Shown here: in pieces, positions 1-64,000 of the stretch
Numbering within the stretch: the stretch's first letter is position 1
Layout of the letters: the number at the start of each line of letters is the position of its first letter
Origin: Drouetiella hepatica Uher 2000/2452
GTDB taxonomy: Bacteria; Cyanobacteriota; Cyanobacteriia; Elainellales; Elainellaceae
DNA: 64,000 nucleotides
NCBI GenBank assembly: GCA_019359505.1
Contig: JAHHHD010000003.1
Location: forward strand, 186,001 to 250,000
Direction: 5' to 3'
The notes under the pieces: model-generated
Database searches by the model: none
Seen by the model: the letters and a program-made list of their open reading frames with translations, nothing else
Told to the model about the DNA's origin: nothing
Translations under genes and position numbers: made by a program

Positions 1-20
1 TCTTCACTTCATAGGAGATT

Positions 21-272
21 ATGAAACTACAACTTGACACTCGTACGGCACATATTCCCGCATCTGTTTGGGAAAACCTCAGTCCTTGCTCCGATGTTGT
101 TCCTAGCAAAATAGAGTCTTCTACTTGGGTTAAGCTACTTCATCCGCCCACAGCTTTTAGCTTTGATGAAGCTTGGCTGCTTTGCCAAGTCTCTGAAAGT
201 CAATGGCTAGGTTGGATTCCCGATTATGGTGAGATGCTGTTAAATCTAGATGAGTTTGCTATGCCCGTTTAA
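21..272 (+). CDS. Small conserved-looking cyanobacterial protein, function unknown
   Basis: An 83-residue protein with ATG start and an AGGAGAT ribosome-binding site just upstream. There is no signal peptide or membrane segment. The second half (LLHPPTAFSFDEAWLLCQ, then a Trp-rich WLGWIPDYGE stretch) resembles a short cyanobacterial family I recall only as uncharacterised. It stands alone, because the next 650 bases hold only repeats. The clear ribosome-binding site and non-random composition support a real gene. No function can be assigned. Confidence 0.7.
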   Translation: MKLQLDTRTAHIPASVWENLSPCSDVVPSKIESSTWVKLLHPPTAFSFDEAWLLCQVSESQWLGWIPDYGEMLLNLDEFAMPV

Positions 273-480
273 ACCGCTTCAGCTCAGATCTTAAAAACTT
301 GTGGGAAATAGTAATTAGAATTGCTGAAGTACTTTTGTCTTGAAGATTTAAAGATGATTGAAAAGAGTTGCCGATCTTTATCAAGATTAACGTTCTCGTC
401 CCCTTTGAGTAGAGCTTGAGCTGCATCATATCCTATGGCAGTACGCCAGTTAGCTGCTGTTAGATCCCTAAGCCTCTTAC

Positions 481-621
481 TATGGCAACCGCCAAGGCGG
501 TTAGAACGGAAACATTTTTGGTGGGGCGCTTAGCGCCCCACCAAAAATGTCTTAAGAATCGTGGATTAAATAACCTGTACAACCGGGCTGCTGTAGGGGC
601 TTAGCCCTATAGTTGGCGATC
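481..621 (+). repeat. Hairpin repeat family A, copy A1 (long variant)
   Basis: Begins TATGGCAACCGCCAAGGCGG, then has a central palindrome built on TTTTTGGTGGGGCGC / GCGCCCCACCAAAAA. It ends near TAGTTGGCGAT. Between the palindrome and the right end lies about 60 bp of extra sequence, also present in copy A7 near 45.6 kb. It encodes no protein and looks like a non-autonomous miniature element. Confidence 0.8.
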
Positions 622-758
622 CCATGAGCCGCTCCATCATGGGCAAATCTGATAGCAGGCTAGAGAGCATGAAACTTTTTCGCTACAGCCGCTTTCAAGA
701 AAATGGTGTGGTTAAGTCACCGCTAAGCTATTCGCAAACTCGTGAATTAAAATAGCCT

Positions 759-802
759 ATAAATTAAGACCCAAGGAAGATATTCCTTGGGTCTTAATTT
801 AT
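759..802. repeat. Perfect inverted repeat, 20-bp arms with 4-nt loop
   Basis: Arms run 759-778 and 783-802 with loop GATA. The arm core is AAGACCCAAGGAA / TTCCTTGGGTCTT, flanked by A/T-rich ends. It could be a bidirectional terminator (the RRM gene on the minus strand ends at 926) or a small palindromic element. Confidence 0.7.
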
Positions 803-925
803 GGTCATTGGCGAGACATAAATTTGTTTAAAAGGACTCCTCTGCGCCCCTCTTGAACAGGTTTATACCTAGAACCAACAGCGCCGGATCGCTTTGCCTC
901 TGACGGATGTACGGACTAATGCAGC

Positions 926-1387
926 CTACGGATTAGCTGTTTGCAAGAGCTGCTTTAGCTTCTCCAACTCCTGCGCCCAGCGTGGATCAGGTTGAATAGA
1001 CTCAGGATCTTCGGTCACTACAGCCTTGCGACCAGCTACAGCTTTGCCGCTATTGCCGGTGCTGCCACCCTTAGCACGGCGATTGATGGTGGGAGCAGGA
1101 GCAGAGCTACTAGGCTCCATTTCGTCTTCCTTACCCTTTGTCCGAGGTTGTGCCCGCTCAATTTTCAGCTCGGTTTCTTTAAACATGGAGCCGTTGAACT
1201 TCTCGATCAACTGATCGGCTTCCTCTTCAGTCTTCACCGTGACAAAGCCAAATCCGCGACATTTTCCTGTTTTGCGATCGGTTATTACTTTTGTAGATGC
1301 CGAGTCGCCAAACTCGCTAAACACAGCTTCCAACTCTTGCCGCTCGAATTCCTTAGGCAAGTTGCCCACATAAAGACGAATAGACAT
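926..1387 (-). CDS. RRM-domain RNA-binding protein with low-complexity C-terminal tail
   Basis: A 153-residue protein. Residues about 3-80 form one RNA recognition motif with both signatures visible: RNP2 (LYVGNL) and RNP1 (KCRGFGFVTV). The tail of about 70 residues is rich in Ser, Pro, Ala, Gly and Arg and ends in a short Leu-rich helix (WAQELEKLKQLL). Cyanobacterial Rbp proteins bind RNA in the cytoplasm, and members of the family are linked to cold response and mRNA handling. This tail is longer and less Gly-rich than that of the second Rbp at 57.96 kb. GGAGGG lies upstream of the ATG. The gene appears monocistronic. Confidence 0.93.
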   Translation of the reverse strand: MSIRLYVGNLPKEFERQELEAVFSEFGDSASTKVITDRKTGKCRGFGFVTVKTEEEADQLIEKFNGSMFKETELKIERAQPRTKGKEDEMEPSSSAPAPTINRRAKGGSTGNSGKAVAGRKAVVTEDPESIQPDPRWAQELEKLKQLLQTANP

Positions 1388-2182
1388 GAAAAAAATCCCT
1401 CCAGAGGCTTCAGTAACAAACGATTTGAAACGTGTCTATATGACGCTGCTTTTTGATAAATCTAAATATAGAGCTGGGTGTATGAAAGAATTTGCCAACT
1501 AACGCGTAACCCTTCGACCCATTCTGAGAATACAGCTTGATGAGTACCTTCATCGATGCTAAACGACACCTGCTTTTCAAAGATCTACACTTAGGAGGGA
1601 AAAAACTGCCCAAATAACTTGTGAACCGCGCTTTTTCAATCTCAAAATGTGAGAACTATAGGTTTGGCTGGAGTTTGACCGCATCAATATGTCTACGCCA
1701 CCCACTAAGGTATCACGGTGTTGAGCCATGAGCCAATTCAAAACAAAGATTTCATTGTGGACATAAGCGATCGCCACTGCCCTTCACAAAACCAGCCTTT
1801 CCGTCGCTTCGACCCCAAACCAGAAACTTTTGTTGCCAGTTTGTTGCCAGCAAACTGTCCGCTCAGACTCCTTCATTGAAAAACAGACGCTATAAGGATA
1901 TGTCCGAAAGACCTGTCGATAGCGCAACCTAGCTTCGATAGCCCTTGCAACAAAAACCAGCCTCTAAATCGGGCTGGCTGAACTCGCTGTGTTGGGAGGA
2001 GATAACCCGATACCACTGAAACATTCGGATGACGGCAAATCAAAAGAAATTTCTAAGCTTTACCTTGACTGAATGAACTTGGCTTCGTATTAAGAAATAT
2101 AACATTACTTCTGGATATGCCGCAATATTTCTTCACAAGCCCTCTACGGGGGCAGCTCTTTTATGTTTCAGAGGAAGACTCA
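1388..2182. other. Gene-free spacer of about 800 bp
   Basis: Only short frames exist here (best 66 codons on the minus strand, 1577-1777), without ribosome-binding sites or recognisable domains. It may contain decayed coding sequence. I looked for a tmRNA because smpB follows, and saw no tmRNA-like 5' end. Confidence 0.5.
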
Positions 2183-2273
2183 TAGGACTTACGCATTTTT
2201 ATTGTGTGTAGTGGGCGCAGCCCACTACACACAATAAAAATGCACTACAGCTAGAGGGCTTGCGTAAGTCCTA
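2183..2273. mobile_element. Miniature inverted-repeat element with 13-bp terminal repeats
   Basis: A 91-bp element starts TAGGACTTACGCA (2183-2195) and ends with its exact complement TGCGTAAGTCCTA (2261-2273). Inside is a second palindrome, TAGTGGGC-GCA-GCCCACTA, extended by A/T-rich arms. It has no coding capacity. Both ends carry a TA dinucleotide, as expected for elements that insert at TA, for example those mobilised by IS630/Tc1-type transposases (inference). The right end is 2 bp beyond the smpB stop codon. Confidence 0.75.
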
Positions 2274-2275
2274 AC

Positions 2276-2743
2276 TCAATTATTTTTGATTATTCGCTCC
2301 ATTTCCCGTTTATCTTGCTTACGCTTCAGGTCCTCCCGCTTGTCGTGTAGCTTTTTGCCTCGTACCAGAGCTAGTGTTAGCTTGACCCAGCCGCGTTTCA
2401 GGTACATTTTCAGCGGCACAAGCGTTAAGCCCTGCTGCTCTACTTGACCAATCAATTTGCGGATTTCCTGTTGGTGCAGTAGCAGCTTACGAGTGCGGCG
2501 CGGGTCGTGGTTATAAGCCTGAATAGTGCTTTGGTGAGGTGAAATATGGATATTATGCAGCCATGCCTCGCCGTTGCGGATTAGCGCAAAGCCATCCCGC
2601 AGATTGGCTTTGCCTTGCCGGATAGATTTTACCTCTGTGCCCCTTAACTCAACCCCCACTTCGTAGGTTTCTAAGATTTCATATTGAAATCGGGCTTGGC
2701 GGTTATCGGCAACTATTTTGTAACCGTCGTCATTTTCGCTCAT
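2276..2743 (-). CDS. smpB: SsrA-binding protein SmpB
   Basis: A 155-residue protein, the usual SmpB length. It binds tmRNA and delivers it to stalled ribosomes in trans-translation, in the cytoplasm. Diagnostic stretches are the N-terminal [12 protein letters not shown], the [15 protein letters not shown] segment of the beta-barrel, and the basic C-terminal tail ([22 protein letters not shown]) that enters the decoding centre. The ATG start is clear. The stop lies 2 bp from a miniature inverted-repeat element, which therefore forms the immediate 3' flank. The partner tmRNA gene is not in the window. Confidence 0.97.
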
Positions 2744-2838
2744 GAGAAATTGCAGATGAATTAAGATAAATCAATTGAAGGCTGGGGCTGCGGGGCATTG
2801 GGCGATCGCCGACTAGACCCTGACGCTCGATCCTGTCG

Positions 2839-3105
2839 CTACTCAACGACGATGCGCCATTCATGAAGCTGGTAGTCTACACAACCATTTTGAATCAGCG
2901 GATCACGAGCAACGATCGCCCTAGCCTCTTCCAGATTTGCAGCCTTGAAGAGGAGCATTCCGCCGCCAAATTCTGCCCAGTAGCCTGATTTTGCCTCATG
3001 CCCTTGGGCAATCAAGTCTCTCACATAGTCTCTGTGAGCTGGAACAAATTGGTCAAAGGTCGTCCTATCTACGATACCTTTCTCAATCTTGACAAACCAA
3101 TGCAC
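2839..3105 (-). CDS. YCII-family protein (YciI-like)
   Basis: An 88-residue single-domain protein of the YCII family: ferredoxin-like fold, dimeric, with His and Asp residues lining a putative active site. Visible features are MHWFVKIEKG at the N-terminus, a central AQGHEAKSGYWAEFGGGMLLF and the terminal DPLIQNGCVDYQLHEWRIV. The biological role of most members is unknown. The start is GTG: a strong AAAGGAGG site lies 7 nt upstream of it and no ATG is available. Confidence 0.88.
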   Translation of the reverse strand: MHWFVKIEKGIVDRTTFDQFVPAHRDYVRDLIAQGHEAKSGYWAEFGGGMLLFKAANLEEARAIVARDPLIQNGCVDYQLHEWRIVVE

Positions 3106-3185
3106 AGACTGACCTCCTTTGATGGGAAATTCTAGGATATCCGACAGGACTGCAATTCTTAGTGGCTGTGCTATTATCCTTACGC

Positions 3186-3215
3186 ATTAAATTCACCAGT
3201 ATTAAATTCACCAGT
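3186..3215 (+). repeat. 15-bp direct repeat, two copies
   Basis: ATTAAATTCACCAGT occurs twice head to tail (3186-3200, 3201-3215) in the spacer upstream of the SH3 gene. Confidence 0.85.
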
Positions 3216-3268
3216 GGCATCTCAAGCGGTGGCACCATGAGCAAGCCGGGAATGAGCGAGGTTAAAGT

Positions 3269-4156
3269 ATGGGTTTGAGAAGGCTGGGCCTGTTAACTGT
3301 GCTGAGCTACAGCATGATAGAAATCGGTAGATTGGGGATTGGTTTATTGGGAGGGGCGATCGCTTCTCCGATCTATCAATCCAATGTAGATAGGCAGTCC
3401 AGTGCAGATGGACAGTTTGATGCAGATAGACAAGTTGCCCAAAACTCTGATATAGGCTGCCGTCAAACCAATGCCATAACCGGAGTTTACGAACAGCCAA
3501 ATCTAGACAGCGCTTCGCGGGGCATCTTGCCCTTGGCACAGACCGTGCGGATAGAAGTCTTGGGAACCGGAACAGGCTGGGCACGCATTAACCAACCTGT
3601 AGTGGGGTGGATACAGGCTAGATATCTGACGCCCGATGCATCCTGTGGCGATCTGGGGGTGGCTACTCCTCAAAATCCCGTACTTTCCAACACGGCAACC
3701 TCTGGATCGGCTCAAGCCCCCAATCGCTCCTTTGGTCAACCGGGTTCCTCTAGTCAGCCGCGCCAGCGCCAGCCGCGCCAACAGGAAGCTAGTTCCTTCC
3801 CCAGCCCAGATCTGTCCAGTCTTCGTTCTAACCGTGCTGGTAACGGCAGATCTACACCCGAAATTCGATCGCCTAATGCTGCTCAAGCCCCTGATACTCA
3901 AGTGACGACTTTAACCTGCGACGTGTTGCCTACTGAAGAGCTGATGGTAAGGCGTGAGCCAATTGTGGCGGCTGATACCTTTATTACAACCATCCCTATC
4001 GGAACCTACCAATTCCAATTTACGCGCACCACCCGCACCGTCGAAACTCCTCAAGGAATTCAGCGCTGGGTCTACATTACGGCTCCGGTAGAAGGCTGGA
4101 TTTCGTTAGGCTATGTGGGTAAAGACTTTAATTTAGGAGGACGAGAGTGTGGTTAA
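3269..4156 (+). CDS. Secreted protein with two SH3-like domains
   Basis: A 295-residue protein. A hydrophobic N-terminus (about residues 5-33) suggests a signal peptide or anchor. Two SH3-like modules follow, about residues 50-120 (ending GWARINQPVVGWIQARYLTP) and 210-290 (ending VYITAPVEGWISLGYVG), joined by a Pro/Gln/Ser-rich linker of about 85 residues. Bacterial SH3 domains commonly bind cell-wall peptides, so a periplasmic or wall-associated role is likely. The 3' end overlaps the start of the oligopeptidase gene by 8 bp, which implies co-transcription and translational coupling. Confidence 0.82.
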   Translation: MGLRRLGLLTVLSYSMIEIGRLGIGLLGGAIASPIYQSNVDRQSSADGQFDADRQVAQNSDIGCRQTNAITGVYEQPNLDSASRGILPLAQTVRIEVLGTGTGWARINQPVVGWIQARYLTPDASCGDLGVATPQNPVLSNTATSGSAQAPNRSFGQPGSSSQPRQRQPRQQEASSFPSPDLSSLRSNRAGNGRSTPEIRSPNAAQAPDTQVTTLTCDVLPTEELMVRREPIVAADTFITTIPIGTYQFQFTRTTRTVETPQGIQRWVYITAPVEGWISLGYVGKDFNLGGRECG

Positions 4157-6233
4157 TGCTAATCGTGAGGGCATGAAGAGCGAAAGTGGGGAGGTTCTAG
4201 CACCGCCGATCGCTGCTCAGCATCCTTATGTGCATTCGTTGCATGGTGACGAGCGAGTTGATCCCTATTTTTGGATGCGCGATCGCGAAAATCCAGAGGT
4301 GATTGCCTACCTAGAAGCCGAAAATGCCTACACCGAAGCCATGATGGAGCAGACGCGATCGCTACAGCAGTCGCTCTATGACGAAATCTTGGGCAGAATT
4401 CAGGAAACTGATTTGTCGGTGCCCTATCGTAAGGGAAATTATTACTACTACAGCCGCACTGAAGAAGGCAAAAATTACTCGATTTTTTGCCGTAAGCTGG
4501 GCAGTCTGGAAGCACCTGAAGAAATAGTGCTGGATCAAAATCAGCTTGCAGAAGGGAAAGAATATTTTTCTCTAGGGGTCTTGCGGGTTAGCCCCGACCA
4601 TCAGTTGCTGGCATATTCAGTCGATGCAACAGGTGCAGAGGTTTACACCCTGCAATTTCTCGATCTCAATACGCGCCAGCTCTATCCTGAGAGCATTCTC
4701 GATACAGGCTCTTCGTTTGCTTGGGGCAACGATAGTCAGACGGTGTTTTATACCACCATGGATGAAGCCCATCGACCCTTCAAGCTGTTTCGGCATACCC
4801 TGGGAGGGGCGATCGACTCAGATGTGCTGATTCATCACGAGACGGATGACTCGTTCTATCTGGGTGTGGGTAAAACCCGCAGCGAAGCCTATGTGCTGAT
4901 GAGTATGGGCAGCAAAATCACTTCAGAAATTCACTACCTAGACGGCAATAATCCAACGGGCGAGTTTCAGGTGATTCGTCCGCGCACCACGGGCATTGAA
5001 TATGACGTAGAGCATCACACAGACGCTTTTTATATCACCACCAACGAAGCTGCCATCAACTTTAAGCTGATGAAGGCTCCCGTGGGTGCAGTGAGTGACT
5101 GGCAGGAGGTGCTGCCCCATCGAGAAGATGTGCTGCTAGAAGGGGTAAGCGCTTTTGTCGATCATCTAATTATTTACGAGCGTCAGGGTGGCTTGCCCAA
5201 GATTCGGATTCGTCAGCTCTCGACAGCAGAAGAACACTATATTTCCTTCCCTGAACCCACCTATGAGGTTGGGGAATCCACGAACCCAGACTTCAACACC
5301 GATACACTGCGCTACGGCTACACGTCTCTGGTCACACCCAGCTCTGCGTTTGACTACAACTTGAACACGCGAGAGCAAACCCTGCTGAAGCAAACGGCTG
5401 TCTTAGGCGGCTATGACCCCGCACAGTATGTCAGCGAACGGCTAGAGGCGATCGCCCCTGACGGCACTTCCGTACCTCTCTCGCTGGTTTATAAGAAAGG
5501 GGTAGTTCTCAATGGCGCTAATCCGGTTTATCTAACGGGCTATGGCTCCTACGGCTATAGCTATCCTGACTCATTTTCATCGACGCGGCTGAGCTTGCTG
5601 AATCGCGGCGTGGTGATCGCGATCGCCCATATTCGCGGCGGCTCCGAGATGGGGCGCAAATGGTATGAAGACGGCAAGTTTCTGCATAAAAAGAATACCT
5701 TTACCGACTTCATTGCTTGTGCAGAATACTTAATTCAGGAAAACTGGACATCGCCTCGGCATCTGGCAATTTCGGGCGGGAGTGCCGGAGGACTGCTGAT
5801 GGGGGCAGTGCTGAATATGCGGCCTGACTTGTTTGAAATGGCGATCGCAGATGTGCCCTTTGTCGATGTTGTCACCACGATTCTCGATACCTCGCTGCCG
5901 CTGTCGGCGATGGAGTGGGAGGAGTGGGGCAACCCTAACGACAAAGCCTACTACGACTACATGAAGTCTTACTCGCCCTACGACAATGTAGAGGCTAAAG
6001 ACTACCCGGCGCTGCTGATCACGGCAGGTTTGAATGATCCTCGCGTTTCGTACTGGGAACCCGCCAAATGGACTGCCAAACTGCGTGACTTGAAAACAGA
6101 TAGCAATATTCTCTTGCTCAAAACCAATATGGGAGCCGGACATGGCGGTGCCTCTGGGCGCTACGAGCAGATTAAAGAGATCGCCTTCGAGTTCGCCTTC
6201 CTGCTCGATCGGTGGGGCTTAGGTGAGAAATAG
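4149..6233 (+). CDS. ptrB: Oligopeptidase B (S9 family serine peptidase)
   Basis: 694 residues, the normal size for oligopeptidase B, which cleaves short peptides after Arg or Lys in the cytoplasm. Residues up to about 400 are the beta-propeller gating domain and the rest an alpha/beta hydrolase. The nucleophile sits in GGSAGG (Ser near 545), Asp in TAGLNDPRV and His in AGHGG. The FVDVVTT and SYSPYDNV stretches are typical of the family. The start is GTG inside the previous gene. An ATG eight codons downstream (4173) is an alternative that would shorten the overlap-coupled N-terminus. No signal peptide is present. Confidence 0.95.
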   Translation: MVNANREGMKSESGEVLAPPIAAQHPYVHSLHGDERVDPYFWMRDRENPEVIAYLEAENAYTEAMMEQTRSLQQSLYDEILGRIQETDLSVPYRKGNYYYYSRTEEGKNYSIFCRKLGSLEAPEEIVLDQNQLAEGKEYFSLGVLRVSPDHQLLAYSVDATGAEVYTLQFLDLNTRQLYPESILDTGSSFAWGNDSQTVFYTTMDEAHRPFKLFRHTLGGAIDSDVLIHHETDDSFYLGVGKTRSEAYVLMSMGSKITSEIHYLDGNNPTGEFQVIRPRTTGIEYDVEHHTDAFYITTNEAAINFKLMKAPVGAVSDWQEVLPHREDVLLEGVSAFVDHLIIYERQGGLPKIRIRQLSTAEEHYISFPEPTYEVGESTNPDFNTDTLRYGYTSLVTPSSAFDYNLNTREQTLLKQTAVLGGYDPAQYVSERLEAIAPDGTSVPLSLVYKKGVVLNGANPVYLTGYGSYGYSYPDSFSSTRLSLLNRGVVIAIAHIRGGSEMGRKWYEDGKFLHKKNTFTDFIACAEYLIQENWTSPRHLAISGGSAGGLLMGAVLNMRPDLFEMAIADVPFVDVVTTILDTSLPLSAMEWEEWGNPNDKAYYDYMKSYSPYDNVEAKDYPALLITAGLNDPRVSYWEPAKWTAKLRDLKTDSNILLLKTNMGAGHGGASGRYEQIKEIAFEFAFLLDRWGLGEK

Positions 6234-6247
6234 TCTGTATTTTTCGC

Positions 6248-6292
6248 AAGAGAGCCGTTTTGGAGTAGTTTACTGCCCCAAAATAGCTCTTG
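6248..6292 (+). terminator. Imperfect hairpin after oligopeptidase B
   Basis: CAAGAG...CTCTTG and TTTTGG...CCAAAA arms form a bulged hairpin 15-60 bp after the stop. There is no strong T-run, so it may be a weak terminator or a 3'-end stabiliser. Confidence 0.35.
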
Positions 6293-6383
6293 GATGAGGA
6301 GCTACATCAGGGTCGCTAGATTAGGTGAAGATATGATAGAATGCTTGACTGCATTGTTATTTTTATAGGGACAAGCTACTGTT

Positions 6384-6653
6384 ATGGCTCTGTTGCAACA
6401 GCGTAAGCAGGAAATCATCACGGATTATCAGGTTCACGAAACTGATACCGGATCATCAGATGTTCAGGTTGCCATGCTAACCGAACGTATTAATAAACTC
6501 AGCTCCCACCTGAAGGGAAACAAGAAGGATCACGCTTCTCGCCGGGGACTGCTAAAAATGATTGGTCAGCGCAAGCGATTGCTGGCTTACATCATGCGTC
6601 AAGACAAGGATCGCTACAGAGCGCTGATTACTCGTCTAGGTATTCGCGGTTAA
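6384..6653 (+). CDS. rpsO: 30S ribosomal protein S15
   Basis: 89 residues, the standard S15 length. It binds the central domain of 16S rRNA early in 30S assembly. Signatures are [16 protein letters not shown], the central [20 protein letters not shown] block ([14 protein letters not shown]) and RKRLLAYI near the C-terminus. It is followed after 47 bp by a PAM68-type gene. I recall the rpsO-PAM68 neighbourhood as common in cyanobacteria, which supports both calls. S15 genes are often autoregulated through their leader. The 150-bp leader here could hold such a structure, but I did not resolve one. Confidence 0.98.
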
Positions 6654-6700
6654 ATTTTTGTCGCTGGTTTCTAGTTCAGGTCATATTGCCAGGTAGTTGT

Positions 6701-7327
6701 ATGTCCTCTCGCCCAGAATTAGACGCTTCAAAGGGCAACGGTGAAAAAGGTGAACCGGATGCTAATGCGGCTCAGCGCCAGCTGCTGCCGTTTGAACCTA
6801 AGAGTCGCAAGCCTGTAGACAATTCAAAGATCACCCCTCAGGCGAAGGCGGGCAAAGCTAAAGGCGGTAAACCCGCCGCTAAGCCTGCTGCCGTTGGTAA
6901 GCCTATTTCCGGGAGATCTGGTGAAACTAGCCGGAGCGCGATCGCCTCAGGCATTCCCGATGAGGTAAGTCGCCGCATGGTGTGGCGGATGGCGCTTCTC
7001 TGCGGCATTCCATCTGCACTGGGGATGCTGACCTTTGTGGGCAGCTATCTTTTGGTCATTAACGATGTCGATTTGCCAACTTATGCGGTCTTGCTAGTTA
7101 GCCTCGGCTGGTTTGGCTTAGGCGTGCTGGGGCTAAGCTATGGCGTACTTTCGGCTTCGTGGGACGAAGAGGTTGTGGGTAGCCTGGTGGGTTGGGACGA
7201 GTTTACAACCAACTGGGGTCGAATGCGGGCAAACTGGCGAAACAATGCTGAACTGGCTAAGGCGGCAAAAGCGGAGGCAGACATTGAAGCCCGGAGAGCT
7301 GCGAAAAAAGCTAAGTTGGGCAAATAA
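6701..7327 (+). CDS. pam68: PAM68-family photosystem II assembly protein
   Basis: 208 residues from the ATG at 6701. A TTG five codons earlier is possible, but AGG sits 7 nt before this ATG. The soluble N-terminus (about 90 residues) is rich in Lys, Ala, Gly and Pro. Two membrane helices follow (ALLCGIPSALGMLTFVGSYLLV and YAVLLVSLGWFGLGVLGLSYG), then a charged tail with VGWDEFTTNWGRMRANW. PAM68 proteins act in thylakoid membranes in early photosystem II assembly and chlorophyll insertion into CP47. Its position after rpsO supports the call. The 3' end faces the DUF1517 gene 26 bp away. Confidence 0.88.
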   Translation: MSSRPELDASKGNGEKGEPDANAAQRQLLPFEPKSRKPVDNSKITPQAKAGKAKGGKPAAKPAAVGKPISGRSGETSRSAIASGIPDEVSRRMVWRMALLCGIPSALGMLTFVGSYLLVINDVDLPTYAVLLVSLGWFGLGVLGLSYGVLSASWDEEVVGSLVGWDEFTTNWGRMRANWRNNAELAKAAKAEADIEARRAAKKAKLGK

Positions 7328-7353
7328 TTTTCTGCATTGGGTCTGCCCCGACT

Positions 7354-8367
7354 TTAGGCAATCTGAATCAGGCTGGGGTACTCTGCCAAAAGCTCGTCGT
7401 GGGTTAGGCTATCGGCTGAGTCTTGAGGACTCCAGAGCAGTTCAAAGACGGATAGATATTCTGGCGGCAGAGCAGAAATTTGGCGAAGTGAGTTTTGCAG
7501 CTCCTCGATCGTATGCATAGGGCGCACTAGAGGATTGTCGTTTTCGGTGCCAATGAGTAAGGTGACTACGATGTAAGCCGCAGGTTCATCTCCCGCGCGT
7601 AGCGTTTGTCTGCGGGTTTGTCCGCCAACTTTGGCTAAGGTTTCAGCGCTGAATTTGCTACGCTCCTCGATCGAAACCTGCTCAAATTGAGATTCGGCTT
7701 CCTCACGGCTTTTGAAGGTTTGAGATTTCGCGAAAACATGTGTCCAGTTTTCGGGCGATCGCAGTAATGCCAGCACAGATTCTCGCAGGAGTTCAGTTCT
7801 TCCTTCGGGCGTGTCAGTCTCCAAATTGAGGGTTAGCTCGGTTAGGTCAGCCTGAAGTTGTCGGGCTTGTGCCAAGAGTGCGACCTGAAGTTGGGTAACA
7901 GTGACGGTATCGTTTTGCAGGTCTCTATTTGTCCCTGGGACGGCTTCAGGTTGACCTGCTTGATTTGCAGGACGTCGCACCAGGAAGTACCACAGGATGA
8001 CTCCAAAAGTGGCTAGACCTCCCGCTAACAGTATAAAGGTCAGGAAATTTAGAGGGCTGCTGTAGCCATATCCCCCCACAGGATAGGAACGGTAGGGATA
8101 AGGATCAACATAGACCCGCGGATTGTCGGATCGGTAGGGCGTAGTGGAGCGACTGGGGGCTGGAGGAGACGATCGCCGAAATGATCCGCCTCGGCTCCGC
8201 CCCCCTGAGCTTTTTGCCTCAACGCGATCGCCCTTCAGATGAACCGAGAATTCAGCCTGCTCGCTAATGCTCAGGTTACTAACGCTCAGGCTACTAACGC
8301 TCAGGCTATTGACTAATGTGAACGCAAGCAATGGAGTAAGCAGGTGCAATCTAGAACGGTGCGACAT
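7354..8367 (-). CDS. DUF1517 membrane protein
   Basis: 337 residues from the ATG at 8367, which has GAGG 9 nt upstream. A TTG three codons earlier has no spaced site. A signal-like N-terminus (LLTPLLAFTLVNSLSV) runs into a triplicated SLSVS/N motif encoded by 15-bp DNA repeats. Then come a basic Ser/Arg/Gly stretch, one membrane helix (LNFLTFILLAGGLATFGVILWYFLVRR, split across about 100-130) and a soluble DUF1517 domain (TVTQLQVALLAQ ... AAYIVVTLLIGTEND). Family members are found in cyanobacteria and chloroplast envelopes. Their function is not settled. Confidence 0.85.
   Translation of the reverse strand: MSHRSRLHLLTPLLAFTLVNSLSVSSLSVSNLSISEQAEFSVHLKGDRVEAKSSGGRSRGGSFRRSSPPAPSRSTTPYRSDNPRVYVDPYPYRSYPVGGYGYSSPLNFLTFILLAGGLATFGVILWYFLVRRPANQAGQPEAVPGTNRDLQNDTVTVTQLQVALLAQARQLQADLTELTLNLETDTPEGRTELLRESVLALLRSPENWTHVFAKSQTFKSREEAESQFEQVSIEERSKFSAETLAKVGGQTRRQTLRAGDEPAAYIVVTLLIGTENDNPLVRPMHTIEELQNSLRQISALPPEYLSVFELLWSPQDSADSLTHDELLAEYPSLIQIA
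8257..8310 (-). repeat. 15-bp tandem repeat inside the DUF1517 gene
   Basis: Units of GCTCAGGCTACTAAC (plus-strand spelling, with small variations) repeat three times and encode LSVS-type pentapeptides just after the signal-like segment. Confidence 0.75.
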
Positions 8368-8464
8368 GGAAGGCAACCTCGGTGAGCGATCGGGAAGGGT
8401 ATTCTCGATTCAGTTTGCCCATTTGCCGCTGTAGAATCTCAGAGCGATCGCCTTTTCCTAGCCG

Positions 8465-10843
8465 CTAGACTTGTGCTACTGATACAGCGCTGACCCCGGC
8501 ATTGCGATCGAACAAAACTTTAGGTCGCAGCAAAATTCTAAACAGCAGCCAGAGAGACTGCAACTCGCCCGGAGTATAGCGATTTTTCCACTGTCCAGGG
8601 CGACAAAACAGCATTTCTACTAGCTGACGCTGCTGCGATAGCCCTACCGACTCAAACACCAGCCGTACGGTCGGAAATTCTCCGTCAAATCCAGTTTGGG
8701 TTGCTTCAGCAGAGAGCAGCAGCCCATTTTCCAGAATTTCTAGAGTCACAGGCATAGTCTCCTGGAAAGCTGGCGTAGAAATTGGGGCACGGCTTTCTGG
8801 ATTCACATGGCTTTCTGGATTCACATGGCTTTCTGAGTCCAGAAGCGGAACGAGAGCCGGAAAACCTGCCTGAGTTAGCGCTACTTCCGCCCCAATTTCG
8901 GAAATCATCGTCGTCACACCACAAAAAGTCAGCTCTCTGCCGTCTTGTGCCACCCTCAACCTCACAGTACGCCGCAAATCAAACCACTCATAGGGGCTAG
9001 GGCGGGGCACATCCAATAGAATCAGTAGAGCAATGCCGATCATAATCAGGTTATAGCTGCTCCAGATCCAGCCCAAGCCAACGCCTTTCACCTGCTGAGC
9101 CACTTCTGGCGGCACGGTGCTGACCCAGACTCCCTTAATCATGCAGATGCCAAAATTGACCCACAGGCTAATTGCCGTGGCAACGAACAGCAGCAGCAAG
9201 GGCCATGCTAGGTTCCAATTAAAAGAGAAGCGATCGCTCTGGGTGCCTTTGGGCGTGACCTTGAAGCCTCGTGCAAATGGATTCAGCATCGCCTGAACCA
9301 CCGTTACCGCCAGCGGAAAGCACAGCACTAGCGAGTAAATATCTGAAAGCAGGGCAGAACGCGATCGATAGTTGAGCCAGGAAAAGACCGACACCTGCAC
9401 TAAATAATAGGGCAGAAAGAAATACAGCAGCTCGGCGGCGGTTGCCCGGAGCGGAATCACGCCCAAGAACGAGTATGCCAGCGGCATAAACACAAAGCCA
9501 ACCCGCGAAATGCTGGTAAACCAGTGCAGCAGACCCTCTAAGTGGGCAAGCCGCTGAAGCGGATTTAGCCCCTGAATTGTCAGTGGATTAGCTTTGATGA
9601 AGAAGGCTTGCAGGGTGCCGCGTGCCCAGCGCAATCGCTGGAGGGCGTGAGCTGAGATATTTTCGGCAGCTAGTCCAGCACTCAGCTTTTCATCTAGGTA
9701 GATCAGCCGATAGCCTTGGGCAGACAGCCGAATGCCTGTGAAATAGTCTTCGCTGAGGGAATCGGTGACAAATCCACCTGCTGCCTCTAGAGCCGATCGC
9801 CGCACCACAAAAGAAGTGCCTGAACAGATAACGCTACCTGCCCCATCGCGAATCGGCTGGATTTGCCGATAAAACACCTCTTCTTCAGGAGTGAGAACAT
9901 TCTCTAAGCCCAAGTTACGGGCGATCGGGTCTGAGTTGTAAAAGCTCTGGGGAGTCTGCACCAAAGCCACCTGAAGATCCTGGAAAAAGCCGACCGTACG
10001 CGTCAAAAAATTAGTGGTAGGCACAAAGTCTGCATCGAACACCACCAGCAGATCTCCCTGAGTTTGGGCGATCGCATGATTCAAATTCCCGGCTTTGGCG
10101 TATTGGTTATCCGGACGAGTCATGTAGACGCAGCCCATGTCTCGTGCCAGTGTCTCCACTTCTGGGCGGCGAGTGTCATCCAGCAGATACACCGTTTTTG
10201 CCGGATACTCGATCGCCTGACAGCCAATTACCGTCCGACGTAGGATAAAGACTGGCTCGTTGTAGGTCGGCACAAAGATATCTACGGTGGGCGTAAACCG
10301 ACCTTCGGCAACATCCATTGCCAGCCAGTCGGCTTCCCGGCGGCGATCGCGCACCCGCAACATCAGAAAAAGCTGGATTGTGCTGCTAGTCAGCATTAGC
10401 AGCTCTAGAACAAATAGCCCCATGCTGAACACACCGTTCATGGGTGTACTGACATTGAGCGTAGAGAGCGATCGCCACAGCAGATAGCGAATGGTGAGCG
10501 CCAGCAAAATCCCCACCACCACAAATCGAGACCAGGGTCGCGGCTGAGGCGACAGACGCATTACCAATAGAACAATCAAAAATAGCGCCACTGTGGGAAA
10601 CACCAGATATCCCCCGGCAACGATGGGCACCTCTAGCCACAAAGGAGGACGCTCTTGAATCTGATTAATCTGGAAAAAGATTTTGCTGATGGTTCCTTGT
10701 CCGGCAAACCAGGCTGAGACGATCGCCCCAGACAGCAGCACTACGGCTACCATCACCAATGTGCCAATCTGGGGACGAGAGAACTGATTGTTCCCAGGTT
10801 TTTTCCGTGCGCCTTGACCGTCCAACGGCGAAATAGTCGTCAT
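8465..10843 (-). CDS. Cellulose synthase-type glycosyltransferase with PilZ domain
   Basis: 792 residues, an integral inner-membrane family 2 glycosyltransferase of the BcsA/CesA type. Membrane helices flank a cytosolic domain with every processive motif: DD at 222-223 (LLDDTRRPE), DAD at 270-272 (VFDADFVP), SED with Asp near 366 (SEDYFTG) and QRLRW at about 402-406. A C-terminal PilZ-like segment (RRTVRLRV...SEIGAEVAL, about 620-730) suggests activation by cyclic di-GMP. It would polymerise UDP-glucose into cellulose or a related glucan. No BcsB or BcsC partner is adjacent, as is usual in cyanobacteria. A Ser-Pro-Glu-rich linker contains an 18-bp tandem repeat. Confidence 0.92.
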   Translation of the reverse strand: MTTISPLDGQGARKKPGNNQFSRPQIGTLVMVAVVLLSGAIVSAWFAGQGTISKIFFQINQIQERPPLWLEVPIVAGGYLVFPTVALFLIVLLVMRLSPQPRPWSRFVVVGILLALTIRYLLWRSLSTLNVSTPMNGVFSMGLFVLELLMLTSSTIQLFLMLRVRDRRREADWLAMDVAEGRFTPTVDIFVPTYNEPVFILRRTVIGCQAIEYPAKTVYLLDDTRRPEVETLARDMGCVYMTRPDNQYAKAGNLNHAIAQTQGDLLVVFDADFVPTTNFLTRTVGFFQDLQVALVQTPQSFYNSDPIARNLGLENVLTPEEEVFYRQIQPIRDGAGSVICSGTSFVVRRSALEAAGGFVTDSLSEDYFTGIRLSAQGYRLIYLDEKLSAGLAAENISAHALQRLRWARGTLQAFFIKANPLTIQGLNPLQRLAHLEGLLHWFTSISRVGFVFMPLAYSFLGVIPLRATAAELLYFFLPYYLVQVSVFSWLNYRSRSALLSDIYSLVLCFPLAVTVVQAMLNPFARGFKVTPKGTQSDRFSFNWNLAWPLLLLFVATAISLWVNFGICMIKGVWVSTVPPEVAQQVKGVGLGWIWSSYNLIMIGIALLILLDVPRPSPYEWFDLRRTVRLRVAQDGRELTFCGVTTMISEIGAEVALTQAGFPALVPLLDSESHVNPESHVNPESRAPISTPAFQETMPVTLEILENGLLLSAEATQTGFDGEFPTVRLVFESVGLSQQRQLVEMLFCRPGQWKNRYTPGELQSLWLLFRILLRPKVLFDRNAGVSAVSVAQV
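8791..8836 (-). repeat. 18-bp tandem repeat in the cellulose synthase linker
   Basis: GGCTTTCTGGATTCACAT occurs twice plus a partial third copy. It encodes the repeated ESHVNP hexapeptide in the PilZ-region loop. Confidence 0.85.
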
Positions 10844-11208
10844 GGAAATACCTCAACAAGATGGCAGAGATGAGCAACAGGGAGGAATGACTGCGATCGG
10901 CGGTGATCAGGCTTCTAGTTTTTCAGGACACCGTTTTTCAGGACACCTAAGATCCAAAACCATAACTGTAACCCCTTAAACCTATTCCCTACGCAACTTG
11001 CATGGGAATCTTCAAACTGTTTGGGAGCCTAAAAGCTTCGTAACTTAGAGCAAACACACCCCTGCAAGACGAAATTCCGATCGCTAAGTTCCCCAAGACT
11101 GACTCAATTTCAAAAAAATTAACGCTGACTTTATGATCTGTTGCAAACCCCCTGTCTCTTGGCGCAGCGGGTATGCTGAGAGAAGCAATGCCACATTTCA
11201 ATTTTTGA
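10844..11208. other. Divergent intergenic region
   Basis: This spacer lies between the leftward cellulose synthase and the rightward membrane protein and presumably holds both promoters. A 15-bp direct repeat GTTTTTCAGGACACC (10918-10932, 10933-10947) is the only clear structure. Confidence 0.6.
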
Positions 11209-11559
11209 ATGCTTGATATTTCTGCTCTATCGGAGTTCTCTCGATCGCACTGCATCGCCATTTGCGCTGTTTTGGTGCCCATCAACCTGCTGACAACGCT
11301 GCAAACGATGCTGTGGGTTTGGTTTCGTCGTCCCACGACTCAGATTCAGGGAATGGCGGCGATCGCCAGCTTTTTTGCGCTGATTTTAATCCTGCATGTC
11401 ATCACCTGGCTAGCGATCGGCGTGGTTATGGCTCCCACCTATATCTTGAGTTTCTTGGGTGGGCTTTGTATCGCCATTAATTTGAGCTGTGTGGTGATTA
11501 GCGCTAGAAGAGATCAGCAGGCTAGAAGACATCACCAGACCATGCGAGTCAGCGGGTAG
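11209..11559 (+). CDS. Small membrane protein, function unknown
   Basis: 116 residues with three predicted hydrophobic stretches: CIAICAVLVPINLLTTLQTM, MAAIASFFALILILHVITWL and PTYILSFLGGLCIAINLSCV. A basic C-terminus (ARRDQQARRHHQTMR) follows. I do not recognise the family. It is followed 7 bp later by a 42-residue single-helix protein, so the two are probably co-transcribed and could belong to one membrane complex. No obvious ribosome-binding site precedes the ATG. Confidence 0.65.
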   Translation: MLDISALSEFSRSHCIAICAVLVPINLLTTLQTMLWVWFRRPTTQIQGMAAIASFFALILILHVITWLAIGVVMAPTYILSFLGGLCIAINLSCVVISARRDQQARRHHQTMRVSG

Positions 11560-11566
11560 AATTGGC

Positions 11567-11695
11567 ATGGAATTGGCAAATTGGCTTGGCACAGATCAAT
11601 TCGATTGGGTTGCGGGTGGGTTGGCAGTCTCCCTCTTGGTTGCCAGCTTTGGGCTAATTTTTGTGATGATCACGGCTCGAAAAACTCGTCAGTAG
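11567..11695 (+). CDS. 42-residue single-helix membrane protein
   Basis: A short frame (ATG 11567, TAG 11693-11695) encodes an N-terminal polar segment (MELANWLGTDQFDW), one membrane helix (VAGGLAVSLLVASFGLIFVM) and a basic end (TARKTRQ). This architecture is common to the minor subunits of photosystems, cytochrome b6f and NDH-1 in cyanobacteria, but I could not match it to a named subunit. The tight spacing to the gene before it and the clean topology argue that it is real. Confidence 0.55.
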   Translation: MELANWLGTDQFDWVAGGLAVSLLVASFGLIFVMITARKTRQ

Positions 11696-11778
11696 CGCGA
11701 TCGCGATCTGTGCCTTCAGGACTACAGCAATTTTCAATTGCATAACCCCTACTTACACCAAGCGCAAAGCGCCGTAAG

Positions 11779-12093
11779 TCATGATCGCAGATGTATCTGA
11801 AACTCTTGCTCTAGGCTAGGGGTCTCAATCTTTTCGGCAGATAGCATCTGCAACCCATCCATTTTTTTCTGAAGTGCCAGCATCCGTTCCTGCAATCTGG
11901 CTTGAATGGCTTCTGACCCAGCCGCGACGCAATCTCGACAGGCTTCGCCCCAGACAACGCCGCGCTTGTCGTAGATAACAGCTAGTAGAAGCTGATTATG
12001 GCTGTTCTTTATCGGATAGGATCGGCGATCGCAAATAGCGCAAAAGACCGGAGCCTCGCCGACATAAATGCTGTGTTCCCAGACAATTTTCAT
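11779..12093 (-). CDS. Small zinc-ribbon-like protein, function unknown
   Basis: 104 residues with two Cys pairs, FCAICDRRSYPI and EACRDCVAAG, spaced about 35 residues apart, consistent with a treble-clef or zinc-ribbon metal site. A predicted helical, Gln/Leu-rich C-terminal half follows. ATG start. It stands alone with no obvious operon partner. The likely role is nucleic-acid or protein binding, but this is inference from the metal site only. Confidence 0.65.
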   Translation of the reverse strand: MKIVWEHSIYVGEAPVFCAICDRRSYPIKNSHNQLLLAVIYDKRGVVWGEACRDCVAAGSEAIQARLQERMLALQKKMDGLQMLSAEKIETPSLEQEFQIHLRS

Positions 12094-12274
12094 AGAATTC
12101 TTTTCAGAGACCCTACGCTTAACCTTTGCCGTACTCTAGCCTGACTTTTTGCTAAGTTAAGGTTTTTCTAGAACAATTTTTAGAAAAGTTGATTTTAACC
12201 TTCCATGCTCTTGATCACCTATGCAGACTTTGCCTCGAAGCGCTATACTCTCCAGGGTGAAAGCGCTGATACAC

Positions 12275-12359
12275 TTGTTTGAATAAAATAATTGTTTGAA
12301 TAAAATAATTGTTTGAATAAAATAATTGTTTGAATAAAATAATTGTTTGAATAAAATAA
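12275..12359 (+). repeat. Five perfect tandem copies of a 17-bp unit
   Basis: The unit TTGTTTGAATAAAATAA is repeated without interruption at 12275, 12292, 12309, 12326 and 12343. There are no spacers, so it is not a CRISPR array. The perfect identity suggests recent slippage expansion. It lies about 165 bp upstream of the DUF1823 start. Confidence 0.95.
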
Positions 12360-12384
12360 AAAACCCTTCAACTGGGTCGAAGGG
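12351..12384 (-). terminator. Terminator-like hairpin facing the minus strand
   Basis: On the minus strand CCCTTC-(9 nt)-GAAGGG is followed directly by TTTTTTATTTTAT. No annotated minus-strand gene ends here. It may terminate antisense transcription into the DUF1823 region or may be fortuitous next to the A-rich repeat. Confidence 0.4.
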
Positions 12385-12522
12385 CAGAATAGTTAAACGC
12401 TACTTGCTTTTAAGTGTGCGAAAAACGATCGCCTATTTCCCTGGAAATGTGCCGATTTTTGCAGTGTCCCCATTATTTTTGAGCCTGTTCAATTTAAAAC
12501 CTGTTCGATTCGAGATATTTTC

Positions 12523-12894
12523 ATGGTTAAACTTCCTAATTTTACCCAGGACACCCTTTGGGAAATTCTCAAAGACGAGATGGATGATGCTGCCGTCAAT
12601 CAGCTTGTATGGCAGTGCTTGGGCTACCGCTACGACGAGCATACCCGTCAGTGGAGCAGTGACAGCGTTGCACCTGAGTGGCGATCAGAGTATCCAGAAC
12701 CGCCTGACTTTATTGACAGTCGTCCGGCTGTGGTCAAGCTCACGCGCTCTATCCCTCCAGAGAACAAACAGCTCTTGAAGGAGAAGCTGGGCTTTGAAGG
12801 ATATAAGATCCATGAACTCACGCCTCGCAAAACCCGCCGCGCCACAATGGTCAACTGGTTGCTAAGCTACTGCCAAACTTTGCCGTCCCGCTGA
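12523..12894 (+). CDS. DUF1823 family protein
   Basis: 123 residues, soluble and compact. Recognisable stretches are MDDAAVNQLVWQCLGYRYD, the WRSEYPEPPDFIDSRPAVVKLTRS-type core (split here) and LTPRKTRRATMVNWLLSY near the end. The family is essentially cyanobacterial and chloroplast-restricted and has no established function. It starts at the ATG at 12523. An overlapping longer frame in another register is rejected. Confidence 0.88.
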   Translation: MVKLPNFTQDTLWEILKDEMDDAAVNQLVWQCLGYRYDEHTRQWSSDSVAPEWRSEYPEPPDFIDSRPAVVKLTRSIPPENKQLLKEKLGFEGYKIHELTPRKTRRATMVNWLLSYCQTLPSR

Positions 12895-13043
12895 TAATGT
12901 TCAAGAGAGGATAATGTTCAAGAAGCATCAGCTGATTTTCAAAGAATTAGCAGGTTTTGCCCTATAGATAGTAGGCTTAAACGTATGCTTTTTGAAGTTG
13001 CTTAGGTTTAGGGTTGCTCAGATTAAATTAAGGGTCTTGGGGA

Positions 13044-13307
13044 GTGGAAGTTAGAGCCAGCCATTTAGAGGGCGTTGTTTTGCAGATTGGAGAAGCCGTG
13101 TTGGCAACAGCGGAGACTGTGGATCAACTCGCTGGAGAGGTTAGCGCACTATCTTCTCAGATTCAGCAGCAAGGCTACCAAATTTTTGCCCTTAGCAATG
13201 CAGTGCAAACTCTGGCAGAAAATCAAGACACCACTCTAGAACGTTTGAGGCAGCTTACAGAAACTCTGCAAAGTTTAGTGGTGGCGATCGAAACCACGGA
13301 CGGATAA
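13044..13307 (+). CDS. Small coiled-coil protein, function unknown
   Basis: 87 residues from a GTG start, with GGGGAG just upstream. The sequence is almost entirely heptad-like (ETVDQLAGEVSALSSQIQQQG, then ALSNAVQTLAENQDTTLERL), indicating an elongated coiled coil. It precedes the HetZ-related gene by 50 bp in the same direction, so the two may be co-transcribed. No family recognised. Confidence 0.6.
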   Translation: MEVRASHLEGVVLQIGEAVLATAETVDQLAGEVSALSSQIQQQGYQIFALSNAVQTLAENQDTTLERLRQLTETLQSLVVAIETTDG

Positions 13308-13357
13308 AAGGGCGAATCAGACAGAAGCGTCGGCGAAAACCAAGGATTAGCGATTTG

Positions 13358-14488
13358 ATGGCAGTGGTTGAAGAACTTAGGCAAAATTGGCGATCGCAGC
13401 TTCAAATCGGCTGCCCAAATTTGTCGTCTGCTGAACAGGAGAGCATTGTAAATTGGCTGCTGGGCGAAAATCCTGAGCGGCTAGAGGATCTGCCATTAGC
13501 ACAGATAGGGGTGGCTAGGCAGGCAATGGATTACCGCTATCGAATTTTGCAGCAGCGATATCTGGGCGTACCGCCTGAGCGCGCCTATCGCCAGTTACTT
13601 CAGCGTCTTAGCAGCCTATTCCTGATTCGCAGCAAGATTAAAACCTGGGTGGCGCTGTCCCGCGATCGTCGTCGTACGGTTGTGGATGTTTTGCAGGAGG
13701 TGATTCAGGAACTCATGCAGAGCGACAATTACATGCGTCAACAGATTGCCTGGATTGGGCAATGTGCCGCCGATCCGCGACTGCGAAACGCCCTGATGCT
13801 GGCCAGCATTGAGGAGTATTGTCTGCGCCCGATCCGTAATCAGCCGCTGCTGGTCTATCGCTTTGTCAACTATTTACGGCGCTCTCAGCGAGGCGGCATG
13901 ACTCAGGTGCCCACGGGTGATTTGATTCGCTTAGTTTCTGAGGAAATTATGCCCGATGCTGCCGACAATCCCGTGAGCTTGTTGGATGGTCAGGCGATCG
14001 CCCAGTATCAAGACACTCAGGCAACTGAAGAGCAGCAGATGCTCCGCGACAAGGTAATCCAGGAATTTGCAGTATATCTGCGAGAGCAAGTTGAGCCTGT
14101 GGCTGCGGACTGGCTGAGGCTGCATCTGCAAGGGCAATCTCAGGAGGCAATTGCTCAGGCGCTCAATTTGCCGATTAAGCAGGTCTATCGGCTACGCGAA
14201 AAAATTAACTATCATGCGATTCGAGTCTTCGGGTTCAAGCATCAGCCGGACTTGGTGGGAGCATGGCTGGGCACATCGCTGACGGAGCACAGCATGGGAT
14301 TAACACCTGAGCAGTGGCAAAAGTTTTGTGGTAGCCTCACGCCGTTTCAGCAGCAGATTATTGATCGCCTCAAAGCAGGGCAGCGATTGGAGGCGATCGC
14401 TAAGGATCTGAATCTAAAGCTCAATCAGGTGACGGGAGAATGGGGTAAGCTCTATCTGGCTGCACAGGAGCTACGAGGCAGTTTCTAG
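13358..14488 (+). CDS. HetZ-related protein
   Basis: 376 residues. The start is a TTG-ATG pair, and I take the ATG at 13358. The all-helical protein has the pattern of HetZ-related proteins of filamentous cyanobacteria: an N-terminal VEELRQNWRSQL, a central RSKIKTWVALSRDRRRTVVDV block and IEEYCLRPIRNQPLLVYRFV. It ends in two helix-turn-helix-like segments (GQSQEAIAQALNLPIKQVYRL and GQRLEAIAKDLNLKLNQV) suited to DNA binding. HetZ regulates heterocyst differentiation, but relatives occur in non-heterocystous species with unknown targets. The preceding coiled-coil gene may be a partner. Confidence 0.75.
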   Translation: MAVVEELRQNWRSQLQIGCPNLSSAEQESIVNWLLGENPERLEDLPLAQIGVARQAMDYRYRILQQRYLGVPPERAYRQLLQRLSSLFLIRSKIKTWVALSRDRRRTVVDVLQEVIQELMQSDNYMRQQIAWIGQCAADPRLRNALMLASIEEYCLRPIRNQPLLVYRFVNYLRRSQRGGMTQVPTGDLIRLVSEEIMPDAADNPVSLLDGQAIAQYQDTQATEEQQMLRDKVIQEFAVYLREQVEPVAADWLRLHLQGQSQEAIAQALNLPIKQVYRLREKINYHAIRVFGFKHQPDLVGAWLGTSLTEHSMGLTPEQWQKFCGSLTPFQQQIIDRLKAGQRLEAIAKDLNLKLNQVTGEWGKLYLAAQELRGSF

Positions 14489-14929
14489 GGACAGCGGCGT
14501 TGCTGAATGCAAGTATAAATGCCTTCACCTCCCCTAATTCTGGGGAACTTTGAAGGGTTTGGAAGTCCTGCCACAAAATGGGGGGGTAGCGCCTGCGGCA
14601 AACCTATTCCTTCGCGCCGAATTTTCAGAAAATTTGACGCGATTTAGTCCGAAGTCCAGTTGGTATAGCGCTACGCGCTTAGATCCAATGAGTTATTTTT
14701 GAGAGCCGCGCTCCGCGCGGCTCTCAAAAATAACTCGTCCTAACTCAATGACGTAATGCCATTTAGCTTTCGCCAGGTTGCTTTATTTGAGCGCTTTTTT
14801 AAGCATAATTTATATTGATTTGTGATTAATTTATACAAAGGTTTGTTCATTGAGAGGATAATGTTGGGAACTCTGACCTTAACATCAGCTCAAACTGCCT
14901 TTATTTCACCGGGATAATTTTAGCTATCT
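14489..14929. other. Spacer with repeat B1
   Basis: No gene seen. It holds hairpin repeat B1 (14662-14762) and, before it, a stretch with CCCCTAATTCTGGGG. An A/T-rich region of about 170 bp before the next gene probably contains its promoter. Confidence 0.6.
14662..14762 (+). repeat. Hairpin repeat family B, copy B1
   Basis: Begins GGTATAGCGCTACGCGCTTA, then AATGAGTTATTTTTGAGAGC leads into a palindrome through GCGCTCCGCGC. The complement AAAAATAACTC follows, and it ends AATGACGTAATGCCAT. The outer ends form imperfect terminal inverted repeats. Related copies lie at 20.3 and 47.3 kb. Confidence 0.85.
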
Positions 14930-16297
14930 ATGGCGTCTCCCTTGGACGACCGCTCCTATTTTCGTCTCTCTGACCCCGTGCAGCGGCGCATTCTGTCCCA
15001 ATTTCAGGGAGATTGGGTCGATCGCCTCAATGGCGAACAAATGTTTATGCTAATTGATGGCATACTGCCTTTTGAAGCCTGCCTGTACTACCAGGTGCTG
15101 CCTCTATTTCTGGAGGGTAACCGCCTAAATTTAGGCATGGTTAGCCCTGAAGATATCCCGGCTTGCGAGTACGTCCGCCGCATTATTTCCTATCTCAATT
15201 ACTCGCTGGTGCCACGCCAGATCTCATCAGAAGCTGTGCAGGTCGTGCTGACGGCCTACTTAAATCATATTGGCGAGAGGCAATCGCTTGAGAGCAAGCG
15301 CCAGATTTTTAGCTACGGTCATCATCGCTATTCTGACGGAGCGGCTAGTCACGAAACCACTCAGAACGATCGCCAGACTCTGATTGTAGACAGCCCAGAA
15401 GATCTAAATCTACCTCCGACTGCGACAAACCCGGTGCCACCGAGCGCGCCGCCTCAAGTACCGCCTCAGCTACCTGACCTTGAAATCACTCTATCAGACG
15501 CATCTTTACCAGATGCGTCTTTACCAGATGCGTCTTTACCAGATGCGTCTCCGCCAGAAACGACCTTACCCGCAACGTTAGAGCCGATTCAGGAAAAGCC
15601 GATCGCAACAGTAGAAGCCGCTTCATTGATAAAAGCGCTGCCGCCGCTGGAAATTCAGGCTGATTACCTATCTGCTCCGGTCGAGACATTGGCAAACTTG
15701 TCACCTAGGGCAATGCTGCGAGAGCTGCTAGGTCGAGTGTTAGTGGGCGGTATTGGACGACTTTATTTTGAATCTCATATGTACTATGGGCGGGTCATGT
15801 GGAGTCAAAATGGAGTGCTGCAATCTGTTTTAGAAAAACTGCCGCTGATGGTCTTTCGAGGCTTAATAGACGAACTTAAGCAAATGGCAGGGCTGTCTTC
15901 ACAGACTATAGAGCAGGCTAAACAGGTAGAAATTGAATATTTGTACGATCGCAACCGAGTCTTGTTACGGTTTAGGTTTATGAGCGGTGCCCATGGCGAG
16001 GAAGCCACCCTACAGGTTTTGCGCGGTGCGGCGTTGAAGTTTTATCAGCAGCAGCAGGTCACGAAGCTAGAGCGCGATGCAATGGGCATTGCTAGGCAGC
16101 TTCAAAACAAGTTGAAGGAAATCCGCGATCGCGCTCACTCGGAGCCTGGAATAACCGGAGCCAGATTTGAGGTTTTACCTGCGCTAAGTCAAATTTTGAG
16201 AACTTTAGAAGATGATTTAGATGACTTAGGTGTGAATAATCTAGATACAAATAATTTAGATGTGAGTGATTCAGATATGAATCGGCAGGGTGAATAA
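14930..16297 (+). CDS. PilB/GspE N-terminal-domain protein lacking the ATPase core
   Basis: 455 residues. Residues about 10-130 look like the N1 (MshEN/T2SSE-N) domain: DRLNGEQMFMLIDGILPFEACLYY... and LGMVSPEDIPA. A Pro-rich linker follows, with four PDAS repeats encoded by a 15-bp DNA repeat. Residues about 260-400 align by eye with the PilB N2 domain: GRLYFESHMYYGRVMWSQNG (DGVL-like), KLPLMVFRGLIDELKQMAGL, then GEEATLQVLRG. In PilB the RecA-type ATPase with Walker A would begin here; instead a short helical and Asp/Asn-rich tail follows. It may regulate type IV pilus assembly, possibly through nucleotide binding by N1 (inference). Confidence 0.65.
   Translation: MASPLDDRSYFRLSDPVQRRILSQFQGDWVDRLNGEQMFMLIDGILPFEACLYYQVLPLFLEGNRLNLGMVSPEDIPACEYVRRIISYLNYSLVPRQISSEAVQVVLTAYLNHIGERQSLESKRQIFSYGHHRYSDGAASHETTQNDRQTLIVDSPEDLNLPPTATNPVPPSAPPQVPPQLPDLEITLSDASLPDASLPDASLPDASPPETTLPATLEPIQEKPIATVEAASLIKALPPLEIQADYLSAPVETLANLSPRAMLRELLGRVLVGGIGRLYFESHMYYGRVMWSQNGVLQSVLEKLPLMVFRGLIDELKQMAGLSSQTIEQAKQVEIEYLYDRNRVLLRFRFMSGAHGEEATLQVLRGAALKFYQQQQVTKLERDAMGIARQLQNKLKEIRDRAHSEPGITGARFEVLPALSQILRTLEDDLDDLGVNNLDTNNLDVSDSDMNRQGE
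15496..15555 (+). repeat. 15-bp tandem repeat in the PilB-like linker
   Basis: About four copies of AGATGCGTCTTTACC encode the repeated Pro-Asp-Ala-Ser-Leu pentapeptide. Confidence 0.9.
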
Positions 16298-16378
16298 ATA
16301 GCAATATTACCACAAGCTCAATCTCAGTTTGTCGGCGGCTAAAGCAACTCATAAGCAACATAATTTAACATTACCTTA

Positions 16379-16445
16379 TTGCAAATCTATCTCATTAACT
16401 ATGCTAGGATTGCTTCCAGGTTGCTAATGAGATAAATTCTCAATT
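16379..16445 (+). promoter_or_regulatory. Candidate isiA promoter with Fur-like inverted repeat
   Basis: A possible -35 (TTGCAA, 16379-16384) and -10 (TATGCT, 16400-16405, or TAGGAT, 16405-16410) precede an A/T-rich inverted repeat, AATGAGATAAATTCTCAATT (16426-16445), with TGAGA/TCTCA arms. Iron-dependent repression of isiA by Fur is established in cyanobacteria. This site is the best Fur-box-like candidate, though it is only a partial match to the classical box. It implies a leader of about 200 nt. Confidence 0.45.
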
Positions 16446-16645
16446 ATAAGTTTGTGCCGACGATAGCCCCTGCCTTGTTGAAGTGCTTTCAGAATAGCTA
16501 AGCTCTTTAGCTGTTCTGGCATTTTGCGAGGAGAAGAGTTAAGCGCTTCCAGTTCTATAGCTGAAAGCCTGATTTTGTCGCGACTAATCCTGTTTGCCCA
16601 CAGCAAACTGAGCAAAAGCTAATCTCATTAAGGAGAAATGCAAAT

Positions 16646-17674
16646 ATGCAGACCTATGACAATACCGACGTGAAATATGATTGGTGGGCAGGAAATGCCC
16701 GCTTCGCCAACCTGTCTGGATTATTTATTTCAGCCCATGTGGCTCAGGCAGCTCTAATTACGTTTTGGGCAGGGGCTTTCACCCTGTTTGAAATTTCCCG
16801 ATTTAATCTTGCTCAACCCATGGGGGAACAGGGGCTAATTCTTTTGCCTCATCTGGCAACTCTTGGCTGGGGGGTAGGAGATGGCGGTCAGATTGTCGAT
16901 ACGTATCCCTACTTTGTCGTGGGTGCAATTCACTTGATTTCATCGGCTGTGCTGGGAGCGGGTGCGTTATTCCACGCATTCCGGGCACCCGAAAATCTCA
17001 AAACCGCAACGGGTCAAGCCAAAAAGTTTCACTTTGACTGGGATAATTCCAAGCAATTGGGGTTGATTCTGGGGCATCACCTGCTGTTTTTGGGGGCAGG
17101 TACGCTGTTGCTGGCGGCTAAAGCCATGTATTGGGGAGGGCTTTATGATTCAACAACGCAGACGGTTCGCGTTATCACATCACCCACACTGAATCCAGCC
17201 GTAAATCACGGCTATCAGACTCACTTTGCGAACATTAGCAGTCTGGAAGATCTGGTCGGCGGACATATTTTTGTTGGGGTGATGCTAATAGCTGGTGGCA
17301 TCTGGCATATTTTAGTGCCTCCATTGAATTGGGCGAAAAAGGTTCTGATCTTTTCGGGTGAAGCGATCTTGTCCTATTCTCTGGGTGGAATTGCCCTAGC
17401 GGGGTTTGTAGCGGCTTACTTCTGCGCAGTGAACACGCTAGCCTATCCACCGGAATTTTATGGGGCACCTCTAGAAGTCAAGTTGGGTGTCGTGCCTTAC
17501 TTTGCAGATACGGTAGGTTTACCCTCAGGTGCCCACACGTCTCGCTGCTGGCTTGCTAACGCTCATTTCTTTTTAGCGTTCTTCTTTTTGCAAGGTCATC
17601 TCTGGCACGCACTACGGGCGATCGGCTTTGATTTTAGACGAGTCGAACGTGCCCTTAACTCTGTAGAGGTTTAG
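16646..17674 (+). CDS. isiA: Iron-stress chlorophyll-binding protein IsiA (CP43')
   Basis: 342 residues, the normal IsiA length, with six membrane helices and conserved His ligands for chlorophyll (for example [39 protein letters not shown]). It lacks the large lumenal loop of CP43. Under iron starvation IsiA forms antenna rings around photosystem I in the thylakoid membrane and dissipates excess energy. The ATG at 16646 has AAGGAGA 9 nt upstream. isiB follows in the same direction, with a stable hairpin between them. No C-terminal PsaL-like fusion is present. Confidence 0.96.
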
Positions 17675-17692
17675 TTCTTTTCCTGACGCTAT

Positions 17693-17723
17693 GGGGAGTT
17701 CCATAGATTGTCTGGAACTCTCC
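17693..17723 (+). terminator. Intercistronic hairpin between isiA and isiB
   Basis: GGGGAGTTCCA (17693-17703) pairs over 11 positions (one G-U) with TGGAACTCTCC (17713-17723) across a 9-nt loop. It lies 19 bp after isiA and about 70 bp before isiB. A pyrimidine-rich stretch follows but no true T-run, so partial termination or 3'-end stabilisation of isiA mRNA is likely. Confidence 0.7.
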
Positions 17724-17795
17724 TCTCTTCATTCACCATTCGATTCTATTTGTTCACAAATAGAAAACGATCGAGAAATTTATCTAGGGGGAAAT

Positions 17796-18308
17796 ATGGC
17801 AAAGATCGGTTTATTTTACGGTACTCAAACTGGAAACACTCAAACCGCCGCAGAGATAATCCAAAAAGAATTGGGCGGATCTAGCGCTGTAGATTTACAT
17901 GACGTATCGACTGTCGATACGACTGATTTTGAGGGTTACGAGTTTATCATTATCGGTTGTCCTACCTGGAATATTGGCGAACTGCAAAGTGACTGGGAAG
18001 GCTTCTATGATGAGCTAGAAGCGATCGCCTTCACGGGTAAAAAAGTGGCGTATTTTGGTGTGGGCGATCAGGTGGGCTACGCTGACAACTTTCAGGACGC
18101 AATGGGAATTTTGGAAGAGAAGATTTTATCTCTGGGAGGTACAACAGTAGGCTGCTGGTCTACGGACGGCTATGACTTCAATGAGTCGAAAGCGGTTAGG
18201 GATGGGAAGTTTGTGGGACTGGCGATCGATGAAGATAACCAGTCAGAACTGACGGACAGCCGAATCAAGTCTTGGGTAACACAACTCAAGCGAGAGTTTG
18301 GTCTGTAG
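17796..18308 (+). CDS. isiB: Flavodoxin IsiB
   Basis: 170 residues. The true start is the ATG at 17796 with AGGGGGA upstream. Longer upstream extensions run through the isiA-isiB spacer. It is a long-chain flavodoxin: FMN phosphate loop FYGTQTGNTQ at the N-terminus, CPTWNIGELQSDW around the isoalloxazine ring and the loop insertion FGVGDQVGYADNFQDA. It replaces ferredoxin as a soluble electron carrier from photosystem I when iron is scarce. It is co-transcribed with isiA. Confidence 0.97.
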   Translation: MAKIGLFYGTQTGNTQTAAEIIQKELGGSSAVDLHDVSTVDTTDFEGYEFIIIGCPTWNIGELQSDWEGFYDELEAIAFTGKKVAYFGVGDQVGYADNFQDAMGILEEKILSLGGTTVGCWSTDGYDFNESKAVRDGKFVGLAIDEDNQSELTDSRIKSWVTQLKREFGL

Positions 18309-18334
18309 AAAATTGCACATGAAGTGAGCCTTAA

Positions 18335-19093
18335 ATGTCTAAATTGCCAGAAGTTCTGCCGGATGTTGTTTGGTTGAGCGTTAGTCCAGCTTTGCGCCAG
18401 TTCGATCGCCCTTTGCTAAGCAGACTATCGCAGTCTCATAGCGTGGCGCGATGGGAGTACTCTCAGACGTTAGATGAACCCAACTCATTTGACGCTGCCT
18501 TGGTTTTACTCCATGACTATTTGAAGCATCAACCTCGCCCGATTCACCTCATTGGGCATAGCACGAGCGGGCTGCTGGGCTTGCTTTATGCCCGCCAGCA
18601 TCCAGAGCGGGTCAAATCACTAACGCTGTTGTCAGTCGGGGTGTATCCGGCAGTAGACTGGCAGGCTCACTACTACGCTCAAGCGCAATTTCTGAGTTGC
18701 AGTCGTCTCGTGTTGCTCACCCAAATGGTTTACAACCTGTTGGGTCGCCAATCGCGATCGATCACTCAAGCTTGGGTCAAAGTTCTAGATCGAGACTTAT
18801 TGACATCACTCTCGCCCCATACGCTTTTCCAGCGAGTGAGTATCCCGCCCGGTGACGTTCCTGTCCCTCTGATGGTTTGTGGAGGGGCAGACGACATTGT
18901 TATTGACCCTAATTTGTTTCAAGGATGGCGGGATTGGGTTAAAGAGGGCGATCGCCTTTGGCTCTGCCCTAAAGGTGAATACTTCTTCCACTGCAACCAG
19001 TCGGCGCTGACGGGCGATCAGATCTCTAAATTTTGGTCATCATTACAGACTCCAACTCATCCTGCCTCTCGTACATCGTTCTCTCCATTCTAG
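18335..19093 (+). CDS. Alpha/beta hydrolase, third gene of the isi operon
   Basis: 252 residues, 26 bp after isiB. Alpha/beta hydrolase fold with nucleophile motif GHSTSG (Ser in HLIGHSTSGLLGLLYARQHPERV), an Asp in MVCGGADDIVIDPN and a late His (GEYFFHCNQ). The substrate is unknown. A hydrolase gene after isiAB occurs in several cyanobacteria and is sometimes called isiC. The role in iron stress is unproven. No signal peptide, so probably cytoplasmic. Confidence 0.85.
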   Translation: MSKLPEVLPDVVWLSVSPALRQFDRPLLSRLSQSHSVARWEYSQTLDEPNSFDAALVLLHDYLKHQPRPIHLIGHSTSGLLGLLYARQHPERVKSLTLLSVGVYPAVDWQAHYYAQAQFLSCSRLVLLTQMVYNLLGRQSRSITQAWVKVLDRDLLTSLSPHTLFQRVSIPPGDVPVPLMVCGGADDIVIDPNLFQGWRDWVKEGDRLWLCPKGEYFFHCNQSALTGDQISKFWSSLQTPTHPASRTSFSPF

Positions 19094-19103
19094 TCATTTG
19101 GTT

Positions 19104-19448
19104 ATGAATGAACCCTTACATTTTTTGTGTTCAGCTTGCCTCTATATTCTGTTGATGATGTTTCTCGTGGCGGTTTGTTTCGCGGTACAGGAGGGCATCA
19201 TCCGATTGCGACGGCTCCATCAAATTCCCTGTAGCCGCTGTGCTTTCTTTACGGGAGACTATCGGCTGAAATGTACAGTGCATCCCTGTAGAGCATTGTC
19301 GGAAGAAGCTATTAATTGCCTAGACTATGAGCCGATCGCTTTATCGCCAATTGCAGTATTACCACCGGGTTGTCTACGGGTAAAATGTTCGTCTAAAAAA
19401 CGGAGTCAGTCTGGAATCAGTTCATCTGCAGGCACGCTCTCTTCTTGA
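19104..19448 (+). CDS. Cys-rich membrane-anchored protein, function unknown
   Basis: 114 residues from ATG 19104, 10 bp after the hydrolase gene (an in-frame TTG lies two codons earlier). An N-terminal membrane helix (LYILLMMFLVAVCFAV) is followed by a conserved-looking Cys motif: PCSRCAFFTGDYRLKCTVHP, then CRALSEEAINCLDYEP. The Cys spacing suggests a metal or disulfide site. Probably the last gene of the isi operon, which would put it under iron control (inference). Its 3' end overlaps the convergent PAP2 gene by 43 bp. Confidence 0.75.
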   Translation: MNEPLHFLCSACLYILLMMFLVAVCFAVQEGIIRLRRLHQIPCSRCAFFTGDYRLKCTVHPCRALSEEAINCLDYEPIALSPIAVLPPGCLRVKCSSKKRSQSGISSSAGTLSS

Positions 19449-20158
19449 TTTTCTAGCGCATTGATTTCTAGTAGATTGGGGGGCTGAAAGTTCGGTCGCA
19501 CGATTAAGCTGACGCTAATTGCCCAAGCCAATGTCAGCATCCATCCTGCCAAAATATCGCTGGGATAGTGAACGCCCAGATAGAGTCGAGTCCAGCCGAT
19601 CGCCGTCACAAATAAGCTGCCCAGACCGATCGCCAATCCGCGCCAGCGAGTTTTCCACGCTAGCACAGTCAAAGCTACTACCAGCACCATGCTTGACATG
19701 GCGTGACCGCTAGGAAAAGAAAAACCATGGATCGAAGAATGCTCCCATAGGCTAGGGCGATCGCGGTGCAAAAATGCCTTAGCGCTCGTGTTGATCATGC
19801 CACATCCTATAGTGGTGATCAAAACATAGGTGAGCGATCGCCAGCGTCGATAAAACAGTAGAGACAAAGCAATTAACCCAACAGCCGGAAATACTCCCCA
19901 TGCTGTGCCAAAGTTGGTCAAGACTTTGGCGAAGGCATCTAGCTGAGGGCTAGCCATCCCATGCACCCCGTTCAGAATTGCGATGTCCCACTGAAGTCCG
20001 CCCTGGTGTCTCCAGATTACTAGCGCCAAGATGAGGAAAGCCTGTAAAGGAATCAGAACACCCAATAGCGCTACAGTGACTGACTGCCAATGGCGACTCA
20101 TCCATTGCTTGAGAAACTGATTAAAAGAATGAGGGCGTGAAAAACTGCCGTTAGCCAT
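19406..20158 (-). CDS. PAP2-family phosphatase (membrane phosphatidate phosphatase-like)
   Basis: 250 residues with about five to six membrane helices. The three PAP2 signature blocks are present: KAFLHRDRP (KxxxxxxRP), FPSGHAMSS (PSGH) and TRLYLGVHYPSD (SRxxxxxHxxxD type, with Thr for Ser). The fold dephosphorylates phosphatidic acid or undecaprenyl pyrophosphate at the outer face of the membrane. Which one applies here is not decidable. The last 43 bp overlap the convergent Cys-rich gene. Repeat A2 lies 45 bp upstream of the start. Confidence 0.92.
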   Translation of the reverse strand: MANGSFSRPHSFNQFLKQWMSRHWQSVTVALLGVLIPLQAFLILALVIWRHQGGLQWDIAILNGVHGMASPQLDAFAKVLTNFGTAWGVFPAVGLIALSLLFYRRWRSLTYVLITTIGCGMINTSAKAFLHRDRPSLWEHSSIHGFSFPSGHAMSSMVLVVALTVLAWKTRWRGLAIGLGSLFVTAIGWTRLYLGVHYPSDILAGWMLTLAWAISVSLIVRPNFQPPNLLEINALENQEESVPADELIPD

Positions 20159-20202
20159 GCCACCTCAGATTAATAAGAAATTCTTCAATGATTATTCTAC
20201 TG

Positions 20203-20299
20203 GTATGGCAACCGCCAAGGCGGTTAGGACGGAGACATTTTGGGTGGGGCGCGAAGCGCCCCACCCAAAATGTCCCAAGCAAACTGGCGATAGCTGTAT
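20203..20299 (+). repeat. Hairpin repeat family A, copy A2
   Basis: Begins TATGGCAACCGCCAAGGCGG, has the central palindrome ATTTTGGGTGGGGCGCGAAG and its complement, and ends AACTGGCGATAGCTGTATA. Its right end is fused to repeat B2. Confidence 0.9.
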
Positions 20300-20382
20300 A
20301 GCGCTACTTGCTTAGATCCAATGAGTTATTTTTTGAGGGTCGCGCAGCTCTCAAAAAATAACTCAATGACGTAATGCCATAT
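20296..20382 (+). repeat. Hairpin repeat family B, copy B2
   Basis: TATAGCGCTACTTGCTTAG ... TTATTTTTTGAGGG ... CTCTCAAAAAATAACTCAAT ... GTAATGCCATA. The palindrome tip is shorter than in B1. It begins within the last bases of A2. Confidence 0.85.
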
Positions 20383-20743
20383 TTGCTCTGAGAGGATGCC
20401 TTGGGTCTTTTAGGTAACTAGCCTGGTCAGAACAGCTATCTATTCTGACTAATCTATTCTGGCTAGCAGGGTAAAAGGCTGTGATTTGAGTCTGTGGTTG
20501 CGGTGTTTAGCGGTACCGTTTTACGGCTTTAGGTAGAGGATACAGCCTTTATTTCTCTGCTACTTTGCGTATGGAAATGCCTGTGATTGTAGAAAAACAT
20601 CTATGGGCAATTTTCAACGGCGTTGCTATGACACTTGCTTGAGTAAACTGAACATGAAAGGGTTGAACAAACCTATTAATTCCTGAGCCGCTGTTAATTC
20701 CCGAACTGCTTTTAACCCCTAAGCTACAACAGTCTAAAACTCC
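20383..20743. other. Leader region of the KaiC-like operon
   Basis: No gene. Three imperfect 18-bp direct repeats (TTAATTCCTGAGCCGCTG and variants) lie at 20676-20729, ending 14 bp before the start codon. They may be operator sites or simple duplication. Confidence 0.55.
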
Positions 20744-22192
20744 ATGCAACACGATCGTCTTTCAAGTGGAATCCTAGGACTAGATGAAGTGCTAGAGGGT
20801 GGGCTAATTCCTCAACAAGCTTACTTGGTGAGAGGAGGGCCTGGAGTCGGCAAAACTACGCTGGGTCTAGCGTTTTTGATAGCTGGTGCAGCGCTGGATG
20901 AGCCAACACTTTTTATCTCTCTAGGAGAATCTGAAGCCCAGCTGCGGTCAAATGCCAGTCGCTTAGGATTTGATACTAAAGGCGTTTCCTTTCTCGACCT
21001 TAGCCCTAGCTCTAGCTTTTTTACAGAAGTGGAAACTTACGATATCTTCTCTCCATCTGAAGTTGAGAGAGCGCCGACCACAGAGCGAATTGTGGAATGT
21101 GTGCAGCAGATCCAGCCGCGTCGGGTCTTCATTGATGCCATGACACAGTTTCGCTATCTATCGAGTGATGTATTCCAGTTTCGTAAGCAGGTTCTGTCTT
21201 TTTTACGGTTTTTGCTAGAGCAGGGAGCTACAGTTCTGTTTGCTTCTGAAAGCAATGTCGCTAATCCAGATGACGATCTGCAGTTTATGAGCGACGGCGT
21301 GATTGAGCTTTGCCAAGATGAAGGCGATCGCAGCGTTAGCATCACCAAATTTCGCGGTTCGTCCTTTCGAGCAGGTTCACACACCCTACGGCTGCTAAAG
21401 ACAGGTATGGAAGTGTTTCCTCGACTGCGCCCTGAGCAATATGAACAGAATTTTGCAATGGAGGTTATTTCGTCTGGTATCCCAGAGCTAGATCGGTTGC
21501 TGCATGGCGGCATTGAGCGCGGAACCATCACGGTTCTGACTGGCCCTACGGGAGTCGGCAAAACCTCTCTAGGTCTGCAATTTATGAAAGCTGCCGCAGA
21601 GCGTGGAGAGCGATCGGTACTCTACACGTTTGAGGAGCAGGTGGGCACTCTACTGCACAGAGCCGAGGCAATTAGCACTCCCGTACGGCAGATGATTGAA
21701 TCGGGCACCCTATCAATTGTGCCAATCGAGCCAATGGATCTTAGCCCGGATGAGTTTGCTAGCAGAGTGCGAGAGGAAGTAGACCAGCATCATGTTCGAG
21801 TCGTGATGATTGACAGCACTGCGGGTTATCAGCTATCAGTGCGAGGGACAGCGCTCATCACCCATCTGCATTCTCTCTGTAAGTATCTTCAGAATGTTGG
21901 CGTAACGGTCATCTTGGTGAATGAGACTGAAAGCATTACGGGAGACTTTCGCGTTACCGAAATTGGCATTAGCTATCTCGCCGACAACATTTTGTTTCTG
22001 CGCTATCTGGAGATGCAGGGTGAAATGCGTAAGGCGATCGGGGTGCTTAAGAAAAGGCTCTCTGATTTTGAACGGACGCTGAGAGAGCTAGACATTACCT
22101 CAGAGGGGATAAAAATAGGTCAACCCCTAGCGCATCTACGCGGACTGCTGAGTGGAATCCCAGAATGGGCAGACAAACGTCACCTCTTGTAA
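20744..22192 (+). CDS. KaiC-like tandem RecA-fold ATPase
   Basis: 482 residues with two RecA/KaiC domains. Domain 1 (about 1-235) has Walker A RGGPGVGKTT (Lys37). Domain 2 (about 240-470) has TGPTGVGKTS (Lys273) and the KaiC-type catalytic Glu pair FEEQ (297-298). The region matching KaiC Ser431-Thr432 reads GISYLADN, so the site would be Ser410-Tyr411 instead of Ser-Thr. The block RYLEMQGEMRKAIGVLKKR matches KaiC closely. It is shorter than clock KaiC (about 519), and no kaiA or kaiB is nearby. The next two genes encode a receiver protein and a hybrid kinase, suggesting a signalling ATPase rather than the core clock. Confidence 0.88.
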   Translation: MQHDRLSSGILGLDEVLEGGLIPQQAYLVRGGPGVGKTTLGLAFLIAGAALDEPTLFISLGESEAQLRSNASRLGFDTKGVSFLDLSPSSSFFTEVETYDIFSPSEVERAPTTERIVECVQQIQPRRVFIDAMTQFRYLSSDVFQFRKQVLSFLRFLLEQGATVLFASESNVANPDDDLQFMSDGVIELCQDEGDRSVSITKFRGSSFRAGSHTLRLLKTGMEVFPRLRPEQYEQNFAMEVISSGIPELDRLLHGGIERGTITVLTGPTGVGKTSLGLQFMKAAAERGERSVLYTFEEQVGTLLHRAEAISTPVRQMIESGTLSIVPIEPMDLSPDEFASRVREEVDQHHVRVVMIDSTAGYQLSVRGTALITHLHSLCKYLQNVGVTVILVNETESITGDFRVTEIGISYLADNILFLRYLEMQGEMRKAIGVLKKRLSDFERTLRELDITSEGIKIGQPLAHLRGLLSGIPEWADKRHLL

Positions 22193-22220
22193 TGCCTGAT
22201 GTGTAAGGTCTGAAGCCCTG

Positions 22221-22595
22221 ATGCCCAAAGCTCCTCCAAAAATCCTGATCCTCGATCGCAACCGTCACAACCTAACTTTGATGACGCAGTTTTTAGAGAA
22301 GCAGGGTTATCAGACTTTGCCCGTAATCTCTCTAGAGGAGGTTGCCCGCACCCTAATCCCCTCGAATACAATTAACCTGGCACTTATAGACATTACTGGG
22401 TTTGATTCCAGCGTTTGGACGGTATGCCAGCAGCTTCGTGAGCAGGGAATTCCTTTTTTAGTGGTTTCACCACGCCACCATTCTGCCATTCAGCAAGCAA
22501 GCATTGCCTCTGGAGCAATGGGGTTGCTAGGAAAGCCTCTAGCCATGCGGGAATTTGCACAGCTCATTCGGGATTTGCTGAAAGGATCAGAATGA
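22221..22595 (+). CDS. Single-domain receiver protein with degenerate acidic pocket
   Basis: 124 residues, a stand-alone REC fold. The phosphoacceptor position is Asp57 (ALIDITG) and the conserved Lys is in LLGKPL. The N-terminal acidic pair is reduced to Asp12-Arg13 (LILDRNRHN), so Mg2+ binding and phosphorylation may be weakened. No output domain. It sits 28 bp after the KaiC-like gene and shares a 4-bp ATGA overlap with the kinase gene, which indicates translational coupling and a three-gene operon. Confidence 0.85.
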   Translation: MPKAPPKILILDRNRHNLTLMTQFLEKQGYQTLPVISLEEVARTLIPSNTINLALIDITGFDSSVWTVCQQLREQGIPFLVVSPRHHSAIQQASIASGAMGLLGKPLAMREFAQLIRDLLKGSE

Positions 22596-24943
22596 ATCGG
22601 ATTTTACTGCTTCTGGAACACCGCGAGAACCGCCGTCTTTTATCGGAATGGCTTCAGCCTCGCTATCAGGTGATTGAGTTAGAACCAGACGCAGATGGCA
22701 TTGATGAGTCGCTGTTGTCGCAGTCTTTCGACCTATGCATTATTGGGCCTAGAACTTTAGATCAGCTCTGGCAGGCAGTACAAGTCCGACGCTCTGCCGA
22801 GCAGCCTGTTTTGCTGCCGTTTCTGCTGAGTACCAGTCGGCAAGGCGTAAAGTATGGAACGCGGTATTTGTGGAAAAGCATTGATGAACTGATTACTCAG
22901 CCGATTGAAAAGCTTGAATTGCAGGCAAGGGTTGAGATCCTGCTACGATCGCGCCAGCTTTCGCTACAGCTTCAAGCTTCCAAACAGATCACAGCAGAGC
23001 AGATTAAGGCTCGACAGCAGGCTGAAGTGAAACGAGATCGGGCTATCTCAGCTCAACGCTACAGCGATGAGCAGTTCCTCCAGATGGCTGAGATTATTCC
23101 TAGCGTGTTCTGGCTGTTTGATCTGCAAACTCAGCAAATGATTTATCTGAGTCCTGCCTATCAAGAGATTTGGGGACGTTCTCGTGAAGAGCTGTACGAC
23201 GATTTTAGTATCTGGATTGAGACAGTGCATCCTGACGATCGCCCACAGATGCGCACTGCACCCGAACGCTGTATCGCAAATGGTCGGAATGATGAAGAGT
23301 ATCGGATTATTCAACCTGATGGTGCGGTGCGCTGGATACGCGATCGCGGCTTTAGTTTGTATGACGCCCAGGGGCAGCCTTGTCGATTGGCGGGCGTTGC
23401 TGAAGACATTACCGATCGCAAATATACCGAGCTGGCTCTGCAAGAAAGTGAGCAGCGCTATCGAGATCTAGCGGAAGCCATGCCCCAAATTGTAGGGCTA
23501 ATGCAGCCTACAGGGGAGATTACCTATCTCAATCAGCAGTGGTATCGCTACACGGGGCTAAGTGAAGCCGAGTCGCTGGGGTTTGGCTGCTTTGTTGCCG
23601 TGCATCCAGACGATCGGGAGCGGATTGTGCAAAGTTGGCAACTGGCAGTGGCAGCTGGACAACAAGCTGAGGTGGAGTATCGGTTACGCCGTCGAGACGG
23701 GATGTATCGCTGGTTTGTGAGTCGAGCGGTGCCGCGCCATGATCGATCGGGTCAAATTGCCAGCTGGATTGGTACCGTCACCGATATTGACGATCAGAAG
23801 CGGGGACAAGAAGCGGCTGAACGCGCCAATCGCGTCAAAGATGAGTTTCTAGCGGTGCTGTCCCATGAGCTGCGTACGCCCATGAATCCCATTCTGGGCT
23901 GGGCAACATTGTTGCAACGCGGCAAGCTAGATGCCGCAAAAACGACTCAAGCGCTGGCGACGATCGAGCGTAATGCCAAACTTCAGGTGCAGCTGATTGA
24001 CGATCTGCTGGACATTTCCCGAATTTTGCGCGGTATGCTTACTCTAACGATGCTGCCCGTTGATTTATCGGCTGTGGTCATGAGCGCGATCGATACCGTG
24101 CGTCTTGCCATCGATGCCAAAGCCATTCGGCTTAATCTACGGCTTAGCCCAGAGGTGGGGTATGTATTGGGTGATACGACTCGGTTGCAGCAGGTCGTCT
24201 GGAATCTCATCACAAATGCCGTCAAATTCACGCCCGCTGACGGAGAGATTTCTATTGAGCTAATCCAAGTCGAAAACCAGGCTCAGATTCAAGTCAGAGA
24301 CAGCGGTAAGGGCATCCAACCCGACTTTTTGCCCCATGTGTTTGAGCATTTTCGTCAGGAGGATGGCGCAACGACCCGCAAATTTGGCGGCTTAGGATTA
24401 GGTTTGGCGATCGTTCGTCAAATAGTTGAGATGCATGGTGGCATGGTGAGGGTAGAGAGTCCCGGCAAAGATCAAGGCGCAACTTTTACCGTTTGTCTGC
24501 CGCTGATGTCTTCAAAAACCGCGCCGCAAGCATTAGAGCGATCGCCCCAATGTACGGGCGATCTGAGCGACATAAAAATTTTAGTTGTGGATGATGATCC
24601 TGACTCGCGGGAGTTCATTGCTTTTGCGTTAGAGCAAGCAGGCGCAACCGTCACGGTGGTCGGCTCTGGCAGCGAAGCACTTCAGTCCCTAATCCAATCT
24701 CCTCCTGATCTCTTGATCAGCGATATTGGTATGCCTGAAATGGATGGCTACGCGCTGATGCAGCAGATCCGAAGTCTGACGAGTCCTCAAGGAAAAATTC
24801 CGGCGATTGCGCTAACGGCTTACGCCGGGGAAGCTGATGAGCAGAGAGCCTACCAGGTGGGTTTTCAAAAGCATATGGCAAAGCCGATCGATCCGGTCGC
24901 TGGCGTTGCAGCTGTCTCTGAGCTAATACGGAGCCTAGCGTAG
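22592..24943 (+). CDS. Hybrid sensor histidine kinase with two PAS domains
   Basis: 783 residues, soluble. Order: a degenerate receiver-like domain (about 1-125), a coiled coil, PAS 1 (about 165-280), PAS 2 (about 285-405), HisKA with H-box LSHELRTPMNP (His425), HATPase with NLITNAVKF, DSGKGI and GGLGLGLAIV, and a C-terminal receiver with VVDDDPDSRE and ISDIGMPEMDGY. The C-terminal receiver has a complete acidic pocket, unlike the preceding gene product. PAS motifs DRPQM and DITDRKYTE are visible. The input signal is not evident. It is the third gene of the KaiC-like operon. Confidence 0.93.
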   Translation: MNRILLLLEHRENRRLLSEWLQPRYQVIELEPDADGIDESLLSQSFDLCIIGPRTLDQLWQAVQVRRSAEQPVLLPFLLSTSRQGVKYGTRYLWKSIDELITQPIEKLELQARVEILLRSRQLSLQLQASKQITAEQIKARQQAEVKRDRAISAQRYSDEQFLQMAEIIPSVFWLFDLQTQQMIYLSPAYQEIWGRSREELYDDFSIWIETVHPDDRPQMRTAPERCIANGRNDEEYRIIQPDGAVRWIRDRGFSLYDAQGQPCRLAGVAEDITDRKYTELALQESEQRYRDLAEAMPQIVGLMQPTGEITYLNQQWYRYTGLSEAESLGFGCFVAVHPDDRERIVQSWQLAVAAGQQAEVEYRLRRRDGMYRWFVSRAVPRHDRSGQIASWIGTVTDIDDQKRGQEAAERANRVKDEFLAVLSHELRTPMNPILGWATLLQRGKLDAAKTTQALATIERNAKLQVQLIDDLLDISRILRGMLTLTMLPVDLSAVVMSAIDTVRLAIDAKAIRLNLRLSPEVGYVLGDTTRLQQVVWNLITNAVKFTPADGEISIELIQVENQAQIQVRDSGKGIQPDFLPHVFEHFRQEDGATTRKFGGLGLGLAIVRQIVEMHGGMVRVESPGKDQGATFTVCLPLMSSKTAPQALERSPQCTGDLSDIKILVVDDDPDSREFIAFALEQAGATVTVVGSGSEALQSLIQSPPDLLISDIGMPEMDGYALMQQIRSLTSPQGKIPAIALTAYAGEADEQRAYQVGFQKHMAKPIDPVAGVAAVSELIRSLA

Positions 24944-25027
24944 GTCAAGCCTTGCTTAGGGCTTTTCAGTTCATTACGGTTCGCGTAAGCCCGAATCTTC
25001 CCATCACCCGCTAAAATTCTTAAGGAT

Positions 25028-25076
25028 GGGACAGCTTATTCACTGAGATAAATTATTCCTGTGAATAAGCTATCCC
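25028..25076 (+). promoter_or_regulatory. Long hairpin in the gltX leader
   Basis: GGGACAGCTTATTCAC (25028-25043) pairs with GTGAATAAGCTATCCC (25061-25076) over 16 positions with one mismatch. The 17-nt loop is AT-rich. No T-run follows. It lies 34 bp before the gltX ATG, so it could be a leader element, a 3' processing site of the kinase mRNA or a small repeat. Confidence 0.6.
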
Positions 25077-25109
25077 AGCATCAGGTTTTCCTAATTATCT
25101 TGAGTTTTT

Positions 25110-26570
25110 ATGTCTGTTCGCGTTCGCATTGCTCCTAGCCCCACCGGAAAGCTTCACATTGGCACGGCGAGAACTGCCATCTTTAACTGGCTATTTGCCC
25201 GTCATCACCAGGGTACTTTTGTGTTGCGGATTGAGGATACCGATCTGGAGCGATCGCGCCCTGAATACACCGAAAACATCATGGAGGGCTTGACCTGGCT
25301 GGGTCTGACTTGGGACGAAGGGCCAGTTTATCAGACGCAGCGCATGGATTTGTATCGCCAGAAGATCCAGGAGCTATTGGATAAAGGGCTGGTGTATCGC
25401 GCCTATGACACGCCCGAAGAGCTGGATGCCATGCGTGAAGCCCAGAAGGCAAATAATGAGGCTCCGCGCTACGACAATCGCCATCGTCACCTTACGCCTG
25501 AGCAACGCGCCGCTTTTGAAGCCGAAGGACGCAAGCCCGTGATTCGCTTCAGGATCGAGGACGATCGCGAAATTTCCTGGACTGACTTGGTGCGCGGTAC
25601 CGTCACCTGGAAGGGGCGAGACTTGGGCGGCGATATGGTGATTGCCCGTGCAGCAGAAGGCGATATCGGTCAGCCGCTCTATAACTTTGTGGTTGTGGTG
25701 GATGACATTGATATGCAGATTAGCCACATCATTCGCGGCGAAGACCACATTGGCAACACCCCCAAGCAGATTTTGCTGTATGAGGCGTTGGGTGCAGCTT
25801 TACCCTTGTTTGGACACACGCCGCTGATTCTCAACACAGCAGGGGCAAAGCTCTCTAAGCGGGATGGTGTTACCTCCATCTCGGATTTCCAGAAGATGGG
25901 CTACACGCCAGAGGCGATCGCCAACTACATGACGCTGCTAGGCTGGTCGCCGCCGGAAGGCATGGCTGAGATCTTTTCGATCGAAGAAGCAGCCGCAAAT
26001 TTCGGCTTTGAACGGGTGAACAAAGCAGGAGCCAAGTTTGACTGGGACAAGCTCAACTGGCTCAACAGTCAGTATCTCCACGCCATGCCGATCGATCGCC
26101 TGACGGATCTGCTCATTCCCTACTGGGAGGCAGCAGGCTGTGAGGTGAGCGATCGCCCTTGGCTAGAGCAGCTTACGGCCTTGCTGGCTCCAAGCCTAGT
26201 GCGGCTAGAGGATGCGGTCGCCATGAGCCGATATCTTTTTGTGGCAGATGTAGGCTTCACGGAGGAGGCAACGACTCAGCTCCAGCAAGAAAAGGTCGCC
26301 ACGGCGCTGGGAGGCATTATTGAGGCGCTAGAAACCGTTTCGCTGACGGAAACCAACGTTCAGGATGTGATTCAGGCAGGCGTGAAGGCGGCAGGCGTGA
26401 AAAAAGGCGTCGTGATGCGATCGCTGCGGGCGGCTCTCACGGGCGATATGCATGGGCCTGATCTGGTGCAGTCCTGGCTGTTGCTCAATCAGCACAAGAT
26501 GGATTTGCCTCGCCTGAAGCAGGCTTTAGCGGTCAGTCAAGGGAGTCATGGCAACCCCCAAGGCGGTTAG
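25110..26570 (+). CDS. gltX: Glutamyl-tRNA synthetase
   Basis: 486 residues. It charges tRNA-Glu. In cyanobacteria the product feeds both translation and chlorophyll/heme synthesis by the C5 pathway. The class I signatures are present: HIGH motif ([11 protein letters not shown]) and KMSKS motif (AKLSKRDG). The last residues (GSHGNPQGG) and the stop codon are encoded by hairpin repeat A3 (from 26547), so the native C-terminus has been replaced or extended by a few residues. The catalytic and anticodon-binding domains are complete. The cognate tRNA-Glu gene is 31 kb away in the window. Confidence 0.97.
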
Positions 26571-26641
26571 GACGGGAACATTTATGGTGGGGCGCGAAGC
26601 GCCCCACCATAAATGTCCTAGGCAAACTGGCGACAGCCATA
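26547..26641 (+). repeat. Hairpin repeat family A, copy A3 (overlaps the gltX end)
   Basis: Begins CATGGCAACCCCCAAGGCGG, has the palindrome TTTATGGTGGGGCGCGAAGC with its complement, and ends CAAACTGGCGACAGCCATA. The first 24 bp are in frame with gltX and contain its TAG stop. Confidence 0.9.
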
Positions 26642-26741
26642 AGCATAAATCTTGGAACAGTTCACTTCTAAACTCGGTCACTTGCTCTAACAGATTGCAC
26701 AGTTCGTGCAGCGTTCGCAAAATCAGCTATTCATACACCCC

Positions 26742-27251
26742 ATGCAACTTCCAGGGCTGAACTTAGGTATCAGAATCTCTCAAGCGATTGTTTTAGGAAC
26801 GGGTTTGGTGACGGGACTGTGGGCTGGGTTGCCCGCGATCGCTCAAAGTCCCACCACCATCTTTGAAAACGTCACTCTTAGCCCCAGCTTTACCCCCGAT
26901 CCGACGACGGTGCGCGGCATTAGTGGGGGCGAAGCGGCGGCTAGTCAGGTTGCAGAACGGGCAGACACAGTTACAGGTCCTTGCAATGGCTTCATTGACG
27001 CTCAGCCCGATCACACGATCGTCCTGACGCAATATTTCAACTACCTCAGTTTGCAAGTCCAAAGCCCAGAAGATACCACCCTGGTAATTCGCGGCCCCGG
27101 AGGAGTCTGGTGCAATGACGACTACTCCGGAAAAAATCCGGGCATTGCGGGCAAGTGGCTTTCGGGCACCTACCAAGTTTGGATTGGCTCCTATGACAGC
27201 CAAAAATATCATCCCTACGTGATGCGCATCACGGAACTCCAGCAGCCCTAG
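26742..27251 (+). CDS. Secreted protein, function unknown
   Basis: 169 residues from ATG 26742. A GTG 12 codons upstream is possible but gives an odd N-terminus. Signal peptide with cleavage near GLPAIAQ-SP. The mature domain (about 30-169) contains a Cys pair (GPCNGF and GVWCNDDYSGKNPG). It ends in a beta-rich stretch (GTYQVWIGSYDSQKYHPYVMRI) reminiscent of pre-peptidase C-terminal or beta-sandwich domains. Likely periplasmic. It converges with the ParR-like gene and overlaps it by 4 bp. Confidence 0.75.
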   Translation: MQLPGLNLGIRISQAIVLGTGLVTGLWAGLPAIAQSPTTIFENVTLSPSFTPDPTTVRGISGGEAAASQVAERADTVTGPCNGFIDAQPDHTIVLTQYFNYLSLQVQSPEDTTLVIRGPGGVWCNDDYSGKNPGIAGKWLSGTYQVWIGSYDSQKYHPYVMRITELQQP

Positions 27252-27829
27252 AAATCTTCGAGTAGCGGCCCCAGGCGATCGAGTAAAGGATCAATTTCTT
27301 GAGGGACTTGCTCGACTTCTGGAGCCGTTGGGTTGTCTAAATGCGCACGAGACGAGTAACTGGCATCAGCCGCGATCGCCTCCGGGATCTCCAGTCGCGC
27401 CAACCGATCGGTAAGGTGGCGCACCTGCTGCTCCAAAAATTCCTTGCGCTCTAGTGTGTCTAGGCGATCGCCCAGTTCCCGCATCTGCTGCTCTAGTTTG
27501 CGCAGGGCATAGCGCTGGCGTGCCTCCTCTTTGCCCTCCAGTCGTGCCATTTGCACTTGCAGATCTAGCACCTGCTGCTGAAGGGCAGCCACAGACTGCG
27601 GCAGTTCTGGAGGATTGAACCTCTCTGAAGAATTAAGAAAAAGCTGGAGCGATCGCTTGCACAAGTCGCTGAAGCTAAGCGACTGCGCCTCCAGGGTCTG
27701 AGTCACTGCCCGCAGCAAAGCCTGATCGGCTTCAGCCTGAGCAAAGTTAACGACATAGCCCGACTTATCTGCAATAGACCGCTCTGAACTCGATCGGTCT
27801 GGACTAGCTCTTTCTTTGCGATCGCTCAT
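27248..27829 (-). CDS. ParR-like partner of the ParM gene, coiled-coil protein
   Basis: 193 residues from ATG 27829 (a GTG directly precedes it). An N-terminal segment (NFAQAEADQALLRAVTQTLE...SFSDLCKRSLQLFLN) looks like a small helical DNA-binding domain of the plasmid-adaptor type. A long coiled coil follows (about 75-150, QQQVLDLQVQMARLEGKEEA and LEQQMRELGDRLDTLERKEF), then an acidic tail. It is the second gene after the ParM-like ATPase (55 bp downstream), the order found in parMR modules. The ParR role is inferred from position and architecture, not strong sequence similarity. Confidence 0.6.
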   Translation of the reverse strand: MSDRKERASPDRSSSERSIADKSGYVVNFAQAEADQALLRAVTQTLEAQSLSFSDLCKRSLQLFLNSSERFNPPELPQSVAALQQQVLDLQVQMARLEGKEEARQRYALRKLEQQMRELGDRLDTLERKEFLEQQVRHLTDRLARLEIPEAIAADASYSSRAHLDNPTAPEVEQVPQEIDPLLDRLGPLLEDF

Positions 27830-27884
27830 CACCCCATTCCCTACTCCCTACTTCCTACTCCTCACTCTTTATTCTCCACGCTCC

Positions 27885-28964
27885 TTATCCCTTTGCTGCC
27901 GCCAGCTTACTCGCCATCGCCACCAGCTGCGCCTCGCCATAAATATACTGCCCCAGCGCATTTGCCTGACGAGAGGGTTTTGCCAAATGTCCTTTGAGTC
28001 GGGCTTCCCGCAACAGCGGACGGAAATCGTTCCAGAAGAACTCACCGCCACCGCCGCTAACAATTACATCGGTCACCCGTTCGGGCAGCCAGGTGATGAG
28101 GCGATCGCTCAGTTCGCGGGCAAAGCTTTTGCGCAAGCTAGGCAGAATGTCATCTAGATTCGTCGGCTTGGTTTCGCCTCTCGGACGGTAGAACCGTTCG
28201 CCTTCAGGACGGTGAACCACTTCAATCAGCGAGAGAGACTGGCTGTCAGCTCCCTGAATTTGGGCAGCAACTTGCTCATAAAACTGGCTCATGGCGAAGG
28301 GTTCGCTCTTCGATGCGCCCCTAGCAAACCGAAAGCGATCGACCATCAAAAAATCTGTAGTTTGGTGCCCAATATCGACGATCGCCACCGAGAGGCTAGG
28401 AAAATCGGGGCTAGCGGCTTTTTTGTCCTGTGCTTCGCACCAGATGAGGCTGCCAAATCCCTCCGGCATCACCCAGACATTCTGGATATCCACGGCAACA
28501 AAATCGCCGCGATAGCTCATGACATGGGGCGATCGCACCAGACTAATCACCTGCTCTTTCTCGCGGTCAAACTGCTCTTGCGAGTAGTAGGGCAGCCCTA
28601 CGACCACCGAAATTTCTCCCTTCAGCCCAAAATAGCCGACGCAGGCCAGCACCTTGACCAGAGCATCCTCCACTTTGGATTGCCCTACGCCGAGGTTTGC
28701 GCCAAAGTCAGCGGCAAGTTGACCGATCGCAAAGCCTCGCCCCTGAAACTCCAGCCAAATATCCATCAGTGGGTCGGTGGGCTGCGACTCAAAGCCGCCG
28801 CGCCGCACCTGCTCAACGGTGAGATGCGCCACGTTCGCCGGAATGAGCACTACTTTTTCGGGTTCACGGCTGGCGCTTGCCTTGGTGGAGGTGCGACCTA
28901 AGTCAACGCTGAGGACGGTCATTGAAGCAGTGACGGGAAGAGTAGCAGGGGGTTTGCTGACCAT
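27885..28964 (-). CDS. ParM/StbA-like actin-family ATPase
   Basis: 359 residues. Actin-fold nucleotide-binding motifs are visible: phosphate 1 (LSVDLGRTSTKAS), phosphate 2 (AIVDIGHQTTDFL) and the adenosine motif (DVIVSGGGGEFF). The domain really begins at MTVLSVDLG, so the ATG at 28922 is an alternative start to 28964. ParM-type ATPases polymerise into filaments that segregate low-copy plasmids. Chromosomal relatives exist in cyanobacteria with unknown cargo. The downstream coiled-coil gene is the probable adaptor. Base composition does not stand out from the neighbours. Confidence 0.85.
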   Translation of the reverse strand: MVSKPPATLPVTASMTVLSVDLGRTSTKASASREPEKVVLIPANVAHLTVEQVRRGGFESQPTDPLMDIWLEFQGRGFAIGQLAADFGANLGVGQSKVEDALVKVLACVGYFGLKGEISVVVGLPYYSQEQFDREKEQVISLVRSPHVMSYRGDFVAVDIQNVWVMPEGFGSLIWCEAQDKKAASPDFPSLSVAIVDIGHQTTDFLMVDRFRFARGASKSEPFAMSQFYEQVAAQIQGADSQSLSLIEVVHRPEGERFYRPRGETKPTNLDDILPSLRKSFARELSDRLITWLPERVTDVIVSGGGGEFFWNDFRPLLREARLKGHLAKPSRQANALGQYIYGEAQLVAMASKLAAAKG

Positions 28965-29541
28965 GACTTTGTGTAGCCTCTTTGTTTATGAACAGGTGAG
29001 CAGGAAATAGTCTGAATAAAAATAGCTTTGTCTATAAACATCTGCCGATATAGCAACCGCCAAGGGGGTTAAGGCGGGGACATTTTTGGAAAAACGTCCC
29101 AAGCAAGCTAGCGATAGCCTTATCATCCCATGGGCTTAATATCAGGCTCAACGGATCAGACCTGATTGTGACAAATCCTGCTCAATCCACCTGTGTTTTA
29201 CCACACGATCGCTAAAAATAGTACAAATGTTCGCTAATATTCACTGGGTGATGGGCTAAACCGGGCATTGCCTGAGCCGATCGCTCTCCGATCACGCTTA
29301 GAATTCAGCAACGTGGGTTAGTTTAATTGCTCGAAGTTTCAAAATTAGGTTAAATTTAGTTAAGATTCGTTCTCAGTTTAGTCAGAATCTTCCACCTACA
29401 GATCTGTTTTTGACGGGTTAGTTTTGCGGAAAATGGCTGATTCTGAGACATTTTTAACTTAAGCACGTTTAATTCAACAGTTTTTAAGTTTTACGGTTCT
29501 AAGCTTTGCTACTTTATTTGGTTTTAAGGGCGGATTGATCT
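28965..29541. other. Divergent spacer between the ParM-like gene and ftsH
   Basis: About 580 bp holding repeat A4 (29049-29123) and AT-rich DNA. 29340-29400 contains several loose repeats of a TTAG/TTTAGTT type; no clear centromere-like (parC) iteron array could be defined. Both promoters must lie here. Confidence 0.5.
29049..29123 (+). repeat. Hairpin repeat family A, copy A4 (internally deleted)
   Basis: TATAGCAACCGCCAAGGGGG ... GGGGACATTTTTGGAAAAAC ... AGCTAGCGATAGCC. The GC-rich central palindrome found in other copies is missing. Confidence 0.75.
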
Positions 29542-31428
29542 ATGAAGCTTTCCTGGAAAGTTGTTCTTCTCTGGACATTACCATTTTTGGTTATTGGCTT
29601 CTTTGTATGGCAGGGTGCGTTCTCCAGCTCACCTGTTAACATGGGCAGCAATACCGCTAACACCCGCATGACCTACGGGCGTTTTCTAGACTATTTGGAT
29701 CAGGGGCGGATCGTCAGCGTTGATCTATTCGAGGGTGGACGCACGGCGATCGTGGAAGCGAAAGATCCAGAGCTAGATAATCGGGTACAGCGGCTTCGGG
29801 TCGATCTTCCTGGCAATTCGCCTGAGCTAGTCACTCGGCTGCGTAAGGACAACATCAGCTTTGATGTGCACCCTCCTCGCAGCGATGGTGCCATCTGGGG
29901 TCTGCTGGGCAATCTCATCTTCCCGGTTCTGCTGATTGGCGGTTTGTTTTTCCTGTTTCGGCGGTCTAACAACGTGCCAGGTGGGCCAGGTCAGGCGATG
30001 AACTTTGGCAAGTCTAAAGCTCGGTTCATGATGGAAGCCAAGACAGGCGTAATGTTCGACGACGTGGCTGGCGTTGAAGAAGCAAAGGAAGACCTTCAAG
30101 AAGTCGTAACTTTCTTGAAGAAGCCAGAGCGCTTCACGGCAGTGGGTGCAAAGATCCCCAAGGGCGTTTTGCTGGTTGGTCCTCCAGGAACGGGTAAAAC
30201 TCTGCTGGCAAAGGCGATCGCTGGCGAAGCAGGCGTGCCCTTCTTCAGCATCTCTGGGTCTGAGTTTGTGGAAATGTTTGTGGGTGTCGGCGCATCCCGC
30301 GTCCGCGACCTGTTTAAGAAAGCAAAAGAGAACGCGCCCTGCATCATCTTTATCGATGAAATTGACGCAGTGGGTCGGCAGCGCGGCGCGGGTATCGGCG
30401 GCGGTAACGACGAGCGGGAGCAAACCCTCAACCAGCTCCTGACGGAAATGGACGGCTTCGAGGGCAATACGGGCATCATTATCATTGCGGCAACCAACCG
30501 TCCTGACGTGCTGGATTCGGCGCTGCTTCGTCCCGGTCGGTTCGATCGCCAGGTACAGGTAGATGCACCCGATCTCAAAGGTCGCCTAGAGGTCTTACAG
30601 GTTCACGCTCGCGACAAAAAGCTGGCTCCTGACATTTCTTTGGAAACGATCGCTCGACGGACACCGGGCTTCACGGGTGCTGACCTAGCAAACCTGCTGA
30701 ACGAGGCGGCTATCCTTACGGCACGTCGCCGCAAAGATGCCACCACGATGGCAGAAATTGACGATGCAGTCGATCGCGTGGTTGCCGGGATGGAGGGTAC
30801 TCCGCTGGTGGACAGCAAGAGTAAGCGCCTGATTGCCTACCACGAAATTGGTCATGCGATCGTCGGGACGCTGATCAAGGAGCATGATCCGGTGCAGAAA
30901 GTCACTCTGATCCCCAGAGGGCAAGCGCAGGGCTTAACTTGGTTTACTCCTGCCGAAGACCAGGGATTGATTTCTCGATCGCAGCTGATGGCGCGGATCG
31001 CTGGGGCGCTGGGCGGACGAGCGGCTGAGCAAGAAATCTTTGGCGATGCTGAAGTGACTACAGGCGCTGGGGGAGACTTGCAGCAGGTGTCTGGCATGGC
31101 ACGCCAAATGGTGACACGCTTCGGCATGTCTGATTTGGGGCCGCTGTCGCTAGAAAGCCAGCAGGGTGAGGTCTTCTTGGGTCGAGACTGGACAACTCGA
31201 TCGGAATACTCTGAAGAGATTTCAGCCCGGATTGATGCTCAAGTGCGATCGATCGTCGAACGCTGCTACGACATCTCCTGCAAAATCGTTCGTGAGAACC
31301 GGACAGTAATCGATCGTCTGGTGGATCTGCTGATTGAGAAAGAGACAATTGACGGTGACGAGTTCCGTCAAATTGTTGCCGAGTACACGGTAGTTCCTGA
31401 GAAGGAAGAGGTTATGCCGAGGCTGTAG
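29542..31428 (+). CDS. ftsH: ATP-dependent zinc metalloprotease FtsH (FtsH2 type)
   Basis: 628 residues. Two N-terminal membrane helices (about 5-25 and 112-135) flank a lumenal domain. An AAA+ domain follows with Walker A GPPGTGKT (from 213), Walker B IIFIDEID and the second region of homology RPGRFDRQ. The M41 peptidase carries HEIGH (His434). The N-terminus ([22 protein letters not shown], split here) and the [21 protein letters not shown] stretch match cyanobacterial FtsH2. With FtsH3 it degrades damaged D1 in photosystem II repair in thylakoids. A strong terminator follows the gene. Confidence 0.96.
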
Positions 31429-31456
31429 ACTGAAAAGCTGAAGGGCTGAAACTTAG

Positions 31457-31485
31457 AAGCTGAGCAGGTATCTGCTCAGCTTTTT
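31457..31485 (+). terminator. Rho-independent terminator of ftsH
   Basis: AAGCTGAGCAG-GTAT-CTGCTCAGCTT forms a perfect 11-bp stem with a 4-nt loop, followed by a T-run (the stem's last two T plus TTT). It starts 28 bp after the ftsH stop. Confidence 0.93.
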
Positions 31486-31524
31486 GATGTTTGAGTGTTT
31501 ATGAATCAGTTCAAGATTGGTACG

Positions 31525-31611
31525 GCTGTAGTTTGCTTAGGGCATTTAGGGTGGGACGCTTCGCACCTTACCCTAAGTGTCCCCGTTTTAACCGCCTTGG
31601 CGGTTGCTATT
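31525..31611 (-). repeat. Hairpin repeat family A, copy A5 (reverse orientation)
   Basis: Reads GGCTGTAGTTTGCTTAGGGC ... TTTAGGGTGGGACGCTTCGC ... and ends AACCGCCTTGGCGGTTGCTAT. It lies between the ftsH terminator and the end of pgsA. Confidence 0.85.
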
Positions 31612-31635
31612 CTGTCACACTTGGTTTTAACTGCG

Positions 31636-32172
31636 TCAACTACTAGATGCCGCATTGTTTGGGGCGGGCAGAAGATAAATGAAGCCTGAGATTAACGTCA
31701 AGGCGACAGAAATCCAGAAGGCGATGAGTGCAACATATTCAAATGAGGTCAAAGGTGCGATCAGAAGGGCGATCGCCGCAATTTGGCTGACGGTTTTGAG
31801 CTTGCCCCAAATATTGGCTCCAGAAATCTGAGTCTGGTTGACTCGCCATCCCGCGATCGTTAGCTCTCGTGCCAAAATCAGAAATACGCCCCAGGCAGGT
31901 ATTTGTCTTAGCTCAATCAGACAGAGCAATGGCGCAAATACCAGCAGTTTATCCACCAGCGGATCGAGGAATTTGCCCAAGTCTGTCACCTGGTTGAGCC
32001 GCCGCGCCAGATAGCCGTCGAGCCAGTCTGTTCCCGCAGAAATCAGGAAAATTGCTAGGGCAATCCAGCGGGAGCGATCGCTAGGCTGGTAGAGCAGATA
32101 TAGCAGCAGCGGTACGCCAAACAAACGTGAAACCGTAATCCAAGTAGGCAGATTTAGGGTGGGGAGATTCAT
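31636..32172 (-). CDS. pgsA: CDP-diacylglycerol--glycerol-3-phosphate 3-phosphatidyltransferase
   Basis: 178 residues with about five membrane helices. The CDP-alcohol phosphotransferase motif DG-x2-AR-x8-G-x3-D-x3-D is complete in DWLDGYLARRLNQVTDLGKF followed by LDPLVDK. It makes phosphatidylglycerol phosphate, the precursor of phosphatidylglycerol. This is the only phospholipid of thylakoids and is needed by photosystems. It starts inside the stop of the DUF3370 gene (ATGA overlap), so it is translationally coupled to it. Confidence 0.94.
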   Translation of the reverse strand: MNLPTLNLPTWITVSRLFGVPLLLYLLYQPSDRSRWIALAIFLISAGTDWLDGYLARRLNQVTDLGKFLDPLVDKLLVFAPLLCLIELRQIPAWGVFLILARELTIAGWRVNQTQISGANIWGKLKTVSQIAAIALLIAPLTSFEYVALIAFWISVALTLISGFIYLLPAPNNAASSS

Positions 32173-33530
32173 TGTTCTGCCTCGGTTTGAATGGTCAACA
32201 CCTGCGGCGGTGTGGCATCGGGGGGATAGAGAAAATTGAACTCGACTAAACGACGGCTGCTAGGCGGCATAGTCAGCGTCACGAGCGGTTCGCCCTGCTG
32301 TCCGCGTCGCTGCACCAGATGAAAATAGCGCGTTTGGGGAAGACCGCGATCGTCGTTATAGCGAAATCGAACCGTGCCGCGAAAAAATGTCTGACTGGAT
32401 TGACCAGCCGAATCAAAGAAACGTAGCCCTTCTGATCGATCTTCCTTGATGGGAGTTTGTACGGTCAGCGTCACGATTTGGGTCTGAGTTGTAGGGTTGT
32501 AAAGCGGCAAGGTCAGATCATATTCAATGCCGTAGTTGCCGTGGGCTTCGTAAGCAGTATCAGGATAGCGCACTAGAATAGGAGCCGTTTGGCTTTGCCT
32601 TGAGCCTAACCTGCCCCGTGCCAGAGTGCTAAGCCCGTAGGAAAAAGCGGCTCCAGCAGCGGGAATGCTAAGTTCTGTGCTGGTGGAACTGTCGGTAACT
32701 TGCGCCTGCCAGCGATCGCCCCGCGCCACTCCAGCCACTCGACCATAGACGATCTGATTGGTGGGCAGCGTGTTATCTCTCAGGGAGGGCGGACGATCGC
32801 GTGCCCCTGCCAATTCGCCGTTTTCCAGGAGCGATCGCCATTCTTCTAGATCGGGCGGACGATCGCTGCCGTCTGCATTGCGGCGTGCCAAGAGCGCCAA
32901 GCTGGCAACATACACTCTGCCATCGCTTCGCAGCCGCATCAGCGTCGAGCGACCGTTTAGCGGCGGTTCTAGAGTGGCAACCGGAATCGGCAGGTTCATC
33001 ACCATGCGGTACTCTTGGGGCGGAATCACAATTTGGGGCAGAAAGGAATCTTGCCGTCTGCCGCGCAAAATATCGCTCATGGCGCGGCTCCCTGGCCCCG
33101 CATATACGTCGCCCTGTAAATTGTCCAACACTGAAGGGAGCTGAATGAAGGGCGCATCAGGCTGACTGAGGTAGCTGGCGGCTTGCAGCGTTTCTAACGT
33201 GACGGGGCGATCGCTCGGATTGTAGACAATAATGCCCAAATAGAGGCTGCTCAAATTATCTGGGGCTAGGGCGCGAAAGGCATGATGGGCAAAAATATCG
33301 AACTCGCCATCAAACAGAAAGTTGAGATGAGCCGCAGGATGCTGCTTATTCTGGGGCGGAAACGTGGACAGCAAAATGCCTTCCGTTTGCACTAGCTCCG
33401 GGCTATTGCTGTTAAACACAGGCACTCGATTAAGCTGTCCTGGCAAAGGACGCACGACCTGCATCTGCACAATTTCTGGGGGCTGGGGCAGAGAGGGGGG
33501 CAGGGCTTGTGCTAGGGGAAAGATTAACAT
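32169..33530 (-). CDS. DUF3370 family protein, probably with shortened signal peptide
   Basis: 453 residues, mostly beta-rich. Family stretches include AAHLNFLFDGEFDIFAHHAF, GIIVYNPSDRPVTLETLQAA and NYGIEYDLTLPLYNP. Members are cyanobacterial and usually exported. Here the N-terminus is only MLIFPLAQA-LPPS, which looks like the tail of a signal peptide. An in-frame stop lies five codons upstream, and repeat A6 begins 17 bp upstream of the ATG. The insertion may have removed the first part of the gene. Function unknown. It is coupled to pgsA. Confidence 0.85.
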   Translation of the reverse strand: MLIFPLAQALPPSLPQPPEIVQMQVVRPLPGQLNRVPVFNSNSPELVQTEGILLSTFPPQNKQHPAAHLNFLFDGEFDIFAHHAFRALAPDNLSSLYLGIIVYNPSDRPVTLETLQAASYLSQPDAPFIQLPSVLDNLQGDVYAGPGSRAMSDILRGRRQDSFLPQIVIPPQEYRMVMNLPIPVATLEPPLNGRSTLMRLRSDGRVYVASLALLARRNADGSDRPPDLEEWRSLLENGELAGARDRPPSLRDNTLPTNQIVYGRVAGVARGDRWQAQVTDSSTSTELSIPAAGAAFSYGLSTLARGRLGSRQSQTAPILVRYPDTAYEAHGNYGIEYDLTLPLYNPTTQTQIVTLTVQTPIKEDRSEGLRFFDSAGQSSQTFFRGTVRFRYNDDRGLPQTRYFHLVQRRGQQGEPLVTLTMPPSSRRLVEFNFLYPPDATPPQVLTIQTEAEQ

Positions 33531-33546
33531 TATCGATTTTAGATTT

Positions 33547-33634
33547 TATAGCAACCGCCAAGGCGGTTAGGACGGGGGCATTTAGGGGCGCTCGCCCTAC
33601 TCTAAATGTCCTAAGCAAACGGGCGACAGCCGTA
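33547..33634 (+). repeat. Hairpin repeat family A, copy A6
   Basis: TATAGCAACCGCCAAGGCGG ... CATTTAGGGGCGCTCGCCCT ... AAACGGGCGACAGCCGTA. It abuts the 5' end of the DUF3370 gene. Confidence 0.88.
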
Positions 33635-33848
33635 GGAGATTTGTTATGTGTGAGTTTTGCAGAATCCTCTGTCGCGTTTATTGTTTAGGTTAGGGTCAGA
33701 TGGGGGCTGATGAACTGTGGACAAAACCTGCAATGGCAGTATTCTAAGGCTTTACGATCGCCCTCTTGCCTCAAAATATAGAATCCTGGGTAGCCTACGC
33801 TAGATGCCCCTAGTTCCTTCTATCCAAAATCCAAAATCTAAAACCGCT

Positions 33849-34646
33849 ATGCTCAACTCCCTTGATTCCTTTACAACTCTAGATGTCTTGGCACCCTGGG
33901 CTTTTGCGATTGGACTCAACGCAATTTTGGTAGCGATCGCCTGGGTTGTGCCCAAAAAGCTGTTGACTCCTGCCGGACTGATTCACGCGGGTGTTCTGGG
34001 GATTATTCTTTGGGGGACGTTAGGCTGGCGGGGCTATGTCGTCATGATGGTTTACTTTTTGGCGGGTTCTGCCGTGACGCGGATTGGCATGAAGCAGAAA
34101 GAAGCAGCCGGAATTGCCGAGAAACGATCGGGGGCTAGAGGGCCTGAAAACGTCTGGGGATCGGCTTTCATCGCTACGCTTTGTGCCTTGGGAGCCTACG
34201 GACTGGCTGCCGCGCCTCTTCCCTGGTCAGCGCAGGTGATTTTTCTCCTGCTCTTGGGCTATGTGGCTAGCATCAGCACCAAGCTTTCAGACACCTGCGC
34301 TAGCGAAGTGGGCAAAGCCTACGGCAAGCACACTTTTTTGATTACTACGCTGAAGCCCGTCGATCGCGGCACTGAAGGAGCCGTCAGCCTGGAAGGGACG
34401 CTGGCGGGCATTGTGGGTTCGGCAACACTGGCGATCGTCGGCTGGCTGGTGGGACTCATCACCCCGATCGATATTCTGTGGTGCATGATTGCGGCTTTCA
34501 TTGCTACCAATCTAGAAAGCGTCATCGGTGCAACTCTGCAATCTAAGTTTGACTGGCTGACTAATGAAGTGGTGAACATCGTAAACACGCTGATGGGGGC
34601 GATCGCTGCCGTCTTGCTGGTGCTGTCTTTTCAGGCTTTGACTTGA
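33849..34646 (+). CDS. DUF92/TIGR00297 membrane protein, phytyl-phosphate kinase (VTE6)-like
   Basis: 265 residues from ATG 33849; an ATG at 33804 would add 15 residues of intergenic-looking sequence. Six or more membrane helices. Conserved stretches are LTPAGLIHAGVLGIILWGTL, SDTCASEVGKAYGK and VDRGTEGAVSLEGTLAG. Plant VTE6 belongs to this family and phosphorylates phytyl phosphate to phytyl diphosphate, recycling chlorophyll-derived phytol for tocopherol and chlorophyll. The cyanobacterial members are presumed equivalents. It lies 100 bp before crtQ, also an isoprenoid gene. Confidence 0.85.
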   Translation: MLNSLDSFTTLDVLAPWAFAIGLNAILVAIAWVVPKKLLTPAGLIHAGVLGIILWGTLGWRGYVVMMVYFLAGSAVTRIGMKQKEAAGIAEKRSGARGPENVWGSAFIATLCALGAYGLAAAPLPWSAQVIFLLLLGYVASISTKLSDTCASEVGKAYGKHTFLITTLKPVDRGTEGAVSLEGTLAGIVGSATLAIVGWLVGLITPIDILWCMIAAFIATNLESVIGATLQSKFDWLTNEVVNIVNTLMGAIAAVLLVLSFQALT

Positions 34647-34747
34647 TCTCACCTCGCTATAGACAAGAGCAATTTCGCCTAGCGCCTAGCTGAAGTGAGT
34701 CGCATTCTTTTAAGATACGTAAAGAGACTCTTCAGGAATGCGTAGGA

Positions 34748-36217
34748 ATGCGAGTTGCGATCGTTGGAGCGGGATTGGCTGGGTTGGCGGCTGCCGTAGA
34801 ACTGGTAGACGCTGGACATGAAGTAGAAATATTTGAAGCGCGATCGTTTGTCGGCGGCAAGGCGGGTAGCTGGATTGATGCAGAAGGCAACCATATTGAA
34901 ATGGGTCTGCATGTGTTCTTCAACAACTACAACAACCTGTTTGCCCTGATGCGTCATGTGGGAGCATTTGAGGCGCTGCTGCCCAAAGAGCATGTCCATA
35001 ATTTTGTCAATCGTGGAGGCGAAATCGGCAAGCTGGATTTTCGCTTCCTGCTAGGTGCGCCGTTTCATGGACTCAAGGCATTTTTCACAACCGGGCAGCT
35101 GACGCTCAAAGACAAGCTCCAGAACGCGATCGCTCTGGGCACCAGCCCGATTGTGCCAGGATTAGTCAGCTATGACTTGGCGATGAAGATGATTCGTAAC
35201 CTCGATCGCATCAGCTTTGCCGACTGGTTTAGAAGTCATGGTGGTTCACAGCACAGCCTAGAGCGGATGTGGGACCCGATCGCCCTAGCGCTGGGCTTCA
35301 TTGACACCGAGCAGATTTCGGCGCGCTGTATGCTGACCATCTTTATGATGTTTGCCTCCAAGACCGAGGCTTCGCGGCTGAATATGCTGGCCGGATCGCC
35401 CGACGAGTACATTCACAAGCCAATTCTCAACTACCTGGAGGAGCGCGGAGCCAAAGTCCATACCCGCCGCCAGACCCGCAAGATTTTGTTTGAGGAGCAG
35501 GATGGCGCAACGCAGGTGACGGGCATTCTGGTTGCCAATGGGGAAGAAGATGAGGCGATCGCTGCCGATATTTACCTCGCAGCTTGCGATATTCCCGGCA
35601 TTCAACGGTTACTGCCCCCGGAATGGCGCACCTGGAAAGAGTTCGACAATATCTACAAGCTGGAGGCGGTTCCCGTCGTTACGGTGCAGCTCAGGTTTGA
35701 TGGCTGGGTGACAGAATTGCAGGATGCCGAGCAGAGGAAGCAGCTCGACCACGCCGCCGGGATGGACAACCTGCTGTACAGCGCCGATGCCGACTTTTCC
35801 TGCTTCGCCGATCTGGCTCTCACTAGCCCCAAAGACTACTATCGCGAAGGGCAGGGTTCCCTGATGCAGGTGGTGCTGACTCCTGGCGATCCGTTCGTCA
35901 AAATGAGCAACGAAGACATTGTTCAGCACGCCCTAAAGCAGCTCCATGAGCTGTTTCCCTCCTCGCGTGATTTGAACATGACCTGGTCTAGCGTCGTCAA
36001 GCTAGCTCAGTCGCTCTATCGAGAAAATCCCGGAATGGATCTCTACCGTCCCGCACAAAAAACGCCTGTGTCCAATTTCTTCTTGGCAGGCAGCTACACG
36101 CAGCAGGACTACATTGACAGCATGGAAGGCGCGACTATTTCGGGCAAACAGGCGGCAGCGGCAATTCTAGAGCCGACGGGATACAAGGTGAAAGGCTCAG
36201 GGTTGTTCAAATACTAG
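34748..36217 (+). CDS. crtQ: Zeta-carotene desaturase
   Basis: 489 residues, the usual plant/cyanobacterial ZDS length. An N-terminal FAD-binding Rossmann motif ([17 protein letters not shown]) is followed by [39 protein letters not shown] and the C-terminal [18 protein letters not shown] are diagnostic. It converts zeta-carotene to lycopene isomers at the membrane, using plastoquinone as acceptor. The convergent glycosidase-like gene ends 6 bp away. Confidence 0.96.
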
Positions 36218-36223
36218 CCGCGC

Positions 36224-37138
36224 CTACTTCACCAGCAGCACCGACTTGACCGGACGCTCGATCGCCCTTCCCTGCTCATCCAGCTTGCCGTAATGTGTCG
36301 TGCCGTTGTAGTAGAGCGAAGCAGAGCCACCACCATCCAGGTTTAGCGCTTTCGTAGCTCCCAGAGACTTGAGGAAATCGGCAAGCTGCTGGAGGGTCAT
36401 GCCCGAAGCATCGATCGCCTCCGCTTTCTGCGCCACCATGACCCAAACCACGCCACCATCTGGCAAAATGCCGACTGCACTCCGGGGACTGAGGCGATCA
36501 TGATCGATCGGATCTCTCACTACAGCACCGTTCGAGATTTCAAGAAAGCTTTCCGGCTGCAAATTTAGCTCCGGCAGCAGACGCGGCCCAGCCCCTAGCG
36601 CGCTGACAAGCTGGCAGTTGGCAAGCGGCGCATCGCTGTGCAACGCAATGTCATACTGAGTTGTCTGACTGCTCCCTTGGTTACACAGATATTGCCGAAA
36701 CTCTGAGCGATTGAAAATCTTGTCCAGATAGGGGGCAAGGTCGGGGTTTTGGGTGAGGCGATCGTTCTGTTTGGGGTCAGCCGCAGGTTTGCTGTCTAAC
36801 GTAACGTGCGACGTAGATTGTTGATTGGCAGGGTCAAAAAAGCCGCCATTGATCACGGCGATCGCCCCTGCCGGAGCCGCAAAATCCTTCAGCGTTGCCA
36901 CCCCATTAGACAGAGCCGGAACGACCTGATACTGGCTCGGAATCGTTAAAATATGCACCTCAGCTTGAGGCAGCGATCGCTTTTCGTAGCGAATGGGCTG
37001 AGCGATCGGGCTGGCGGTTGGTGAAGCATCGGCTTGTGGTGCCGGGGAGGGGGGTATCGCCGACGAAGAGGTTGAAACATACAACAAAAGCGCCTCTAGC
37101 CCAACAAACGCTAAGCCCAGTATCCAAACTAATTTCAC
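36224..37138 (-). CDS. Phosphodiester glycosidase family protein (NAGPA/DUF2233-like)
   Basis: 304 residues with an N-terminal membrane anchor or signal (LVWILGLAFVGLEALLLYVS) and a Pro/Ala/Ser-rich spacer. A phosphodiester-glycosidase domain starts around residue 50. Visible motifs are AVINGGFFDPANQQSTSHVT, DRLSPRSAVGIL and ATKALNLDGGGSASLYYNG. Mammalian NAGPA removes GlcNAc from phosphodiesters. Bacterial relatives act in the envelope on exopolysaccharide or sporulation substrates. The target here is unknown. Confidence 0.9.
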   Translation of the reverse strand: MKLVWILGLAFVGLEALLLYVSTSSSAIPPSPAPQADASPTASPIAQPIRYEKRSLPQAEVHILTIPSQYQVVPALSNGVATLKDFAAPAGAIAVINGGFFDPANQQSTSHVTLDSKPAADPKQNDRLTQNPDLAPYLDKIFNRSEFRQYLCNQGSSQTTQYDIALHSDAPLANCQLVSALGAGPRLLPELNLQPESFLEISNGAVVRDPIDHDRLSPRSAVGILPDGGVVWVMVAQKAEAIDASGMTLQQLADFLKSLGATKALNLDGGGSASLYYNGTTHYGKLDEQGRAIERPVKSVLLVK

Positions 37139-37182
37139 GCAGTTTCCCTCTTTCGATAGCTATCACTATCTTACGCAAGGCG

Positions 37183-37227
37183 CTCCGAGATTTTAGACCT
37201 CCGAGATTTTGAAAACCTCGGAGGTCT
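37183..37227. repeat. Hairpin with 11-bp stem and duplicated left arm
   Basis: AGACCTCCGAG (37195-37205) pairs with CTCGGAGGTCT (37217-37227). The loop also contains TTTTGAAAA. The block CTCCGAGATTTT is duplicated 17 bp to the left (37183-37194). It sits just after the stop of the large GDPD gene (37236, minus strand), so it may act as its terminator. Confidence 0.7.
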
Positions 37228-37235
37228 GAGGGTCG

Positions 37236-40200
37236 CTAGCTCAAGCCACTCAGCCCAGTGTTCACTGAGGTGGGCAGAGTGACGATCGCCTGAGAATCAT
37301 TCAGACCGATCGCTACGGGCGCTGTCAGAAGCTGCCCTCCGACTCCGGAGTTCTCGGTCAGAACTTCTGGGAAGGGTTGGACGTTGGCGACCTGCACATT
37401 GAACAGTGAAGTCTCTGCCAACTCTCCGCTTCTGACGCTTGGTGTATTGAATTGACTGTCAGCAGCATCTCTATTGAGAGAAGGGGTCGAGCCAGCTAGA
37501 GCATCGGCAGGGCGATCTAGACCCGCCAATCCAACGCGATCGTCCAGATTTAAAGGCGTTGCCAACTTCAGGGTAACGATCTCGTTGTTGTCGATCGCCG
37601 GGGGACGACCGATCGAGAACGGGTAGTTGTTGTCGTTGGCAACCAGGATGGTGTCTTTGTCTAACACCAACACATCTTCGATCGTCTGGAAGGGCATTCT
37701 GTAGGTGGTGCTGCCGTCGTGGTTGAGGTCGCCTGGATCTTGAATGTTCAACAGATCGGCAACTTCCACTTTAGAGACAAAGCCGTCGGCATCTTTCTGA
37801 GACAAATCTACCTTGTAGATTTTTTTGAACTTGGCGGCAGTGCCCTGTTCGTTATCTCGCTCAATCACCAGATACTCGTTGGCGTTGATTACGGTAAAAT
37901 CACCGATCGCATTCGTTGCGCTTTCGAGTTTGTAGTAACCCTCCAGTCCAGCAAATTGCTTTGAGGCCACATCAAACTTATAGATGCGCAGGGTACCTGC
38001 CGGATCGCCCACGACCGTTCCTTCCAGCAGCGGGTACAGCGTGCTCTTGTCCGGACTGATCGCCATGCCCTCAAAGCCTCTGGATTGTCCCAAGTTGGAG
38101 ACTTGAGCAGGGGTGATGAAGGTGCTACGAGCATCCTCTCCGGTGCCGGGGAAATCCGCAAAGTAGCCATCCACGCCTAGCTCAATAAATTGCTTGAACT
38201 CCGCCAGCGGATCGCCGTTGTAGCTGTCGGGCAAGAAGAAGCTCTCGTTGCGGAAGGTGTAAGGGTGAACCAACAATCCGACCTGATGGGCATCGGTAAC
38301 GAGGGTCGTGGGACTGCCCGTGACGCGATCGCCATCGCTAATCTGTCCGTCACCATTCAGGTCATCCGGGCGACCGTCATTGTTGAAATCCACGGTCGAG
38401 AGGGGGACGATCCGCTGTTTGTTGGGACCAATGCCCTCGGCATAGGTGGCGATTTCCACCAATCCTGCTGGGGTAGACAGGTCGGTATAGGTGCGCGTGT
38501 CGCCGCTGACCACGAAGTCATAGGGACGACCTGAGCCACCAAACAACTGCACTATCGGAATGTTAATTCCTGCCTGGGGCATGAGGGTGGCGTTGAGTTC
38601 CTTCAGGTTGGCAACCTCAAAGGATTGAATGAAGATGCGGGTCGGATCGGTGAATTTCTTCTCCACCAGCGTCTCCACCAGCAGTTGGCTGGTGTTGTAG
38701 CCCTGAGCGGCAAAGAAAGTCGGGTGCTTGGTTTCAGGATAGATGCCAATTTTGCGCCCGGTTTCTTTCTCAACTTGCTGCACCAGGTCGATCACTTCTG
38801 CCAAGGTGGGCACCTTTAGCTTGTCGTTGTCGAACTGCGTTCCTCGCAGGGCGGGCAGACGCTCGATCGCATTCAGGGTCTTGATTTCCGCCAGGGTAAA
38901 GTCTTCAGCAAACCAGCCCGTGACGGTAACGCCGTCCAAAACCTTGGTGGTTCTGCGATCGGCAAATTCAGGCCGCAGATAAACATCGGTGCTGGTGTCG
39001 GTGGTGTTGAGTGCGCCCGTCGCCGTCAACACCGCCAACATGGGTTCGTGGCGGGCGATCAGCACGCCATCTTTTGTTACCACCAGATCGGGTTCGATGA
39101 AGTCAGCACCGTCGGCGATCGCCTTCTTGTAGGCCGCCAGCGTGTGTTCTGGACGTTCGCCGCTCGCTCCCCGGTGACCGATGACGATCGGCGCTTTGCC
39201 ATCCAGCGTATTGAAGGTCGTGGTTTGCAGCACCTCTGGATTTTGGGGCGATCGGACAAAAGGGCTGGTGATCTGATCGCGGACTAAATCGCCTGTGCCC
39301 GGAAAATCGGTAAAGTAGCCGTCTACACCCAGATTGATGAACTGCTCAAATTCCCTGACCGGGTTGCCGTTGTAGTCGGAAGCCAGGAAACTTCCCTCAT
39401 TGCGGAAGGTGTAGGGATGCACCAGCAGTCCGGCGTTGTGAGCATCGGTAATCAGCGAAGTGGGTTCGGTTGTCACCTTGTCGGCATCGTTAATCACGCC
39501 GTCGTTGTTCAAGTCATCCGCTTTGCCATCCCCGTTGGCATCTACCTCTTTGACCGAAACGATCATCCGCTTCCAGGGACCAATGCCATCCGCATAGGTG
39601 GCTACTTCCTGTAAACCTGCGGCAGTCCGCAAGTCGCCATAGGTGCGGAGGTCGCCGCTGACGACAAAATCGTAGGGGCGGATTTCAATCAGCGTGCCGT
39701 CCGGATTGACATCAAACGCATCATACAACTGCACCAGCGGAATATCAGTTTTCTGGTTTAGCTCCTTCAGGTTGGCAACCTCAAAGGACTGGATGAAAAC
39801 ACGGCTAGGGTCAGTGAAACCCGTTTTGTCCAGCGTTTCTAGCAGCGGCTCTTCGAGCGAGAGTCCCAAATTGTCATGGAAAGTCGGATGCTTGGTTTCA
39901 GGATAGATGCCGACTTTTCTGCCCGTTTCTTTCTCCGCCTGCTTGACCAGGTTGATCACTTCTTCAAACGTGGGGATTTCAAACACGCCATTGAATGCCT
40001 GGGTGCGGAATCCCTGGGGCATGATGGCGCGCAATGTCTTGATCTCCGCCAGGGTGAAGTCAGACGCAAAGTAGTCTTCGACTGCTACACCGTCCAAGAT
40101 CTTGGTGGTTTTGCGATCGGCAAATTCAGGTCGGCTGGCAACATCCGTGGTGCCGCCCAGCATTGGCTCATGGCGGGCAATCAACACACCATCTTTGGTG

Positions 40201-40853
40201 GCAACCAGATCGGGTTCGATGAAGTCAGCCCCGCGCTCGATCGCCAGCTTATACGCTTCCAGGGTATGCTCTGGCAGTTCGCCACTGGCTCCCCGGTGTC
40301 CAATCACGATTGGCGGCTTGCCATCCAGCGTGTTGAGATTGACTGGATTGGGGGTAGCAATGGGAGCGTCCAATAGCTTTCCGGTGGCATCGAAGTGCAG
40401 CAGGAAGGGGCCAAACTCATCGCCAATCCAAATCGTGCCGTCCTCAGCAATCACAAAGGATTCAATGTCGAAGTCTGCGCCCGTTAGGAGGCGATCGCCC
40501 GTTCCCTCATTGACAATCTTGAAGGGAATTTTCTGGTCAGGATCGGCAAACTGAATAAAGTTATCGAAGATCTTGACGCTGCCATCTCCGCCTTCCGTGC
40601 CTCGGAAGTTGGGATCAACGCGGTAGATCCGCAGCAAAAAATCAGAGCTGTTATTCTTGGCACCGTAGCCGTTGTCTGGCATAAACCAGAAGCTATCTTT
40701 ATCGAAAAACTGAACCCCGCTAAAGCCCTGAACGGGCTGCCCCGCAAAAGGGCCTGTGCGACCGTTGGCAGACACATCTTTGCCAGATGCAGGTCCCGCA
40801 GCAAGCGTATCTGCGGGAAGTGACGCGAAACTCTTCAATACAACATCTGTCAT
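37236..40853 (-). CDS. Phytase-like esterase propeller interrupted by two glycerophosphodiester phosphodiesterase domains
   Basis: 1205 residues from ATG 40853; a TTG 16 codons earlier is less likely. Residues about 1-175 and 905-1140 read as the two halves of an esterase-like phytase propeller ([40 protein letters not shown]; later [20 protein letters not shown]). Between them are two GDPD domains, each beginning [10 protein letters not shown] (His186 and His560) with FIEPDLV and [10 protein letters not shown]. Each contains an EF-hand-like calcium loop ([15 protein letters not shown] near 438; [15 protein letters not shown] near 822). It would release phosphate and glycerol from phosphodiesters outside the cell. 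No classical signal peptide, so type I secretion is possible. Confidence 0.88.
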
Positions 40854-41227
40854 GGCTTTCTGTGGATTCCTGAATGTGGGAAAGAATTTCACCCCAATCA
40901 AGCTCCCATAGGGACGTTAAGAGACAGCTAACTTCTCCTCAAGCCCGACTTTAGGAAACATTAAGCGATCGGCTGATTGCTTTCTTCACAAAGCCTGAAA
41001 TGCAGATGGGCAGACACATTTAGCTAGAGAAAGGACTCGTGAATTCGCCTTCACTATTCAGACTACAGCTACAGCTAACATGAAGATTTCGTAAATTTGA
41101 AAGGGGCACAACATTGCTGAGGATCTTTGCCCAAAAGAAAAGGTTGGGTGTTATGGACATCCTGGATTGCCCCACCCAACCTGAATCACAGCATCAAGAC
41201 TTATGACATCAAGACCCGCAGCAGCCC
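40854..41227. other. Spacer between SLH and GDPD genes
   Basis: No gene. It holds the SLH gene terminator (41133-41181) and presumably the GDPD gene promoter. No Pho-box array could be recognised by eye. Confidence 0.5.
41133..41181 (-). terminator. Terminator of the SLH gene
   Basis: GGTTGGGTG (41142-41150) pairs with CACCCAACC (41173-41181). Read on the minus strand, the hairpin is followed by TTTTCTTTT. It lies 47 bp after the SLH gene stop. Confidence 0.8.
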
Positions 41228-42523
41228 TTAGCGAGATGCACTTGCCGCCCCACCTAAACAGCTCAGCGTCCGCAAAGTCGCCGCCGCCGCATAGTTGCGC
41301 TGAGCAGCCGTATCAGGCGCAAAAGCTGAACCCGTCTCATTCAACGGAGAAGCTACTCCACAGTAGGAAGACATTTGGCTAATCAAAGGATTTGCCCAAT
41401 GACCATTCGTATCTGCAAAGGTAGCAGCCGGACGGTTGCCCTGAATTTGAGGCTGTTGACCTTGCATCGCCTTGCCATACTCTGCCGCCCGACGCAAGAC
41501 CGCCATTAGCTCTGCGCGAGTCACAGGCTGAGCCGGACGGAAAGAACCATCCTGATAGCCCGTAATAATGTTGTTGTCGCGGGCAAACTGAATTCTAGCA
41601 GCACTCCAGCGGCTAGCTTCTACATCAGAGTAAGGGTTGCCAGTCGCCTGAGTAGGAACATCAAGCTTGACGTTAGGTAAACTGCCCAGCGCGCCCAACA
41701 CCATAGATACCAACTGTTCGCGGGTCAGAGAAGCCGTAGGGCGGAACGTGTTGTCCTCAAACCCAGAAATAAACCCAGTTTGAACCGCGCGATTGATATC
41801 GGCAGCGTAAATGTCGTTAACAGTATCGTTGAAGCGAGATGGAGCCGGGGTGCCTGTAGACCCTGTACCTGTATTACCTGTAGACCCGGTGCCTGTGTTG
41901 CCTGTATTGCCTGTAGAGCCTGTAGAGCCAGTGCCACCGCCGACATTCGCAACAGGAACGTTATCACCATCGTAGGTGAGGTAAACATGCCCTAGAGTCT
42001 GTTCACCAAATACCCGCTTGGTAAAGCGCCAGCCCGGATCGAGGGTGATTTTGGCGAAGTCAGAGGTCACTCCGTTAGTGCGACCAATCAAGATGGCTTT
42101 CTCGGCACGGCTGCTAGGGGCACCAATCAGCAGCATATCGTTGTCTTGTTTAACCACTCGCAGGCTATAGCGCAGCCCTAGATCTTCGTCATTGACGCGG
42201 ATGGAGTAGCCGTTGCTATCGGTACTGCGGCTGCATACCCCCGTGAAGTCAAACTCTAGCAAAAGAGGGTTAATTGCAATCAACGCATTGGGAGAGCCAG
42301 ACTCGCTCCAGCAAGGACGGCTATCGGCAACTTGTTCTAAGATGAGGAGTTGGTGAGCTGCACCGCCTCGGTAGGGGGAAGCCACTGCAACAAATTTATT
42401 TTGATCGACTTCCTTTTCACCAAACTGCGCAGCCAGTGCGGGTGTGATAGCAGATAGAGCGCTAGCAAGGGTAGTTGTGGTGACGGCAGCGATCGCAGCC
42501 ATGCGACGAAGAGCAGGTTTCAT
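41228..42523 (-). CDS. Secreted protein with DUF3747-like domain and three SLH domains
   Basis: 431 residues. A clear signal peptide ends ALSAITPALA-AQF. Residues about 33-190 form a DUF3747-like domain (FVAVASPYRGGAAHQLLILEQ, SESGSPNALIAINPLLLEFDF). A low-complexity Gly/Ser/Thr/Asn linker (about 195-225) follows, then three S-layer homology modules: DINRAVQTGFISGFEDNTFR, NNIITGYQDGSFRPAQPVTR and a more divergent last one. SLH domains bind secondary cell-wall polymer or, in cyanobacteria, outer-envelope structures. The protein probably sits in the periplasm or envelope. Confidence 0.9.
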   Translation of the reverse strand: MKPALRRMAAIAAVTTTTLASALSAITPALAAQFGEKEVDQNKFVAVASPYRGGAAHQLLILEQVADSRPCWSESGSPNALIAINPLLLEFDFTGVCSRSTDSNGYSIRVNDEDLGLRYSLRVVKQDNDMLLIGAPSSRAEKAILIGRTNGVTSDFAKITLDPGWRFTKRVFGEQTLGHVYLTYDGDNVPVANVGGGTGSTGSTGNTGNTGTGSTGNTGTGSTGTPAPSRFNDTVNDIYAADINRAVQTGFISGFEDNTFRPTASLTREQLVSMVLGALGSLPNVKLDVPTQATGNPYSDVEASRWSAARIQFARDNNIITGYQDGSFRPAQPVTRAELMAVLRRAAEYGKAMQGQQPQIQGNRPAATFADTNGHWANPLISQMSSYCGVASPLNETGSAFAPDTAAQRNYAAAATLRTLSCLGGAASASR

Positions 42524-43078
42524 GGTTTGTTCTCAGGTTGATTCTGTGATGGAGGAAAGAATTACTTTGCCGTAGTATTCTGTTGATTCCTATACGGCTT
42601 CGTTGTGATCAATGACATCTAAAACGACACTTTTGTTTCTCAATGCTTTGCTTAAAAAATCTTTTAAGCTATCAATTTTGAAAGTCGTTATTGATGAATT
42701 TAGAGACATAACACGAGATCTTTATGTTCCCATTACGGGTAAGAAAAGAATTAAACTGCGATTCTTTCAAAACAATGAATATCAACATCTCAGCGTTTAC
42801 TTAATAGTTCCAAAGTAATGAGGTAACTACAAATAAACTGATATGACTATGAAACCTATCCCAATGTTTCCGGCTTGCTCAAATTGATTCTTAAAGCGTT
42901 TTTGAACCGAAGATGACTGAAAAGTGGCCGCAAAAGTTTCCTGCCGATCGCCTGTTCTTCGCCTCAATTTGCAAACAGATTGGAAGTCTCTTGGAGAGTG
43001 GTGTGCAGGCAATATTTTTTGTGGTGTGGGCTTTGCCCACACCACAAAAAATATTGCCTCTTGGGGACTACCGGAGTT
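42524..43078. other. Spacer upstream of the SLH gene with repeat C1
   Basis: Contains hairpin C1 (43007-43059). A 68-codon plus-strand frame (42612-42818, MTSKTTLLFLNALLKK...) has no ribosome-binding site or known motif. I regard it as unsupported, though a small gene cannot be excluded. Confidence 0.5.
43007..43059. repeat. Hairpin repeat family C, copy C1
   Basis: A perfect palindrome with 25-bp arms and a TTT loop: AGGCAATATTTTTTGTGGTG continuing TGGGC-TTT-GCCCA and the complement. Flanks GTGGTGTGC on the left and GGGGACTA on the right are partly shared with copy C2. Confidence 0.93.
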
Positions 43079-43450
43079 TTATCCCGGCAGAAAAGATACA
43101 TGAGCGCTGACTACTCGCCAGCCCTCTAGCGATCGCATCCAGGTTTGGCTTTGCCGTCCGCTCTTGCCAAGGCGCTGAAATTCGGTGTTGGCAGTAGCAA
43201 AATCTCTGCCGTAGGTGGTGATCACAGTGTTGCTGAGGGTGCGATCGAGTCCTTGTGCCGAACGGGCGCTGCGAAAGGCAGCGATCGCCTCATAGCCGTA
43301 CAGATTTTCGGTCGCGCCATAGCGAATGGTATGGGGGCTATTCCAAAATAAGGTGTCCAGGACGGCGACATCGTTGCTTGTAAGCGCCGCTTCGTAGCGT
43401 TCAAAGGCGATCGTCACTTCTGCAACCACGTCAGGGAGATTGATGTCCAT
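43079..43450 (-). CDS. HpxZ/AtzH-like (DUF3225) protein of the NTF2 fold
   Basis: 123 residues, the whole protein being one NTF2-like cone. Characteristic stretches are [40 protein letters not shown] and the terminal [14 protein letters not shown]. HpxZ is encoded with oxalurate and purine catabolism genes in enterobacteria, and AtzH with atrazine-degradation amidases. No such pathway is adjacent here. It lies 16 bp after the DICT histidine kinase in the same direction, so it is probably co-transcribed with it, an unusual pairing. Confidence 0.88.
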
Positions 43451-43466
43451 TACTTACACTCCTTCA

Positions 43467-45491
43467 CTAACCCAAAGCCGCTCGTTTGCGGTTCGATCGC
43501 CGACCTTTAGGCGGAGGCGCAACAGCTGGGCTAGCATTTCCTTGACTGCCATTACTCACTATCTCTGGAGCGATCGGCAGCGTGAAGTGAAACTGGCTAC
43601 CCTGATCGCGACCGGCTGACTCTGCCCAAATTTGTCCGCCCAATCCTTTGATAATTTGGCGACAGATAGCCAGCCCTAAGCCTGTACCCCCAGCAGTGCG
43701 GCGCAAGGCTCCCTCTTCTTGATAGAAGCGATCGAACACGGTTTCTAGTCGGTTTGGTTCAATGCCCCGCCCGGTATCAGTGATGGTAATTTCCAGCATT
43801 TTACCGCCGTTGGTCTTGGCTTCAATCAACACCTCACCTTCTGGATCGGTGAACTTACAGGCATTATCCAATAGCTTCGAGAGGACTTCTACTACGCGCT
43901 CACCGTCTGCCTGCACCTGGGGAAGTTCTAAGGGTACCTGCGCCCGAATCTGAGGAAATTCTTCCCGGTTCATGCCGCGAATGCTGCTGACGGCAAGATC
44001 GACACATTCATCTAGGGCGATCGGCTCCAAATGCCACTGAACTCTGCCGCTCTCTAAGCGCGACAGGGTAATAAAATCCTGAATGAGCTTCCTCATGCGA
44101 TCAGCATCCGACATCGCCGTATTCAGCATCACCTGTCGCAGTTCTGGCGGCATATCTGGCTCGCTCGCAAGGCTCTCTAAACAGACTTGAATTGTGGAAA
44201 GCGGCGTACGCAGCTCATGTCCAGTGATAGCAATTAAGTTGCTACGGGTGCGCTCCAGTGCCTCAAGCTGCTGATTCAAATCTTCTAGGTTGGCGTAAGA
44301 CTCAGACTGAATCAGGGCTACGCCGAGCTGCGTGGCAACGGCTTCCACTAGCCCTACTTCATCTTGGCTCCAGCCGTATGGCTCTGCCTGACAGTGGTGC
44401 AGCTCCACCATGCCCAGCAGCCGTCCTTGGTAAATCACAGGCACCATGAGCCAGGAACGAATTTGCCAGCGATCGACCAACAAATCCAGCGAAGACAGGT
44501 CAATCGGCTGAGGAATCTGCGTATCGGCTAGGGCGATCGCCTCTTGCCGCTGTGCCACCGACTGAAACAGAGGATTGCCTTGCAACGACCAGTTTTGCCC
44601 CACGACTGATTTGATCCTTGCACTCGCCAATGATTCATAGACGATCGGCACAGTCGCATCGGTTGCCTTGCAGCGATAGACCAGGCAGCGGCAGACCTGC
44701 ATGGCGCGTCCTAGTTCCTCAACGGCTACTTTAAAGATCTCGTTGGGGTCGAGCGATCGCCGCATAGCGGACGTAATCAAATTAACCAGCCGCTCTCGCC
44801 GCTCTTGAGCCGACATAGAGCGATATGCCTTCAGCAGCTTATATTGCCCTGCCTGAAGGTAAGTCACTAGCCGCTGAGCAAAAGGATCAGGATCAACCTC
44901 ACCCACTCCAGACACTGCTTCTACTAAGTAATCTGTCTTGGCTTGCTCAACCTTTAACTGTAATTCTGGGCGGTACAGGGCAATGCGATCGAGCAAGATT
45001 CTGGCGGCGGTGCAGCTCACCTGGCGATCGAATGTCCAAACGCCTTCAAACCGCCGAGTTTGATCCATAGCAGGCAGTCCGGCATTTTCCTGTTCACTGG
45101 GGGCAAGAGTTTGGCGCTCCTGACAAACCAGGCAAGCCGCATAGTTTTGTCCAATCACCACCAGATGCCATTCATGGCTAAGCTGATCCTCTGGGTCAAA
45201 GGCGATCGTTTCGTACTCTTTAGACTCGTTCATGAAGCTGGTTTCTGGAGCCGCCAGCACATAAACATGCGGCGTCAGAGCCGCAATTCGCTCATAGCGA
45301 TGTGACTCCTGCCGATAAAACCGTTCTCGCTGAAAGCTGGCGATTACCAGAGGCATACGAACACCTCCCGCCAACACCTGATCCTCCATGGCGTGGGATA
45401 GGGCAGTCAGCGAAGCCTTGAAATAGAGCTGGGGTCGGAGCTGGGGACAGCTTTTTAGCAACTCCTCCAGCACAGAAATTTGGATACGCAT
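43467..45491 (-). CDS. DICT-GAF sensor histidine kinase
   Basis: 674 residues from ATG 45491; a TTG 19 codons upstream is possible. N-terminal DICT domain (about 1-130: LRPQLYFKASLTALSHAMED, then the ETIAFDPEDQLSHEWHLVVI block), a helical spacer, a GAF domain (about 250-405), HisKA with TGHELRTPLSTIQ, and HATPase with LLDNACKFT, DTGRGIE and GGTGLGLAIC. The C-terminus is basic. DICT domains occur with light and redox sensors in cyanobacteria. The ligand is unknown. No membrane segment. It forms an operon with the HpxZ-like gene. Confidence 0.92.
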   Translation of the reverse strand: MRIQISVLEELLKSCPQLRPQLYFKASLTALSHAMEDQVLAGGVRMPLVIASFQRERFYRQESHRYERIAALTPHVYVLAAPETSFMNESKEYETIAFDPEDQLSHEWHLVVIGQNYAACLVCQERQTLAPSEQENAGLPAMDQTRRFEGVWTFDRQVSCTAARILLDRIALYRPELQLKVEQAKTDYLVEAVSGVGEVDPDPFAQRLVTYLQAGQYKLLKAYRSMSAQERRERLVNLITSAMRRSLDPNEIFKVAVEELGRAMQVCRCLVYRCKATDATVPIVYESLASARIKSVVGQNWSLQGNPLFQSVAQRQEAIALADTQIPQPIDLSSLDLLVDRWQIRSWLMVPVIYQGRLLGMVELHHCQAEPYGWSQDEVGLVEAVATQLGVALIQSESYANLEDLNQQLEALERTRSNLIAITGHELRTPLSTIQVCLESLASEPDMPPELRQVMLNTAMSDADRMRKLIQDFITLSRLESGRVQWHLEPIALDECVDLAVSSIRGMNREEFPQIRAQVPLELPQVQADGERVVEVLSKLLDNACKFTDPEGEVLIEAKTNGGKMLEITITDTGRGIEPNRLETVFDRFYQEEGALRRTAGGTGLGLAICRQIIKGLGGQIWAESAGRDQGSQFHFTLPIAPEIVSNGSQGNASPAVAPPPKGRRSNRKRAALG

Positions 45492-45824
45492 CGATCGTTC
45501 AGCGGTATAAGCTCCACTATATAGTTTCAAGGGGAGCAGGGGAAGCAATGGGGTTGCAACTTTAACAAGCGTACAGAATCAAACAAGCGTGTTAGTAACC
45601 GCCAAGGCGATTAGGTCGGGGACATTTTGGGTGGGGCGCGAAGCGCCCCACCCAAAATGTCCTAAGGAACATGGATTTAACAAGATGTAATTCTTGGGGT
45701 AAGGGCTTAGCAATGCTAAACCCCTACTGGCGACAGCTATAGAATCAGCAGCCCATTCATCTTGACAGGCAAAATTGCTGGGAGTTATATTAAAACGAGC
45801 GATCGATATAAAATAAAGTAGACC
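45492..45824. other. Spacer between the kinase and TetR genes, mostly repeat A7
   Basis: Divergent region. About 150 of its 333 bp are repeat A7 (45594-45742). The rest is AT-rich, with likely promoters on both sides. Confidence 0.6.
45594..45742 (+). repeat. Hairpin repeat family A, copy A7 (long variant)
   Basis: GTAACCGCCAAGGCGATTAG ... TTTTGGGTGGGGCGCGAAGC ... AATGTCCTAAGGAACATGGA ... TACTGGCGACAGCTATAG. It carries the same right-side extension type as A1, with its own small hairpin GGGCTTAGCAATGCTAAACCC. Confidence 0.85.
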
Positions 45825-46400
45825 ATGCCGAAAGTTGTTGATTCAGAGCTGTACCGCAAAGAACTTCTCCACAAGTGTTTTGACCTGTTGGCGGAGAAGG
45901 GCTATGCCAACGTGACGACTCGCCAAATCTCTAAAGAGCTTGGCATTTCGACTGGGGCACTCTATCACTACTTTCCTAGTAAGAAAATCTTGTTTGAACA
46001 GCTTGTAGAAGAAATGAGTCAGCAAGATGAGGTGATGCTCAGGGCAGCAGCTCAGGGCGCAAGTACTTTACCAGAGAGAATTGCAGCCCTAGGGCAGTTT
46101 TTGGTTGAACACGAAAGCTATTTTGTTAAACAAGCCGTCATCTGGATAGATTTTTGCCAGCATACTGATTTGCATGAGATTCTGAACAATCCCGTGTTTC
46201 AGCAAGTAGATGAGCAATATCAGCAGATGATTACCAGTGTGTTGGGTCTTTCCAACCCCAAGGTGGCTCGATTTATCTGGACGCTAATCAATGGTGTGCT
46301 GATAGAGCAAATTGGGAGTGATGAATCATTCCCCTTTGGTGAGCAGATTGATCTCTTGGTCAATATGCTCACCGCGTACTTCGAGAAACATGGGGTCTGA
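45825..46400 (+). CDS. TetR-family transcriptional regulator
   Basis: 191 residues. N-terminal helix-turn-helix (about 10-55) with the typical RKELLHKCFDLLAEKGYANV and TTRQISKELGISTGALYHYF, then FPSKKILFEQL. An all-helical ligand-binding domain follows. It is likely a repressor released by a small hydrophobic ligand. The Coq4-like gene starts 105 bp downstream in the same direction. A perfect 18-bp palindrome lies between them. Regulation of the Coq4-like gene is inferred from position. Confidence 0.92.
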   Translation: MPKVVDSELYRKELLHKCFDLLAEKGYANVTTRQISKELGISTGALYHYFPSKKILFEQLVEEMSQQDEVMLRAAAQGASTLPERIAALGQFLVEHESYFVKQAVIWIDFCQHTDLHEILNNPVFQQVDEQYQQMITSVLGLSNPKVARFIWTLINGVLIEQIGSDESFPFGEQIDLLVNMLTAYFEKHGV

Positions 46401-46407
46401 GTTTAGA

Positions 46408-46425
46408 ACCTTCTGAACAGAAGGT
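46408..46425. promoter_or_regulatory. Perfect 18-bp palindrome between tetR and coq4-like genes
   Basis: ACCTTCTGAACAGAAGGT is fully self-complementary. It may be an operator for the TetR protein or the stem of a weak hairpin after its gene. No T-run follows directly. Confidence 0.5.
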
Positions 46426-46505
46426 CTGGAGTCGTTTTGTTTATGTGGTTTTATTTATATCGATCGCTCGATTTAACTCCCTAATTCTTTTGAGAGGTCT
46501 ACGCT

Positions 46506-47276
46506 ATGCGGTTTCCTACGATCCTTCCTGCACAGTTCACAATTGTATTCAACACCAGAGCAGCGGAAATTCAGCATCATCTGCACCTCTTGCAGGTACT
46601 CAAGCCCTTCGTGACTTTGCTGTACGGAGAAGATAGCCTAGATACGGTAGGCGAACTCTCTGTCGCCCTCCTCAAGACCCCCTCCTTTGACTTGGCTGTC
46701 CAACATTTGCAGCGTGATCCGGCTGCTGCGGCACTCATTCAGGAGCGATATTTAGCTCCACCGCACGATCTTGATGCCCTGCTGCAATATCCCCAGGATT
46801 CTCTGGGTTATGTCTATGCCGCTCAGATGAAAGCAAAAGGCTTTGATCCAGACTTGTATTCTCATCTCAACGTTGACTCTGATGCCAGCTACGTCGAAGC
46901 ACGACTGGGGCAAACGCATGACATTTGGCATACAGTAACTGGATTTAAGACTTCAGCGATCGACGAGATTGGGCTACAGGCGTTTCACCTTCCCCAGTTT
47001 CCTTATCCGCTGGCAACGATGCTGATCGCCAACAGCCTAATGGCAAGCACTTTTTTTGAGCCTGCGGAATTGCCCCAGCTCCTCAACGCGATCGCTCAAG
47101 GATGGGAGATGGGCAAGGCAGCAAAATCTCTGTTTGCTCAAAAGTGGGAACAATCCTGGGACAAGCCGCTATCGCAATGGCAAGCGGAATTGGGCATTCA
47201 GCCTATTGTCTATCAGCCTATTGTCTATGAGAACTTCCAGCATCAGGGTGAGGAGCGATCGCCTGATTTCAACTAG
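46506..47276 (+). CDS. Coq4-family protein
   Basis: 256 residues. The Coq4 metal motif HDxxH-(11)-E is complete: HDIWH from His138 and Glu154 (HDIWHTVTGFKTSAIDEIGL). The helical N-terminus (LKPFVTLLYGEDSLDTVGEL) also fits. Coq4 is required for ubiquinone synthesis in mitochondria and some bacteria, where it acts on ring carbon 1. Cyanobacteria make plastoquinone and not ubiquinone, so the substrate here must differ or the family role is broader. The C-terminus has a duplicated IQPIVYQPIVYE segment. Repeat B3 begins on the stop codon. Confidence 0.85.
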   Translation: MRFPTILPAQFTIVFNTRAAEIQHHLHLLQVLKPFVTLLYGEDSLDTVGELSVALLKTPSFDLAVQHLQRDPAAAALIQERYLAPPHDLDALLQYPQDSLGYVYAAQMKAKGFDPDLYSHLNVDSDASYVEARLGQTHDIWHTVTGFKTSAIDEIGLQAFHLPQFPYPLATMLIANSLMASTFFEPAELPQLLNAIAQGWEMGKAAKSLFAQKWEQSWDKPLSQWQAELGIQPIVYQPIVYENFQHQGEERSPDFN

Positions 47277-47379
47277 GTATAGCGCTACGCGCTTAGATCT
47301 AATGAGTTATTTTTTAAGAGCTGTGCTACGTGCAGCTCTTAAAAAATAACTCGTCCTAGCTCAATCACGTAGGGCTATA
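47276..47379 (+). repeat. Hairpin repeat family B, copy B3
   Basis: GGTATAGCGCTACGCGCTTA ... AATGAGTTATTTTTTAAGAG, a palindrome through GTGCTACGTGCA, then CTCTTAAAAAATAACTCGTC. It starts on the last base of the coq4-like stop codon. Confidence 0.88.
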
Positions 47380-47499
47380 AACTATATTTTGGTAATTTTT
47401 ACCATAAATAGGGTATCATCTAATGAGATGGACTGATAAAAGCATTCGCCCGTCCTCCAATCTATAGTTTCCCTATTCTTAAGAGATGAGACACTCTCC

Positions 47500-48519
47500 A
47501 TGAGCACTTCAACCCAGCTTCCTATTCCGGTGCACTTCAATTCGGCAAAAGTCGGTGAAGTCTGGCGCGTACCTTACCAAAGCCGAGCTGCCGAAGCCAA
47601 GATTTGGGCGCAGCAGCAGCAGATTTTACCTGCTACCCACGACAAGACTCGCGTGTGTCTCTTGGCGATCGATGTTCAAAACACCTTTTGCATTCCAGAG
47701 TTTGAGCTGTTTGTGGGAGGGCGATCGGGTAAGGGAGCCGTGGAAGATAACGAGCGGCTGTGCGAGTTTATCTATCGCAACCTGGGCGCGATTACCGAAA
47801 TTGTTCTGACGATGGATACCCATACGGCAACGCAGATTTTTCATCCCGTATTTTGGGTGAACGCTGCCGGAGAGCACCCAGCACCCATGACGATGATTCA
47901 TCGAGAAGATGTAGAGCAAGGCATCTGGAGCGCCAATCCTGGGGCAAATCTAGGACAGGCGGACTATGGGGGCGATCGCCTTCAGGCTCACGCACTGCAC
48001 TATGTGCGCCAGCTTGACGCAGCGGGTAAGTTTCCGCTCACCATTTGGCCCTATCACTCCATGCTGGGGGGCATTGGTCACGCGATCGTTTCTTCAGTCG
48101 AAGAAGCCTGTTTTTTCCACAGCATGGCGCGGGATAGCCAGACGCGATTTGAAATGAAGGGCAATAATCCCCTGACCGAAAACTATTCGGTGCTGAAACC
48201 CGAAGTTCTGGAAGACGAGAAGCAAAAGACGATCGCCCACAAAAACACGGCGCTGATTCAAAGCTTGCTCAACTTTGATGTTGTCTTGATTGCCGGACAG
48301 GCAAAGAGCCACTGTGTTGCCTGGACAATCGATGACCTGCTGACTGAAATTCAGGCGATCGATCCTGCTCTGGCGCGGAAGATTTACTTGCTCGAAGATT
48401 GTTCTTCTCCCGTCGTGGTTCCTGGCGTGGTGGATTTCACCGATCAGGCTAATCAAACCTACCAACGCTTTGCCGATGCCGGGATGCAGGTGGTGCGATC
48501 GACAGATTGGAGTTCTTAA
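47500..48519 (+). CDS. Isochorismatase-like cysteine hydrolase (nicotinamidase superfamily)
   Basis: 339 residues, long for the family (nicotinamidases are about 200). The catalytic Asp is Asp58 in [10 protein letters not shown] and the nucleophile Cys272 in [16 protein letters not shown]. The third residue (Lys) lies in between but cannot be fixed by eye. [13 protein letters not shown] and a [14 protein letters not shown] segment resemble nicotinamidase metal and substrate loops. The insertion of about 100 residues between Asp and Cys is unusual. The substrate is not known. Convergent with tamB, overlapping it by 4 bp. Confidence 0.87.
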
Positions 48520-51500
48520 AACCTAGTCTGAAACTCCAGCACCGCTCGGCTTTCTCCACTCAAGTTGCTAGAGCCGCGCAGCAAAAGCTGATCGTTAATT
48601 CGGTAGCGCAGGCTAAAGCGAGTCGGTTCTGCGACAGTCAGCAACTGCAACACTGAAACTGAAAGATTGTCCGTGATGTCGTACCCCAACTCGGCAGCCA
48701 GAGCCAGAGTTGAAGAACGCGCGTTTTCAGACGAAACGGTCGTGGGAAAGAGGCGAAAATCAGTCAGTCCGGTGGCATCGCTGATCAGGTTTTGCAAGCC
48801 TGAGAGTAAGGTTGACCCGGCAACGCTGGCGAGTGCCAAGGTGGGATTATCGGCAGCTTGACTGATGCTGCCAAGGAAATTGCCGCCAATCAACGCCACA
48901 ATTTCCGCCTCGGTGCGGCTAGGGCTACTCGAAAGCTCCAAATTATTGTAAATCTGGCTAGCGAGTCCGGTGACACTCGCCTGTACTCGAATGGTTTGCA
49001 GCGAGCCAAAATCGGTGGAGGTGGAGGGGGATGCCGTGGTATCCGCTAGCTCTGCTACCCCAAAGGGTGAGGTGGTATTGGCGACAGGCACCCGCACCAC
49101 TTCAGGGACAGAGGTAATCAGGCGGACATCAATATAGGGATCTAACCCGCGAGTGGGCGAAAAGACGGCTCGGTTGTTATAGTCTCGCTGCAAATTAAAC
49201 TGAGTGGCAAACAGATTGACCTGACCCTGCTTTAGGTAAATCGTGCCGTTGGGGCTAATGTCATCAAAGGTTTCGTTGAGGGTGCCATTAATTAACAGAT
49301 CGCCTGTGGCCACAAAGCTGAGGATGGGATCGCTCGTGACGCGCATGCGATCGCCCAGGCTAACCTGTAAATCATTAAACTGCGGCTGCGTGAGAAATCC
49401 GGGGGTGGAAGGCGCGGAAGCAGTCTGGACAGCAGGGGCACTGCCCTCACCATTAGGCAAGATAACCCTGCCGTTGCTGAGGTCGATGTCACCCCCGATC
49501 TGAGCCGCTAGAGCTGCACCCGTTACCAGAATCGTGCCATTCACGTTACCTTCAAAGCGGTTTTCTAGGTTCAGGGCAATTCTGTCTAGGTTGACAACCA
49601 AAGGCGTAGCGGCATCTGGATCATTAGCGGCTAGAGGCGCGAGAATAGGCAATGTTCCTTGAGCCGTCACCTGTCCGTTGCTAAACTGTCCCTGAAGGTT
49701 TTCTACCCGGATGCGATCGTTGTTAAACAAAATATCGCCATTCACATTGGTTAAGTCTTGGGGCAGCGCTTTGGCAGAAAAAACTGCGTCTTGGAACGTC
49801 GCCTTGCCTGTGGCATTGAGCCGCACAGGGCTAGAGAGCGCCGGATCGAATGTACCCCGGACTTGCAGTTTGACATCTCCTTCACCGCCTTTCCAAGCCA
49901 CCAGGTCGGTGAACAGACTGAGGAGGGCAATGCCATTGTTGCGAATATCGACATCCAGGCTGAGGTCAGTATTGTTGGGCTTCACCGTCATAAACGGAAA
50001 GGCGTAAGGCACGCTACCGTTGAGCTGAAAAGTGTCTGCCTGACTTCTAGGTGTCCCCGCTGCCGGATTACCAGTTGCCGGATTTTCAGTTGCCAGCTCC
50101 TCGACCGTTTGATTCCCAGCCACCCGATCGCCAATGACTCTGCCGTTAAAGTCGAGTCGCGCATTGGCATAGCCAAACAAACTCCTCAAGGGCGGCACTG
50201 TCTGACCATTAACGGTTGCATCTGCCAAGACCAGCTCTCCAGTCACCTGAGGATTGCCGACGCTACCCGCCACAGAGACATTGGCGTTGAGATTACCATC
50301 GATCGCCACAGGCAGCTTAAACAAGTCTTGAAGCGCCGCGACCGGAATATTTTGCGCCAAAAGCTGACCCGACTGCTGCTCGCCGCCCAAGGTGCCAGAG
50401 AAGTTGAGAAACGAGTTGTCCGACTGGAATCGCAGCGGCAATAGGGTCAGGATGCCGTTTTCCAGCCCCCCAGATGCCACCACCTGATTCACCTCATATT
50501 CTCCCCACCGCCAATCCTGTCCTTTTAAGTCGAAGCCCAGAGTTGCCCCGTTCCTGGGCGAAAAGGCAACGTTAATGTCTCCGGTAAACACGCCTTGCAG
50601 CTCCGACAGATCGGGCAAGAAGGCATTGTTTTGACGCTGAGCAATCTGCTGGTCGCGTAGCGCCGTGATTTCGGAATAGCGGCGGAGCTGGTTCAACAAG
50701 CTTAGGCCGTCCGTTGTCACAGATGTAGGCAGGATATCGATCGCTGAGGCAAAGCTAGGAGCGCCGATGCCCCGCCCCAAATCCGTCAGGTCAAAAATTT
50801 GCAGCGCCGTCAGAATATCTTCTACTCTGCCGGAATCAGCGGTTATTTTGCCCTGCAATTGCGGATCGGCTCCTGGGCTAAAGCTCCCCGACAGCAGATA
50901 GCGGCTGTTGCCCTGGCGCAGTTCACCTTCATCTAGCACGCCAATACCCTGGACGTAGCGGAAGCGTCCGGTGAAGGAATCGGCTCTGATGTAGTCGATC
51001 GCCGGATTGGCGATCGCCACCTCTCCCACCACGTCTGGCTGCGCCAAATTGGCAATATTGAGGTTGAAATTGCCGTTTACCCTACCTGTGACTCGCCCCA
51101 GCCCATAGTCAGCCGCAGGAGACAAATTGAGAATAGCAAGCGGGAAATTTTCCAGGTCGACGACCAGCCGATCGCCGTTGCCTCTGCCCTTCGCGATCGC
51201 CTCTCCCTGCTGCACAAAAAAGGAAACCGGGCGATTGCGGCTGTCTAGCTGTAGGGCAATGCGGTCTTGCGCCCCGGCCACATCTAGATTGAGCGATCGA
51301 TTGGTGACGTACTGAAGTTCGCCATTCAAAGCTGGCTCGAAGGCGGTTGCGTTGACCACCAGATTATTCACACCCACCCGCCCAGCAATCGACAGCGTCT
51401 CTAATGCCCCGGTCAGCCGACCGCTGAAGTCTGTGGTTCCGGCAACCTGAACCTGCTGAGGAATCGGGATGGGGAGCTGAGTAATGTCGTAGCCCCGCAG

Positions 51501-53510
51501 ATTGACATTCAAATCTAGGTTGGTGATGGCAGGGGTGCCTTCTAGGGAAGCAAATACAAAGCCGTTGGCATCAAATCCGGGCGCGGATGCCTGCCGAATT
51601 TGGAGGCGATCGCCCAGCCATTTCACCGAAGCCGTCAGCGGATTAGCAATCAGCGAAACGCCTTGAGACAGCCGCACCTGTCCTTCAGCACTAATGGCCT
51701 CTGGGCTGAGATTATCTAGACTGCCGCCCAGGGCGAAATTGCCGCTGAGAAGCCCCCGCAGGTCAGAAGAGAACTGGCTGAGTTCAATTCCCGACGTGTC
51801 GAGATCGGCATTCCAGCGGTTTTGGGCGATCGCCCCCTGCCCCCGGACAATGCCCCCGGCAACCAGCAGCAGCGTGTCTTGAAAGCGGATGGTATCTCCC
51901 GCGATCGCCACCGTACCTCGCCCCGGATAGGTGGCTTCAGGAGCTTCCCATTTAGCGATCGCCTGCACGTTGTCAAACCCGCCAAAAACCTGAGCGGTGG
52001 CGTTGACGTTGCCAACCGTGACGCTGCCTAGATTAGCTCCGTAGGTGCGGGCGATCGTATCTGCGGGTAGACCTTGGGCACGAAGATCAAAGGCTAACCC
52101 CCCGCGATCGCCCAATTTCACATTGCCGCTGCCCGTCAGTAGCCCCCCTGCTTGGGGCACCGCTCGAATATTGCTGATGTCGATCGATTGCAGCGTTGCT
52201 GTAAACTGTGCCTGTGCCGATCGGAGGGCAACTTTATCTACCAGAACGGGCTGAGTATTTTCGACAACTCCCGCAATCAGGGGTTGATCACTGCTGCCTT
52301 TGACCGTGGCATTGGCGCGGAAAGTTCCTGTGAGGGCGATCGGCAGTGTTTCAGGATCAACGTCCAGAGTCTTGAGCACATCTGCAATTTGGGTAGGCTG
52401 CACCTGCACCGTCAGGTTGTAGCCTTTTTGGGTATCCAGACTGCCGCCAATTTGGGCATTTACCTCGCCATAGCGACCGCGCAGATCCTGCATGGCGATC
52501 TGCTGACCCTGAAAGCGCAAGCCGCCATAGACATTGCGGATCAGCTTGGGTACTCCCTCAGCGATCGCAGTGACATTTTGCAGCCGCACGGTACCCTCTA
52601 GCCCCAAAGGCTGGTTGTCGGGCGGAAACAATACCTGCAGGTCAGCATCTAGCAACCCTGCCTTCAGCGTCAGCGGTAGAGGAATGAGCAAACCAATATC
52701 TGCCGCCAGCAGGTCATTCCCTTTTGTGTTGAGGGTAATCTCTGGAAGCCGCAGATCGGCTTTGCCGTCTAGATCAAAATTGCCTCCTGTTTCAGGCTTT
52801 CCGGCAACTTCAAAGGTAATCAGCTTGTTGTCTTCTCGGAAGGTCGCTGAGCCATTCACCTCCTGAAAGGTAAGGAGTGGCTTAATGCGGGCTTTCTCAG
52901 CAGGAGAGCTGCTTTTGGAAGTGGGAGAGGGCGTGTTTGTAGGCTCATCGGAGACGATCGCTGATTGCTCTACTTCCTTACCGTAGGGCGCTAATTGCAG
53001 CTTGGCGTTTTGCACCCGCAGCGTATCTAGCTTGAGCTTAATCAGATCCTCGGTGGGCGGCTGGTCTTTCAGCTCAGTGGCAATCCACAGCCCTGTTTCA
53101 TCCTGGTCAATGTAGGCAGTGGGATTGACCAAAGTCACATTAAGGCTGAGCGATCGCTCCCACAGCACCTCCCAGGGATTGAAATTGACCCAGACGGACT
53201 CCACTTGAGCGGTGTCGGCATCGCTAGCGGTGGGCGGCAAGCTAGAAGCCCCAAACTTCAGGCTGGTGAGAGAAATTTGCTCTAGCCGCCCCACCTCAAC
53301 CGGACGATCGAGCAAATCACTTAAGCTGGTTGAAACTTGCGGAGCTAGGTCATTTTGCACGTACCGCCATGCCCACCAGCCGCCCACCGCCGCACCTGCC
53401 AAAGCGACTCCGCCTAGGGCTGCGCCCACCCATAGCCAAACGCGCCGATTGCCTGAGGGCGGCTCAGGCTGCTGATCTGGCTGATTATCCGAATGGGGAG
53501 AATTCGTCAT
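48516..53510 (-). CDS. tamB: TamB-family translocation and assembly protein
   Basis: 1664 residues. An N-terminal membrane anchor ([20 protein letters not shown]) precedes a very long beta-rich chain of repeating strands, ending in the DUF490/TamB C-terminal domain (about 1330-1664, with [20 protein letters not shown] near the end). TamB-like proteins form hydrophobic grooves bridging inner and outer membranes, serving outer-membrane protein insertion and lipid transport. Related cyanobacterial and chloroplast proteins (SLL/TIC236 type) support envelope biogenesis. It is monocistronic and preceded by a 14-bp tandem repeat. Confidence 0.92.
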
Positions 53511-53521
53511 GACCTTGCACT

Positions 53522-53577
53522 TTCACCCAACAGTCTTCACCCAACAGTCTTCGTCCAACAGTTTTCACCCAACAGTC
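53522..53577 (-). repeat. Four tandem copies of a 14-bp unit
   Basis: TTCACCCAACAGTC repeats at 53522, 53536, 53550 (three mismatches) and 53564, directly upstream of the tamB start codon on the minus strand. Confidence 0.9.
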
Positions 53578-53701
53578 TTCATCTTCAGCCTGACGTTGAA
53601 ACGTAGCTTAAAGATTCTGGCGCGTCCCTAACAGAATATACCTTAATCCCTCCGCTCCCATTCCCAGTAGGATAGACAAGACGCTTTTTTCTCAACGTCC
53701 C

Positions 53702-54088
53702 ATGCGCGTGTTTGTTTTGCTATTTAATGCCCGTACCGAGAATGAAGGAATCCATACGCTGAAGATGGACGATCGCAACGTCGTTCTAATGTTTGAATCA
53801 GAAGACGATGCCACTCGTTACGGTATCTTGCTCGAAGCCCAAGACTTCTCTAACCCTACGGTAGAAGCCTTTGAAACAGAAGAGATCGAGGAGTTCTGTG
53901 ATAGCGCCAACTACGAATGTAAGCTAGTGCCAGAAGGTATGTTGGCAGTGCCTCCCGAAACCAATGTTGAAGAACCTGACTGGAATCCGGAGGGGCAACC
54001 CGCTAGCTCCGGCGACCCGGCTGACGAGGCTGAGATGCCCCCCTCAGAGCTAGAACGACTGCGGCGACGGTTTGAAGGGCTGCTGTAA
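53702..54088 (+). CDS. DUF3110 family protein
   Basis: 128 residues. The conserved part (about 1-80) reads MRVFVLLFNARTENEGIHTL, then NVVLMFESEDDATRYGILLE and AQDFSNPTVEAF. An acidic Pro-rich segment and a short basic helix (ELERLRRRFEGLL) follow. The family is found in cyanobacteria and chloroplasts and has no known function. murQ follows 62 bp later in the same direction. Confidence 0.9.
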   Translation: MRVFVLLFNARTENEGIHTLKMDDRNVVLMFESEDDATRYGILLEAQDFSNPTVEAFETEEIEEFCDSANYECKLVPEGMLAVPPETNVEEPDWNPEGQPASSGDPADEAEMPPSELERLRRRFEGLL

Positions 54089-54103
54089 GCCTGAAGTTTA
54101 GCC

Positions 54104-54148
54104 ATGACCAGGTTAGCTATGAAAGTAAGGTTAGCTATGAAAGTTTAG
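54104..54148 (+). promoter_or_regulatory. Short upstream frame in the murQ leader with an 18-bp period duplication
   Basis: AGGTTAGCTATGAAAGT occurs twice, 18 bp apart (54110, 54128). The duplication builds an in-frame 14-codon frame (MTRLAMKVRLAMKV) whose stop ends 2 bp before the murQ ATG. It could couple or tune murQ translation, or be a harmless duplication. Confidence 0.4.
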
Positions 54149-54150
54149 TC

Positions 54151-55074
54151 ATGAAAGAAGATTTTGTTGAACGAGGGCATCTGCTGACCGAGCAAGTTAA
54201 CCCTAATAGTCAGACGCTTGATCAGCTGACAGCGCTTGAAATTGTCGATCTGTTCAATCGCGAAGATGCTCAGACGATCGCTGCCATTGCCGCCGCACGG
54301 ATGGATCTAGCTGAGGCGATCGATCGGACGGCAGCGGCTTTGCGTCAGGGCGGACGGCTGTTTTACATTGGGGCAGGCACTAGCGGTCGTCTGGGGGTGC
54401 TAGATGCTGCCGAATGTCCGCCCACGTTTTGCACCCCGCCCGATCTGGTACAGGGCATCATTGCCGGAGGATCGGGGGCGCTCGTTCGCAGCTCCGAAGA
54501 TTTGGAAGACCGCCCGGAGGACGGGGCAGAGGCGATCGCCCATCGTCAAGTCACCGAGCTAGATGTTGTGGTGGGCATTACGGCAGGAGGCACCACGCCC
54601 TATGTTCACGGAGCGCTCCGTGCCGCCCGTCAGCGCGGGGCCGCCACGGTGTTCATTGCCTGTGTGCCTCGCGATCAGGTCAGCCTGGATACTGTTGATA
54701 TTGACATTCGCCTGCTGGTAGGCCCAGAGATATTGGCAGGTTCTACTCGCCTCAAGGCAGGTACCGTCACCAAGCTGGCGCTCAATATTTTGTCTACGGG
54801 CGTGATGGTTAAACTGGGCAAAGTCTACGGCAATCGCATGGTGGATGTGGCCGTCACCAACACTAAGCTGCATGATCGCGCCCTGCGAATCCTTCAAGAC
54901 TTGACCGATCTGAGCCGAGAGGAGGCGATCGCTCTTCTAGAACAGAGCGGTCTTCAGGTGAAGCTGGCACTGCTGATGCACTGGACAGGGCTAGATCGGC
55001 AGGGGGGCGATCGGCTCTTGACTCAGCATCAAGGAAACTTGCGGCAAGCGATCCAGGATTTCAAGGGGTATTAA
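54151..55074 (+). CDS. murQ: N-acetylmuramic acid 6-phosphate etherase
   Basis: 307 residues, the normal MurQ length. It cleaves the lactyl ether of MurNAc-6-phosphate to give GlcNAc-6-phosphate and lactate in peptidoglycan recycling, in the cytoplasm. A SIS-domain core is visible: RLFYIGAGTSGRLGVLDAAE, ECPPTFCTPPDLVQGIIAGG and VVGITAGGTTPYVHGAL. The C-terminal part has LKAGTVTKLALNILST and the terminal helical domain. The third ATG of a duplicated leader is the start. Confidence 0.96.
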   Translation: MKEDFVERGHLLTEQVNPNSQTLDQLTALEIVDLFNREDAQTIAAIAAARMDLAEAIDRTAAALRQGGRLFYIGAGTSGRLGVLDAAECPPTFCTPPDLVQGIIAGGSGALVRSSEDLEDRPEDGAEAIAHRQVTELDVVVGITAGGTTPYVHGALRAARQRGAATVFIACVPRDQVSLDTVDIDIRLLVGPEILAGSTRLKAGTVTKLALNILSTGVMVKLGKVYGNRMVDVAVTNTKLHDRALRILQDLTDLSREEAIALLEQSGLQVKLALLMHWTGLDRQGGDRLLTQHQGNLRQAIQDFKGY

Positions 55075-55150
55075 TACTCCTTGTTTGAGAGTCTCTTGGT
55101 ATGCTTAAAGATTATCCATACTTTGTGGATTAATAGAGAGCCTCTACTGA

Positions 55151-56611
55151 ATGATTACTGCTGTGATTCTGCTCGTGGCATTGGCACTATTGGGGTGGGG
55201 TTTCTACCGCGCCTTACCCCTTGGCAAGCCGGGAGTTTTGGCGTGGCTGCAATCCGTAGCGCTCATGCTGCCTTGGTTTCTATTTTTTGGTCTGTCGGCA
55301 GTAGGTACATTCATTAATCTTGCAGAAGCCTTGTCTTTGCTGGTCGGCTCTACACTGATCTACATTGCTTTGGGCAGATGGCTACGAGATATAGTTGGCA
55401 ATGATCCGGAGAAGTATATCTCTCCGGCTCCCACGCCTCCTCTAGCTCAATCTCCGCCACCTCCAGTTGCTCAGGCGGAACCCGTTCAAGATGCAACTCC
55501 TGCCCTTCCGGCCGCCGACCTTCAGACAATTCGCGGCATTTTTGGAGTAGACACGTTCTTTGCAGTCGAAGCTATCCCCTATCAGGCAGGTGTCATCTTT
55601 AAAGGCAATCTGCGGGGAGAGCCACAGTCCACCCATGAGCGCCTCTCTGTCCGACTGAAAGAGCGCCTAGACGATCGCTATCGCCTGTTTTTGGTGGAAG
55701 GCATGGAAGACAAGCCCGTTGTGGTGGTTCTGCCCAGCAGTAGTGATCCCAAGCCCGCTACGGTTTCGCAGATTGTGCTGGCTATTGGGTTAGGTGTGGC
55801 GACGATCGCGACCTGTTTAGAAACCGCAGGGCTAATGTTGGGATTCGATTTGTTGACGACTCCCGCCCGACTGCTGGAAGTTTTGCCGATCGGCGCAGGG
55901 ATTTTGCTGACTTTGGCAGTTCATGAGATTGGGCATCTGGTGCTAGCAAAGCGCTACCAGGCTCAGCTACTGCCGCCCTTTTTCTTGCCTGTGCTGCAAA
56001 TTGGCTCTTTTGGGGCAATTACGCGCTTTGCTTCCCTGCTGCCTAGCCGCACTGCCCTGTTTGACATCGCTTTTGCGGGGCCAGCTGTCGGCGGGTTGAC
56101 TGCTTTGGGAATGCTGATTGCAGGTTTGCTGTTGTCCCATCAAGGGAGCTATTTTCAACTTCCTTCAGAGTTTTTTCAGGGATCGCTTTTGGTAGGACTG
56201 CTTGCCAAGGTCGCTCTAGGCAATGCGCTTCAGCAGCCTGTTGTTGATGTGCATCCGCTCGTAGTCATTGGCTGGCTGGGATTGGTGATGACGGCAATTA
56301 ATTTACTGCCTGCCGGACAGCTTGATGGCGGACGGATCTTACAATCCATCTATGGTCGTAAAGTGGCGGCTCGCACCACCATTGGCACTCTGATTGTTGT
56401 GGGTTTGGCGGCTTTGGTCAATCCGCTGGCGCTGTATTGGGCGATCGCCATCCTGTTTTTGCAACGTGATTTAGAACGTCCTGCGCTCAACGAGCTAACG
56501 GAGCCAAATGACGCAAGAGCCGCGCTAGGTCTACTGATTCTGTTTGTGATGGCGGCAACGCTGCTGCCCTTAACCCCAAGTCTGGCAAGTCGCTTGGGCA
56601 TTGGGGGCTAA
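55151..56611 (+). CDS. Site-2 protease family membrane metalloprotease (M50)
   Basis: 486 residues. Two N-terminal membrane helices (about 2-60), a Pro/Ala linker and a soluble domain (about 120-205) are followed by at least six membrane helices. The zinc site is AVHEIGHLVLAKRY (HExxH), and the distal motif is NLLPAGQLDGGRIL. It is similar in layout to plant EGY proteases, which act in chloroplast membranes. It probably cleaves membrane-bound regulators or photosynthetic assembly factors in the thylakoid or plasma membrane (inference). Confidence 0.92.
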   Translation: MITAVILLVALALLGWGFYRALPLGKPGVLAWLQSVALMLPWFLFFGLSAVGTFINLAEALSLLVGSTLIYIALGRWLRDIVGNDPEKYISPAPTPPLAQSPPPPVAQAEPVQDATPALPAADLQTIRGIFGVDTFFAVEAIPYQAGVIFKGNLRGEPQSTHERLSVRLKERLDDRYRLFLVEGMEDKPVVVVLPSSSDPKPATVSQIVLAIGLGVATIATCLETAGLMLGFDLLTTPARLLEVLPIGAGILLTLAVHEIGHLVLAKRYQAQLLPPFFLPVLQIGSFGAITRFASLLPSRTALFDIAFAGPAVGGLTALGMLIAGLLLSHQGSYFQLPSEFFQGSLLVGLLAKVALGNALQQPVVDVHPLVVIGWLGLVMTAINLLPAGQLDGGRILQSIYGRKVAARTTIGTLIVVGLAALVNPLALYWAIAILFLQRDLERPALNELTEPNDARAALGLLILFVMAATLLPLTPSLASRLGIGG

Positions 56612-56688
56612 TTGTAGAGATTAAGTTCACAGGGTGCTTTTTGAAGACTACTTTACTCAGAGGCTATTTTTTAGAGGCTAAATCTACC

Positions 56689-57468
56689 ATGGCAGTTCCC
56701 CCAGTTATTTTGGTGTTTGATATCAGCGCGCTGTCGGTTTCTTCTCCTAGCGAATGGCAAGAGTTTTCACGAGTCGGTAGCTGCTACATTCCTCAAGTGG
56801 TTTATGAGGAAATGAAGCTAATGTTCGATCGATCGCCCGATCCAGACTTAGAGAGAATCGCAAAAGCGTTTAACCGCTTCTATGCCTCTAGCGGCTGGCA
56901 AATTACCGATGCCAATGCCCACCACCCTACGCTGAAGGTTGGGTCTGGACAGGCGTTAACGCGCCGCTCTAGGGTCTCATTAGCGGTGGGGCGCTGCGCC
57001 TTTGCCCTGTCCCAAAATTTCTCTAATAGCCTGGTGGTATTGGTTTCCAAAGACCGAGCCTTGCTGCAACGGCTCTATGAAATTCCGGTGGTGAATCTGT
57101 GTGGCATTACGGGAGAATCTCTCCTGCAATGGAGCCGTACCGGACAGCGCCCCATTGCCGTCAGCCAGAAATTTCAGCAATTTCGGACTGCCTATGGGAT
57201 GCCCCCTGCCGCCCCTGCCTATCAGCGTACTTCTCCCACCCGAACGACTCCCCAGACTAAGCCTACGATCGTTCGGAATACTGTTTCAAGACCTGATTGG
57301 TTGCCCGATGTGATATCGCTGCTTTTGGCGGTGGCAGGATTGGCGATCGCGGCCTATCTCATTTGGTTTCTTTTGAATAGCGCTGATCTCAAAAAATACT
57401 GGCCTCAAACTCTTGCCCCTCACCAATTGCCGTTCAAAGAATTGCAGGTGGCAGTTGACAAGAAGTAA
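56689..57468 (+). CDS. PIN-domain protein with C-terminal membrane anchor
   Basis: 259 residues from ATG 56689; a TTG 16 codons earlier is less likely. The PIN-like nuclease fold (about 1-160) has VILVFDISALS with the first acidic residue, EEMKLMFDR, and SNSLVVLVSKDRALLQRLYE. A Pro/Thr-rich linker and one membrane helix (DVISLLLAVAGLAIAAYLIW) follow, with a short tail. PIN nucleases cleave RNA. No antitoxin gene is adjacent, so this is not an obvious toxin-antitoxin pair. Membrane anchoring of a PIN domain is unusual outside certain cyanobacterial and PRORP-like systems. Confidence 0.8.
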   Translation: MAVPPVILVFDISALSVSSPSEWQEFSRVGSCYIPQVVYEEMKLMFDRSPDPDLERIAKAFNRFYASSGWQITDANAHHPTLKVGSGQALTRRSRVSLAVGRCAFALSQNFSNSLVVLVSKDRALLQRLYEIPVVNLCGITGESLLQWSRTGQRPIAVSQKFQQFRTAYGMPPAAPAYQRTSPTRTTPQTKPTIVRNTVSRPDWLPDVISLLLAVAGLAIAAYLIWFLLNSADLKKYWPQTLAPHQLPFKELQVAVDKK

Positions 57469-57505
57469 TTCTTTTGGCTAATCTAGTAAAAGTGAAAAGG
57501 AACCT

Positions 57506-57578
57506 GCCCCCATCGTCTAGAGGCCTAGGACACCTCCCTTTCACGGAGGCGACGGGGATTCGAATTCCCCTGGGGGTA
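57506..57578 (+). tRNA. tRNA-Glu (UUC)
   Basis: A 73-nt cloverleaf starting GCCCCCATCG. The anticodon loop is CTTTCAC with TTC at 57540-57542, the T-arm GGGGATTCGAATTCCCC, and the acceptor end TGGGGGTA. No encoded CCA. The G1-U72 wobble matches cyanobacterial and chloroplast tRNA-Glu. In cyanobacteria its charged form is also the substrate of glutamyl-tRNA reductase for chlorophyll and heme synthesis. Confidence 0.97.
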
Positions 57579-57599
57579 TCCAAAACTCAAGATACGGAA

Positions 57600-57636
57600 C
57601 ATGACCTGTAGGAAACTTCTTACAGGTCATGTTTTT
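57600..57636 (+). terminator. Terminator of the tRNA-Glu gene
   Basis: CATGACCTGTA (57600-57610) pairs with TACAGGTCATG (57621-57631) across a 10-nt loop and is followed by TTTTT. Confidence 0.92.
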
Positions 57637-57704
57637 GCGTTCTTATCTATCTCTACTTTTAAGATTGGCTAGTGGCAACCAACGATATCTATGTGGTGGT
57701 GTGC

Positions 57705-57759
57705 AGGTAATGATTTTTTGTGGTGTGGGCTTTGCCCACACCACAAAAAATCATTACCT
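57705..57759. repeat. Hairpin repeat family C, copy C2
   Basis: A perfect palindrome with 26-bp arms and a TTT loop: AGGTAATGATTTTTTGTGGT continuing GTGGGC-TTT-GCCCAC. It shares the core GTGGTGTGGGC and flanks with C1, but the outer arm sequences differ in a compensated way. Confidence 0.93.
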
Positions 57760-57963
57760 TTTAAGGACTATTATCCATTCTTGGGAATGTTATTAATTAA
57801 TAACCTCTCCCCCGTTACTTTTTAAAAATGCTAGGATGATACCTGAGATTAAGTATCGGTGGCAGCGTTTGTTTCAAGTATTAAAAGTTTTTCTACGTTT
57901 GGTATTGGCAGGCTTCTCTCCGAGATTTTTCTCTACAAGTTTTTCAATTTTGGAGATGAGTTA
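57760..57963 (+). promoter_or_regulatory. Promoter and leader of the second RRM gene
   Basis: Includes the AT palindrome GTTATTAATTAATAAC (57789-57804) and a U-rich leader of more than 100 nt before the start codon. Long leaders are typical of cold-inducible cyanobacterial rbp genes (family knowledge); cold control here is inference. Confidence 0.4.
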
Positions 57964-58260
57964 ATGTCGATTTATATTGGTAACCTGTCCTATCAGGTGA
58001 GCGAAGCTGACGTAACGGCTGTATTTGCAGAGTACGGTTCAGTTAAGCGAGTTCAGATACCGACCGATCGCGAAACGGGTCGAATGCGCGGCTTTGGCTT
58101 CGTAGAAATGGGTACAGACACTGAAGAACAGTCTGCTATTGATGCTCTAGATGGATCTGAGTGGATGGGGCGTGATCTGAAGGTCAACAAAGCTAAACCT
58201 CGTGAAGATAGAAGTTCTTTTGGTGGCGGAAATCGTAGAGATAGCTTCTCTCGTAACTAA
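57964..58260 (+). CDS. RRM-domain RNA-binding protein, short glycine-containing tail
   Basis: 98 residues from ATG 57964, with GGAGATG upstream; a longer frame to 57859 runs into the leader. A single RRM with RNP2 (IYIGNL) and RNP1 (RMRGFGFVEM) occupies about 1-80. The short tail SSFGGGNRRDSFSRN is a reduced Gly/Arg-rich domain. Such proteins resemble cold-induced RbpA of Anabaena and may bind mRNA. It differs from the RRM protein at 926-1387 in tail type. Confidence 0.94.
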   Translation: MSIYIGNLSYQVSEADVTAVFAEYGSVKRVQIPTDRETGRMRGFGFVEMGTDTEEQSAIDALDGSEWMGRDLKVNKAKPREDRSSFGGGNRRDSFSRN

Positions 58261-58863
58261 TAACCCTTAAAGGATGGTTGGAAAGTCCAACTATTGGTAG
58301 GGAAACGTTTCAGATTCTCCTCGATCCGCCTTAAAAAGGAGGACTTTGAATCCATTTCTCCCTTTCTAAGCGGGCAGGGGGATCAGCAGGTGCCTAAAAT
58401 CACAGCCGACCGCTTTTAAACATCCTCTTAAGTTATTGTATTCATTTCTTTTACTAGAGGTATTTTATCTCTAGCTAATTTCAAGGTTCAGGCAGTAGTG
58501 TCTGAACCTTTTTCATGCCTATTAATAACAATTCTTAGCCGCCTATCCTAGACTGCTTGCGCCTCTAAAAATACTTTCTGTTTGCACTGTCACAACCAAC
58601 AATAGAGTTGGCTTTTCAAACAAATAAATAAGCTTATTTATTAATTCTGATATTAAGCCCATCACTTCATTCGCTCTATTCTCTTGACAAGATTAATCAA
58701 AAAAGAGTACCCAAGTCGGGTACTTATCAATGGCTTGTAGTTGAAGGATTATAGATTCATTGGAAGCCAAAGTAACTGAGCCAAAGAACGAAAAACTGAA
58801 AGCTGATTCTACGAAGGCTTGCAACTCAATCCATAAACTTGAAATCAAAAAAGGGAAATTATC
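58261..58863. other. Spacer of about 600 bp with terminators
   Basis: No gene found. Contains a CCTTAAAAAGG hairpin-like block near 58330, a strong terminator (58483-58513), a small hairpin AGTACCC-AAGTC-GGGTACT (58706-58724) and the promoter region of the next gene. The 220-nt stretch between the rbp stop and the terminator could be a long 3' UTR or a small RNA. Confidence 0.55.
58483..58513 (+). terminator. Rho-independent terminator
   Basis: AAGGTTCAGGCA-GTAG-TGTCTGAACCTT (one G-U pair) forms a 12-bp stem followed by TTT. It lies 220 bp after the RRM gene. Confidence 0.92.
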
Positions 58864-59433
58864 ATGTCTAACGAAATGCAAGAAATGGCAGCCCGCGCAG
58901 CACGTTCTCAACAAATCTCAACAGTGGTAGGTGTGCCTGGACAACGTGATGAAAATACACTATCTGAGACACGTTCTGAAGGTATTGTCGGTCCTGTAAA
59001 GTTCACGCTTTCTAACCTGGATATCAAAGGCTTGGGCAACGTTCCTGCTGATCCTGCCAACTCGCAGTATATCGCCGCTGAAGATGAGTTTTTTGTTGCC
59101 AGCGTTGATATCGAGTTTAACAAAACTCCTCTGACTGAGCTACTGATGTGCTTAGGAACCCGGATCAATATTGACTTTGCGCTTGAAGGCTATGGCAAGA
59201 AAGCATCAGAACTGAATTTGGGTGCTACGATCCTGACTCAAAAAGGGGTATTCAAGTACAGCCTGAAGACGATTCCTACTCGTCCCGTTGATCAGAATAT
59301 GCCTGCTGGTCTTTATGCAATGGGCGCAGTTGTTACAGTTGGGCCTGTTGAAAACGCTTGCACCACTAAGATCTGGGGACATGGCTACATTGAGCAAGTG
59401 CTGCTTCAAGTCTATGCTTCGGGTCAAGAGTAA
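58864..59433 (+). CDS. 189-residue protein of unknown family
   Basis: Soluble, with no signal peptide or membrane segment. The N-terminal 40 residues are polar and Gln/Glu/Arg-rich (MSNEMQEMAARAARSQQIST). The remainder is predicted mostly beta-strand (EGIVGPVKFTLSNLDIKGLG, EDEFFVASVDIEFNKTPLTE, GVFKYSLKTIPTRPVDQNMP) and ends GYIEQVLLQVYASGQE. GGGAAA precedes the ATG. It is flanked by large gene-free spacers and has its own terminator-like hairpin, so it is monocistronic. I do not recognise any homologous family. Confidence 0.75.
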   Translation: MSNEMQEMAARAARSQQISTVVGVPGQRDENTLSETRSEGIVGPVKFTLSNLDIKGLGNVPADPANSQYIAAEDEFFVASVDIEFNKTPLTELLMCLGTRINIDFALEGYGKKASELNLGATILTQKGVFKYSLKTIPTRPVDQNMPAGLYAMGAVVTVGPVENACTTKIWGHGYIEQVLLQVYASGQE

Positions 59434-59502
59434 TCTTTTCCAGATGAGAGTAACGCTGATTGAGGCGTAACGATCGCCTGGTAAAGTTCAAGACTCTGAC
59501 AG

Positions 59503-59530
59503 ACCTGGCAGGGCACGGTACCTGCCAGGT
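59503..59530 (+). terminator. Hairpin after the unknown 189-residue gene
   Basis: ACCTGGCAGG and CCTGCCAGGT form a perfect 10-bp stem with an 8-nt loop, followed only by TTCCT. Probable terminator or 3'-end stabiliser. Confidence 0.7.
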
Positions 59531-59559
59531 TTCCTATTGAAGGTTATAAATGTGAAGGT

Positions 59560-59654
59560 TATGGTCATCGCCAGTTTTCTTAGGACATTTAGGGTGGGGC
59601 GCTTCGCGCCCCACCCTAAATGTCCCTGTCCTAACCGCCTTGGCGGTTGCTATA
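59560..59654 (-). repeat. Hairpin repeat family A, copy A8 (reverse orientation)
   Basis: TGGTCATCGCCAGTTTTCTT ... ATTTAGGGTGGGGCGCTTCG ... TAACCGCCTTGGCGGTTGC, ending TATA. Confidence 0.9.
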
Positions 59655-59801
59655 TAAATGTGAACAGGATTGCAGCAAAATTCGGTTTGGATATCTGCAA
59701 ACGTTATTAGAAACGTCGTTAGAAATTAACCAACGGAGAGAGGGTGCTATCTATTTGCTTAACCCTCAGCTAATAATTGACTCTGCATTTGTCATATTGA
59801 A

Positions 59802-59882
59802 TAGACCTCTTGCAAATTAGGTTTAGTGGGGGTGCAACGCTCACTAAACCTAATCCCAAAACTTTAATCTGTAAGAGGTCTA
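59802..59882. mobile_element. Miniature inverted-repeat element with TAGACCTCTTGCA ends
   Basis: 81 bp. The left end TAGACCTCTTGCA (59802-59814) and the right end TGTAAGAGGTCTA (59870-59882) are inverted copies with one mismatch. Inside, TTAGGTTTAGTG pairs with CACTAAACCTAA. TA dinucleotides at both ends match the element at 2183-2273, but the terminal repeat sequence differs. Confidence 0.75.
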
Positions 59883-59984
59883 ATGAAGCGCTGGCGGAGT
59901 TGAAATATCTTGTCTTCTAACGCGACGTTGAGATTCTTCATTTCGCTAAATTCAGAATGATAGTCATAACCTACCGCAATTTTC

Positions 59985-60030
59985 AATAGAAGCTGCGCGG
60001 AGAGCGGCTTCCAAAAAATAACTCGTACTT
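59985..60030 (+). repeat. Possible family B remnant
   Basis: GAAGCTGCGCGGAGAGCGGC then TTCCAAAAAATAACTCGTAC resembles the right half of family B. The left half is missing. Confidence 0.4.
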
Positions 60031-60082
60031 AACCAAGCTTAAAGCACTGTATGTTGTCAGTATAAATTTAGGGAGATTAGTC

Positions 60083-61171
60083 ATGATCCATAAGCTAAAC
60101 ACGCCTCAGAATCTCAAAGACTGGATAGGCACAAGAAAGCAGCCCCAAAGATGCCCTATTTGCTGCATTTTGCCACCGCAAATGTTAGATCACATTATCC
60201 GGCATGGCGACGATAATCAATGTGATTGGGCACTTAAAACCCTGAGAGCCTCAGAACAATTTCGCGGCAGACGTTCTGCTGTAGGTAACATCTCGTTTGC
60301 GGTATCGCCGGGTCGAAAGCGACGCACAATCTACGATGCTAAAAACAGCCAGTCTCTTCCTGGTGTGCTAATTCGAGGGGAGGGCGACCCGGCCTCTACC
60401 GATGAGGCAGTCAATGAAGCTTATGACGCATCTGGAGCCACTTACGATCTGTTCAAAGACATTTATGGACGCAATTCTATTGACGATAACGGATTGCGAT
60501 TAGACTCCACCGTACATTTTGGTGTGAACTATGACAATGCCTTCTGGAATGGCGATCAGATGGTCTATGGCGATGGCGATGGTCGCTTATTTAATCGTTT
60601 TACTATCGCGATCGATGTCATGGCTCATGAACTCACCCATGGAATGGTTGATTACACAGCGAAGTTAAAGTATGAGGACGAACCCGGTGCGCTCAATGAA
60701 TCCTTCTCTGACGTGTTTGGGACATTGGTCAAACAGCGATCGCTCAACCAGACAGTCCATGAGGCAGATTGGCTGATTGGTGCCGGACAGCTAGCTGTCG
60801 GGGTGAATGGTGTGGCGCTCCGCTCCATGGCAGCACCCGGAACAGCCTATGACGATCGCGTTTTGGGGAAAGACATTCAGCCTGCACACTACAGCGACCT
60901 TTATCGAGGCACTTCCGATTTTGGAGGGGTGCATATCAATTCTGGTATTCCTAATCGCGCTTTCTATCTTGCTGCTATGGCGATCGGCGGTTTTGCTTGG
61001 GAAAAGACTGGGAAGATTTGGTACCTTACGCTGAAGAAAGAGCTATCTCCTGAGGCAAATTTTCAGCAGGCAGCTGAGGCAACTATCCAGATTGCAGGGC
61101 AGATTTATGGTAGCGACGGGGACGAACAAAAGGCGGTGAGTAGCGCTTGGCAACAGGTTGGAGTTCTTTAA
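60083..61171 (+). CDS. M4-family metallopeptidase, protealysin-like
   Basis: 362 residues. Zinc motif HELTHG (His182), the third ligand in GALNESFSDVFG and the active-site His loop GGVHINSGIPNRAF are all present. There is no signal peptide. The N-terminal 50-60 residues contain CCILPPQMLDHIIRHG, matching the short propeptide motif of protealysin-type rather than thermolysin-type precursors. Such proteases mature by self-cleavage and may act inside the cell or be exported by unknown routes. AGGGAGA precedes the ATG. A small unknown gene follows 82 bp later. Confidence 0.94.
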   Translation: MIHKLNTPQNLKDWIGTRKQPQRCPICCILPPQMLDHIIRHGDDNQCDWALKTLRASEQFRGRRSAVGNISFAVSPGRKRRTIYDAKNSQSLPGVLIRGEGDPASTDEAVNEAYDASGATYDLFKDIYGRNSIDDNGLRLDSTVHFGVNYDNAFWNGDQMVYGDGDGRLFNRFTIAIDVMAHELTHGMVDYTAKLKYEDEPGALNESFSDVFGTLVKQRSLNQTVHEADWLIGAGQLAVGVNGVALRSMAAPGTAYDDRVLGKDIQPAHYSDLYRGTSDFGGVHINSGIPNRAFYLAAMAIGGFAWEKTGKIWYLTLKKELSPEANFQQAAEATIQIAGQIYGSDGDEQKAVSSAWQQVGVL

Positions 61172-61253
61172 ATAGCAAAGCATAAGTCTTGCAAATCTCA
61201 CCTGAACGCAGTAGCAAGTTTAGAAAATTAAACCTAAAGCTTCAATATAGTGT

Positions 61254-61598
61254 ATGCTGCACAACATCTTTATGCAGCACACACAAACTATGGCACTGAT
61301 CAATCACCGTCCTCACCGTGCAGCTATTCGCTTCAAGGCTAAAATGCAGCTTCTAGAAACAACTGACGAGTTTTTTGGAACGGATGATTGTTTCGAGTCG
61401 GCTAATCCTCTTCTAGAAGAACTGGCGGCAACTTTATTTCAATCTAGGCAATACCTAGTGTTTTACGAGCAGCATCACTCTAAACAAGAAGCAAAGCAGG
61501 CAGAGGACAGACTGGCTCAGGAGCTAGCAGGGATCTATCTGCAAGTCATGAGACATCGACAAAATCCTGTCGTTCAAAGCCTCAATGCTTTGCTGTAA
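61254..61598 (+). CDS. Small hypothetical protein downstream of the M4 protease
   Basis: 114 residues, mostly helical (ESANPLLEELAATLFQSRQY, KQEAKQAEDRLAQELAGIYL). The start is uncertain: ATG at 61254, 61272 or 61290. No ribosome-binding site is convincing for any. Protealysin genes are often followed by an inhibitor gene (emfourin); this protein has the right size and position, but I see no sequence resemblance to emfourin. Function unknown. Confidence 0.5.
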   Translation: MLHNIFMQHTQTMALINHRPHRAAIRFKAKMQLLETTDEFFGTDDCFESANPLLEELAATLFQSRQYLVFYEQHHSKQEAKQAEDRLAQELAGIYLQVMRHRQNPVVQSLNALL

Positions 61599-61882
61599 GC
61601 AGTGGTCAAAGCTGGTCATGTGGCTAACCAGTCTTAGAGAATGTTTAAAGGGTAACAACTGCTGTCTAAATCGCCCCCCAGATCCCCCAAATCCCAGGGA
61701 CTTTCGAGCCAGTTCTTGTTGAGAGTCCCCTAAAGTTGAGGGACTGGGAGGCGAATGCAGAACATTCTGTACTCCTCAAGTGTGCTCTTGTACCAGCTGT
61801 CACGAGCAGATGCAAACCCTCAAGGTAGCTCTGCATGATGCAGGTTTTCTTTGGGTAAACTATGACATTCCACAACACCTTG

Positions 61883-62074
61883 CTAATGCTGCTTGATCAA
61901 GGCAACGATGTCTCTCATCTTTTTATGATCTAAAGCTGCAACATGAGCAGATCTAGAAATCTTTGCCTCTTCCCGGCTTTTGAAGGGACCAAACTGGTAA
62001 GTTTGCTGGGGAGCGGAGATAAAAACTTCCACCCACCATGATAATGCTGTTTGATCCGGTGATAGTGTATTCAT
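61883..62074 (-). CDS. DUF1816 small protein
   Basis: 63 residues. The core WWVEVFISAPQQTYQFGPFK followed by SREEAKISRSAHVAAL matches the short cyanobacterial DUF1816 pattern (WWVEI-x-T-x-P-x-C-x-Y-x-FGPF). The domain occurs alone or near phycobilisome-related genes in some species. Function not established. ATG start; monocistronic. Confidence 0.8.
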   Translation of the reverse strand: MNTLSPDQTALSWWVEVFISAPQQTYQFGPFKSREEAKISRSAHVAALDHKKMRDIVALIKQH

Positions 62075-62577
62075 CAGAGATACCTGTAGATTTTTTTAAC
62101 GGAGTTTAAAGCGATCGAATTTAAAAGGTTTCTACCGTACTAGGAATATGAAAAGGGCAGTTTGATACATACGCTTCGTTTAGCTAGATCCAGTGGATAC
62201 TGGTGCGTTGGCTATGTATGGAAATCGCTAACTGCGATCGCCTACCATGATTTTAGCGGTTCACTGGGGCGTGTATAGCTTCATTGAGCTGAGACAAATT
62301 AAAATTCAGGCTGACTGGAAGCTTGTCATTATTAAAGTTATACAACCCATACAGGTGTAGCATCTATCAATTTGTAGAGATTGGTAGAGACAAGACAGTA
62401 GAAATAACGCTGGAGAAATAACACTGGGAGAAAGCTGCAAGGCAAACAAGGTAGTGTCAGCCTGTGCAATCACTTTTATATCACCTTAAAAGATAGTACA
62501 GGAATGATTGAAATCGCGTCTATTCAACTATTTGAATTGTATAACTTGTGTCATATAAATTGAAATGTATTAAAACT
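62075..62577. other. Spacer of about 500 bp
   Basis: Gene-free and AT-rich. No repeat family, hairpin or RNA gene was recognised. Confidence 0.5.
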
Positions 62578-64000
62578 TCACTTAGGCTGTCTTAAATCAG
62601 GTGTGAGATTTCTCCCTGCTGTTGAGATTCTTTCTAGCCCGACCAGCTCATGAGGCAATAGCAAAGCAGCTTCAATTTCTTGCCGCACGGTAACGGTTAC
62701 TTCGCAGTTGCTATTGAGGCAATCGAGCAGTAATTGATTTGCATCACAGTATCGCTGCCATACTTCCTGCTGCTCTAGACTGAAGTCAAAAACAATATCT
62801 AGAAAAATTCCCCAACTCAGCATAGAGGCAAGCACTAGGTGCGGAACAAGATGAGGCTGATGGGTGAGGGCAAAATAGAATGTGTGAATTGCAGCAGGCT
62901 GTGGAGAAGCGACAAGAGGTTTGTGCGCTGCCCAAGTTAAAAGTTCTTGCAGATCAGCGTCTTCAGTCCCGATCGCATCAATTTTTTGTTTCATTAGCTG
63001 CACTAAAGGATCAGCGGTACGCAGCATTGCCGCTGTCATGAGAAAAACTTCTCGCCAGCGGGATTCATTCATATGGCTAACTAACTGTTCCAATGAGTGA
63101 TCGGTGGCATCTGAATTGTGATTGGCTACAATTTTTCGAGCCGTAAAATATTCTTGAAATATTGGGTAAGAGAATGAAAAAATTCCCTGCACCTGTTCTG
63201 TTAAAATTCCATGCTGTGATTCGATCGCTTTAAGTATCCTTTCGCTCTCTAACTGCGATTCTTCTAATTCTATCGAAGCATTAGGTAAGCCCTGAATGTA
63301 ATCACTGATGTGGTGCTCGATAACCTGTTTTCCAAAAAAATAATCCTCCTGCTCAAAGGTGATCTTAGCAACTTGGCTCAGAAGCTTCAGCTTTTGGGGC
63401 AGTAAGCAACCGCAAAACATTTCGTCTCGCTCAACGCCTTTGGTTTCATCCCATTTGCTGAGCAGCAGATCTAAACATTGCTTATAAAATTGCGATCGTC
63501 TAATAGGAAATCTACCCTGGTAATGGAAAATCCAGCAGGCAAGGTGAAGAAATAGCGGCGTAGTGACAAGCCGACGGAGAGGCATATTTTCCGCCAAGTC
63601 TAGTTTCTGAATAAAATGAACTGCCTGCACTTGCCCAGCGTGGGTCGTGGTCTTCGTTAGGGTAGTAAACCATTTCTGAGCAAAATCCACAATTTGGTCT
63701 TGTGTAAAGGGAGCCATCTCTACATCTGTGAAGCGCCTGAGAGTGGCAGCTTGAGTTGCTGTACGACAAGTTACGACAAATAGGTTCCGCTGATACTTTT
63801 CGGAAAGTCTGCGAATTTCTTTAACAACCGCCTTGCGTTCTTGATGCAGCACTTCATCCAAGCCATCTAGCAAGAGCAGCATTCTACCCTCTTGAAGCAG
63901 AGTTCTGACTACGGATGGGTCTGAAATTCCTGAGGTGAGAAACTCATCATGCAGGTAGGTGCCTAAACTCAGCTCGTCTGGGTCTTTAGCTTCATCGACA
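62578..64000 (-). CDS. NACHT-domain NTPase (5' end outside the window)
   Basis: The frame is open to the window edge; at least 474 residues are visible. The Walker B region reads GRMLLLLDGLDEVLHQE, followed by the sensor FVVTCRT and the winged-helix-like MPLRRLVTTPLFLHLACWIF and FSYPIFQEYFTARKIV segments typical of NACHT proteins. Walker A and the N-terminal effector domain lie beyond 64000. The C-terminal part is helical, with no leucine-rich repeats. Bacterial NACHT proteins are STAND NTPases, several of which defend against phage. Function here depends on the missing effector domain. Confidence 0.88.
   Translation of the reverse strand, partial: VDEAKDPDELSLGTYLHDEFLTSGISDPSVVRTLLQEGRMLLLLDGLDEVLHQERKAVVKEIRRLSEKYQRNLFVVTCRTATQAATLRRFTDVEMAPFTQDQIVDFAQKWFTTLTKTTTHAGQVQAVHFIQKLDLAENMPLRRLVTTPLFLHLACWIFHYQGRFPIRRSQFYKQCLDLLLSKWDETKGVERDEMFCGCLLPQKLKLLSQVAKITFEQEDYFFGKQVIEHHISDYIQGLPNASIELEESQLESERILKAIESQHGILTEQVQGIFSFSYPIFQEYFTARKIVANHNSDATDHSLEQLVSHMNESRWREVFLMTAAMLRTADPLVQLMKQKIDAIGTEDADLQELLTWAAHKPLVASPQPAAIHTFYFALTHQPHLVPHLVLASMLSWGIFLDIVFDFSLEQQEVWQRYCDANQLLLDCLNSNCEVTVTVRQEIEAALLLPHELVGLERISTAGRNLTPDLRQPK

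Follow-up and report, generated by a model that had tools for sequence, protein, structure and literature searches.

A gene for a KaiC-like ATPase lies beside a gene for a protein that mostly starts with a receiver-like domain of about 125 residues (here called Nrec), followed by an exchangeable output, and, as judged from sequence comparison, this ATPase belongs to a group separate from the clock KaiCs. The pair was analysed in a 64,000-nucleotide stretch of the genome of the cyanobacterium Drouetiella hepatica (hereafter the window), and since it is found again in other cyanobacteria, in Chloroflexota and in halophilic archaea, it may represent a switch that is reused outside the clock. Our preferred reading, to which we assign a probability of roughly 0.6, is that the ATPase would form a KaiC ring that works apart from the clock and has a dedicated reader: Nrec would dock on the ring and pass the state of the ring to the fused output. 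This bears on what KaiC rings do beyond the clock: in archaea and in two bacterial phyla, the protein that probably reads a non-clock KaiC can be recognised by a single conserved domain of about 125 residues, which is fused to kinases, diguanylate cyclases or a DNA-binding output. If true, one cyanobacterial genus would have KaiC tied to c-di-GMP signalling. The system also offers a comparison for the origin of SasA as a clock reader.

Organisation of the locus

Three genes, all on the forward strand, occupy positions 20744-24943 of the window, and their open reading frames agree with the layout given in the preliminary description. An ATPase of 482 residues (20744..22192) is followed, after a 28-bp gap, by a small single-domain atypical receiver of 124 residues (22221..22595), which overlaps through an ATGA the gene for a hybrid histidine kinase of 783 residues (22592..24943). 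Between the operon and gltX there is an imperfect inverted repeat (25027..25077, forward strand) with 25-nt arms of 84% identity, a possible end of the transcript; it is absent from the terminator-like sites of the terminator scan, and the sites found by the promoter and terminator scans were no more numerous than in shuffled sequence. Neither kaiA nor kaiB lies near the operon, as had been noted earlier, and the same genome has a normal kaiABC cluster on another contig (locus L002).

A KaiC-like ATPase outside the clock groups

Pfam assigns two stretches of the ATPase to the KaiC ATPase domain (PF06745), and its two ATPase domains with Walker A motifs, together with the predicted KaiC fold, place it in the KaiC superfamily. 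The catalytic residues reported at first inspection are borne out by the alignment of 63 members of what we call family F: both Walker A lysines (K37 and K273) are kept in all 63, as is, with the exception of one Asp, the Glu pair of the CII domain (E297/E298 in the window). In the CI pair of the window protein, Gly (G61) replaces the first Glu, and 37 of the 63 members have a residue other than Glu there. The putative phosphosite, S410-Y411 (21971..21976, forward strand), aligns with S431/T432 of clock KaiC, where the pair is Ser-Thr; this replacement had been pointed out before, and 60 of the 63 members have Tyr where clock KaiC has Thr, which rules out decay in this genome as its origin. 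The Ser-Tyr pair is thus a hallmark of family F. Since some KaiC3 proteins also carry the Tyr, as described in PMC5520375, it is not by itself decisive against a clock KaiC. In the alignment with the clock KaiC of the same genome (L002), the window ATPase has no KaiA-binding C-terminal tail.

The class of the protein was decided by phylogeny. In a 44-row tree of hand-chosen sequences (27 of the 63 family F members, 13 of 20 references and four alphaproteobacterial proteins), where the KaiC3 and KaiC2-like labels were assigned by identity to KaiC1 (51-55% and 35-38%, respectively), family F is separate from KaiC1, KaiC2-like and KaiC3 with a bootstrap of 100 and an SH-aLRT of 99, and these three join together with the same values (100/99). 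A quick 69-row tree gave the same grouping. A decayed KaiC3 is ruled out by the 44-row tree as the identity of the ATPase, and clustering with a clock clade, which the preliminary description had named as a point to check, did not occur. The protein also scores below the NCBIfam KaiC cut-offs (178.9 against 546.25 bits for TIGR02655 and 259.3 against 408 bits for NF006799). By sequence, the window ATPase is a relative of KaiC in a group of its own; independence of the module from the clock, proposed at first inspection, can be no more than a suggestion for an organism that also carries kaiABC.

One segment of the CI domain is peculiar to the family. The loop at residues 91-110 (21014..21073, forward strand) has nearly invariant F93, Y99, V107 and E108 among the 63 members, is eight residues longer than the aligned region of clock KaiC that holds the KaiB/SasA-binding B-loop (positioned according to PMC12084410), and has an AF2 pLDDT of about 53.

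Nrec and its exchangeable outputs

In the window kinase, Pfam recognises two PAS domains (23072..23803), a HisKA and HATPase_c core (23837..24505) and a C-terminal receiver (24578..24916), all on the forward strand, and no domain in residues 1-128 (22592..22975, forward strand). This N-terminal region, the proposed ATPase-docking domain, is predicted to have a receiver fold (pLDDT 89); receivers made up 49 of the 50 matches listed in the fold comparison, and a match to PleD had an E of 1e-14. Pfam Response_reg is detected in only three of 38 Nrec domains.

As had been read from the sequence at the outset, the kinase has one intact and one degenerate receiver. In the C-terminal one, judged by eye, the acidic pair, the phosphorylatable Asp and the Lys are all intact, whereas the pocket positions of Nrec read L8-E9, G52 and Q103 in the alignment, so that the window Nrec, lacking the residues for phosphotransfer, counts as a pseudo-receiver. 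Across the family, the first acidic position is acidic in none of the 63 members with a letter there and the pocket Lys is found in only four of 64; the phosphorylation position is Asp in 56 of 64 and the second acidic position Glu or Asp in at least 37. Most relatives are therefore atypical receivers and not plainly dead ones. L162 and L163, with a weak Nrec and KaiC not adjacent, were excluded from the family alignments and residue counts. The alignments also omit L033, L035 and L036, each of which either repeats another locus or does not belong to the set sampled for the class; at L041 the match covers just 26 residues.

The part behind Nrec changes from one protein to another. The window has PAS-PAS-HisKA-HATPase-REC, and elsewhere there is a short kinase, GGDEF (nine partners, all of one genus), GGDEF-EAL or, in one protein, BAT-HTH. 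When the core of the window kinase was compared with those of 23 relatives, 20 of them gave identities of 0.26-0.37, and 18 of the 34 cyanobacterial partners are 361-401 residues long. The conserved neighbour of the ATPase is therefore the first ~125 residues of the kinase, not the kinase as such. The alternative of a SasA with added PAS domains is ruled out by the different (predicted receiver) fold of the N-terminus, and Pfam found no KaiB-like domain in the window kinase.

The idea of a single three-gene module holds only in part: its genes are conserved together, but the constant partner of the ATPase is Nrec, the kinase is replaceable and the small receiver, present at 12 of the 33 Cyanobacteriia loci, is an optional part. 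All 12 small-receiver matches lie between the ATPase gene and the Nrec gene. In the window, this protein is assigned to Response_reg by Pfam and carries the motif DITGFDxxxWxxC, and its pocket reads D12-R13, with D57 and K105 kept, which upholds the earlier statement that one acidic residue is missing. Its profile aligns with that of Nrec (hhalign E 3.9e-8); a special closeness of the two was rejected, as other receivers would align too and three small receivers scored 20-27 bits against the Nrec profile, lower than many ordinary receivers.

Conservation of the pairing

The family F ATPase has a patchy distribution, being found in 34 of the 291 Cyanobacteriia genomes, and in the two other searched genomes of the genus to which the window belongs there was no match at E<=1e-80. 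Nrec adjoins it in 33 of the 34 ATPase-bearing genomes (31 downstream and two divergent); because the profile used (A1) was built from these same loci, the informative part of this count is that no strong unlinked Nrec copy was found among the at most 14 candidates scored per genome. Six weaker Nrec-like places (54-97 bits) had no KaiC in the stretches examined around them.

The Halobacteria, which contribute only two of the 38 rows of the Nrec profile, provide a test with little profile bias. Here, an ATPase gene is found no more than 3 kb from 85 of the 88 Nrec places, in two orientations, and every one of the 72 genomes with Nrec also belongs to the 96, out of 145, that encode the ATPase. 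Conversely, a search at E<=1e-14 found no Nrec within 3 kb of 34 of the 112 ATPase places (a split gene, in G333, being counted as two); five of these were inspected, and two have weak Nrec-like partners (50 and 33 bits) and three a small receiver only. In Chloroflexota, the two genes are adjacent in 6 of 201 genomes, and three of the nine Nrec genomes, G527 (128.9 bits), G583 (65.3) and G504 (58.3), gave no ATPase at E<=1e-60, nor was one present in the 10-15 kb examined at their Nrec genes. The adjacency of the ATPase and Nrec genes, whose conservation had been proposed as a check on the locus, is thus neither chance nor a local oddity. Related genes also occur on plasmids.

KaiB is present in the window genome and in four of seven Chloroflexota. 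Among the 23 haloarchaeal genomes tested (of the 96 with the ATPase), 22 gave no KaiB match and the remaining one a single match below the cut-off, from which we conclude that the module does not need KaiB in haloarchaea.

Parallel divergence of Nrec and the ATPase

Over 24 loci (23 cyanobacterial and one from Chloroflexota), the identity of Nrec tracks that of the ATPase, with a Spearman coefficient of 0.75 that none of 500 label shuffles reached; for the kinase core the coefficient is 0.21, equalled or exceeded by 23 of 500 shuffles. L073 and L034, both incomplete, do not enter this comparison, and L073 is likewise missing from A2 and from the trees. In 109 non-redundant ATPase-Nrec pairs, 206 position pairs covary above the shuffled 99.9% level, with about 41 expected. 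These are scattered, relatedness can produce such an excess, and the top score (0.214, between E97 of the KaiC-like protein and Y88 of Nrec) is no higher than shuffled data can give (up to 0.222); the covariation thus supports no docking site.

Adjacency and parallel divergence do not equal binding, and co-inheritance could yield both.

Proposed mechanism and alternatives

In the ring-and-reader mechanism that we favour, the ATPase would assemble into a hexameric double ring of the KaiC type. The nucleotide that it holds, or its phosphorylation (at S410, perhaps together with Y411), may follow the energy or redox state of the cell. By docking on this ring, Nrec would turn the fused output on or off, much as SasA does with KaiC, though with a different fold; on this view the ATPase would gate or read its partner. 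In the window kinase, phosphate would then move to the C-terminal receiver of the same protein and from there to some regulator. The small receiver, where present, could be a second ring-binding protein, perhaps competing with Nrec as free KaiB does with SasA. The weakest step concerns the docking site, for which the conserved and flexible loop of CI at the place of the B-loop is a candidate. A bolder form of the same idea, which we think improbable, holds that free receiver and kinase-fused pseudo-receiver compete at the CI loop as a receiver-fold counterpart of KaiB and SasA. The KaiC ring would then serve both bacteria and archaea as a general switch, whatever its output, and the clock would be one special case of it.

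The direction of signalling could also be the reverse, with the kinase side as input: the pseudo-receiver kinase, or its signal, would control an ATPase effector that, in the way of RecA-like or GvpD-like ATPases, might for example act on DNA or on other proteins. The ATPase is indeed uniform and the sensor and output parts of its partner variable, with PAS domains in at least 10 of 38 and in 21 of 26 partners of two partner sets. Nevertheless, complete effectors (GGDEF, GGDEF-EAL and BAT-HTH) stand behind Nrec and leave no obvious need for an ATPase effector downstream, and we consider this direction unlikely.

Slightly less credit goes to an hourglass-type timer, in which the ATPase would cycle slowly through phosphorylation of S410/Y411 and the partner would read the time, an idea put forward in 2011 for a different group of KaiC proteins (PMC3164672). 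Such a timer would fit the retained CII Glu pair and the residues at the S431 and T426 positions, Ser or Thr at each in 63 of the 63 members; it fits poorly with the missing KaiA tail, the general lack of a KaiB match in the haloarchaea tested and the Tyr in place of Thr, and slow or periodic behaviour is without support in the present data. Co-inheritance alone, with genes moving as a cassette and proteins acting separately, is the least probable: the patchy occurrence, the plasmid-borne relatives and the small number of lone Nrec genes agree with it, but the adjacency outlasts changed gene orders and output exchange, and Nrec and the ATPase diverge in parallel while the core hardly does so.

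Relation to known systems

Archaeal KaiC-family ATPases have reportedly been proposed, by Makarova, Galperin and Koonin (mBio, 2017, cited in PMC5847659), as hubs tied to many signalling domains. CikA, like the Nrec kinase, combines a kinase with a pseudo-receiver and is connected with Kai proteins; the position of its pseudo-receiver differs from the N-terminal one of Nrec. The pseudo-receiver of CikA is described as binding KaiB (PMC12632262), whereas the haloarchaeal Nrec module needs no KaiB. SasA is likewise a soluble kinase with an N-terminal domain for the KaiC ring, and the Nrec partners resemble it in this, their ring binding being presumed; the SasA domain has a KaiB-like thioredoxin fold (PMC6378743, PMC5520375) and that of Nrec is predicted to be a receiver, and the SasA gene, as reported in PMC3164672, is not beside kaiC, whereas the Nrec gene adjoins that of the ATPase.

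The closest precedent is the 2011 paper on KaiC / Nt_HK operons in Ramlibacter and other bacteria (PMC3164672), which already proposed the same ring-reader logic for another KaiC group. As described there, the Ramlibacter-type kaiC has an SY, TY or SF site and is followed by a dedicated kinase, kaiB is absent, and RT-PCR in Ramlibacter showed co-transcription of kaiC and kinase; the N-terminal domain of Nt_HK is conserved, weakly receiver-like and proposed as a KaiC-interaction module. The same source places kaiC near signalling genes, cyanobacterial kaiC excepted, and counts Caur_0239 and rrnAC0131 (SY) in its third group, which is heterogeneous; the parts examined here describe no shared domain with exchangeable outputs. 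The window module is alike in having kaiC and then a kinase with a conserved N-terminal domain, and differs in that some relatives' partners are not kinases and that kaiB is present in the window genome and in some Chloroflexota. A literature search, which covered few subscription papers, found no paper on the Nrec domain shared by cyanobacteria and haloarchaea.

The N-terminal domain of four alphaproteobacterial partners, presumed relatives of RtaNt (the corresponding domain of the Ramlibacter system), failed to align with the Nrec profile (hhalign E 0.31) but aligned with that of the small receiver (E 1.6e-6), and is perhaps of the RtaNt type. Finally, CirC of Haloferax volcanii, a two-domain KaiC homologue of 52.7 kDa whose gene adjoins 'fixL' (PMC3941300), is, judging by this description, likely to be a member of family F.

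The operon and its ATPase family

The gene coordinates bear out the co-directional three-gene layout of the preliminary description: the KaiC-like ATPase gene (20744-22192, + strand) is followed, after a 28-bp gap, by the gene for a small, single-domain atypical receiver (22221-22595, +), which shares an ATGA overlap with the hybrid kinase gene (22592-24943, +). The domain content claimed for these genes was likewise matched by domain search. A perfect inverted repeat (19 nt with a 3-nt loop, 20234-20274) and a second one (20319-20368) lie upstream. On a contig other than the window's, the 6.4-Mb genome (G000) also has kaiA, kaiB and a normal kaiC (L002), whose product is 29% identical to the window ATPase.

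The window ATPase scores below both NCBIfam KaiC cut-offs. In a 44-row tree (midpoint-rooted, for drawing only), it belongs to a group, family F, set apart by a branch with 100/99 support; KaiC1, KaiC2-like and KaiC3 proteins make up another group (100/99), and the closest rows outside family F are three KaiC-like proteins from alphaproteobacterial plasmids and the distant loci L074 and L160. Judged by sequence, the ATPase is a separate family. Since only 34 of the 291 genomes of the cyanobacterial class have a match at E<=1e-80, with neither of the two other genomes searched from the window's genus among them, the window gene is accessory. Members were also found in Anaerolineae MAGs (65-66%) and in Halobacteria (53-55%), with matches at E<=1e-60 in 96/145 haloarchaeal genomes and in 8/201 Chloroflexota genomes (two of these eight being distant, 34-38%). 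One haloarchaeal member (G333:C1:1956485-1957914) extends over two overlapping places beside a divergent gene for the Nrec domain described below and looks frameshifted, and in one Chloroflexota genome (L161) about 400 bp separate a pair of KaiC-like genes. In a plasmid collection, a KaiC-like protein (E<=1e-40) is encoded on 249 records; Sinorhizobium, Agrobacterium or Rhizobium account for just over half, and 113 of the 249 have a conjugative typing.

In an alignment of 63 family F members, the position of S431 is Ser or Thr in all, the following residue is Tyr in 60, and the CII Glu pair is retained except for one Asp. The CI pair begins with a residue other than Glu in 37 members, 31 of them having Gly there. 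The substitution is chiefly cyanobacterial (31/33, vs 3/7 in Chloroflexota and 3/23 in Halobacteria). The AlphaFold2 model, good overall (86.7), matches KaiC structurally, with low confidence (about 53) in the loop of residues 91-110. Eight residues longer than its clock KaiC counterpart, this loop has near-invariant F93, Y99, V107 and E108 and occupies the place of the B-loop, which in clock KaiC (residues 116-123) is described as binding KaiB and SasA (PMC12084410 and PMC6378743). Such a loop, conserved and flexible, could serve partner binding without being proof of it.

A degenerate receiver domain beside the ATPase

In almost every locus, the gene adjoining the ATPase begins with a homologue of kinase residues 1-128, hereafter Nrec. 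Its model has a receiver fold (pLDDT 89; receivers make up 49 of the 50 listed Foldseek matches) and its profile matches PleD (E 1e-14), with Pfam Response_reg detecting it in only 3/38 cases. In a set of 64 sequences, no acidic residue occupies the first acidic pocket position (0 of the 63 with a letter there); at least 37 have Glu or Asp at the second, the Lys is retained in four, and the phospho-Asp site holds Asp in 56 and Gly in the five sequences from the window's branch. The window's Nrec is thus a pseudo-receiver, and most of its relatives are atypical receivers.

All 33 Nrec matches of at least 128 bits in the 291 genomes adjoin the ATPase (31 downstream, two divergent); the 34th ATPase genome contains L074. 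Because the profile was made from these same ATPase-adjacent loci, the useful result is the absence of a strong unlinked copy among the up to 14 candidates scored per genome. The six next-best matches (54-97 bits) have no KaiC beside them in the fetched stretches, and ordinary receivers appear once scores fall under about 50 bits. At L112 and L113, in genomes that have the module as well, a second kinase of Nrec-like type (869 aa, 97 bits, and 876 aa, 94 bits, respectively) has no KaiC next to it and is a possible trans partner.

In Halobacteria, which contributed only 2/38 profile rows, no more than 3 kb separates 85 of the 88 Nrec places (E<=1e-14) from an ATPase place, and Nrec was found for 78 of the 112 ATPase places (58 downstream, 20 divergent). 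Inspection of five of the other 34 showed weak Nrec-like partners at two (50 and 33 bits) and the small receiver alone at three. In Chloroflexota, the two genes are adjacent in 6/201 genomes; G527 (128.9 bits), G583 (65.3) and G504 (58.3) have Nrec and lack an ATPase match, both at E<=1e-60 and in the fetched 10-15 kb. Taken as sequence evidence, the conserved partner of the ATPase is a domain, Nrec. In L168, L174 and L206 a single haloarchaeal ATPase is followed by two Nrec proteins in tandem. Two kinases border the ATPase in L205 (an Acaryochloris plasmid), L071 and L072, a divergent one with Nrec and a convergent one with a receiver; in L205 the latter receiver looks intact.

Exchange of the output

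In 38 partners (34 cyanobacterial, two from Chloroflexota, two from Halobacteria), HATPase_c occurs in 29 and GGDEF in nine, one of which also has EAL; as all nine come from one genus, the GGDEF outputs represent few events. The partner genes of L062-L069, from a single cyanobacterial genus, encode Nrec-GGDEF, with GGEEF intact in L062 and L065 (the two sequences inspected), which would link a KaiC-like ATPase to c-di-GMP there. A further 26 Nrec proteins (Chloroflexota and Halobacteria) comprise 24 with HATPase_c, one GAF-BAT-HTH_10 and one with PAS only.

Where the core is of HisKA type (24 loci, 23 of them cyanobacterial and one from Chloroflexota), pairwise identities correlate between ATPase and Nrec (0.75), hardly between ATPase and core (0.21), and at 0.01 between Nrec and core. 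The window core is 0.59-0.63 identical to three PAS-hybrid relatives of the same layout vs 0.26-0.37 to the other 20, the corresponding Nrec values being 0.66-0.79 and 0.34-0.64. The simplest account would be that the portion behind Nrec was swapped, Nrec remaining with the ATPase. This is the strongest hint that Nrec is the part coupling to the ATPase.

Small receiver and KaiB

The small-receiver profile, derived from such three-gene loci, gave 12 matches in 12/291 genomes, all between the ATPase and partner genes. The small receiver is also present in 4/7 Chloroflexota loci and, in three Nrec-less haloarchaeal loci, immediately behind the ATPase; D57 is retained in 19/20 and K105 in 20/20, the second pocket position being acidic in none. 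Of the 96 haloarchaeal genomes with the ATPase, 23 were tested for KaiB: 22 gave no match and one a sub-cut-off hit. A match is also absent from 3/7 Chloroflexota genomes. KaiB is not required there; assemblies may be incomplete.

Possible mechanism and known systems

The sequence comparisons show the families, their adjacency, the domain exchange and the parallel divergence. In the mechanism proposed from them, the ATPase, by homology to KaiC, would form a ring whose state would be governed by ATP or S410 phosphorylation, on which Nrec would dock, controlling the output, and for which the small receiver might compete. Covariation between ATPase and Nrec (206 high pairs vs about 41 expected from shuffles) supports no docking site, because the high pairs are scattered and the top score falls within the shuffled range.

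A 2011 genome paper (PMC3164672) defines a KaiC group whose genes precede that of a kinase with a conserved domain at its N-terminus, demonstrates co-transcription of such a pair in Ramlibacter and proposes a SasA-like interaction module for that domain; it excepts cyanobacterial kaiC genes and assigns the SY-type Caur_0239 and rrnAC0131 to a heterogeneous group. One of its figure legends notes that SY-type branches join the paired group. The principle of a KaiC with a dedicated reader module was thus already proposed. Caur_0239 and rrnAC0131 are genes of Chloroflexus and Haloarcula, respectively. The partners in the alphaproteobacterial L203, L204 and L207 and in L074 share another degenerate N-terminal domain, distinct from Nrec; it can be aligned to the profile of the small receiver (E 1.6e-6) but not to that of Nrec (E 0.31). 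The two-domain H. volcanii CirC, described in PMC3941300 as adjoining 'fixL', is likely a family F member. Our literature search, which took in few subscription papers and not the mBio 2017 archaeal-KaiC paper, turned up no description of the shared receiver-type domain, of its exchangeable outputs or of its spread over Cyanobacteria, Chloroflexota and Halobacteria.

Other genes in the window

At 16646-18308, Pfam identifies a CP43-like protein (PSII family) followed by a flavodoxin, the arrangement of the iron-stress isiA-isiB pair. An actin-like protein (ALP_N, MreB-like_C) is encoded at 27885-28964, on this contig of at least 250 kb.
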